A stretch of 35,506 bases of DNA from Bacillota bacterium (GCA_012523945.1 JAAYSO010000034.1:1-35506), one strand, 5' to 3'; positions 1 through 35,506 are shown, numbered from the stretch's first letter. Translations and numbers: made by a program. The notes: generated from the sequence alone by a model not told the origin.

Positions 1-117
1 GACTTCCAGGCCCAGCTTAAAGTTTACAACCGCCGTTCGAACAATATCCCGATGCGTCCTCTCGGCTACCTGTCTCCACTGGAGTTTTTAAAACTGTACT
101 GTGTCCAACATGTTTGA
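1..117 (+). pseudogene. Transposase C-terminal fragment (DDE integrase type), cut by window start
   Basis: Frame 1 reads 38 codons from the first base to a TGA at 115-117. The peptide includes RRSNNIPMRPLGYLSPLEF, the arginine/proline-rich ending (P.RPLGY.SP.EFL) typical of DDE integrase-type transposases of the IS3/IS481 sort. It ends a few bases before a putative IS terminus. Whether the full transposase is intact cannot be seen because the gene starts outside the window. IS family assignment is inference from this tail only. Confidence 0.75.
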
Positions 118-127
118 CAAACCTACA
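103..127 (+). mobile_element. Putative right end of the insertion sequence
   Basis: The transposase stop lies inside a stretch whose complement starts TGTAGGTTTGTCAAACATG. That TGT-initial sequence looks like the terminal inverted repeat of an IS481-like element, so the element probably ends near 127, about 20 bases from the stop of the next gene. The partner repeat is outside the window, so the boundary is inferred. Confidence 0.45.
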
Positions 128-147
128 GCCGGCCCCACTTTTGGCGT

Positions 148-576
148 TTAAGTCCACTCATTTTCATACCGGCCGCCGGCATACGGAGCATCAACTTCCA
201 GGCTGTACCGTGCCATGAGTAAAGCCATAGTGGCCAGCGATGTCACCCGGGGCGCCAAAATGGCACCGGCTATACCTAAAAAGGCTGGAATCTCTAACAG
301 TGTCCCTTCGGCATTGTATACACGAATTTGTGATTTTGTGCCCTGGCTGACAAAATGTTTGATGGGAGTGATGACATTTTCGGAAACCATGTTTTTCATT
401 CCTTGCATGCCCATCTGCATGCCCGGCCGGTAGTCCTCCAGGACACCTTCTTCTTCAAAACTGACCAAAGCCTCAACAACATCGCCTTTTGCATCTTCCA
501 AAAGCTGTTTTGCTTCTTTGTAATTCAAGCCTGTCCGTTCACGTATTAAATCAATTTTAGAAAGAGTGATATCCAT
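148..576 (-). CDS. DUF4342 domain protein with N-terminal UBA/TS-N-like domain
   Basis: 142-residue protein. Residues 1-42 (start MDITLSKIDLIRERTGLNY, then KEAKQLLEDAKGDVVEAL) form a UBA/TS-N-like three-helix domain as in elongation factor Ts and NAC. Residues 70-130 match the DUF4342 pattern: a short beta segment (IRVYNAEGTLLEIPAF) followed by a hydrophobic glycine/alanine stretch that could touch the membrane. Function is unknown. An AAAGGAGGG ribosome binding site precedes the ATG. It lies 89 bases downstream of recO on the same strand and probably follows it in the era-recO transcript. The Shine-Dalgarno has a 9-base complement in the leader (see separate entry). No terminator is visible before the IS end. 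Confidence 0.85.
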   Translation of the reverse strand: MDITLSKIDLIRERTGLNYKEAKQLLEDAKGDVVEALVSFEEEGVLEDYRPGMQMGMQGMKNMVSENVITPIKHFVSQGTKSQIRVYNAEGTLLEIPAFLGIAGAILAPRVTSLATMALLMARYSLEVDAPYAGGRYENEWT

Positions 577-579
577 TTA

Positions 580-650
580 CTGCCCTCCTTTATCGCCATT
601 AATCATTTTATTTTGTGTTAAGAAGCGAAAAATTATTTGTCGGAGGGCAG
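580..650 (-). promoter_or_regulatory. Leader hairpin candidate masking the DUF4342 ribosome binding site
   Basis: Read on the minus strand, CTGCCCTCC (650-642) is followed 53 bases later by its exact complement GGAGGGCAG (588-580), which contains the Shine-Dalgarno of the DUF4342 gene. Pairing would hide the ribosome binding site. The complementarity is directly visible; a regulatory role is inference, and a 9-base match could be chance. Confidence 0.35.
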
Positions 651-665
651 GATGTGGATTTAAAA

Positions 666-1406
666 CTAAAAACTGACTTGTTGTAAAAAAGCTAATGATT
701 TTAAATTTACAATTCCTAAAGCATGTGCCAACAGTTTAGTACTGACTTGATGTATTTCTTTGTTTGCCTCAGCAGGTAGTTGACAAACAGAAAGTTTATA
801 AAAACCTAATTCTAAAAAGCGTCTCATAATGGCCAGTGCTGCCGCTCCCACCGGAAAACTTTCCGCCGGGTGGGGACATTCTGAACACAAGAGACCTCCC
901 TGTGCAGGGTCAAAGTGAAAAGGCCCCGTCTGGGAACCACAATGCAGGCAGGCATCCAAAGCAGGACGTAAACCCAAGAGATCAAGAAAACCTATTTCAA
1001 AACAGCGGGCCACACGGGCAGGCCGGCTGTCTTGTTCCAGCGCTTCCAGGGCTGTCAGCAGAAACAAAAAAAACTGTTCCGCAGGTTCACCCTCCGGTAA
1101 ACAGCGTTCACACAGTTCACAAAAATACTGGGCATAACCTAAACGCTCCAAATCATGATGCAGTTTAGTGTAAGTTTTGATTAATTCTCCCTGAATAAAA
1201 GTGTAGAGGGTTTTTCCCCGGAAAAGTAAAAATTTGCCCAGTGTCAGCGGTTCAAGCAAAGCGGAAAATTTACTTTTGGTCTTACGGCTGCCCCTGGCTA
1301 CAGCCGTGATTTTCCCTTTTTCCCGTGTCAGCAGGGTCACTAATTTATCTGCTTCCCCCAGGCTTCTGAGATGCAGCACAAGCCCGTAGGTTCTAATTTC
1401 TTTCAT
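666..1406 (-). CDS. recO: DNA repair protein RecO
   Basis: RecO works in recombinational repair with RecR, helping load RecA on gapped single-stranded DNA. The 246-residue product opens with the OB-fold (MKEIRTYGLVLHLRSLGEAD, then KLVTLLTREKGKITAVARGSR). The C-terminal part carries a four-cysteine zinc site, CLHCGS...CSECP, as in most Firmicute RecO proteins. I chose the ATG at 1406 rather than an upstream in-frame start at 1436, because GAGGGG sits at the right distance before 1406 and the earlier start would overlap era. It follows era by 10 bases, the usual Gram-positive order. In Bacillus glyQS follows recO; here a DUF4342 gene and an IS end do. Confidence 0.96.
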   Translation of the reverse strand: MKEIRTYGLVLHLRSLGEADKLVTLLTREKGKITAVARGSRKTKSKFSALLEPLTLGKFLLFRGKTLYTFIQGELIKTYTKLHHDLERLGYAQYFCELCERCLPEGEPAEQFFLFLLTALEALEQDSRPARVARCFEIGFLDLLGLRPALDACLHCGSQTGPFHFDPAQGGLLCSECPHPAESFPVGAAALAIMRRFLELGFYKLSVCQLPAEANKEIHQVSTKLLAHALGIVNLKSLAFLQQVSF

Positions 1407-1416
1407 GCCTACCCCT

Positions 1417-2307
1417 CTATTCCAGTTCCAGGCCAAAAGCCTGCCACGATCCTGCCTTATTCCGCCAGTCTGGTTTTACTTTTACCCATAATTCCAAATA
1501 TACTCTGCTGCCTAAAAGAGCTTCTATTTCTTCTCTGGCCCGCTGCCCGATTTCCTTGAGCCGGGATCCGTGCTTACCGATCACAATGCCCTTTTGCGAA
1601 TTGCGCTCCACATAAATATTGGCATGAATATCTATGAGGTCTTTCCCATCCCGGGGCGACAGGGAAGTAATTTCCACGGCAATGGCATGGGGGACTTCTT
1701 CTTCCGTTAACTCCAAAGCTTTCTCCCGGATAAGTTCAGCCACAATCAGGCGCTCCGGCTGATCTGTAATCATCTCTTCCGGGTAATACAAGGGCCCCTC
1801 CGGGATAAAGGGCAGAATTTGCTCCACTAAAAGCTCCTGATTAGTGCCTGTCAGAGCGGAGATCACTGCGGTGCCGGCAAAAGCATACAGGGAAAGGTAA
1901 TGCTCGGCAAGTTCCCTGGCTTTTTCTACACCGCTTTGGTCCATTTTATTAACTACTAAAATAACAGGAGTCCGTACATCCTCCAGCTGCTTCATAATGT
2001 ATTCATCACCCGGCCCCGGTCCGGTAGCAGCATCCACTAAAAATAAAATCAGATCAACTTCACGGAGGGTACGTAAAGACACCTGCACCATTTTTTCTCC
2101 CAGTTTGTGTTGTGGCTTATGAATCCCCGGCGTATCCAGAAAAATTAGTTGATAGGACTCTGTAGTTAAAATACCGCGAATTTGGTTTCTTGTTGTTTGC
2201 GGTTTATTGGAAATAATGGCGGCTTTTTCGCCGATCAGTGCATTCATTAGAGTTGATTTGCCCACATTAGGCCGGCCGATTAAAGCAATAAAACCGGAAC
2301 GAAACAT
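1417..2307 (-). CDS. era: GTPase Era
   Basis: Era is an essential GTPase that binds the 3' end of 16S rRNA during 30S subunit maturation. The 296-residue product shows G1 GRPNVGKST, the G2 region KPQTTRNQIRG, G3 DTPG and G4 NKMD. A C-terminal KH domain contains the GKHGSRLKEIG loop. The ATG at 2307 is preferred over a GTG three codons upstream, because AGGAAGAGGTGG fits its spacing and the homologous start MFRSGF. It is the first gene of an era-recO-DUF4342 unit. No strong promoter is obvious; a GATAAT at about 2348-2353 (minus) has only a weak -35. Confidence 0.97.
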   Translation of the reverse strand: MFRSGFIALIGRPNVGKSTLMNALIGEKAAIISNKPQTTRNQIRGILTTESYQLIFLDTPGIHKPQHKLGEKMVQVSLRTLREVDLILFLVDAATGPGPGDEYIMKQLEDVRTPVILVVNKMDQSGVEKARELAEHYLSLYAFAGTAVISALTGTNQELLVEQILPFIPEGPLYYPEEMITDQPERLIVAELIREKALELTEEEVPHAIAVEITSLSPRDGKDLIDIHANIYVERNSQKGIVIGKHGSRLKEIGQRAREEIEALLGSRVYLELWVKVKPDWRNKAGSWQAFGLELE

Positions 2308-2379
2308 TGCTACCACCTCTTCCTGTATTTTTCTCTGTACGGGTTAAATTATCCTGCAGACACACAGGCCTTTTGCACA

Positions 2380-2409
2380 TTGACGCAGTCTGCGGTTTGT
2401 GGCTATAAT
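2380..2409 (+). promoter_or_regulatory. SigA-type promoter of the small membrane protein gene
   Basis: TTGACG (2380-2385), an 18-base spacer and a perfect TATAAT (2404-2409). Transcription would start near 2416, before the GGACGGAGGTG ribosome binding site. The spacer holds an 11-base palindrome, CGCAG-T-CTGCG (2384-2394), which could be an operator. Confidence 0.75.
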
Positions 2410-2439
2410 GTAGTTAGAAAAGGACGGAGGTGCATATTC

Positions 2440-2652
2440 TTGCCGGAAAATCAAGAGAAAAACAACGTTAAACGCATGTGGCTGCAAGTCAATAATGCCG
2501 TGTTTATAAATATCATCTTTTTCGTCATATTGGTTATCGGTCTTTTGCTGATGCCGGTTATTGGCTTTTTACCGTCCGTCCTGATTGTGGGCGCAGCTTT
2601 TATTATTTCCATCCGTTATTTAAGACAGAAAAAAAACAATCAGCAAGAATGA
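2440..2652 (+). CDS. Small two-helix membrane protein, function unknown
   Basis: A 70-residue product if translation starts at the TTG at 2440, which follows GGACGGAGGTG by 8 bases. An in-frame ATG at 2380 lies inside the promoter -35 and is not credible. Residues about 22-62 form two hydrophobic segments (VFINIIFFVILVIGLLLM and FLPSVLIVGAAFIISI), flanked by a charged N-terminus and a basic tail (RYLRQKKNNQQE). I do not recognise the family. It is transcribed on its own, divergently from era, and ends at a bidirectional terminator shared with the lipoprotein gene. Confidence 0.75.
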   Translation: MPENQEKNNVKRMWLQVNNAVFINIIFFVILVIGLLLMPVIGFLPSVLIVGAAFIISIRYLRQKKNNQQE

Positions 2653-2674
2653 GGCACTTTTCAAACAAATATGC

Positions 2675-2716
2675 TAAAAAAATAGCGTGCTGTTGTCAAA
2701 CAGACGCTATTTTTTA
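2675..2716. terminator. Bidirectional rho-independent terminator
   Basis: AAAAAATAGCGT pairs with ACGCTATTTTTT, with an inner CTGTT/AACAG extension around a GTCA loop. A-run on one side and T-run on the other let it end both the + strand small membrane gene and the minus-strand lipoprotein gene. Confidence 0.85.
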
Positions 2717-2742
2717 TTTAATCTCCCGGCTTCTTTTCCTGC

Positions 2743-3249
2743 TTACCGGGAAAACTGTACTGTGGCTAAAAGAGCCTCAAAATCGGGAAGATGCTCTGCA
2801 TATGTGTCTTTAAGCGAGCTGTATGTTAGAGCATAAACTTCCCCGTCAAGTTTAAATACCAGGTACTGGTAAGTCATTTGGAAGGTGCCTACTTTACAGT
2901 TAAACAAAAACTTCTTCGCCTCTTTACCGCCCACTGTTGCTTCAGCCATGTCCTCTAAAAACTGGACAGTATTGTAGTTATCGTCAATATATTCCTGGGC
3001 GGTTGTTCCTAAATCAGCCTCGGCATCAGTATAAGGTTCTTTTCTCAACATGACACTGGAGCGATCCTTTCGGTAATATAAAAGCACGCCCTCAGTCCCC
3101 ATAGCATCCCTTTCCGCCCAGCCGCCGGGAATTGTCATTGTTACTTCAGTGTTACCTGCCGTTACACTAACTTCCTTTTCCTTCTGTCCACATGAGATAA
3201 GCAATAGTCCAATCACCAGCAGGATTAAACAAAAAGAAATTCTTTTCAT
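2743..3249 (-). CDS. Putative lipoprotein, function unknown
   Basis: 168-residue product with a type II signal peptide: MKRI, a hydrophobic stretch (SFCLILLVIGLLLIS), then a lipobox ending LISC with the lipidated Cys at residue 20, followed by G-Q-K-E-K. The mature part (about 148 residues) begins with a beta-rich segment (VTAGNTEVTMTIPGGW), resembling in outline the PsbP/DcrB-type fold of small surface lipoproteins; that resemblance is only an impression. The ATG at 3249 follows AAAGGGAGGAAA. An earlier in-frame start at 3339 would add a non-signal extension and is rejected. It sits between cdd and era, an unusual place, with its own promoter candidate and terminator. Confidence 0.85.
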   Translation of the reverse strand: MKRISFCLILLVIGLLLISCGQKEKEVSVTAGNTEVTMTIPGGWAERDAMGTEGVLLYYRKDRSSVMLRKEPYTDAEADLGTTAQEYIDDNYNTVQFLEDMAEATVGGKEAKKFLFNCKVGTFQMTYQYLVFKLDGEVYALTYSSLKDTYAEHLPDFEALLATVQFSR

Positions 3250-3335
3250 ATTTTCCTCCCTTTCATTTTGAACTTTGCGCTGCATCAATAAGCTTAAATA
3301 AATCCCCCCTTTAGAACATCTGCCCTGATCGGTCT

Positions 3336-3356
3336 GCAATATTAAAAAAATATTGC
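3336..3356. repeat. Perfect inverted repeat in the lipoprotein leader
   Basis: GCAATATT, a 5-base A loop, then AATATTGC. An 8-base perfect stem about 90 bases upstream of the lipoprotein ATG and just downstream of its putative -10. It could be an operator or an mRNA hairpin; without a following T-run it is not a terminator for the minus strand. Confidence 0.5.
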
Positions 3357-3371
3357 TTGCTATTAATCCTT

Positions 3372-3400
3372 ATTATACACCAAATACAGTATATTTTGAA
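3372..3400 (-). promoter_or_regulatory. Promoter candidate for the lipoprotein gene
   Basis: Minus strand TTCAAA (3400-3395), 17-base spacer, perfect TATAAT (3377-3372). The -35 is weak. It would give a leader of about 115 bases containing the GCAATATT inverted repeat. The rest of the 3250-3542 gap holds only the cdd terminator and AT-rich sequence. Confidence 0.5.
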
Positions 3401-3496
3401 AATTAAAACTAGTGGAATTTTACGCTTTTTTCGCTTTTATACATCACAAGAAAGACGCTTATCGTTTTTTCTTAATAATGTGTCTTTCCGGTCAAT

Positions 3497-3530
3497 AAAA
3501 AAAGAGGCTAACGAAAATGCCTCTTTTTTT
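3497..3530. terminator. Rho-independent terminator after cdd
   Basis: AAAAAAAGAGGC (3497-3508), a 10-base loop, GCCTCTTTTTTT (3519-3530). It lies 13 bases past the cdd stop in the minus direction and closes the yqfC-to-cdd transcript. It is symmetrical enough to act in both directions. Confidence 0.85.
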
Positions 3531-3542
3531 CAGAAGAAAAGT

Positions 3543-3962
3543 TTATTTTTCTTTTCTTGTTTCCCGAAAATCCGGGCCGAAAGCTTCCGGTAAGAGTTCA
3601 TCTAAACGGAAGCGACGCTGCTTTCCCTGTAAATTGGCACAGACAACCCACATTTGAGGATTAAATTCACTTAAAACCTGCCGGCAGGCACCACACGGCA
3701 GCGGAGGAGCGGGCATATCTGCCACCAAGGCAATACCCACCAGTTCCCGGCTGCCGCCGGTCACTGCTGCAAAGGCAGCAACCCGCTCCGCACACACAGT
3801 TAAACCGTAGGAGGAGTTCTCCACATTGCAGCCGGAAAAAATTTCCCCGGATTTGGTTAACACGGCAGCACCCACGGCAAATTGCGAATAAGGCGCATAA
3901 GCTTGAGTGCGGGCTTTTTTTGCTGCCGCCAATAAGCGTGCTACTTCTGCCAAAACTTTCAC
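3543..3962 (-). CDS. cdd: Cytidine deaminase
   Basis: Cdd deaminates cytidine and deoxycytidine to uridine and deoxyuridine in pyrimidine salvage. The 139-residue product has the substrate loop CNVENSSYG, the CAERVA motif with the first zinc Cys and the catalytic Glu, and the PCGACRQVL motif with the other two zinc cysteines, giving the tetrameric Cys-Cys-Cys class. The GTG at 3962 is reported; a TTG at 3953 is equally possible and fits the AGAGGTG ribosome binding site better. It begins right after the DUF881 gene stop and is the last gene before a terminator. In Bacillus cdd is followed by era, but here two unrelated genes intervene. Confidence 0.96.
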   Translation of the reverse strand: MKVLAEVARLLAAAKKARTQAYAPYSQFAVGAAVLTKSGEIFSGCNVENSSYGLTVCAERVAAFAAVTGGSRELVGIALVADMPAPPLPCGACRQVLSEFNPQMWVVCANLQGKQRRFRLDELLPEAFGPDFRETRKEK

Positions 3963-3964
3963 CT

Positions 3965-5020
3965 CTAACGTTTAATATAAGCCGGAAGCGTTAAGTTTTC
4001 TACTTCATCAATTTCAACACGTAACTGGCGTGACAGTTCCAGAGTGATGCGCATAATATCCAAGCCGCTGGATAGCACTGCAGGGTCACCGATGGCATGT
4101 ATTTCCACCGGGTTGACGGCAATGCGTTCATCATTTACTAAAATACTGGGGCCCACACAACGGATGGCACTGGTAGCCGTTAAACGCTGGCCGCCCACGG
4201 CAATACCGTTGGCTCCGGCGGCAAAAAGTTCGTTGATCGTATCGCGGATATCGGTTTCATGCACAATAGTATCGTTGGTATACCCGTCTTCCGCATCATA
4301 AATCCTGACAATAATACCGGGACCGCTCATGGGAGCAAAACCTGCCTGCGTACGCAGATCGTGTACAGTGACACGCAGGGAGTCAATTTCCCTGTTTAGA
4401 GCCCTGATCTGGTCGGCCACACTTAAAGGTACCACTAATTGCCCCTTGCCGTTTTCTACTTCAATATCCACCGTCAGGTTCTGCACCAAATCACCTACGG
4501 CAATATTGTCGGCAATTTTCTCTATTGTTTCCGGTGTCAATATACCCTCCGGTTCAACCTGAACACCGTCTTCCCGCCCCAATTTCACTGAAAACTTAGA
4601 TTTATTTTCCAGCGCCATAACATTGGGGTCCTGGTTTACAAAAGCCAAAACTGTTTCCCGCTGCTTTGTTTCAAATTCTTCCAAAATTTTTTCCTGCGTC
4701 CGGTTGCCGTTGGCAAGGATAGCTTTATTTAATTCATCGGCATTTGTGACCAATTGAATTTCATAACTAAAACGTGAAAGAGCCTCGTGAACTTGCGCGC
4801 GATTCTCCACACCCAGACTTTGCGCCAGACGACGGTTATATTCAACTAAATCGTAAGCTGCTTCCTGTTTGGAAATTAAATCTTTCTCGGCAGTAGGGTT
4901 AAGTTGCCGGTAAAGCAGGTAACCGCCCCCTGCCAATAAAACGATATTAAGCAGCAGCATGAAAAAAATAAGAATAATAAAGACATTTTTGATCGACATT
5001 GTCTGATTAGATTTACTCAT
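3965..5020 (-). CDS. DUF881 family membrane-anchored protein
   Basis: 351-residue product. Residues about 12-34 form one transmembrane helix (FIILIFFMLLLNIVLLAGG) close to a short cytoplasmic N-terminus. Residues about 40-130 are helical and charged, probably coiled-coil. The C-terminal 130 residues match DUF881: SGPGIIVRIYDAED, DIRDTINELFAAGANGIAV, then GGQRL, VNDERIAVNP and AIGDP. DUF881 proteins (YlxW/YlxX type) commonly sit in division or envelope clusters; their function is unsettled. This one is longer than the roughly 240 residues usual for the family because of the extra helical region. Start chosen at 5020, since AGGAGGC precedes it. Its place between dgkA and cdd is unusual. Confidence 0.88.
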   Translation of the reverse strand: MSKSNQTMSIKNVFIILIFFMLLLNIVLLAGGGYLLYRQLNPTAEKDLISKQEAAYDLVEYNRRLAQSLGVENRAQVHEALSRFSYEIQLVTNADELNKAILANGNRTQEKILEEFETKQRETVLAFVNQDPNVMALENKSKFSVKLGREDGVQVEPEGILTPETIEKIADNIAVGDLVQNLTVDIEVENGKGQLVVPLSVADQIRALNREIDSLRVTVHDLRTQAGFAPMSGPGIIVRIYDAEDGYTNDTIVHETDIRDTINELFAAGANGIAVGGQRLTATSAIRCVGPSILVNDERIAVNPVEIHAIGDPAVLSSGLDIMRITLELSRQLRVEIDEVENLTLPAYIKR

Positions 5021-5110
5021 TAGTTTGAAGCCTCCTGTGCCAGAGCTTACTAAAGACAATTTAGATGAATGTCGCGAAAAATATTACTGGATTTTTTAGT
5101 TGAACTGAAA

Positions 5111-5485
5111 TCAGGGGAATCTTGCTAGGAGTTTGGGCAGAAAAATCATCAGTCCCACAATAACGGCGTAAACGGCTGCCAGGAGAGCGGCTCCCGCGGC
5201 CGCATTTTTGGCCAGCCTGGCCAAGGGATGGTACTGACGGGTAAAAAGATCTACCACCCTTTCCAGTGCCGTGTTTAGCATCTCCATGGTCATAACCAGA
5301 AAAATTGCGGAAATAACAAAAAGCCATTCCGCCCGTTCTAAATGCAGCCAAAAACCAAAGATCAGCACAATGACGGAAGCTGCAATATGCAGGCGCATAT
5401 TGCGTTCACAGCTGAGGGCGTCTGCCAAGCCGCAAAGGGCATTATAGAAACTTTCCCGTATATTTTTACTTTTAAACTCCCTCAC
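5111..5485 (-). CDS. dgkA: Diacylglycerol/undecaprenol kinase, DgkA type
   Basis: 124-residue integral membrane kinase. In Gram-positives this family phosphorylates undecaprenol to feed lipid carrier synthesis. The signature EMLNTALERVVDL, followed by LAKNAAAGAALLAA, gives the catalytic Glu and nucleotide-binding Asn/Lys region. Three hydrophobic helices follow an amphipathic N-terminal helix. The GTG start at 5485 has GGGAG ahead of it and overlaps the end of ybeY by 14 bases, suggesting coupled translation. Confidence 0.95.
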   Translation of the reverse strand: MREFKSKNIRESFYNALCGLADALSCERNMRLHIAASVIVLIFGFWLHLERAEWLFVISAIFLVMTMEMLNTALERVVDLFTRQYHPLARLAKNAAAGAALLAAVYAVIVGLMIFLPKLLARFP

Positions 5486-5930
5486 GTTCTGCTCCCACCC
5501 ATTGCAGCAACTCTTCTTCGCAGCGGCGCATCTTTTGCCGCTCTTGCTCGTTTATATGATCATACCCAAGCAGGTGCAAAAGTCCGTGGGTATAAAGATA
5601 CAATATTTCTCTTTCCACACTGTGACCATATTCCTGTGCCTGTTCTTTAGCACGTTCAAGGGAAATAATAATATCACCTAAAAGAGGCAAAGGAGTATTA
5701 ATCTCTTCCTCCTGCCACAGGGGAAACGATAAAACATCCGTGGGTTCATCCTTTTGCCGCCATGTTTTATTTAAAACTCTGATCTGTTCATTATCACAGA
5801 AAGTCAGGCTTATTTCTGCCTGTGCCGGTAGATTATGCCTTGCTAAAGCTTTGGTGGTAACAGCCTCAATTTTTTGCATAATCTCTTCCGAAACATGGGG
5901 CCTGGCCTCATCATTCACCACTACCGGCAT
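5472..5930 (-). CDS. ybeY: Endoribonuclease YbeY (16S rRNA maturation)
   Basis: 152-residue metal-dependent RNase needed for 16S rRNA 3' end maturation and ribosome quality control. The zinc motif HGLLHLLGYDH is intact, and TDVLSFPL is the conserved strand before it. The ATG at 5930 has AAAGGGGAC ahead of it. The gene overlaps the end of yqfF by 20 bases and the start of dgkA by 14, so the three are tightly coupled. Confidence 0.96.
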   Translation of the reverse strand: MPVVVNDEARPHVSEEIMQKIEAVTTKALARHNLPAQAEISLTFCDNEQIRVLNKTWRQKDEPTDVLSFPLWQEEEINTPLPLLGDIIISLERAKEQAQEYGHSVEREILYLYTHGLLHLLGYDHINEQERQKMRRCEEELLQWVGAEREGV

Positions 5931-8034
5931 TTTTTCGTCCCCTTTCTACTTCCGCCTTCAATTCCTTTTCAGGATATTCAATGCGTGAATGATAAATTCC
6001 CCCCAGGATCTTGACAAAGGTGGAAGCAATAGTATCAAGATCCTTCAGGGTCAGATCACTGCCATCAAACTGTCCGTCATTTAACTTATCTTTAATGATC
6101 TTACGGATCACGGCTTCCACTCTGCCTGCCGACGGTTTAGACAAGGAACGTACCGCTGCCTCCACCGAATCGGCTAAAAGAACAATAGCCGCTTCTTTCG
6201 TCTGGGGGAGAGGTGCATCATAACGGAAATCTTCTTCCCGCAAACTCTCCCGGTCAGCAGCGTTTTTTCCCGCTTGCTGGTAAAAATACGAAATCAGGCT
6301 GTTACCGTGATGCTGAATCACAATATCCTGGATGACTTTAGGCAGTTTATATTTTTTCGCCAGTTCCAGGCCATCTTTAATATGGGAAGTAATAATCAAA
6401 GTACTCAAATTGGGGGAAATTTTCTCATGCGGATTCTCACCCAACTGGTTCTCAATGAAAAAATAAGGTCTTTTCAGTTTACCGATATCATGATAAAAAG
6501 CGCCTACACGGGCCAACAGCGGATCGGCACCGACGGCTTCCGCCGCCGCTTCCGCCAGGTTGGCCACAACTAAACTGTGGTGATAAGTGCCCGGCGCTTC
6601 CATTAGCAGCTTCTTAAGCAGCGGGTGCCCCGGGTTAGCCAGCTCCAGCAGCGTCACGGATGTGGTCAGGCCGAAGCCGCTTTCCAGGTAGGGGAGCAGG
6701 CCGATGGCCATGACGGCAGAAAAGATACCGTTGCCGATGGTAGCAATAATATTGATACTAAACTCGCGTAAAGCATCATAGTCCAAATGCATGGTCCCGG
6801 CATAAAGAAACAAACCTAAAAAAGCCACAAGGTTAATGGCCGAAACATATAGACCTGCCCTGGTTAAATCGGAGCGCCTGTGCAGGCGAGTGACGCTGCA
6901 AGCGCCAATCAAACCACCAAATAAAGCAATCAACATAAAACGGAAATCATTTCCCGTCAGTAAAACCACAAAGACGGAAAAGACAATACTCATCACCACA
7001 GCCAGGCCTCCGTTAAGGAGAACGGCAATGAGTATGGTGCCCATTGCCACCGGAACAAGATAACCTGAGAAATAATTGGCGGCAATGGAGAAAGTTAAAG
7101 TCAGGACCACTATTAAACCTAAAAGCAAAAGTCTTTTCGGATCATGATAAATTTCCTGCTGATAGATGTAAAGATATAAGCCCACAATCACAAATAAGAT
7201 AATTAAGATGAGAAAGAGGCCAAAAAAAAGCGGGTAACCCGTAGTACTGCGCAAAAGTCCTAAAGCTTCCAATTGCTCCAGATGACGCTGTGTCACGATT
7301 TCCCGCGTACGGATAATTTCGTCGCCTTCCAGGATACGCACCGGCTCAACGGCATTGCGCGCCGCTTCCCGGGCCTTTTCCGTAGCTTCAGCATTATAAA
7401 TCATATTGGCCTCAATGGCTGCTTCCGCCAATTTAACCATCACGCGTTTCTGGTCCTGCTCAAAAATTAAAAAGCTGATCTCCTGGGCAGCTTGTCTACG
7501 GGCAGTTTCCAATCCGGATGGTTTAACTCCTTGCTGTAGAATCATCTGCAGTACTTCAAGCAGCTGCTCCTGCATTTCAGTTAAATCCTGACTTCTGGCC
7601 TCCAGCAGGGAAACTGCCTGTGGTTGTGTCAGCTCAATTGGCACATTGGCCATGAGATGGGCAATTTTTTCCGCTTCAGAAGCCGTTTGTGCACGTACTT
7701 CTTTAACTTTAGCAAAAAAGCCGGCAACTAAATCTGTCGCCCGGTCCAAAACTGTAGGATCATAATCATAAGATTCTGCCACAGAGGAAGCTGCCTCTTC
7801 ACGCAACCTTTCCGTTGCATATTGATCAATGGCTTCTCTTTCTGCCACAATACGCCGTGGACTGGGCTTGCCCAGTTTCAGTTCCACGCGTGACGACATT
7901 AAAGTCAGGTAAAGCATGAGAAAAATTACCGTATAAAATAAAACCACCAGTGCTCCCCGCTGCCAGCCGGGATTACCGGTAAAACGTTTTAGTTTATTGT
8001 CCAGCAGCTCTCGCATGCGACCGGCAAAACTCAT
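5911..8034 (-). CDS. pgpH: 7TMR-HD phosphohydrolase, YqfF/PgpH family (c-di-AMP phosphodiesterase)
   Basis: 707-residue membrane protein. One N-terminal helix (about 25-47) precedes an extracytoplasmic 7TMR-HDED domain (about 50-270). A bundle of about seven hydrophobic helices runs to about residue 465, and the cytoplasmic HD domain contains HHSLVVANLAEAAAE, FYHDIGKLKRPYFF and IQHHGNSLI. In Listeria and Bacillus this family hydrolyses the second messenger c-di-AMP. The ATG at 8034 follows GGAGTGAT. A GTG at 8043 would overlap the phoH stop. It is co-transcribed with phoH and ybeY as in Bacillus. Confidence 0.95.
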   Translation of the reverse strand: MSFAGRMRELLDNKLKRFTGNPGWQRGALVVLFYTVIFLMLYLTLMSSRVELKLGKPSPRRIVAEREAIDQYATERLREEAASSVAESYDYDPTVLDRATDLVAGFFAKVKEVRAQTASEAEKIAHLMANVPIELTQPQAVSLLEARSQDLTEMQEQLLEVLQMILQQGVKPSGLETARRQAAQEISFLIFEQDQKRVMVKLAEAAIEANMIYNAEATEKAREAARNAVEPVRILEGDEIIRTREIVTQRHLEQLEALGLLRSTTGYPLFFGLFLILIILFVIVGLYLYIYQQEIYHDPKRLLLLGLIVVLTLTFSIAANYFSGYLVPVAMGTILIAVLLNGGLAVVMSIVFSVFVVLLTGNDFRFMLIALFGGLIGACSVTRLHRRSDLTRAGLYVSAINLVAFLGLFLYAGTMHLDYDALREFSINIIATIGNGIFSAVMAIGLLPYLESGFGLTTSVTLLELANPGHPLLKKLLMEAPGTYHHSLVVANLAEAAAEAVGADPLLARVGAFYHDIGKLKRPYFFIENQLGENPHEKISPNLSTLIITSHIKDGLELAKKYKLPKVIQDIVIQHHGNSLISYFYQQAGKNAADRESLREEDFRYDAPLPQTKEAAIVLLADSVEAAVRSLSKPSAGRVEAVIRKIIKDKLNDGQFDGSDLTLKDLDTIASTFVKILGGIYHSRIEYPEKELKAEVERGRKNAGSGE

Positions 8035-8039
8035 TTTTA

Positions 8040-9008
8040 TCACTCCGCTTTTTCATACATATCATAAGCACGGATTATTTTCTGTACCAAAGGATGCCGT
8101 ACTACATCTTTATCAGTCATATAAACAAATTCAATGCCGGGGATACCTTTTAAAATTTCCTGTACTTGCGCCAGCCCGGAAAAGCGCCCCCGGGGCAGGT
8201 CCACTTGTGTAATATCACCGGTAATGACTGCACGCGAATTAAATCCTAAACGTGTCAGGAACATTTTCATCTGTTCAGAAGTAGTATTTTGTGCTTCATC
8301 CAAAATAATAAAAGAATCGTCAAGAGTTCTTCCCCGCATATAAGCCAGCGGGGCAATTTCAATCATACCTTTTTCCAGGTAAGTGCGATAGACATCCATG
8401 CCCAGCAAATCATACAGCGCATCATATAAAGGACGCAAATAGGGATCAACTTTCTCCTGTAAGTCTCCCGGTAAAAAGCCTAGATTTTCCCCGGCTTCCA
8501 CCGCCGGCCGGGTCAAAATTAAACGCTGCACACGGCGCTCTTTCAACGCTTTCACAGCAATGGTCATGGCTAAATATGTTTTTCCGGTACCGGCCGGGCC
8601 GATCCCGAAAACAATATCATTTTTGCGCATGGCGTCCAAATAGTTTTTTTGGCCGATTGTCTTGGGTTTGATTTTCTTCCCCCGGGGGGTAACAAAAACC
8701 ATATCGGTAAACAAACCCCGTAAGCGTTCGGCTTGTCCATTACGAATCAGATCAATGGCATACTCTACATCGGAGACGGTAAGAAAATGACCCTGCCGTA
8801 TCAGCCATAAAAGTTCATTAAACAATAACGCAACGTTTTCTGCGTCTTCCTCGGGTCCTTCTATAATCAGCTTACTTCCCTGGGGAATAATATGCACCTG
8901 AAAGAAATTGTCAATAATAGTAAGATGCTGATCAAAACGCCCCAATAAATTTTGCATCTCTTCATTACTTTCCACCGAGATGACCGTTCTGTGCAGTTTA
9001 ACTGTCAA
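8040..9008 (-). CDS. phoH: PhoH-like ATPase
   Basis: 322-residue ATPase (YbeZ/PhoH group) that is almost always encoded beside ybeY and is thought to act with it in RNA processing. Residues 1-100 form an N-terminal KH-like region. Walker A is GPAGTGKTYLA, and FIILDEAQNTT is Walker B, followed by the sensor RAVITGDITQ. The start is a TTG at 9008 overlapping the last codons of yqfD; GGAGG lies 11 bases ahead, a loose spacing. The stop abuts yqfF. Confidence 0.95.
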   Translation of the reverse strand: MTVKLHRTVISVESNEEMQNLLGRFDQHLTIIDNFFQVHIIPQGSKLIIEGPEEDAENVALLFNELLWLIRQGHFLTVSDVEYAIDLIRNGQAERLRGLFTDMVFVTPRGKKIKPKTIGQKNYLDAMRKNDIVFGIGPAGTGKTYLAMTIAVKALKERRVQRLILTRPAVEAGENLGFLPGDLQEKVDPYLRPLYDALYDLLGMDVYRTYLEKGMIEIAPLAYMRGRTLDDSFIILDEAQNTTSEQMKMFLTRLGFNSRAVITGDITQVDLPRGRFSGLAQVQEILKGIPGIEFVYMTDKDVVRHPLVQKIIRAYDMYEKAE

Positions 9009-10218
9009 ACTTTCTTTCGCCTCCGTCTATAGTTTCTGCCGCCGCAATATTTTCCACTGTCTCAATTACATAGCGTACGCCAACAAGATCCTGCTCGTCA
9101 AGTACTTTTTCATAAGTACGCCTTTCAATTTTTACTGCAGAAGGCAGTTGAAATTCAGCCAACGCTTTGGCTCGCTGCCTGGCGATTTCCAGCGCTTGTG
9201 CCTTGGAAATACTTTTTTTGCTTTCTAAAACTTCATAATGAGTCTCAGTTACAATTTCGACAGGAAAACGAATAATCCTTTCAGAAAAACTCTTGGCCGC
9301 CTTTTCTGTCTCGTACTTGCTAAAAGGTACTTCCGTTCTTCCCACTTTTAGGACAGACTGTCCGTCCACCAAAAGCGTCCAAACAGTCGCTTTACTTCCG
9401 GTGCGCTCACGTACCGTTTCAGTCAGAGCCGCCTCCCCATAGCCTTCATACCAGACTCGGGCCATCACTTCACCCCGCGCCCGTACCGGTACCGGAGCAG
9501 GCTCCCCGGTTTCATCCGGGGTATACTGGGGCTGTAAAACCCCCTCCACAAGCAGTTGCCCGCGCCTGACGGTCTCACCGGGCTCTACTCTGGCCTCGCC
9601 GTTAATCACAATCACTTCCGTTATCAATCCGTCTTTGGCCGCCACCAGGTTAGCCGGCCCTTCAACTTCTAAAGGTGGTCTGGTATCTTCCACAACTTCA
9701 ATCAAGAGTCTCGTACCTTGTACATGCAGACCGACCCATTCAAGTTGCGGTTCAGCTAAAAGCATCTGATTGACAACTTCATTTTTATTTAGACGCTGTT
9801 TAAACATACCTGGATAAGCACCACATTCCGCCGCCAGCCGGCGGATATAATCTGCCTGCAGGACCTCATTACCTTCAACGCTGACAAAAAGGATAAAGGA
9901 AGAAATAAAGTATAAAGAAAAAATGAAAAAGCATAAACCGAGAACAAGACCGCGCCGCCGCGTAAAACGGTGGTATAGAAAGGGAAAACCGCCTTTATGT
10001 AAGATGCGCAGGCGACAGCCCGTCCGCAAGGCAAGCCGGCGTAAAGTATAAAAACTGTCTAAATCTATCTTTAAGACAATTTTATCAGTTTCTTTTTGTA
10101 AATCCCAGAGGGGAATGTCGTGATACAGAGCCAGGTTAATTAATTTTTCTGCATTTCTGCCTGTAATGGCAATAACAAGAAAACCAGTGATAAAAGCCTG
10201 CAATTTTAGTATAAACAC
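8998..10218 (-). CDS. yqfD: Sporulation protein YqfD
   Basis: 406-residue product. YqfD is a sporulation protein of the SigE (mother-cell) regulon in Bacillus and is conserved in endospore formers. The N-terminus is cytoplasmic, with a BON-like region; one strongly hydrophobic helix lies near residues 92-112 (GLVLGLCFFIFSLYFISSFI). The long extracytoplasmic part has the family's beta-rich repeats around EVVEDTRPP and NGEARVEPGETVRRGQLLV. GTG start with GGGGGAGAG ahead of it. It lies directly after yqfC. Confidence 0.93.
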   Translation of the reverse strand: MFILKLQAFITGFLVIAITGRNAEKLINLALYHDIPLWDLQKETDKIVLKIDLDSFYTLRRLALRTGCRLRILHKGGFPFLYHRFTRRRGLVLGLCFFIFSLYFISSFILFVSVEGNEVLQADYIRRLAAECGAYPGMFKQRLNKNEVVNQMLLAEPQLEWVGLHVQGTRLLIEVVEDTRPPLEVEGPANLVAAKDGLITEVIVINGEARVEPGETVRRGQLLVEGVLQPQYTPDETGEPAPVPVRARGEVMARVWYEGYGEAALTETVRERTGSKATVWTLLVDGQSVLKVGRTEVPFSKYETEKAAKSFSERIIRFPVEIVTETHYEVLESKKSISKAQALEIARQRAKALAEFQLPSAVKIERRTYEKVLDEQDLVGVRYVIETVENIAAAETIDGGERKFDS

Positions 10219-10240
10219 GCTCTCTCCCCCCTATGCGGCC

Positions 10241-10522
10241 TTAAGCGCTGTATTGGAGTTTCTCGATAATACCATCTATGGCTATTTCTTCATTGGCCAG
10301 GTAGCGAATAGTTAAATCCCTGCCGCTGACAATCAGCTCGCCTGGATTTATGGCCAGGCGGACATTTTCCGCTGTATATTCAATAATTCCCTGATGGTTT
10401 TCGATGTAACAATGCAGATTACCGATCAAAGTAATACGCGGCAGATTGAGCATTATTTCCTGCGGTAATTCCAGCATTTCCGCCAAACTGTAGCGCCATT
10501 TGGAGCTTTTTTTCTCGCCCAT
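10241..10522 (-). CDS. yqfC: Sporulation protein YqfC
   Basis: 93-residue protein of the YqfC family, a partner of YqfD in the sporulation gene set of Firmicutes. Conserved features are LELPQEIMLNLPRITLIGN, then YTAENVRLAINPGELIVSG. No membrane segment. The ATG at 10522 follows GGAGGGGAAGGC; an earlier in-frame ATG at 10576 is upstream of that site and lies within the putative promoter. First gene of the yqfC-to-cdd unit. Confidence 0.92.
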   Translation of the reverse strand: MGEKKSSKWRYSLAEMLELPQEIMLNLPRITLIGNLHCYIENHQGIIEYTAENVRLAINPGELIVSGRDLTIRYLANEEIAIDGIIEKLQYSA

Positions 10523-10545
10523 GCCTTCCCCTCCATCCTCTTTCA

Positions 10546-10574
10546 TTGATATGCAGGCAAACTTTTTGTTATGC
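10546..10574 (-). promoter_or_regulatory. SigE-like promoter candidate for yqfC-yqfD
   Basis: Minus strand GCATAAC (10574-10568), 14-base spacer, CATATCAA (10553-10546). Compared with the Bacillus SigE consensus (KMATATT, 14-15 bases, CATACANT), the -35 matches 5 of 7 and the -10 keeps the CATA core. It sits between the terminator at 10585 and yqfC. yqfC/yqfD are SigE-dependent in Bacillus, which supports it; the sequence match alone is modest. Confidence 0.4.
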
Positions 10575-10584
10575 AAAAGAAGAA

Positions 10585-10609
10585 CCGAACCCTAAGTTTG
10601 AGGGTTCGG
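10585..10609 (-). terminator. Terminator after the floA operon
   Basis: On the minus strand CCGAACCCT, a 7-base loop, AGGGTTCGG, followed by TTCTTCTTTT. It lies 17 bases past the stop of the last gene and separates the nfeD-floA unit from yqfC. The T-run is interrupted, so termination may be partial. Confidence 0.7.
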
Positions 10610-10625
10610 CTCAAAGTTTATTTAA

Positions 10626-11018
10626 TTAACGCCCAAACTGTTTCCGGGCACGGGGAGGACCCAAAATTTCCGCCATAATCACCCCGCGCACCAAATCGTT
10701 TTGATGAAATGCAACAGACGCTTTCTTCGGCTTGGGCTTTTGCTCAAGTTTAACCGGCAGCTGTGACGGTCTCACACTGGGAGTAACGACTGTTCTGCTT
10801 TCTTTTGCCTGAGACTCTTTTGTGTGCTGCTTTTCTGCTTCGGCATAGACTTTCTCCCAGTCAACTTCCAACGGCAATATTTCTTCTCTTACTTTTCGTG
10901 GCTTGGCTGCAGCCTGCCTTCTCCTTTTTTCTGCCGCTTTTTTCTCACTTTCTACCACAGTCCGTATGATTGAAAATACAATAAAGAGGATCAGGATAGT
11001 TAATCCTTCCAATAGCAT
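10626..11018 (-). CDS. Conserved hypothetical membrane-anchored protein next to floA
   Basis: 130-residue product. An N-terminal hydrophobic helix (residues about 3-20, LLEGLTILILFIVFSIIRTV) is followed by a long lysine/arginine/alanine-rich charged linker (EKKAAEKRRRQAAAKPRKV) and a proline/lysine stretch. The C-terminal motif, DLVRGVIMAEILGPPRARK, looks conserved and probably binds a partner. I do not recognise a named family. The layout suggests a membrane-tethered adaptor. It follows floA by 31 bases and ends the nfeD-floA transcript, so a link to flotillin microdomains is plausible but inferred. ATG at 11018 follows GAGGTGGTG. Confidence 0.8.
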   Translation of the reverse strand: MLLEGLTILILFIVFSIIRTVVESEKKAAEKRRRQAAAKPRKVREEILPLEVDWEKVYAEAEKQHTKESQAKESRTVVTPSVRPSQLPVKLEQKPKPKKASVAFHQNDLVRGVIMAEILGPPRARKQFGR

Positions 11019-11049
11019 CACCACCTCGGGCGCCTAATAGCCTTGCACC

Positions 11050-12033
11050 TTATTTATTTTCATCATCAGTTTTTTCTACGCCTAGCTTGGCGATGGCATC
11101 CCGCATACTGGTGTCGGCTTGAATATTTTGCAGTTGGAAATAATCCATAACACCAATCTTGCCTTCGCGCAACGCCGCCGCAAAAGCACGGGGTACTTCT
11201 GCTTCCGCCTCCACCACTTTGGCGCGCATTTCCTGCACGGCAGCACGCATTTCCTGCTCACGGGCTACCGCCATGGCTCTTCTTTCTTCAGCTTTGGCCT
11301 GGGCAATGCGCTTATCAGCTTCAGCCTGGTCTGTCTGCAGTTGAGCACCGATGTTTTTACCTACATCAACATCAGCAATATCAATGGAGAGAATTTCAAA
11401 AGCCGTACCTGCATCCAGGCCCTTGCTCAACACAGTGGAGGAAATCCGGTCAGGATTTTCTAAAACGTCTTCATGGCTGTCGGAGGAACCGATGGTGGTG
11501 ACAATACCTTCACCCACCCGGGCGATAATGGTTTCTTCACCGGCGCCGCCCACCAGGCGTTCAATATTGGCACGCACTGTTACACGCGCTTTGGCTTTAA
11601 CTTCAATACCGTTTTTCGCCACGGCAGAAACAATAGGTGTTTCTATTACCTGCGGATTTACACTGACCTGCACAGCCTGCAAAACATCACGTCCAGCCAG
11701 GTCAATGGCCGCCGCCCGTTCAAAACCCAGTTCAATTCCGGCCCGCTGTGCCGCAATTAAAGCATTTGTTACCCTGTCCACATTACCGCCGGCCAGGTAG
11801 TGACTTTCCAGCTGGTCAATTTTCAGGTCTAAACCGGCCTTTGTGGCCCGGATCATGGGATTAATAATTTTTGCCGGGGGAACACGTCTGAGGCGCATAG
11901 CAACCAGTAAGAAAATACTGATACGTACACCAGCCGCCAGAGACGAAATCCAAAGCCCCAGCGGTACAAAACTAAACAGTAACGCTAAGGCAATAACAAT
12001 GAGACCAATTAAAATTAACAGCTCAATATACAT
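11050..12033 (-). CDS. floA: Flotillin-like protein FloA (YqfA family)
   Basis: 327-residue scaffold protein of functional membrane microdomains. A hydrophobic N-terminal hairpin (residues 1-46) anchors it. The SPFH-like core carries [21 protein letters not shown], then [21 protein letters not shown]. The C-terminal coiled-coil region is rich in Ala/Glu/Arg ([19 protein letters not shown]...). Length and sequence match the Bacillus YqfA family. The ATG follows AAGGAGGGAAAAT. It is paired with an upstream NfeD-class protease gene, the usual partnership. Confidence 0.96.
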
Positions 12034-12062
12034 ATTTTCCCTCCTTGATTTTTGCCCAATTA

Positions 12063-13376
12063 TTAATTTTCATGGAGGCGCACCACAATGCGGGAACCCT
12101 CCACCTTAATAACTTTAACTTTTTCAGCTTTTTTTATAAAGGCACCTTCACTGACTACATCAAAACGCTCACCGTCAAACTCGGCTACTCCGGCCGGCCT
12201 TAAGGCCGTTAAAGTTGAGCCGACTTTTCCTACCAAATGAGAGTAGTCACTTACTCCCACATAACCGCGCTCCTTGGTTTCGGCATACTGCAGCACAATT
12301 TGTGACCATAGTGGCGATTTTCTTAAAAAACGATAAGCTATAACAACAATCAGCACCGTTAAAATAATGGACGAAAGCAGAATCCGCAGTCCCTGCCCCG
12401 TGGTGGCAGCCGAAAGGACAATGGAAGCAACAACAGCCACGATGCCGCCGATACCAATGATACCGAAACTGGGAATAATAGCCTCAATCAACAGGAGGAC
12501 AATACCGATCACAAACAAGAAAAGTACTTCTTTACCGGCAAAACCGGCTGCAATATGTCCGCCGAAAAAGAAGGCAAAAGCTAATATACTAATAACTCCT
12601 GCCACGCCAAAACCTGCAGTTAATACTTCTATTACGAGCGCGGCCAAACCGATTGTCACCAGCAAAACGGCAATATACGGCCTGGTAACAAAGCGGGCGA
12701 GACGTTCCGCCCACGCTTCCTGCGCTACAATCTCCTGTGCCCCGGCTAAACCGAGGGCGGGCAAAAGCTCTTCATAGGAAGCAAAAACACCGTCTGTAAA
12801 GCCAATTTGTTCAGCTTCTGCCGTGGTCAGAGTCAGTAATTCACCGGCTTTACTCAAGTCGGGGATGTTAATAGATGCGCGCACCATAGCAGCGGCAATT
12901 TCCGGATCTTTGCCTTGCTGCTCTGCCACTGATCTCATTTTGCCTTCCCAACTGGAAACAGTTTTCTCACTAACCTCCTGTCCGGTCAAATCAATCACTT
13001 CTGCAGCACCGATAGCACTGCCCGGTGCCATATACAAAGCGCGACAGGAAAGCGCAATAAAAGCTCCGGCGGAAATGGCGCTGCGGCGCACGTAAGCATA
13101 AACCGGAATAGGGGAATTTTGAATCAGTGTGCTGATTTTTTCAGCCGCGTTAACAAAACCACCGTTTGTGTTAATTTCCAAAATAATAGCGTCTGCCTGA
13201 TTTTCCTCTGCTTCCGCAAAACTGCGTTTTAAAAAATTATAAAGTCCCGTTTCGATCTCACCTCTGACAGGCACAATATAAACAAGCGGTTTGCTTTCTG
13301 CAGCTGCCGGCAGCGCAAACAACGGAACAAGCACACAAGCCAGACTTAAAAGCAGCACCAAAACCTTTTTCGCCAC
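12063..13376 (-). CDS. NfeD-family membrane-bound ClpP-class serine protease (YqeZ-like)
   Basis: 437-residue product. A signal peptide (residues 1-26, ending ALPAAAES) precedes a ClpP-fold serine protease domain, whose putative nucleophile is Ser102 in ISAGAF. A polytopic region of four to five helices (about 230-350) leads to a C-terminal NfeD OB-fold domain (about 370-437, [20 protein letters not shown]). NfeD proteins co-occur with flotillin or stomatin homologues and are thought to process or organise them. GTG start after GGGGAGGAAAGACC. First gene of the operon with floA. No SigW-type promoter (TGAAAC...CGTA), as reported for Bacillus yqeZ, is seen. Confidence 0.94.
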
Positions 13377-13448
13377 GGTCTTTCCTCCCCTCTATAGTAA
13401 TGAAATAGCTAAATTTACCATATTGAGACAATAAAAGAACTTATTTTC

Positions 13449-13477
13449 ATTATATAATAGTTAAAAGAGAAATAAAA
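13449..13477 (-). promoter_or_regulatory. Promoter candidate for the nfeD-floA operon
   Basis: Minus strand TTTTAT (13477-13472), 17-base spacer, perfect TATAAT (13454-13449), giving a leader of about 65 bases. The -35 is weak and abuts the rpsU terminator, so the -10 carries most of the support. Confidence 0.45.
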
Positions 13478-13504
13478 CAGCAGGCGCACAGAAATGCCTG
13501 CTGT
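13477..13504 (-). terminator. Rho-independent terminator after rpsU
   Basis: ACAGCAGGC (minus 13504-13496), a 10-base loop, GCCTGCTGT (13485-13477), then TTTATTTCTCTTTT. Lies 11 bases past the rpsU stop. Confidence 0.8.
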
Positions 13505-13515
13505 TATGCAAAGTT

Positions 13516-13698
13516 TTAACCAAACCGCCTCCGATTTTTCCGGGCGGCCTCAGATTTCTTCTTACGTCTTACACTGGGTTTCTCATAATGCTCACGCTTG
13601 CGTACTTCAGCCAAAATGCCGGTCCTGGCACACTGTCTTTTAAAGCGACGGATTGCGCTGTCAAGTGTTTCATTTTTGCCTACTTTAATTTGCGTCAA
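13516..13698 (-). CDS. rpsU: 30S ribosomal protein S21
   Basis: 60-residue basic protein of the small subunit, near the anti-Shine-Dalgarno end of 16S rRNA. Key features are [36 protein letters not shown] and the arginine-rich C-terminus. Translation starts at a TTG (13698) following GGGGAGGGAAAGCAG. It is a single-gene unit with a perfect consensus promoter and its own terminator. yqeY, which follows rpsU in Bacillus, is missing here. Confidence 0.97.
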
Positions 13699-13774
13699 CT
13701 GCTTTCCCTCCCCTCACTACCAACCTGCATCTGCGGGAAAAAAGAAAAATTGTCACTGTACAAAAGCTTTTAGC

Positions 13775-13803
13775 ATTATACCGCGTTGCGCATACTCTGT
13801 CAA
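13775..13803 (-). promoter_or_regulatory. Perfect consensus SigA promoter of rpsU
   Basis: Minus strand TTGACA (13803-13798), exactly 17 bases, TATAAT (13780-13775). It lies in the hinT-rpsU gap and gives a leader of about 70 bases. Expression should be strong, as expected for a ribosomal protein. Confidence 0.92.
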
Positions 13804-13837
13804 CCAAAGACTGCTGGGACAACCAAACCGGTACGCC

Positions 13838-14170
13838 CTAGAAATCAAATTGCTTACCGGCTAAAAGATGAAAATGCAGGTGGTCGACTACTTGTCCGGC
13901 AGCCCTACCACAGTTTGTCAATACTTTATAACCGCCGGACACGCCCAAGCGGGCAGCAACTTCCTTAATACCGAGGAGGAGTTTTCCGGCAAGCTGCAGA
14001 TCTTCTGCGGATAAATCATCCAATGAAGTCAGATGCTTTTTCGGAACCACTAAAACATGTACAGGCGCTTTAGGCGATATATCTTTAAACGCTAAAAGCT
14101 CTTCAGTTTCATAAACTACATCGGCCGGAGCTTCCTGCCGAATAATTTTACAAAAAATACAATTTTCCAT
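13838..14170 (-). CDS. hinT: HIT family nucleotide hydrolase (HinT-like)
   Basis: 110-residue histidine-triad protein; HinT hydrolyses purine nucleoside phosphoramidates. CIFCKII gives the N-terminal zinc-type cysteines, HVLVVPKKHL is the conserved strand and helix, and HLHFHLLAGK is the HxHxH catalytic triad. Length is typical for the family. It starts at the ATG at 14170 and has its own promoter upstream. Its position beside rpsU and near mtaB is common in Clostridia. Confidence 0.94.
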   Translation of the reverse strand: MENCIFCKIIRQEAPADVVYETEELLAFKDISPKAPVHVLVVPKKHLTSLDDLSAEDLQLAGKLLLGIKEVAARLGVSGGYKVLTNCGRAAGQVVDHLHFHLLAGKQFDF

Positions 14171-14195
14171 CTAAATTCCCTCACTTCCCCTCAGT

Positions 14196-14224
14196 ATTAT
14201 ACCACTTACATCACAATCAGGCAA
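14196..14224 (-). promoter_or_regulatory. SigA-type promoter of hinT
   Basis: Minus strand TTGCCT (14224-14219), 17-base spacer, TATAAT (14201-14196). The predicted start is about 20 bases before the hinT ATG. Confidence 0.75.
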
Positions 14225-14263
14225 ACACTTCCCTTGCTGCCTTTCCTCTTTTTTCAGACAAGC

Positions 14264-14290
14264 ACAATGGCTTTTACCCTTCATACTATA
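14264..14290 (+). promoter_or_regulatory. Sporulation-type (SigK/SigE-like) promoter candidate for the tandem P-loop ATPase
   Basis: AC (14264-14265), 16 bases, CATACTATA (14282-14290), matching the Bacillus SigK pattern AC-N16/17-CATANNNTA. The pattern carries little information, and no SigA promoter is obvious in the gap. The prediction is tentative. Confidence 0.3.
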
Positions 14291-14315
14291 AAGTAAGATG
14301 AACGAAAGGAGATTA

Positions 14316-15437
14316 ATGATGCCGAAAAGTACAACTACGTGTTATTTTGCCGGCAGTAATACCCTGTACGGTTTTTATTCACTTTTTTCTTACATAACCA
14401 CAGAAAAAACTAAACGCTTTGTCATTATAAAAGGAGGTCCCGGAACCGGCAAGTCCACCATTATGCAAAAAATCAGCCGCCAAGCCCAGGACGCAGGTTT
14501 TGACGTGGAACTGTTTTACTGTTCCAGTGATCCGGACTCCCTGGACGGTTTATCCATACCCGACCTGGGGTTTGCCATTGTGGACGGAACGGCGCCCCAT
14601 ATAATAGACCCGCAAGTACCGGGTGCTTATGATGAAATTTTCAATTTGGGCCAATGCCTGGATGTTGTTAAATTAAGGGCACATAAAGACACAATCCAGC
14701 AACTTTCTCTCCAGAAAAAAAATTGGTTTACGCAAGCTTACCAGTACTTAAAAGAAGCGGGAACTGTGCTGGAAAAATTGCGCTGGCTCACAGGGCAGGC
14801 TATGGATTACCAGGCTGTAAACCGCATGACACAGAAGCTTTTATCTGAGTTAACTGCCGCCCTGCCGCCCCCGCAGGCAAAACCCTGTGAACGCCGCCTT
14901 TTTGCCGGCGCCGTTACCCCGGCCGGATTTATTAATCATTATCCCTCAATTTTGCAAAAGGCAAAGCGTTTTTATTTGCTGACGGGAGAACACGGCTCCG
15001 GGAAATCATTCCTGCTGGAAAGAATACGGCAAACAATTAAATTGACAGGCCATAGCCTGGAAGTTTTTTGCTGTCCCTTGGATCCCCGGCGCATTGATGC
15101 CATCATTATTCCCGTCCTAAAAACTGCTTTTGTCAAAGTAACTTACCCACATACTTTTGCCCTGGAGCCGACCCACCGCATCGAAGAGCAGACCACCATC
15201 GCCTTAAGCCGTTATGCTAAAGCTTCGCTCTTAAGGCATTATGCTGCGGAGCGAGAAGAAAATACAGAACGCCTGTGGTACCTTTTGGGGAAAGCAGTGG
15301 AAATGCTGGGCGGTGCAAAACGCAAGCATGGGCAACTGGAAAAATACTATCTTGACGCCATGGACTACAGCCATTCAGCTGCACTGCAGGATAAACTGCT
15401 GGCTGAGATTTTCCACGGTCAAAAGCTTATAAATTGA
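14316..15437 (+). CDS. Tandem P-loop ATPase of unknown function (PRK06851-like)
   Basis: 373-residue cytoplasmic protein with two nucleotide-binding repeats. The first Walker A is GGPGTGKST (residues 40-48) after FVIIKG; the second is GEHGSGKS (about 224-231) after FYLLTG. Both repeats then have a strand with Cys (ELFYCSSDPDSLDGL and EVFCCPLDPRRIDAI), so the halves look like an internal duplication. The second repeat has a shorter Gly-rich loop but keeps Lys-Ser. It matches, from memory, a conserved ATPase family of Clostridia and Bacilli with no known role. Start at 14316, since AAAGGAG precedes it. Single-gene unit between hinT (divergent) and a terminator. Confidence 0.85.
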   Translation: MMPKSTTTCYFAGSNTLYGFYSLFSYITTEKTKRFVIIKGGPGTGKSTIMQKISRQAQDAGFDVELFYCSSDPDSLDGLSIPDLGFAIVDGTAPHIIDPQVPGAYDEIFNLGQCLDVVKLRAHKDTIQQLSLQKKNWFTQAYQYLKEAGTVLEKLRWLTGQAMDYQAVNRMTQKLLSELTAALPPPQAKPCERRLFAGAVTPAGFINHYPSILQKAKRFYLLTGEHGSGKSFLLERIRQTIKLTGHSLEVFCCPLDPRRIDAIIIPVLKTAFVKVTYPHTFALEPTHRIEEQTTIALSRYAKASLLRHYAAEREENTERLWYLLGKAVEMLGGAKRKHGQLEKYYLDAMDYSHSAALQDKLLAEIFHGQKLIN

Positions 15438-15440
15438 GAA

Positions 15441-15476
15441 AAGGCATACCTGTCAAGGCATGCCTTCATTGTTTTT
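15441..15476 (+). terminator. Rho-independent terminator after the tandem P-loop ATPase
   Basis: AAGGCAT (15441-15447) pairs with ATGCCTT (15460-15466), with an inner CCT/AGG pairing and GTCA loop, then CATTGTTTTTATTTTT. The T-run overlaps the last codons of the convergent gene. Confidence 0.7.
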
Positions 15477-16017
15477 ATTTTTGCGGAATTTCATCCGCTA
15501 TGGTTGCTTGTGTGTTTTCTATAATAATTTGGTCTAATGCATTTCCTTTTTTATCAACAAAATTCCAAGTTACTATTCCTTCCTCCAGCATAACTTGTGC
15601 CGCCGGTAAAGTTATCACCTGGTAGTGATCCCGTTTAGGGTTGACACGCACTTGCACAGTGAGTTGCCCCTCATCCACATTTTGCAGCTTTACATCCTGG
15701 ACTTCAGCGTGTAAAGCAAACAATGCCACTTCATGCTGCGGCTGGAAAGGATAATTGGGCAGGTTTACCGACCAGTCTTCTGCAATTTGAGCCCAGCTTT
15801 CACCGTCTACTGCCAGGCGGAAAGTAGGAGTATCCTTCCTTTCGCCTTTATCAGCGGTAGTGAAGCTCACCTCACTAGTTTTGGCAGCTTCTTCCGGCGC
15901 TACAGTAGGGCTGGCCCGGAAGGAATCATATACCGACAGCGACACCAGGAGCACCAGGAGGAATAGCAGCGGCAAAAGCCGACGCGCTTCCACCACAAAC
16001 ATTTTATTCTTGGCCAT
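15475..16017 (-). CDS. Membrane-anchored protein of unknown function
   Basis: 180-residue product. The N-terminus is basic (MAKNKMFVVEARR), followed by one helix (residues about 14-31, LLPLLFLLVLLVSLSVYDSF) and an extracytoplasmic domain. The latter has alternating strands (FRLAVDGESWAQIAEDW, GQLTVQVRVNPKRDHYQVI, TLPAAQV) that recall, loosely, the PrcB-like fold; this is not a firm match. The ATG at 16017 follows GAGGTGGAAAAGG; an upstream start at 16056 would put 13 charged residues ahead and is less likely. It is divergent from the histidine kinase gene, with a 160-base gap that holds no promoter I can call with confidence. Confidence 0.75.
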   Translation of the reverse strand: MAKNKMFVVEARRLLPLLFLLVLLVSLSVYDSFRASPTVAPEEAAKTSEVSFTTADKGERKDTPTFRLAVDGESWAQIAEDWSVNLPNYPFQPQHEVALFALHAEVQDVKLQNVDEGQLTVQVRVNPKRDHYQVITLPAAQVMLEEGIVTWNFVDKKGNALDQIIIENTQATIADEIPQK

Positions 16018-16177
16018 CCTTTTCCACCTCTCTTCCGCCTGTCTTTTCCAATTCAATCCTATTCGGCAAGTACCAAAAATATGTCTTTGTTTTTGAAAAT
16101 CTTGGACACGCCCACAAGGGATAACGCTTTAAACTGTTGAAATAATTAAGCAGCTAAGATAAAAATAGGTGAAAGAT

Positions 16178-17308
16178 ATGAATAACCTCACAGATTTTCT
16201 TATGAAACATTTTTTTGCGGAACGCTCTTTTTCTCCCCTGGTGAAAATTTCAGTTTTCCTGGCAACATTAATTTTTTCTTTTATTTTCATTTATCTGATT
16301 TTTCTTAATCACTTTTCTACAGCCGAAGCCCGCCTTATTCTTTATATCTTTTATCTCATCATTTTTTACGGCACCTTTTTTTGTGGCTTTTGGCCGGGAT
16401 TTTTGCTGGCAACCATCTGCAGCATACCGGCAATTAAAGTCATAGGAGCAAATTTTCTGCAACATGGCTTTATCACCGCGTCTGATATGGAAATCCTCCC
16501 CTTTGTCGCTTTTTATTATTTAGTTGCCATCGCTGTGGACTGGTTCCGCGTTATTATTGAAAGACTGAAATCACAGTTGGAAGAAAATAAACGTCTGAAC
16601 GAACAAACACGGCAGATGGAAAAACTGGTTCTGGCCGGGGAAATTGCCGCCGGCATTGCCCACGAAATCAGAAACCCGCTTACGGTAGTCCAAGGCTATA
16701 TCCAACTGCAAGCCGCCAAACATAAACATGAGCAAAATGAAAGCGCAACATATGCTTTAATTCTGTCTGAACTTAAACGGGCCAATCAGATTATTAGCGA
16801 ATTTTTAAATTTCAGTCGCCCGCACCAGCCGTCAAAAAAGCCGATCCAGCTTACTGAAATTATTAAAACTACAATCTCTTTAATGTCTGCCGAATCGCAG
16901 GTCCGGAACATAGAAATTCTTCTCCAAAGCAAAGAACTTCCGTTCATAAATGCAGACCCGGGTCAGATGATACAGGTATTTATGAACCTTTTTACCAATG
17001 CCATGCAGGCCATGCCTGATGGGGGAAAAATTACTGTTGAAACCGGCTACAGTACAGAAGAAGACCAAATCATTATTCACATCCATGACACCGGTCACGG
17101 TATCCCGCAAGAAAGTTTGGAGCGCATTTTCACACCTTTTTTCACCACAAAAGACCATGGAACCGGGCTGGGGCTTTGGATGACACAAGCTATAATCCTG
17201 GCACACGGTGGTCTGATTGATGTTACAAGTTCACAACAAGGTACCACATTTACAGTTGTCCTGCCTGTAGAGCAACAGGATATTCTGCCTATCTTCCCCC
17301 CAAATTAA
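16178..17308 (+). CDS. Membrane sensor histidine kinase, KinB/sporulation-kinase type
   Basis: 376-residue kinase. About four hydrophobic helices fill residues 18-128, without an obvious extracytoplasmic sensor domain; a coiled linker (about 128-150) leads to the HisKA domain. The H-box AGIAHEIRNPLTVVQGYIQL has the phosphorylated His at 162. The HATPase_c domain has the N-box QVFMNLFTNAMQAMPDGG, G1 HDTGHGIP, the F-box FTPFFTTK and G2 GTGLGLWM. The HEIRNPLT-V-GF/Y-QL pattern is that of KinA-KinE kinases feeding Spo0A, unlike the GHKL/HPK10-type AgrC. Start ATG 16178 (AGGTGAAAGAT ahead); a GTG at 16169 is possible. First gene of the agr-type locus. No response regulator lies nearby. Confidence 0.92.
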   Translation: MNNLTDFLMKHFFAERSFSPLVKISVFLATLIFSFIFIYLIFLNHFSTAEARLILYIFYLIIFYGTFFCGFWPGFLLATICSIPAIKVIGANFLQHGFITASDMEILPFVAFYYLVAIAVDWFRVIIERLKSQLEENKRLNEQTRQMEKLVLAGEIAAGIAHEIRNPLTVVQGYIQLQAAKHKHEQNESATYALILSELKRANQIISEFLNFSRPHQPSKKPIQLTEIIKTTISLMSAESQVRNIEILLQSKELPFINADPGQMIQVFMNLFTNAMQAMPDGGKITVETGYSTEEDQIIIHIHDTGHGIPQESLERIFTPFFTTKDHGTGLGLWMTQAIILAHGGLIDVTSSQQGTTFTVVLPVEQQDILPIFPPN

Positions 17309-17327
17309 TTTACGAAAGGAGTGTACC

Positions 17328-17804
17328 ATGGAAACTATGCCTGTCATTACGCTGGCTCTGCTCGCCTTTCCCGAAGGAATTTTAGCCCCGTCTCTAGGGC
17401 TGGTGCTTCTTGGCCAAAAACCTCGCCTTAAAACAGCAGTATTGATCGGTTTAATTTACATGGTAGGGGCTTTTATAGCCCGGCGTCTTCTGTTGTACGG
17501 TCTTCATAGCATTGGCTTACTTGTGCTTGTAGTTTTTATAATTTTGCACTTTTATAATTTACCGTTAAAAGCTGCCTGCGCCGCCAGTATCATTGCCTAT
17601 GCCTTTATCATCTTGGGTGAATCCCTGACTCTTCCCTTATTTATGCGCATTTTTTCCGTAACGATTGAAGAAATTTTAGCCGATACCTGGTTGCGGGTAG
17701 CCGCATCTTTGCCGAATCAGATTCTTCTCCTGCTTGTTTTTTGCTGCACTTACTACATTCGCGGCTTTCACAAAAAAAATACTAAAAACATGTTAATTAA
17801 TTAG
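17328..17804 (+). CDS. Polytopic membrane protein, possible stand-alone sensor domain of the agr-type locus
   Basis: 158-residue protein that is almost entirely membrane-embedded, with five to six hydrophobic segments (for example VITLALLAFPEGILAPSLG, AVLIGLIYMVGAFIA, IGLLVLVVFIILHFYNL, QILLLLVFCCTYYI), ending in a short basic tail. The outline (a glutamine-lysine-proline loop after helix 1; a LADTWLRVAASLPNQ segment before the last helix) resembles, from memory, the N-terminal input domain of kinases in agr loci of Peptococcaceae, here as a separate protein. It has no kinase domain. AAAGGAGTG precedes the ATG. It lies 19 bases after the kinase and 11 before agrB, so it is surely co-transcribed. 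Its function is inferred from position. Confidence 0.8.
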   Translation: METMPVITLALLAFPEGILAPSLGLVLLGQKPRLKTAVLIGLIYMVGAFIARRLLLYGLHSIGLLVLVVFIILHFYNLPLKAACAASIIAYAFIILGESLTLPLFMRIFSVTIEEILADTWLRVAASLPNQILLLLVFCCTYYIRGFHKKNTKNMLIN

Positions 17805-17815
17805 GGTTGGTAATA

Positions 17816-18418
17816 ATGAAAAAGTTTGTTAATTATCTGACTCGTGAATTGCAGTTGAGTGAAGAAAAAAGTGAAATCATCGAGTATGGACTTTTTTCCC
17901 TGCTTTATTCATGGCTGAGTATTTTCACAGCCCTGGTTTTAGGCGCCCTGTTTGGTCTCTGGCAAGAAACTATTGCCATCATGTTTATGGTCATGCTGTA
18001 CCGTAAGGTGAGCGGCGGGGCTCATATCGGTACTCCATTAGGCTGTTTAATTACCGGCACCGCCGCAATTTTATTGCTTGCCTCTTTCACCTCTGTCTTT
18101 GGTCCCAAACTTGCCGGCAATTTAATTTTTGCTATTCTGTCTCTGGCCATTACTTTCATCATCGCTTATATATGGGTCCCTGCAGACGTTCCGCAAAAAC
18201 CAATTACAGACCCTCAACAAATAAAAAAACTGCGGGCCCTTTCCTTTTGCCTCATATTGGCCTGGGGACTCGCAGGAATTTTCCTTTTTTGGCGTAGTCA
18301 GCAGTTTGCTTACTATTATTTTGCCGGAAATCTGGGCCTTTTATGGCAGTCATTTTTGTTAACCCCGCCCGGCTACAGCTTCACCGCCTATCTTGACCGC
18401 TTTTTTGTAAAAAAATAA
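17816..18418 (+). CDS. agrB: AgrB-family autoinducer-peptide processing protease
   Basis: 200-residue integral membrane cysteine endopeptidase that cleaves and cyclises AgrD-type pro-peptides. The signature RKVSGGAH (catalytic His70) and Cys77 in GTPLGCL keep the His-X6-Cys spacing of staphylococcal AgrB (His77/Cys84). The WVPADVPQKPI motif in the central loop is also diagnostic. Four to six hydrophobic helices follow. The ATG at 17816 is preferred to the TTG at 17807; the ribosome binding site is weak (AGGG about 12 bases upstream), suggesting coupling to the preceding gene. The agrD-like gene follows 73 bases later. Confidence 0.95.
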   Translation: MKKFVNYLTRELQLSEEKSEIIEYGLFSLLYSWLSIFTALVLGALFGLWQETIAIMFMVMLYRKVSGGAHIGTPLGCLITGTAAILLLASFTSVFGPKLAGNLIFAILSLAITFIIAYIWVPADVPQKPITDPQQIKKLRALSFCLILAWGLAGIFLFWRSQQFAYYYFAGNLGLLWQSFLLTPPGYSFTAYLDRFFVKK

Positions 18419-18491
18419 ATAGGAATAGAAGGATTTTCCAAGTCTGTATGGAATTATTTACAATAATGAACACAAAAAGGAGGCATTGGGA

Positions 18492-18617
18492 ATGAAAAGA
18501 AAATTGTTAGCCTTAATTGCCGCCCTGCTGGCATTTGTCGCTTTCAGCGGTGCTGCTTCAGCCTGCTGGGGTACTTTGTACCAGCCCGAGCTGCCTAAAG
18601 CTTTAAGAAAAAAATAA
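18492..18617 (+). CDS. agrD: AgrD-like cyclic lactone autoinducer peptide precursor
   Basis: 41-residue peptide preceded by AAAGGAGG 8 bases before the ATG, too short for ordinary ORF cut-offs. Layout fits the cyclic lactone autoinducer family: a basic, hydrophobic N-terminal helix (MKRKLLALIAALLAFVAF), a small-residue stretch (SGAASA), then the putative autoinducer core CWGTL (Cys25 to Leu29), then the charged tail YQPELPKALRKK, which resembles the PE-P-x-L recognition tail of AgrD peptides cut by AgrB. The predicted signal is a five-residue thiolactone ring, possibly with upstream residues; exact ends are unknown. Last gene of the locus. Confidence 0.88.
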   Translation: MKRKLLALIAALLAFVAFSGAASACWGTLYQPELPKALRKK

Positions 18618-18628
18618 GCCTGGCTTAT
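18614..18628. repeat. Perfect inverted repeat over the agrD stop codon
   Basis: ATAAGCC-T-GGCTTAT, a 15-base palindrome with a single central base, overlapping the stop codon at 18615-18617. It could be a DNA-binding site or part of an mRNA end structure; the true terminator is downstream. Confidence 0.45.
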
Positions 18629-18681
18629 ACTTATCACTGAAATTTGCAGAATATACAGAATAGGCGGACTTTTTACCTCCT

Positions 18682-18735
18682 CCACCTTGTGCCGGAAACT
18701 TTTACTTCCGGCACAAGGTGGAATTATTTTTTTAT
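18682..18735 (+). terminator. Strong rho-independent terminator of the agr-type locus
   Basis: A perfect 16-base stem: 18682-18697 (CCACCTTGTGCCGGAA) with 18706-18721, and an 8-base loop, then AATTATTTTTTTATT. The T-run overlaps the last codons of mtaB on the other strand. On the minus strand no T-run follows, so mtaB may use it only weakly. Confidence 0.92.
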
Positions 18736-20016
18736 TTCGCCTTCCACACCGTCGGCAGTGGAGGCTGTAATTAAAACAGGCAAAATTGCACCCAAGTACC
18801 GTTCAGTACCGGCGACAAAAACACGCACATACTGCTCTGTAAAACCGGAAATTTTGCCTGCATGGGCTTCTTCAAATAAAACATCAACCATTTTACCTTC
18901 AAAACGTTTATGGTAGGCAGCCGCCAGTTCCTGGCCTATAGCGGTTAACTCCTGACTGCGCTTATTTTTTACCGGTGCCGGAACCTGTCCGGAAAATTTT
19001 GCCGCCGGTGTGCCCTGTCGGGGTGAATATTTAAACACATGCAGCCGGCTAAAGGCGGCTGCACGGACCACTTTCACCGTATTGGCAAATTGCTCCTCTG
19101 TCTCGGTGGGAAAACCCACCATCACATCAGTGGTTAAAGCCAAGTCAGGCAGCCGGGAACGCAGCCAGGAAACCAGGCGTAAAAATTCCCGAGCCGTATA
19201 GCGGCGGTTCATGCGGCGTAAAATCTCATCGTCTCCACTTTGTAAAGGCAGGTGCAAATGATGGCAAATCTTTTTCTCCTGTAGCATAAGCTCTACCAAT
19301 TCAGCAGTAACTTCAGTAGGCTCCAGGGAGGAAATACGAATTCTTTCCAGGCCTTCAACCTGTACCAGTTCCCGCAGTAAATGGCAGATATTGATCTCAC
19401 CGTCCAAATCATCGCCATAACTGCCCAAGTGTACCCCGGTGAGAACAAGTTCGCGAAATCCTTGCCGGGCCAGTTCTTGTGCCGCCTGTACAGCTTCGGC
19501 CGGCGGGCGGCTGAAAATGGGTCCCCGGGCGTAGGGCACAATACAATAGGTGCAAAACTGGCGGCAGCCTTCCTGCACTTTTAAAAAAGCCCTGGTGCGT
19601 CCTTGACTTTGTGCCGCCTCCAAGTCTTCAAATCCGTGTTTTTCTGCCAGGGGAAGTACATAATTAATACGCTCCTCTTTAGCCTGCTCAATCAGCTCCG
19701 GCAGTTTCTCCCGGGCATGTGTCCCAATTACTAAATCTACTTCCGGCAAATTAAACACATCCTCCGCTGAAACCTGGGCGTAACAGCCGGTAACCACAAT
19801 CACCGCCTCAGGATTTTTGCGGCGGGCACGGCGGATCATCTGGCGTGATTTCCTATCACTTAAATGCGTGACCGTGCAGGTATTAATAATATAAACATCG
19901 GCATGCTCGTCAAAACTAACCTGCCGGTAGCCGCTGCGCTGCAAAAGCTCCTGCAAGGCTGCCGTTTCCGTCTGATTTACTTTACAGCCCAATGTGTAAA
20001 ATGCTGCTGTTGCCAT
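18724..20016 (-). CDS. mtaB: tRNA t6A37 methylthiotransferase MtaB
   Basis: 430-residue radical-SAM enzyme that adds a methylthio group to t6A37 of ANN-decoding tRNAs. The N-terminal UPF0004 domain starts TLGCKVNQTETAAL, with further cysteines in NTCTVT and VTGCYAQ for the auxiliary cluster; the radical-SAM motif is CRQFCTYC; a TRAM domain ends the protein. The CKVNQ start and absence of MiaB features favour MtaB. ATG directly follows the rsmE stop (TAA-ATG). It ends the chaperone operon. Confidence 0.95.
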   Translation of the reverse strand: MATAAFYTLGCKVNQTETAALQELLQRSGYRQVSFDEHADVYIINTCTVTHLSDRKSRQMIRRARRKNPEAVIVVTGCYAQVSAEDVFNLPEVDLVIGTHAREKLPELIEQAKEERINYVLPLAEKHGFEDLEAAQSQGRTRAFLKVQEGCRQFCTYCIVPYARGPIFSRPPAEAVQAAQELARQGFRELVLTGVHLGSYGDDLDGEINICHLLRELVQVEGLERIRISSLEPTEVTAELVELMLQEKKICHHLHLPLQSGDDEILRRMNRRYTAREFLRLVSWLRSRLPDLALTTDVMVGFPTETEEQFANTVKVVRAAAFSRLHVFKYSPRQGTPAAKFSGQVPAPVKNKRSQELTAIGQELAAAYHKRFEGKMVDVLFEEAHAGKISGFTEQYVRVFVAGTERYLGAILPVLITASTADGVEGEIKK

Positions 20017-20757
20017 TTACAGTCCTCCCAAATCACCCACTTGATATAAAGATAAAGCCACCGTAGTTATAGCCGCCGTCTCGGCCCGCAGAATCCGCGG
20101 CCCTAGCGTTACTACCTTTGCCCCTGCCACCCTGGCTGCTGCCGCTTCCGTTGCACTTAATCCGCCCTCCGGTCCGGTAATAAGCAGGATGCTTGCCGGC
20201 TTTTCTCCTTTTTGCATGATAGTAGCCAAAGAAATCCCCTTTTCTTCCTCCCAAAAAAGTAGCACCAGATCATAATGCGGAAAAACAGAAAGTAATTCAG
20301 TAAATTTTTGCGGCGCAGAAATGCCGGGAATAAGTGACCGGTGTGCCTGTGCCGCGGCAGAACGGATAATTTTTTGCCATCTTTTTAAGCGTGCTTCCTC
20401 TTTGCGGGCAAGCTTTACTACTGTACGTTCACTTTCAAAGGGCAAAAAACCGTGGACACCCAATTCCGTAGCTTTTTGCAACACAAACTCCGTTTTTTCC
20501 CCTTTTAAAAGTCCAAAGGCCAAATCAATTTTGGTGCGGGCTTCCGTACAAGGTAAAGCTTCCTGTAATGTACATACTACCCTGTCCGTTACAATTTTAT
20601 CTATTCTGGCTTGGTGGCAGGCACCCTTTTCATCACATAATGCCACAAGCTCTCCGGTTTTCAGGCGCAGGACGCGTATGGCATGGTGCGCATCATCACC
20701 ACATAGTACCACCGTCTGCCCTTCCCGCTGTTTTTGTCGGTAAAAAAACCTGTTCAT
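20017..20757 (-). CDS. rsmE: 16S rRNA (uracil1498-N3)-methyltransferase RsmE
   Basis: 246-residue SPOUT-class methyltransferase for U1498 of 16S rRNA. MNRFFY begins the PUA-like domain; the SAM-binding knot shows LLITGPEGGLSATEAAAA and LGPRILRAETAAI. The ATG at 20757 overlaps the prmA stop as ATGA and has GGAGGCAGG ahead; an in-frame start at 20787 lies inside prmA and is not needed. Confidence 0.95.
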   Translation of the reverse strand: MNRFFYRQKQREGQTVVLCGDDAHHAIRVLRLKTGELVALCDEKGACHQARIDKIVTDRVVCTLQEALPCTEARTKIDLAFGLLKGEKTEFVLQKATELGVHGFLPFESERTVVKLARKEEARLKRWQKIIRSAAAQAHRSLIPGISAPQKFTELLSVFPHYDLVLLFWEEEKGISLATIMQKGEKPASILLITGPEGGLSATEAAAARVAGAKVVTLGPRILRAETAAITTVALSLYQVGDLGGL

Positions 20758-21689
20758 TTTCCTGCCTCCAGGCATAATGCCGCCCACCGGCCGGCAATAA
20801 CTTTTTCCACCTCTTTATAACCGGCGGTCAAAAAGGCAGCCAAAACTTCTTCTTGCCGCTCCGAAATAATGCCGGATAAGATCAGTTTAGTTTTGGCATG
20901 CAAAACCCCAGGCAAGTGCGGCTGCAGCGCCAGAAGGATATCGGCAGTTAAATTGCCTAAAATAATGTCTGCACGGCCAAGTTTATGCCAAATTTCTTCC
21001 TGAAACAGGTTGGCCTGCAAAAATTCCACAGTCAAGCCGTTTAAGCAGGCATTTTCCTTACTTGCCCGTACCGCCAGTTCATCATGATCAACACCTAAAA
21101 CCCGGCCGGCCCCTAAAAGCTTGGCCGCCAAAGCAAGAATCCCCGAGCCGCAGCCTAAATCCAGCACGGTTTCACCACCGTGAAGATATTTTTCCAACAG
21201 TTCCAGGCATAATTGGGTGGTTTCGTGTGTTCCCGTACCAAAGGCCGCACCGGGATCTATCAGTAGTTTGAGCCTGTTTTCTGCAGCAACCTCTTCATAC
21301 CAGGCGGGAACAATCAAAAGCCGCTCACCTACCGGTACAGGGTGCCAGTAATCTTTCCAGGCATTCTCCCATTCATCTTCATCAACCACACAATGAAAAA
21401 GCTCTCCGGCAGCCAAACCGAATGCAGGCAACTGCCGTAAAAAAGCGCGCAACTCCTCTTCCCTGGGTGAACCTAAAAAAGAAACGGGGAAATACCCCCG
21501 TATCTCTGCAGTATTGGCTCCCATGTCCTTATGTTCGGGAAACAAATCACCCAAACCCTCCCGGCGGGCAAGTTCAAAATCACCATGTTCCTGTATGGCA
21601 ACACCGCCCGCTCCCAGTTCCACCAGTTTATTGGCAACAGCCTCAACACTAATCTGTTCCGTGCGGATAGTTACTTCCAGCCATTGCAA
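20754..21689 (-). CDS. prmA: Ribosomal protein L11 methyltransferase
   Basis: 311-residue enzyme that methylates ribosomal protein L11. The N-terminal substrate-binding domain begins MQWLEVTIRTEQISVEAVAN. The SAM motif is VLDLGCGSGILALAA, and GNLTADILLAL is the catalytic N-L/P-T motif; GAAFGTGTHETTQL is family-specific. It sits between dnaJ and rsmE as in Bacillus. Confidence 0.96.
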   Translation of the reverse strand: MQWLEVTIRTEQISVEAVANKLVELGAGGVAIQEHGDFELARREGLGDLFPEHKDMGANTAEIRGYFPVSFLGSPREEELRAFLRQLPAFGLAAGELFHCVVDEDEWENAWKDYWHPVPVGERLLIVPAWYEEVAAENRLKLLIDPGAAFGTGTHETTQLCLELLEKYLHGGETVLDLGCGSGILALAAKLLGAGRVLGVDHDELAVRASKENACLNGLTVEFLQANLFQEEIWHKLGRADIILGNLTADILLALQPHLPGVLHAKTKLILSGIISERQEEVLAAFLTAGYKEVEKVIAGRWAALCLEAGK

Positions 21690-21701
21690 AGTCCTCGCCC
21701 C

Positions 21702-22844
21702 TTACTTACCGCTAAATGCGTCTTTCATTTTATCAAAGAAGCGCTTTTCGCCCGTTTCCACTGTTTCACCGGAAACTTTGGCAAATTCACGCAAGATTTC
21801 TTTTTGTTTTGCTGACAATTTTTTCGGCACTTCCACCACAACCCTGACACGCTGATCGCCGGAACCAAAACCGCGCAGGCGGGGGATACCTTTACCCCGC
21901 AGGCGGAAGACCGTTCCGGTTTGTGTCCCTTCAGGTATCTTAATGCGTGCTTTACCGTCCAGGGTAGGTACTTCCAATTCCGTGCCCAGGGCAGCTTGGA
22001 CAAAAGAAATAGGCTGCTCCATCACCACGTCATCGCCTTCACGCACAAAGAGTTTGTGCTGGCGCACATGGATGACAATATATAAATCTCCCGGCGGGCC
22101 GCCATGCAATCCGGCTTCACCCTCGCCGCTCATGCGCAGGCGTGATCCTGTATCAACGCCGGCGGGTACTTTAACCTCAATTTTGCGACGGCGTTGCACA
22201 CGGCCTGAACCCTGGCATTGAGGACAGGGTTCTTTAATAAAGGATCCTGATCCGCCGCAGGCTTCACAAGTCTTGACACTGACAAAACGGCCGAAAGCAG
22301 TATTACGTACCACCTGCTGCTGACCGGTACCATGGCAGTAGGTGCAGGTTTCCGGTTGAGTTCCCGGTTTGGCACCGCTGCCGCCACAGTCATCGCAGTT
22401 TTCCGTCCGCGGGATAGTGATGGTTGTCTGCAAACCAAAAGCTGCATCTTCCAAAGTTATCTCCAAATCATACCGTAAATCACTCCCACGCTGCGGACCG
22501 CCCGACCGGCGGGCACGGGCAGTGCCGCCGAAAAACTCTTCAAAAATATCCTCAAAACCAAAACCGGTGAACCCGCCTTGCCCAAAGCCCTGGTCGAAAC
22601 CGCCAAAGCCGCCGAAACCTTCTTCAGCAGCATGGCCAAACTGGTCATACTGCTGGCGCCGGGCAGGATCACTTAAAACGTCAAATGCTTCCTTAATTTC
22701 TTTAAACTTTTTTTCCGCATCCTTATCATCCTGGTTCACATCCGGATGGTACTTACGGGCCAGTTTGCGAAAAGCTTTTTTAATTTCCTCCGGCGACGCG
22801 TCCCTGGACACGCCCAGAACTTCATAATAATCTCGTTTGGCCAT
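21702..22844 (-). CDS. dnaJ: Chaperone protein DnaJ
   Basis: 380-residue co-chaperone of DnaK. The J domain (1-70) has the HPD motif in [11 protein letters not shown] Gly/Phe-rich region (about 70-105) follows, with repeated GFGGF. Four zinc modules are [24 protein letters not shown] and CPQCQGSG, and then two C-terminal beta domains bind substrate. Full type I architecture and usual length. The ribosome binding site before the ATG is modest (GAGAG). Co-transcribed with dnaK under HrcA control. Confidence 0.98.
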
Positions 22845-22863
22845 GCACTCTCACGTTCCCTAT

Positions 22864-24690
22864 CTACTTATTATCTTTCTCATCGTCTACCACTTTATAA
22901 TCTGCATCTACAGTTTCTTCACTAGTTTGTGAACTTTCACCGGCTGTTCCCGGCTGAGCCTGCTGCTGGTACAGTTGTTGTGACATTTCATGCAGGTATT
23001 TAGTTAATTCTTCAATGGCAGCTTTAATGGCTTCCAGATCATCTTTTTGTGCAGTTTCACGCACTTTAGCAATGGCAGCTTCAATTTCAGATTTTTTCGC
23101 CGCTTCAACTTTGTCACCCAGGTCTTTAAGCATTTTTTCCGTGCTGTAAGCCAGATTATCGGCTTCATTACGTGCATCTGCCAACGCTTTTCTTTTTTCA
23201 TCTTCCTGGGCAAATTTTTCTGCATCTTCAACCATTCTCTCAATCTCTTCGTCACTTAAGCCGGATGAGCCGGTAATGGTGATTTTTTGTTCTTTTTGTG
23301 TGCCCAGGTCTTTAGCTTTAACGCTGACAATTCCGTTGCGATCAATTTCAAAAGTAACTTCAATCTGAGGCACACCGCGCGGTGCCGGCGGAATACCGTC
23401 CAGGATAAAACGACCTAGTGTCTTGTTGTCAGCTGCCATGGGACGCTCACCCTGCAGCACATGAATTTCCACCTGGGTCTGATTATCGGCTGCCGTGGAG
23501 AAAATTTGTTTTTTCTCGGTGGGAATGGTGGTGTTACGTTCAATAATGCGGGTGAAAACTCCGCCCAAGGTCTCGATTCCCAAAGAGAGCGGGGTAACGT
23601 CCAAAAGTAAAACGTCTTTTACTTCACCGGCCAGCACCCCTGCCTGAATAGCGGCACCCAATGCCACCACTTCATCCGGATTAACGCCTTTATGCGGTTC
23701 CTGACCGGTTAATTCCTTAATGGCTTCCTGCACGGCAGGAATTCTGGTGGAACCGCCCACTAAAATGACACGGTCCACATCACCGGGCTTTAAGCCGGCA
23801 TCGGCCAGAGCATTTCGTGTCGGTACCATAGTAGCCTCAACTAAATCTGCCGTTAACTCGTTAAATTTAGCACGGGTTAAAGTCATATCCAAATGCTTTG
23901 GTCCTTCAGAAGTGGCAGTAATAAAAGGCAGGTTAATATTAGTTGTGGTCACACTGGACAGTTCAATTTTCGCTTTTTCCGCTGCTTCCTTCAAGCGCTG
24001 CAGCGCCATGCGGTCAGCAAGCAGATCTACGCCTTCTGCTTTTTTGAATTCCTCTGCCAAATATTTTATAATGCGCTCGTCAAAATCGTCACCACCTAAA
24101 TGGTTGTTACCGCTGGTGGCTTTCACTTCAAAAACACCGTCACCTAATTCCAAAATGGAAACATCAAAAGTACCGCCGCCCAAATCAAAAACCAGAATAA
24201 TCTGGTCGTCTTCCTTATCCATACCATATGCCAAAGCAGCGGCTGTAGGTTCGTTAATAATGCGCAGAACTTCCAAACCGGCAATTTTTCCGGCATCCTT
24301 TGTTGCCTGGCGCTGGGCATCAGTAAAATAAGCCGGTACGGTAATCACAGCTTGTTCTACTGTTTCTCCCAGATAAGCTTCTGCATCCTGTTTCAGTTTC
24401 TGCAAAATCATGGCCGAGATTTCCTGGGGAGTGAAGCTTTTGCCGTCAACTTCCACCTTATAATCTGAACCCATATGACGTTTCATGGACATAAAAGTAC
24501 GATCAGGATTTGTAATAGCCTGGCGTTTTGCCACCTGACCGACTAAACGTTCTCCGTCCTTTTTAAAAGCCACCACAGAGGGAGTAATCCTTTCACCTTC
24601 TGCGTTGGCGATAATTTCCGGCTGCCCGCCTTCCAGTGCAGCCACTACAGAGTTAGTTGTGCCAAGATCTATCCCTATAACTTTTCCCAT
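22864..24690 (-). CDS. dnaK: Chaperone protein DnaK (Hsp70)
   Basis: 608-residue ATP-dependent chaperone. Nucleotide-binding domain motifs: [58 protein letters not shown] and [13 protein letters not shown]. The linker is [16 protein letters not shown], followed by the beta substrate-binding domain, alpha lid, and the acidic tail [17 protein letters not shown]. The length around 608 fits the Gram-positive type, which lacks a segment of the proteobacterial N-domain. AAAGGAGGTAAA precedes the ATG. Confidence 0.99.
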
Positions 24691-24713
24691 AATTTATTTA
24701 CCTCCTTTAGCGG

Positions 24714-25322
24714 TTATTTTGCAACTTTAACCATACTGGGTCTGATAACGCGTTCTTTTAATTTATACCCTTTTTGCAGCTCTTCCACCACTGTATTTTC
24801 CGGTTCATCACATTCCACCTGCATCACAGCATGGTGATAAAGCGGATCAAACTCGTTACCGCAAGCTTCAATAACTTCCACTCCCTGTTTTTCCAGCACG
24901 GACAGAAACTGCCTGTATACCATCTGCACGCCTTCTGCCAGTGCTTCCGCACTGCCTTTAGCCTCTATGGCCCGCTCCATATTGTCAAGCACAGGAAGCA
25001 GTTCACTGACAAGGTCACAAACAGCCTGTGTAAACCATTCTTTCTTCTCATTGGCAGTTCGTTTCCTGTAATTATCAAAATCGGCCTGCAGGCGGTGCAG
25101 GCGTGATACTAACTGCTCATTTTCCTCTTCCAGCTTGCTGATTTTCTCCAGATAATCCTCCACATTGACTTCAGTAATACTTTCCGTTATTATCTCATCC
25201 GGTTCCGCTGCATCGGCTGCTGCCGGCTCCGTTTGTCCTGCTTGCCCTTCCCCTTCTATCTGTTCAGAAGCATACTCTTCGGCTGCAGTATGAGCCGTTT
25301 TCTCTTTATTCTCTTCGCCCAT
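24714..25322 (-). CDS. grpE: Nucleotide exchange factor GrpE
   Basis: 202-residue dimeric exchange factor for DnaK. An acidic disordered N-terminus (to about residue 60) is followed by the long coiled coil (YLEKISKLEEENEQLVSRL, then HRLQADFDNYRKR) and the four-helix/beta-wing end (NEFDPLYHHAVMQVE, LKERVIRPSMVKV). The ATG at 25322 is chosen; a GTG at 25334 is in frame but coincides with the GAGGTG ribosome binding site. Confidence 0.97.
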   Translation of the reverse strand: MGEENKEKTAHTAAEEYASEQIEGEGQAGQTEPAAADAAEPDEIITESITEVNVEDYLEKISKLEEENEQLVSRLHRLQADFDNYRKRTANEKKEWFTQAVCDLVSELLPVLDNMERAIEAKGSAEALAEGVQMVYRQFLSVLEKQGVEVIEACGNEFDPLYHHAVMQVECDEPENTVVEELQKGYKLKERVIRPSMVKVAK

Positions 25323-25348
25323 TAAATTTTTCACCTCTTTAATTACGT

Positions 25349-26377
25349 TTACAACGTTGCAATTAACTTATTCAAGCGCTGCGAAATTTCTTCAATAATG
25401 GTTATTACCCGTGCATATTCCATCCTGGTTGGACCAAGAACACCAATTGTCCCTAAGGGGCGGCCATGGAGGCTATAACTTGCCGTAATCAAACTACAGT
25501 CTTTCATTTCCGCCAGGACATTTTCCGTCCCAATGCGGATGGATAAGCCGTCCATGGAAGTCTCTAACAGTAGCGTAAGCCGCTCACCTTCTTCAAAAAG
25601 TGTTAATAAGTGCTTTAGTTTTTCCACGTCTTTAAACTCCGGCTGGTTCAGGATATTAGACGTTCCCCCTAAAAAGACGCGATTTTCAGGATTTTGTGCA
25701 CATTGCTCCAACATAGTCAGCATGGAGTTTAAAATATCGGTATGCAGATAAAGATCACTGCGCAGTTTGCGCAAGCGCGCTGCCGTAAGCGTGGCAATGG
25801 TCTGTCCCGAGAGTTCTTTATTTAAATATGCTACAATGAAATCTATTTCTTTTTGGTTTAATGCTTTTGGCATTTCAATTACTTTATTTCTAATATATCC
25901 GGTATCTGTAATTAAAACTACAAGAGCTTTGCCGTTTTCCATAGGTACTAAACGCATCTGTTTAAAGGCACTTTGTTTAATCTGCGGTGCCAGTACCAGT
26001 GAAGTATAGCGTGTAATCACAGACAAAGCCCTGGCTGTCTGCTGCACAATCTGATCTATCTCCCGCATTTTTTCCAGCTGCATAAAAAACCGTGTCAGGT
26101 ACTCTTCTTCCTCTCTCGCCAAGCCGGTGGCATCCATCAGCGCATCCACATAAAAACGGTAACCTTGTTGAGAAGGAATCCGCCCGGCAGAAGTATGCGG
26201 TTGCGTTAAATAGCCCAATTCCTCCAGATCAGCCATTTCATTACGAATAGTTGCTGCAGAGAGATCAATTTGGTAATGGCGCGAAATGGTACGTGAGCCG
26301 ACCGGTTCAGCCGTTTGAATATAATCAGTAACTACGGCGTGGAGAATTTTTTGTTTTCTCTCATTTAAACCTGCCAT
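25349..26377 (-). CDS. hrcA: Heat-inducible transcription repressor HrcA
   Basis: 342-residue repressor that binds CIRCE operators and is stabilised by GroEL. The N-terminal winged helix is LNERKQKILHAVVTDYIQTA and ATIRNEMADLEELGYLTQPH, then TSAGRIPSQQGYRFYVD. A GAF-like C-terminal domain follows, ending in GTIGVLGPTRMEYARVITII. First gene of hrcA-grpE-dnaK-dnaJ-prmA-rsmE-mtaB, with CIRCE in its own leader, so it is autoregulated. Confidence 0.98.
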   Translation of the reverse strand: MAGLNERKQKILHAVVTDYIQTAEPVGSRTISRHYQIDLSAATIRNEMADLEELGYLTQPHTSAGRIPSQQGYRFYVDALMDATGLAREEEEYLTRFFMQLEKMREIDQIVQQTARALSVITRYTSLVLAPQIKQSAFKQMRLVPMENGKALVVLITDTGYIRNKVIEMPKALNQKEIDFIVAYLNKELSGQTIATLTAARLRKLRSDLYLHTDILNSMLTMLEQCAQNPENRVFLGGTSNILNQPEFKDVEKLKHLLTLFEEGERLTLLLETSMDGLSIRIGTENVLAEMKDCSLITASYSLHGRPLGTIGVLGPTRMEYARVITIIEEISQRLNKLIATL

Positions 26378-26392
26378 TATTCTTTCCTCCTT

Positions 26393-26419
26393 TTAGCACT
26401 CTCGGCAGGTGAGTGCTAA
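26393..26419. promoter_or_regulatory. CIRCE operator (HrcA binding site)
   Basis: TTAGCACTC, 9 bases, GAGTGCTAA: a perfect match to the CIRCE consensus. It lies just downstream of the expected transcription start of hrcA, so bound HrcA would block the operon. Confidence 0.98.
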
Positions 26420-26429
26420 AGCTAATAAA

Positions 26430-26458
26430 AAAATACCATTCTCGCTCGTTTTTGTCAA
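26430..26458 (-). promoter_or_regulatory. SigA promoter of the hrcA operon
   Basis: Minus strand TTGACA (26458-26453), exactly 17 bases, TATTTT (26435-26430). The -35 lies only 15 bases past the hemW stop and no terminator intervenes, so lepA-hemW transcripts may also run into the operon. Confidence 0.88.
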
Positions 26459-26472
26459 GATTTAGAGGAGAT

Positions 26473-27615
26473 TTACACAGTTAAAAACTCGGCAAAAACA
26501 TAATTGGCCACCGGCAAACCGGCGTCAGTCAGGCGTATAACCCGGTGGTTGCACTCAATTAGTCCCAGTTGTAGTAGGTGCTCAATTTGCGCGGCAAAAA
26601 CATGGCGCAGATCTATGCCAAAGCGGGAAGCAAAACTGGCAAAGCTGACACCTTCGCGCAAGCGCAAGCCTAAAATCATTGTGTCCTCCATTTCCTGCTC
26701 CCGGGAAACCGGCTGCACCTCTGCTACAGGGAGCCGGTCCTGCTTTAAGCAAGCCAGGTAAGTTTCCGGATCCTTGGCATTGACCAGGCGTTTGTGCTGC
26801 CAAAAAGAATGTGCCCCCAAACCAAGTCCCACATAAGGCAGGTTGCGCCAATAAGTTAAATTATGCCGGCAGGAATAACCTCTTTGCGCAAAATTGGCAA
26901 TTTCATAAGCTTCGTAACCACAGGCACTTAAAAAACGGCGGCTAGCCCAAAACATGGCTAAATTTTCATCTTCACCGGGCAAGCTAACTGTGCCGGCTTC
27001 TACAGCTTCATGCAATGGTGTTTCAGCTTCCAGCATCAGCCCATAAAGTGAAAGATGCTGCGGACCCCACCGGCAAATCTGCGCCAGGGTGGACAATAAG
27101 TCTTCTTTAGTTTGCCCCGGCAGTCCCACCATCAAATCAACAGAGACTACAGGGAAATTATCTTTGCAACTCAGAAAGGCTTGCTCCGCCTGACCTGCTG
27201 TATGCAAACGTCCAAGCAAAGCGAGCCTCTCATCACAAAGATCCTGTACGCCCAAACTAATGCGGTTTACACCGTTTTGGACCAGGATACTTATTTTTTC
27301 CGGCGTCACTGTTCCGGGGTTGGCCTCTACCGTCCACTCCGGATTATCCAAGGGCAGGTACAGGCGGCAGGCAGACAGTAACATTTCCAGTTGTTGCGGC
27401 GTTAAAACTGTTGGCGTCCCGCCGCCAAGATAGAGGGTGCCCACTTTAATACCTGCCTGTTGTAGCTGCTGTCCGTAAATTTTTATTTCTTTAATCAGGG
27501 CCTGCAGATAGTTTTGCACAAAGGGAGCATCCGGCGGGGAAGGAAATGATAAAAAGTCACAGTAGGTACATTTAGCCTCACAAAAAGGAATATGAAGATA
27601 AACAGAGGTTTTCAT
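26473..27615 (-). CDS. hemW: HemW, radical-SAM heme chaperone (HemN-like)
   Basis: 380-residue radical-SAM protein. The start YLHIPFCEAKCTYCDF has the CxxxCxxC cluster motif; LYLGGGTPTVL and NRISLGVQDL are family motifs. The C-terminal part contains GYEAYEIANFAQRGYSCRHN. HemW proteins transfer heme to targets rather than act as coproporphyrinogen dehydrogenase; the context after lepA favours HemW. The ATG at 27615 follows the lepA stop by one base with no ribosome binding site, suggesting coupled translation. Confidence 0.93.
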   Translation of the reverse strand: MKTSVYLHIPFCEAKCTYCDFLSFPSPPDAPFVQNYLQALIKEIKIYGQQLQQAGIKVGTLYLGGGTPTVLTPQQLEMLLSACRLYLPLDNPEWTVEANPGTVTPEKISILVQNGVNRISLGVQDLCDERLALLGRLHTAGQAEQAFLSCKDNFPVVSVDLMVGLPGQTKEDLLSTLAQICRWGPQHLSLYGLMLEAETPLHEAVEAGTVSLPGEDENLAMFWASRRFLSACGYEAYEIANFAQRGYSCRHNLTYWRNLPYVGLGLGAHSFWQHKRLVNAKDPETYLACLKQDRLPVAEVQPVSREQEMEDTMILGLRLREGVSFASFASRFGIDLRHVFAAQIEHLLQLGLIECNHRVIRLTDAGLPVANYVFAEFLTV

Positions 27616-27616
27616 T

Positions 27617-29413
27617 TTAATCAATACTTAAAACGGCCATGAAAGCTTCCTGGGGTATTTCCACATTGCCGATCTGCTTCATACGTTTTTTCCCGGCCTT
27701 TTGTCTCTCTAAAAGTTTACGCTTACGCGTGATATCCCCACCATAACATTTTTCCAAAACATTTTTGCGCAGTGCTTTAACCGTCTCCCTGGCAATTACT
27801 TTCTGGCCAATGGCTGCCTGAATGGGCACATCAAACATCTGCCGCGGGATCAATTTCCTCAGCTTGCTGCACAGCTGCCGCCCGCGCGGGTAAGCACGGT
27901 CAACATGGGCAATAAACGACAACGCATCAACTACTTCCTGGTTGATTAAAATATCTACCTTTACCAGTTCTGATTCCCGGTAACCCAAAAACTCATAATC
28001 AAAGGAGGCAAAGCCCCGGGTACGCGATTTTAAGAGGTCAAAGAAATCAAAAATAATTTCACTTAAAGGTATTTCATACGTTAAAGCGGCACGGGTCGGA
28101 TCAAGATATTCCATATTCACAAAAACCCCGCGTTTTTCCTGGCAGAGTTCCATCACCGGTCCCACATAATCATGAGGCACAATCACTTTAGCCGTCACAA
28201 AGGGCTCCTCAATGGAAGCGATTTCCGTAGGTTTCGGCATGGTGGCCGGATTTTCAATCTGGATCGTACCACCCCGGGTTAAATTTACTTGGTAAACTAC
28301 GTTGGGAGCCGTGGTTATTAAAGCCAACTCATACTCCCGCTCCAGCCGTTCCTGGATAATTTCCATATGCAAAAGCCCTAAAAATCCACAGCGGAAACCA
28401 AAACCTAATGCTTCTGAAGTTTCCGGTTCATAAGTTAAGGCGGCATCATTTAAATTCAGCTTTTCCAAAGCATCTTTTAAGCTTTCATAGTCGGCATTAT
28501 CCACGGGATAAAAACCGCAGTACACCATGGGATTGGCGCGGCGATAGCCGGGCAAAGGCTCCGGTGCCGGGTTCTCGGCAGAAGTAATTGTATCCCCTAC
28601 CCGTGTATCTTTTACGTCTTTCATCCCGGCAATAATATAGCCTACTTCCCCAGCGGATAAAACACCGGCCGCCGTCATGTCCGGACGGAAAGTACCGATT
28701 TCTGTGACTTCAAAGATTTTTCCGCTGAACATAATTTTAATTCTTTCCCGCTGGCGAACCTGTCCTGCCATAATTCTGACATAAGCAATGGCGCCGCGGT
28801 AAGGATCATAATGGGAATCGAAAATTAAAGCCTGCAGTGGTGCACCTGCATTGCCCTGCGGGGGCGGTATACGCTTAACTACAGCCTCTAAAACTTCTTC
28901 AATTCCAATACCTTCTTTAGCAGACGTCAAAATAGCTTCCTCGCCGGGAAGCCCGATAATTTCTTCCAGCTCGTTTTTAACCTTTTCTACATCTGCTCCC
29001 GGCAAGTCAATTTTATTAATCACCGGAATAATTTCCAGATCATTTTCCAGGGCCAGGTAAACATTGGCCAAAGTTTGCGCTTCAATGCCCTGCGAGGCAT
29101 CCACCACCAGCAAGGCGCCTTCACAGGCTGCCAAACTGCGCGAAACTTCATAAGTAAAGTCAACATGACCCGGTGTATCAATTAAATTTAAAATATAATC
29201 CTGGCCGTCATGAGCCCGGTATTTGAGGCGCACTGCCTGCAGTTTAATGGTAATCCCGCGCTCCCGCTCCAGATCCATCTGATCCAGCACCTGGTCGGCC
29301 ATTTCCCGCTCTGAGAGGGCACCGGTGGCCTCCAGTAATCTGTCGGCCAGTGTTGATTTACCATGATCTATATGAGCAATAATACAAAAGTTGCGGATAT
29401 GTTTTTGCTGCAT
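27617..29413 (-). CDS. lepA: Elongation factor 4 (LepA)
   Basis: 598-residue translational GTPase that can back-translocate stalled ribosomes. G1 AHIDHGKST, the switch region [13 protein letters not shown]3 DTPGHVDF, G4 NKIDLPGA and G5 TSAKEG. The C-terminal LepA-specific domain ends [18 protein letters not shown]. The ATG at 29413 has GGGAGG at 6 bases; the ATG at 29419 is too close to it, and a TTG at 29479 would precede the promoter. Confidence 0.97.
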
Positions 29414-29441
29414 ATTCATCCTCCCACCGTCTTCGCTGAAT

Positions 29442-29470
29442 ATTATAGCATTGCGGGAGAAGACAAGCAA
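29442..29470 (-). promoter_or_regulatory. SigA-type promoter of lepA-hemW
   Basis: Minus strand TTGCTT (29470-29465), 17 bases, TATAAT (29447-29442). The leader to lepA would be short, about 22 bases. Confidence 0.75.
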
Positions 29471-29516
29471 CAAATCCACTTTATCCGTCCTTTTTGCCTG
29501 CTCTTGCGCTTAAGCT

Positions 29517-29747
29517 TTACTTAATTTTTAATACCTGCCACTGTCCGGAGTCAAGACGCAGAAAACGGCCGGCAAAACGGAACTCCCAAACGCCCGTCTC
29601 GTCACGTCCCAGCTTCAGCGCCGACGGTTCTTCTTTTACCCCGGAAAGCTGCTGCAGGGCACGTTCACTGACAGTTAAACCTGTATAAAGGAGAAAGAAG
29701 AACAACAAAAAAATAAGCAGTACGGAAAGGCCCGCATGCTTTTTCAT
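29517..29747 (-). CDS. Small membrane protein in the yqxA position
   Basis: 76-residue product. An N-terminal helix (LSVLLIFLLFFFLLYTGLTV, residues about 7-26) is followed by a soluble part with FRFAGRFLRLDSGQWQV. In Bacillus the gene between spoIIP and lepA is yqxA (DUF3679), of unknown function; the same place, length and single anchor suggest a homologue, though sequence identity is not evident by eye. The ATG at 29747 follows GGGGAGGG. Likely co-transcribed with spoIIP. Confidence 0.75.
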   Translation of the reverse strand: MKKHAGLSVLLIFLLFFFLLYTGLTVSERALQQLSGVKEEPSALKLGRDETGVWEFRFAGRFLRLDSGQWQVLKIK

Positions 29748-29811
29748 CAAATCCCTCCCCGGCCGGTTCTTAACATTATTTTTCCCGGCAGGCTTGTCAC
29801 TTTATACATCA

Positions 29812-30846
29812 TCATAAATACTCCCGGTAAAGACGGTAAATTGCTTCTGCCAAAACAGGCAGCGTCCGGCGGGCTTCCGCCAAAGAATTCTCATGTCCGC
29901 CTAATTCAATTAAAAGCGAGCCTTGATGACAATCCTGGTTATATACAAGGGGACGCCGGCGGATACCCCGGGAAATACCGGGGGCAATTTCCTCCAGGAT
30001 GGAATGTAAAAGTTGAGCTTTTTGCAGATTTTCTTCATATCCGTCATAGCGGGTACCGACAACAAACAAGATACGGGCCGCTGGTTGGCCATCCAGAGTC
30101 CCGGTGGTAATTTTCTTACTAATTCCGTCCCGGTGCAGATCAATTACCAGTTTTGCCTGCGGGTACTTTTCCAGCAAAACTTTCAGGGTAGGGCGTGCCC
30201 TCTCATAGGCTCTGCTTCTGTCCCGGTCATGAATGGTCTCATCATGCACCACCGGCACACCATATTTTTCTTCCAGAATCTGTGCCAGTTCTTTACCTAA
30301 CTGGGCCACAGTCAAAGATAAATCCTCCGTAAACCAAGCCTGTGCCGTAGGCTCAAAAGCTTCCGTGGTATGCGTATGATAGATAATGATTTGCCCTGCA
30401 GCCGGACTTTCAGTTCCGGCCGGCACAATAATCCTTGGCTTATTTGCTTCCCCTTCCGGCTGTGTGAGCAAAGGCTGCAGAGTAATGTCAGGGTCACCCA
30501 AATAAGGGATTTGTGCCAGCATCAAAAATTTGGGATCGTGCAGGCCGGGCAGCGAAAGCTTGTGTAACTCCTGTTTTTCCCGGGCACCTGTGCCGTTAGC
30601 AGCCGGCAGGCTGGAAATTTCGCTGATCCCGGGAATCACAAAGTTCAGACTGCGGAGGTAAAAACTATGCTTGTTGGGAGCAGTCTGTGCCATTGCCGGC
30701 AGCGCTCTTTGCAGGTAAAGAAAAGAGGCGCCGGCTACTACAAACACTGCCGCCAGCAGGAAAAGAAGCAAAACTTTGCCGGTACTGCGGCTTTGCGGGC
30801 GAAAGCGCCTCCTGTCGCGTAATCTGAAAAAGGCCTGCCTGGCCAT
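29812..30846 (-). CDS. spoIIP: Stage II sporulation protein P
   Basis: 344-residue peptidoglycan hydrolase (amidase and endopeptidase) that drives engulfment with SpoIID and SpoIIM. One N-terminal helix (about 25-45) follows an Arg-rich cytoplasmic tail. The catalytic domain shows IIIYHTHTTEAF, VVHDETIHDRDRSRAYERA, LVIDLHRDGISKK and LIELGGHENSLAEA. ATG after GGGGGGAGTGGC. A SigE-like promoter lies upstream, in keeping with the mother-cell expression known for Bacillus spoIIP. Confidence 0.95.
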   Translation of the reverse strand: MARQAFFRLRDRRRFRPQSRSTGKVLLLFLLAAVFVVAGASFLYLQRALPAMAQTAPNKHSFYLRSLNFVIPGISEISSLPAANGTGAREKQELHKLSLPGLHDPKFLMLAQIPYLGDPDITLQPLLTQPEGEANKPRIIVPAGTESPAAGQIIIYHTHTTEAFEPTAQAWFTEDLSLTVAQLGKELAQILEEKYGVPVVHDETIHDRDRSRAYERARPTLKVLLEKYPQAKLVIDLHRDGISKKITTGTLDGQPAARILFVVGTRYDGYEENLQKAQLLHSILEEIAPGISRGIRRRPLVYNQDCHQGSLLIELGGHENSLAEARRTLPVLAEAIYRLYREYL

Positions 30847-30900
30847 GCCACTCCCCCCTTGGTTCGTAGGCTTTTTTTGCCCATCCCACCGCCTGTCTAT

Positions 30901-30929
30901 AACTTATGCTGTAATTTTCAGCAATATGA
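30901..30929 (-). promoter_or_regulatory. SigE-like promoter of spoIIP
   Basis: Minus strand TCATATT (30929-30923), 14 bases, CATAAGTT (30908-30901). The -35 matches the SigE consensus fully (KMATATT) and the -10 keeps CATA and the final T. The spacing equals that of the candidate before yqfC. Confidence 0.6.
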
Positions 30930-30957
30930 CCAAAGATTAAAACCTTCCGCCAAAGCA

Positions 30958-30995
30958 GGAAAAAGCCTTCCCCTATTTTGGAGAAAGCTTTTTCC
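30958..30995. terminator. Terminator-like hairpin after gpr
   Basis: GGAAAAAGC pairs with GCTTTTTCC, with an inner CTTCCCC/GGAGAAAG pairing around TATTTT. On the minus strand the T-run is inside the stem (GGCTTTTTCC), as in compact bidirectional terminators. It would separate gpr from spoIIP. Confidence 0.6.
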
Positions 30996-31024
30996 GGTCT
31001 TTTTTGCAGTGCCTTGGCAGCTAT

Positions 31025-32017
31025 TTAATGAAGATATTTTGTGGATTCCTCCCTACCAATGGCGGGATGCAAGGCGGCATTGATACCGCCGGCTAAAAGT
31101 CTTGCCATATCTTCAATTAAAGTATCAATTTCCTTTGGCGTCACCATTAAACGGCCACCGTAGGGGTTCAAGATTTCCGCCATCACCGTACGCTTGTCAC
31201 TTTCGGCAATACTTTGCACAACTTTAAAAACGGGAGATTGGGGACCTGCCTGCTCCATAATGGCAGCCAGCAAGTGACTTGTCAGGTCGTCGGCAATGGT
31301 GACGGCATCCACCACTGTGGGTACACCCACGGCAATTACCGGAATACCGATGGTTTCCTCTGAAATGGCCAGGCGCCTGTTGCCGACGCCGGAACCGGGA
31401 GTAATGCCGGTATCGGCAATTTGAATTGTAGTATGTAGACGGCTGAGATTACGTGCCGCTAAAGCATCAATGGCAATCAGAAGATCCGGTTTCGTTTTTT
31501 CCACCAGACCCTGAATAATTTCCCCGGTTTCAACACCGGTTATGCCCAGCACTCCGGGAGCCAAGGCGCTGACGGCGCGAAAACCTTCACCTAAAGTTTC
31601 CGGCTGTAGCTTTAAAATATGGCGTGTCACCAGCAGATCTTTCACTACACGGGGGCCCAAGGCATCGGGGGTAACATTCCAGTTGCCCAGGCCAATTACC
31701 AGTACGGAGGAATCTTCGGCCAATTGCACCATGGACAGGAGTTCTTTTGTAAACTGCCGTGCCACCATTTCCTGCAGCTCCGTATTTTTTTGTCGCAAAC
31801 CAGGCACTTCCAGGGTAGTATACTGTCCCTGTTTTTTGCCCATGCGTTTTTCTGCTTCCGGTGTGGTAATTTGCACCCGTGTCACCTGAAAATCTGTAAA
31901 ATCCTCACTTTGCACCGCCACCCCGGGTATCTCCCGCTCTACCTCACCGATTAACATCTCCCGGGCTTCAATGGCCAGATCAGTGCGAATACTTTGCTGA
32001 GTTAAATCGGCATGCAT
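31025..32017 (-). CDS. gpr: Germination protease GPR
   Basis: 330-residue protease that degrades small acid-soluble spore proteins on germination. It is made as a zymogen: the N-terminal SIRTDLAIEAREM resembles an SASP cleavage site, and by comparison with Bacillus GPR self-processing would fall between Asp13 and Leu14. Core motifs include VLVIGLGNWNVTPDALGPRV, PGVLGITGVETGEII, LLIAIDALAARNLSR and GITPGSGVGNRR. The ATG at 32017 follows GGAGGGACATAAG; an upstream start at 32077 lacks that site. It follows the small membrane gene by 28 bases. Confidence 0.96.
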   Translation of the reverse strand: MHADLTQQSIRTDLAIEAREMLIGEVEREIPGVAVQSEDFTDFQVTRVQITTPEAEKRMGKKQGQYTTLEVPGLRQKNTELQEMVARQFTKELLSMVQLAEDSSVLVIGLGNWNVTPDALGPRVVKDLLVTRHILKLQPETLGEGFRAVSALAPGVLGITGVETGEIIQGLVEKTKPDLLIAIDALAARNLSRLHTTIQIADTGITPGSGVGNRRLAISEETIGIPVIAVGVPTVVDAVTIADDLTSHLLAAIMEQAGPQSPVFKVVQSIAESDKRTVMAEILNPYGGRLMVTPKEIDTLIEDMARLLAGGINAALHPAIGREESTKYLH

Positions 32018-32045
32018 CTTATGTCCCTCCAGATTTAGGCTTAAG

Positions 32046-32372
32046 CTAACGTAATTCGGTCGGTACAAAAGCATCAATAATGCCGATTACTAAAGCGGCC
32101 AAAGCAGCCCCAAGGATAGTAACACTCATCCCGGGAACAAGCCACTGTGCCACATAAATCACAATGGCAGAGACAATAAAACCGACAATGCCTCTATTGC
32201 GGGGAGAAATACTTTCCCCCAGTACACTTTCCACAATAAACCCCAATAACGCTATGACGACGGCAGCAATTAAGGAAACAACAAAGCCCATACTGGCAAA
32301 GCCAGGCAGTAAAAAGCTTACCAGCATTAACACAATGGCAGAGACAATAAACCGTACAATTAAACCCAGCAT
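32046..32372 (-). CDS. Phage-holin-like (YvlD-type) small membrane protein beside gpr
   Basis: 108-residue protein with four hydrophobic segments (LIVRFIVSAIVLMLVSFLL; MGFVVSLIAAVVIALLGFI; IVGFIVSAIVIYVAQWLV; ILGAALAALVIGIIDAF). Two halves look like a tandem repeat, each with a V-R/G-FIVSAIV start, and the tail FVPTELR is probably conserved. It resembles the holin-4/YvlD-like membrane family; its role is unknown. ATG after GGGAGGTGAATTT. It lies upstream of gpr and may be co-transcribed during spore formation. Confidence 0.85.
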   Translation of the reverse strand: MLGLIVRFIVSAIVLMLVSFLLPGFASMGFVVSLIAAVVIALLGFIVESVLGESISPRNRGIVGFIVSAIVIYVAQWLVPGMSVTILGAALAALVIGIIDAFVPTELR

Positions 32373-32407
32373 AAATTCACCTCCCTGAAAAAGTGATATT
32401 CTGCCAT

Positions 32408-32436
32408 TAGCTTAACCAAACCGTTTCTTCCTATAC
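32408..32436 (-). promoter_or_regulatory. SigG-like promoter candidate for the holin-like gene and gpr
   Basis: Minus strand GTATA (32436-32432), 17 bases, TAAGCTA (32414-32408). The -35 fits the SigF/SigG pattern GHATR; the -10 matches the SigG consensus in only about 4 of 7 positions. gpr is SigF/SigG-dependent in Bacillus, which makes the site worth noting. Confidence 0.3.
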
Positions 32437-32450
32437 ATTTGCAAGAATTG

Positions 32451-32479
32451 TTGCATTTTAAATAAACACGTGGTAAAAT
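32451..32479 (+). promoter_or_regulatory. SigA-type promoter of rpsT
   Basis: TTGCAT (32451-32456), 17 bases, TAAAAT (32474-32479), about 38 bases before the start codon. Confidence 0.75.
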
Positions 32480-32517
32480 TGACTGTGTCTTTTAAAGCCG
32501 GTGAAGGAGGTGAACGC

Positions 32518-32802
32518 ATGCCAAATACAAAGCAAGCAAAAAAACGGATGAGAGTAACCGCAAAACGGACTGCGCGTAACCGTCGGGTGAAAAGCATGGT
32601 GAAAACTGCTATCCGCCGGTATGGGGACACACTGGCTGAGGGCAATTTGGAAGAAGCCGGTATTAAATTAGCATACGCCGTAAAATTACTTGATAAAGCT
32701 GTCAGCAAAGGCGTTCTGCATAAAAACTCTGCGGCTCGCAAAAAATCCCGCTTGGCTTTGCGTTATAACAAAGCTGTTGCCGCCCAAGCAGCAAACGAAT
32801 AA
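32518..32802 (+). CDS. rpsT: 30S ribosomal protein S20
   Basis: 94-residue basic helical protein that binds 16S rRNA. The start MPNTKQAKKRMRVTAKRTAR, then NRRVKSMVKTAIRR, and the end VLHKNSAARKKSRLALRYNK are typical. ATG follows GGAGGTGAACGC. An in-frame ATG at 32470... is not needed, since the codon there lies before the promoter's transcription start region and lacks a ribosome binding site. Monocistronic, with a terminator 16 bases past the stop. Confidence 0.97.
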   Translation: MPNTKQAKKRMRVTAKRTARNRRVKSMVKTAIRRYGDTLAEGNLEEAGIKLAYAVKLLDKAVSKGVLHKNSAARKKSRLALRYNKAVAAQAANE

Positions 32803-32813
32803 TCATATGACAA

Positions 32814-32840
32814 CAAGCCCGGCTTTACCGGGTTTTTTGT
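32814..32840 (+). terminator. Rho-independent terminator of rpsT
   Basis: CCCGG (32818-32822), CTTTA loop, CCGGG (32828-32832), then TTTTTTG, with further A/T pairing of the flanks. Confidence 0.85.
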
Positions 32841-32895
32841 TACCAAACCACCTCCTTACCGGAGACGTAAAATTTATGTTTAAACCGGAAAAAAT

Positions 32896-32930
32896 AAGAA
32901 CCGAAGGCACACACCTTCGGTTCTTTTTTA
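32896..32930. terminator. Bidirectional terminator between rpsT and holA
   Basis: AAGAACCGAAGG (32896-32907), CACACA loop, CCTTCGGTTCTT (32914-32925), with A-rich and T-rich flanks. It ends holA transcription and backs up the rpsT terminator. The remaining bases to 32997 hold nothing else I can see. Confidence 0.88.
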
Positions 32931-32997
32931 TTGGCAGGAAATTATATCAAGCTTGATTTGTTTCTTCCTATCCGCTGCGGGCTGTGAAGCACCATTC

Positions 32998-34008
32998 TTA
33001 TGCGGCTCCTAAAGCAATGATTAAAGTTTCCAGGGCCAAAACCGGTTCAATTCGTCCCCGTTTGATATCCAGTTCACACTGCGCCAACAGCTCCACCGCC
33101 CGTTTTAAGTACGCCTCACTTGTTTTTGCTGCCTGTTGCGTAATTTTTTTGGCGGCATAGGGATGGATCTTCAGCGCCGCTGCCAAGTTGCTTTCACCGG
33201 CAGCCAGTATTTCCTTTGCTTCTCCCAGAAGGCGAAACTGGCGAATTAACATGGCTAAAATAACTAAAGCAGGTTCACCGGCGGCCAAAAGATCACGCAA
33301 AAATAATAAAGCCTCCCTTGTTCTGCCGTAAACTGCCGCATCCACTAAAGCAAAAATATCCGCCTGGACGGTGCGTGTACAAACTGCCGCAATGCTCTCT
33401 TTGGTCACCGTCTTTTCTTCCCCCAAATAAACTGCCAGTTTAGCAATTTCAGAGGCGGCATTACGTAAATCGCCGCCAATTCTCTCTTGTAAAAAGGCTA
33501 AATTCTCACCGCCAATGGTTTTGCCGTGGGCGGCAAGTTGTTGTTTGAGCCAGTTTTGCAAAGCATAACCTTTAAGCGGTTCAAAGCGGTAGAGGGCACC
33601 GCGGGCATTTAATTCTTTAACGATTTTAGCGGTGAAAGAAAGTTCAGGAGCAAAAAAGACAAGGCAAGCCTCGTGTTTTCTTACCAGTAAACGCCCTACC
33701 AGCTCTTTATCAAAACGCTGGGCTTTGGCAAAATAGGGGGCATTTTTCACCAGCAACAGACGGCTGCCACCAAATAAAGAGACGGTATCCGTCATGGCCA
33801 AAACTTCTTCCAAAGCAAGCTCTTTCCCGTCCACAACGGCACTGGCTGCCCCGGCTTCACTTTGAGGAAATATTTTTTTTACTAACTCTGTCGCCGCTTC
33901 TTCTGCCAGAAAGTCCTCCTTGGCGTAAAAAAGATAGACAGGCCGTATTTCACCGGCCTTCAATTCCCGCATCAGCCGCAAATAATCTAATTCCTGCTGT
34001 TTTCGCAT
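32998..34008 (-). CDS. holA: DNA polymerase III delta subunit
   Basis: 336-residue clamp-loader subunit that opens the beta clamp. The start region RELKAGEIRPVYLFYAKEDF is typical, followed by VVDGKELALEEVLAMTDTVS, FGGSRLLLVKNAPYF and GDLRNAASEIAKLAVYLGE. The Lys of the AAA+ site is not conserved in delta, as usual. The ATG at 34008 is chosen over in-frame starts at 34149, which overlaps the GH57 gene, and 33969, which would remove part of the first helix; its ribosome binding site is weak (GGGTG). B. subtilis YqeN family; usually next to rpsT as here. Confidence 0.94.
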   Translation of the reverse strand: MRKQQELDYLRLMRELKAGEIRPVYLFYAKEDFLAEEAATELVKKIFPQSEAGAASAVVDGKELALEEVLAMTDTVSLFGGSRLLLVKNAPYFAKAQRFDKELVGRLLVRKHEACLVFFAPELSFTAKIVKELNARGALYRFEPLKGYALQNWLKQQLAAHGKTIGGENLAFLQERIGGDLRNAASEIAKLAVYLGEEKTVTKESIAAVCTRTVQADIFALVDAAVYGRTREALLFLRDLLAAGEPALVILAMLIRQFRLLGEAKEILAAGESNLAAALKIHPYAAKKITQQAAKTSEAYLKRAVELLAQCELDIKRGRIEPVLALETLIIALGAA

Positions 34009-34084
34009 CTGGTTCACCCGGCTTAATTTTATCTTTCCCCATATATTTTTCCATGCAACCGGGTTTTCCCTGCCAATTTTTTTC

Positions 34085-35506
34085 TTAGCGTTGAGAAGGC
34101 ACCATGGCGGTGGGACCTGCCAAAGGATCAACGGGCCAAGCTGCTTCACCGTGCTTGGGGAAAATAACCGGGTTACGGACTTCTAAGGGCAGATCTTTGC
34201 CACAGGCACGGTAAAAATTGGCCAGGTGTTTGCGGAAAAGTGCTTCAAAGGGGGCCACCTGGTAGTAGGGCATACTGTCCACCCACCAGGTAAAATCGCT
34301 GCCTTCGGCAATTAAAAGGTTTTCCTTGGCCTGCATAAACTGCTCAAAACTAATACTTCCCCTGACCTCCTCCAAGGTCTGCCGTGCTTTTAGCAGCATT
34401 TCCCAGAGCTTGTTTTTACCTTCACTGCCGATCCAGCGCACCAAGCTGTGATCAACCCAGGAACCGGAAAAGATTTGTTTAATCTCACGTGTGGGCGGGT
34501 ACTGACGGAGAAAATCATGCACCGTGACAGTGATTAAACCACTTTCTGCAGACAGGCGGCTGTAAAGTTTATGTAAAAATTCATTTTTGTCATGAGGATA
34601 CCACTCCCAGGCATTTTCACCGTCCAGGGCAATAGTTACTAAATGGGGGCCGGTACAGGACGCCACTGATTCTTGTATGCGGTGCAAACGTTCAATCAGG
34701 TCATCGACGGCATGGTCCATGGACATCTGATGATAAACGAAGCCAATACGGTCAGAAAGATGATGATCGCGAAAAACCATGGCTATTTTTTTCTTACCTG
34801 CCCGCACCAGGTAGGGACGGTAAAGCTCGTCTGCATTTAGCACATGACCAAAACCGTCGCGGTAAAATTCAATACCCAAAGAGCGGGCAAGAATATCCTC
34901 ATCGGAAATTGTCCAGGAAAAACCGTGTTCAGCAAACAGAGCAAGAGTTTCCGGGCTGACAGCCTGTTCAGGCGGCCAAATGCCATCGGGAAAAGTTTCA
35001 AAATAATGATAGTACTGATTAACGGCTTTGACAATTTGATCGGCAGCAGCTTCAGGATAATTATACGCAGCGGGGATTTGTAATCCGGGGGAGGCCCGTA
35101 AGGCACTGCGGCTGTCAATAATCAGGGGCATAATGGGATGATAAAAAGGTGTGGTGATGACTTCAATCTGCCCGGAAAGAGCCAATTCCCGGTGGATTGG
35201 TATTACCTGGCCCATAATCTCCCACTGTTTTGCCATTACTTTTTCCTTATCTGCTTCCGTAAAATTATGACCTTTGCTTTGCAGTTCCTGCAATTCAGGG
35301 TCATTGGCTCGTATTTCCGGGTCAATCCAGGTTAAATTAAACCAAACCTGCAAATCAAGATAATCTTGATCAGTAAAACGAACCAGAGCCTCCTCCACGG
35401 CCTCCGGCTCCCGGCAACAACCCTGCTTCATTAAAAGTTCCTGATAACGGGGCCAAAGCGCAATTACTCGCTCCCAGTGGATATCAAAATAATGCTGCAA
35501 CAAAAA
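34085..35506 (-). CDS. Glycoside hydrolase family 57 protein, 5' end outside the window
   Basis: The last 473 codons are seen; the frame stays open to the window edge and the N-terminal part with the His-rich first motif is missing. GH57 enzymes act on alpha-glucans by a retaining mechanism. Region 3 is GIWPPEQAVS, with the nucleophile Glu at about residue 180 of the visible part. Region 4 is TIALDGENAWEWYPHD, with the acid/base Asp. The later WIGSEGKNKLWEMLLKA and DFTWWVDS segments are also typical of uncharacterised GH57 proteins linked to glycogen or alpha-glucan use. Substrate not determinable. It is upstream of holA with a 76-base gap. Confidence 0.9.
   Translation of the reverse strand, partial: FLLQHYFDIHWERVIALWPRYQELLMKQGCCREPEAVEEALVRFTDQDYLDLQVWFNLTWIDPEIRANDPELQELQSKGHNFTEADKEKVMAKQWEIMGQVIPIHRELALSGQIEVITTPFYHPIMPLIIDSRSALRASPGLQIPAAYNYPEAAADQIVKAVNQYYHYFETFPDGIWPPEQAVSPETLALFAEHGFSWTISDEDILARSLGIEFYRDGFGHVLNADELYRPYLVRAGKKKIAMVFRDHHLSDRIGFVYHQMSMDHAVDDLIERLHRIQESVASCTGPHLVTIALDGENAWEWYPHDKNEFLHKLYSRLSAESGLITVTVHDFLRQYPPTREIKQIFSGSWVDHSLVRWIGSEGKNKLWEMLLKARQTLEEVRGSISFEQFMQAKENLLIAEGSDFTWWVDSMPYYQVAPFEALFRKHLANFYRACGKDLPLEVRNPVIFPKHGEAAWPVDPLAGPTAMVPSQR

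Follow-up and report, generated by a model that had tools for sequence, protein, structure and literature searches.

The window, a 35,506-nucleotide stretch of DNA from a Bacillota bacterium, contains a four-gene unit that is most likely a sporulation-coupled variant of agr in which the receptor is detached from its kinase. The unit encodes a HisKA-type histidine kinase, a 158-residue membrane protein that we refer to as M158, AgrB, and AgrD. This system is not locus specific; it is one form of a phylum-wide M158 module. The larger finding is a detachable receptor with exchangeable outputs, and the idea of a link to sporulation is now better supported than it was from the window alone. The features of the unit, numbered from the first letter of the window, are listed below.

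16115..16146, + strand: CAAGGGATAACGCTTTAAACTGTTGAAATAAT, a degenerate version of the sigma-H-like site that precedes the kinase; in relatives this site reads AGGA-N17-GAA and includes TGTCGAA
16178..17308, + strand: HisKA-HATPase_c kinase, 376 aa, recognized by profile matches
17328..17804, + strand: M158, a 158-aa five-helix membrane protein outside all curated families; proposed detached AIP receptor
17816..18418, + strand: AgrB, 200 aa, with H70 and C77 (PF04647 match, alignment)
18430..18454, + strand: AGGATTTTCCAAGTCTGTATGGAAT, a sigma-H-like promoter for agrD that in relatives is immediately preceded by a Spo0A box
18492..18617, + strand: AgrD, 41 aa (TIGR04223 match)
18681..18722, + strand: strong terminator, a 17-pair stem followed by T's, between agrD and the convergent mtaB

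The genes are closely spaced, with gaps of 19, 11, and 73 bp between the kinase, M158, AgrB, and AgrD. The original prediction, made from the sequence of the window, had described these four genes, their order, their placement on the + strand, and the terminator, all of which we confirmed (the kinase, AgrB, and AgrD by profile matches). It had also proposed a search for this gene order in other genomes, and that search recovered kinase-M158-AgrB-AgrD in 7 relatives. Because the identical four genes recur in identical order in these 7 related genomes, their arrangement did not arise by chance; Bacillota and Dethiobacter metagenome-assembled genomes are among the carriers of the unit, which suggests a Dethiobacter-like spore-former as the source of the window. 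The window belongs to a draft genome of 2.08 Mb that is 96.7% complete and has one copy of AgrB, at this locus. The absence of a GHKL-type AgrC and a LytTR-type AgrA, previously noted at the locus, extends to the whole 96.7%-complete assembly: LytTR matches number 0, and the assembly has no AgrC-type GHKL kinase, its 3 marginal GHKL matches being ordinary HisKA kinases. The single SPOB_a match in the genome is Spo0B. Receiver-domain matches number 17 in the genome. The list of ORFs in the window includes no receiver gene, and the kinase is therefore an orphan.

Profile searches place HisKA (E 6e-13) and HATPase_c (E 9e-26) domains in the kinase, with H162 as the phospho-acceptor. Its N-terminus comprises about four transmembrane helices joined by short loops, and an extracellular sensor domain is absent from the predicted structure. 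The domain profile search found no PAS domain in the window kinase; KinB is likewise without a PAS mark in Table 1 of a survey of sporulation kinases (PMC6136694). The description of the kinase as KinB-like, offered in the original prediction, holds at the level of contact residues, where the window kinase has TVGYQL and is identical at 5 of 6 positions to the TVGFQL of KinB (positions as in PMC6136694). It does not hold overall, as AtoS (258 bits) and ZraS (227) score above KinD (185) among the NCBIfam models, all of them far under their cut-offs. The pattern reported for KinA to KinE and most D. acetoxidans orphan kinases is T[AVSGT]GFQ[LIMF], and direct-type kinases of C. acetobutylicum have NVSAQV, NISAQL, and SVGLQL (PMC6136694). 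Among agr-linked HisKA kinases of two other families, f98 and f11, we observed STGFQL, TTGFQL, TSGFQL, and TTGFQI. AtoS/NtrC-type kinases have the H-box and much of the contact-residue pattern in common with this class. The contact residues support Spo0F as the probable target of the kinase, with a pattern that is not exclusive to the phosphorelay class.

Spo0A, Spo0B, and Spo0F are all encoded in the genome of the window. The spo0F gene, whose product matches B. subtilis Spo0F at 43%, lies between pyrG and fba, the same place as in B. subtilis. The spo0B gene lies between those for L27 and Obg, a position used as a criterion in earlier work (PMC6136694). It had been proposed that a cyclic peptide gates sporulation by way of Spo0A directly. 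The link to sporulation is supported on three independent grounds, namely the phosphorelay genes, the contact residues, and the sigma-H-type promoters with Spo0A boxes in relatives. The word "directly" does not stand: direct action on Spo0A is disfavored because the genome encodes Spo0F and Spo0B and the kinase has phosphorelay-type contact residues, and we consider Spo0F a more likely output of the kinase than Spo0A itself. The same genome (G000) encodes a second orphan-looking kinase, with a PAS-PAS-HisKA architecture and the contact residues TVGYQM (L077:2494-3933, - strand), which is a candidate for a further sporulation kinase.

The promoter regions of the unit also point to sporulation. 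Upstream of the kinase, relatives have the motif AGGR-N17-GAA, which is the sigma-H consensus and whose GAA usually lies within TGTCGAA; the motif is present in 10 of 12 such regions and at 3 of 101 other starts in the family loci (p 3e-10). This value treats kin sequences as independent and serves only as an indication; more weight belongs to the two checks described below, on spo0A and spo0F and on other families. The exact sequence TGTCGAA, which is also the Spo0A box, occurs upstream of the kinase in 6 of 12 regions and at 0 of the 101 other starts. We rejected the reading of TGTCGAA at this position as a Spo0A box alone, as its spacing and variants better fit the -10 element of a sigma-H promoter; from their sequence, we read the sites upstream of the kinase as sigma-H promoters that often also fit a Spo0A box. 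The divergent gene at 15475-16056 was rejected as the owner of the kinase-promoter motif, since sites that are empty of the unit are without it. A separate inverted motif, ATATGTCC...GGACA (window 16056-16120), lies near the start of that divergent gene, is kept in empty sites too, and is likely a regulatory site of the divergent gene.

A second sigma-H-like promoter is found in the agrB-agrD gap in 6 of 8 family members, the window among them, and a TGTCGAA box stands just before the agrD promoter in the gaps of 7/7 relatives. The pattern AGGAWWW...GAAT is clear in the relatives and before the window's agrD, which retains AGGATTT...ATGGAATTA, and it is degenerate before the window's kinase, where the promoter score is 1.7 (a value that about 20% of background starts reach) and the spacing is 22 instead of 21. 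TGTCGAA is absent from the window at both the kinase and the agrD sites. Judging from the degenerate kinase promoter and the missing TGTCGAA, regulation of the window's unit may be weakening. As a control, we applied a sigma-H matrix built from 10 such family sites to the genome of the window, in which spo0A scored 17.7 and spo0F 7.8, and nothing was found for spo0B; spo0A and spo0F are classical sigma-H genes. When the matrix was applied to M158 operons from other families, none of which had any part in its construction, 24 of the 43 that pair M158 with a non-GHKL partner exceeded the 95% background level, as did 6 of the 34 that pair it with GHKL. We regard sigma-H timing of the unit as highly probable in the family and are less sure of it in the window itself.

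M158 of the window belongs to no Pfam or NCBIfam family, and we found no description of it among open-licence papers. Assignment of its relatives to such families was rejected, the only two single weak matches being taken as chance. Three M158 residues, P15, E16, and E98, are invariant, and three more, G58, H60, and P129, come close to it. AlphaFold2 predicts, with confidence, a membrane-helix bundle (pLDDT 94, pTM 0.84); comparison with solved structures gave no sequence match and a best fold match at E 0.44 and TM 0.30. An M158-type domain forms the N-terminus of GHKL kinases of 430-500 aa in agrBD loci, and elsewhere in such loci an M158-type gene adjoins a separate GHKL kinase of ~285 aa; by Pfam, the examined GHKL cases have SPOB_a/GHKL domains and adjacent LytTR regulators. 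For one fused M158-GHKL kinase (L043), the best PDB match is S. aureus AgrC, with only the kinase part aligning. Because the domain forms a kinase N-terminus in certain agr loci but has a gene of its own elsewhere, M158 is best read as a detachable sensor, and it looks like an AgrC sensor module that has been detached from its kinase. The original prediction had offered the 158-residue protein as a receptor or receptor partner; its fusion and adjacency with AgrC-like kinases beside agrBD support the role of receptor module.

The signal-producing half of the unit resembles that of other agr systems. AgrB matches PF04647 (E 9e-37), and all 15 AgrB proteins that we aligned share its H70 and C77. 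AgrD matches TIGR04223 above the family cut-off (E 5e-14); its ring is predicted to be C25-W-G-T-L29 (codons 18564-18578), and YQPELP comes next. The pattern [C/S]-x4-[YH]-x-P-x-x-P was seen in 72/72 AgrD sequences, with the final P in 71, and these sequences comprise 69 distinct rings. The ring residue is Cys in 45 of the 72 and Ser in 27; those with Ser, for which a lactone is predicted instead of a thiolactone, include AgrD of L041, L053, L174, and the family f20 loci (L154-L163). The mature peptide of C. thermocellum was determined by mass spectrometry as a five-residue ring, S25-F29, ahead of Y30 and P35 (PMC5322536). As the corresponding positions in the window's AgrD are C25-L29, Y30, and P35, the match to C. 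thermocellum AgrD makes a CWGTL thiolactone, a cyclic pentapeptide of the kind already put forward in the original prediction, the best prediction for its product.

We compared the site between mtaB and gene 15475-16056 in 20 genomes of the family. The full unit is present in 8, with the order kinase-M158-AgrB-AgrD in 8/8 of the agr-bearing genomes; the kinase stands alone in G080 and G082; and the site is empty in G083, G072, G073, G074, G084, and G085. The other 4 genomes were left unassigned because their contigs end at the site; G078 and G079 show the kinase alone there, and G081 and G075 appear to lack the unit. Because the full unit lies on both sides of the family root in the mtaB tree, some inner branches of which are weak, the simplest reading of these sequences is that the unit is ancestral, that it was lost as a whole in several lineages, including that of G083 from the same genus as the window's bacterium, and that agr alone was lost twice. 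Conservation of the kinase without agrB/agrD, which the original prediction had named as evidence against it, was thus seen in part, in G080 and G082, and the kinase must have some agr-independent role there. In none of the 20 genomes did we observe the opposite case, agr unaccompanied by the kinase. Agr therefore appears to rely on the kinase to a greater degree than the kinase relies on agr.

Starting from the observed gene content, conservation, promoter motifs, phosphorelay genes, and sensor-kinase fusions elsewhere, we infer the following chain of events, from the structure of the peptide through its binding by M158 and the contact of M158 with the kinase to phosphotransfer. AgrB would process and export AgrD, releasing a cyclic pentapeptide thiolactone whose sequence is probably cyclo-CWGTL; that AgrBD make such a peptide is likely. 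M158, as the equivalent of the AgrC sensor domain, would bind the cyclic peptide in the membrane, a step that we hold to be quite probable. Acting as a separate subunit, M158 would then switch the four-helix orphan HisKA kinase, whose membrane part has short loops and no sensor domain; we consider this step nearly as probable. The kinase would phosphorylate Spo0F, with the phosphoryl group passing through Spo0B to Spo0A, and here the balance tips only modestly in favor. Since in the family sigma-H-type promoters with Spo0A boxes precede both the kinase and agrD, expression of the unit probably begins as sporulation sets in and is probably subject to feedback. The chain as a whole, a sporulation-linked agr with its receptor on a separate gene, we judge somewhat better than even, taking its steps to be strongly correlated.

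We weighed this chain against other readings of the locus. The unit could consist of two adjacent and functionally separate modules, one an orphan sporulation kinase with a signal of its own, the other M158-agrBD with a receptor elsewhere and M158 aiding processing or export. G080 and G082, which keep the kinase and a similar promoter at the same site without agr, fit this arrangement, as do the agr part's own sigma-H-like promoter before agrD and the nearly constant adjacency of M158 and AgrB. However, M158 occurs fused to kinases, agr without the kinase was never found in the family, the genome offers no GHKL/LytTR partner, and the order HisKA-M158-AgrB-AgrD recurs with a different kinase N-terminus, so that we regard two separate modules as unlikely.

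A similarly low probability attaches to the reading in which M158 and the kinase do form a receptor but its output is an unlinked regulator, AtoC/NtrC-like or other, with sigma-H setting only stationary-phase timing. Although the best NCBIfam similarities of the kinase are to AtoS and ZraS, the genome has its 17 receiver-domain matches, and the GGDEF/HD-GYP partners in other families imply that a Spo0 output is not obligatory, the kinase is an orphan with phosphorelay-type contact residues, its relatives have Spo0A boxes, and the phosphorelay is complete. Decay of the window's copy into a remnant of the ancestral unit that no longer signals is very improbable: the four reading frames are intact, key residues are conserved, and agrD retains a good sigma-H-like promoter, even though G083 and several near relatives have lost the entire unit and the window's kinase promoter is degenerate and has no Spo0A boxes.

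As a sporulation-linked agr, the unit can be placed among known systems. It has in common with classical agr (agrBDCA of S. aureus; fsr, lam, and VirSR-coupled agr) the H/C pair of AgrB, a five-residue AgrD ring, a PxxP tail, and a polytopic sensor module, and it differs in having the sensor on its own gene, a HisKA kinase in place of GHKL, no LytTR regulator, and sporulation-type promoters. Rap-Phr of Bacillus likewise brings a peptide pheromone into the phosphorelay and has a pheromone gene with its own promoter, which for Phr genes is a sigma-H promoter; Phr, a linear peptide, is imported and targets a phosphatase inside the cell, whereas the window's system is proposed to use a cyclic peptide and a membrane receptor. 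KinA to KinE and Dtox_1918 of D. acetoxidans (PMC6136694) are also orphan HisKA kinases with T-x-G-[FY]-Q-L, alongside Spo0F, Spo0B, and Spo0A; unlike them, the window's kinase is without PAS and is co-encoded with a peptide pheromone system. The unit also resembles clostridial agrBD without agrCA, such as C. difficile Agr1, whose peptide affects sporulation and whose AgrD1 receptor is described as unidentified (PMC10602386), and C. thermocellum Clo1313_2818, whose ring occupies the same AgrD positions (PMC5322536), but the window's unit itself encodes a candidate receptor and kinase. The unit makes it possible to test directly by what route agr peptides act on Spo0A in spore-forming anaerobes: a single operon brings together a candidate receptor, a phosphorelay-type kinase, and sigma-H/Spo0A-box control, in hosts with an intact phosphorelay.

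Using M158 by itself as the query, we recovered it from 24 of the 98 genomes in its class; with a profile, relatives turned up in 153 of the 398 genomes that represent the phylum. Their open frames are mostly about 150-210 aa, or 430-500 aa with a GHKL kinase as the remainder. AgrB lies within 3.5 kb on the same strand in 74 of 84 inspected loci chosen by M158 alone, a set made up mostly of the best-scoring loci, so that its proportions do not stand for those of the phylum. We distinguish three classes of partner, and Pfam confirms examples of each: a GHKL kinase, fused or adjacent; a HisKA kinase, which in some loci also has PAS/GAF domains and a receiver; and a GGDEF + HD-GYP protein whose N-terminus is a membrane part. 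A common origin of that membrane part and the N-terminus of the window's kinase is not supported (hhalign probability 20%). The order HisKA-M158-AgrB-AgrD recurs in family f98, in which the N-terminus of the HisKA kinase is different. A broader proposal, to which we give even weight for and against, is that M158 is a portable, separate-subunit receptor for cyclic peptides with GHKL+LytTR, HisKA-to-Spo0, or GGDEF/HD-GYP (c-di-GMP) outputs in spore-forming Bacillota, that the non-GHKL forms are mostly run by sigma-H, and that agr peptides are widespread sporulation-stage pheromones. A search of open-licence papers turned up no account of AgrBD paired with either GGDEF/HD-GYP or a phosphorelay kinase. 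Should M158 prove to be a free-standing receptor and to drive c-di-GMP enzymes as well, agr would have a much greater modularity than the AgrC-AgrA scheme implies.

Several M158 loci deserve separate mention. M158-AgrB-AgrD followed by a membrane GGDEF + HD-GYP protein is found in families f2, f3, f4, f6, f40, and others (e.g., L044, L047, L053, and L167), and these loci are candidates for a direct link from agr peptide to c-di-GMP. Tandem M158 genes accompany a single agrBD, with three in a row in L035:6309-7834 (+ strand) and further cases in L044, L047, L052, L164, L175, and L183. M158 and AgrB adjoin at NZ_CP061968.1:14006-15065, a 27-kb record labeled as a Klebsiella pneumoniae plasmid that is probably a contaminating Bacillota contig. 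In G093, the start of agrB and the end of agrD seemingly form a single frame of 51 aa next to M158 and a hybrid kinase (L054:4994-5149, - strand), which appears to be an internal deletion and a natural case of decay in the signal-making half.
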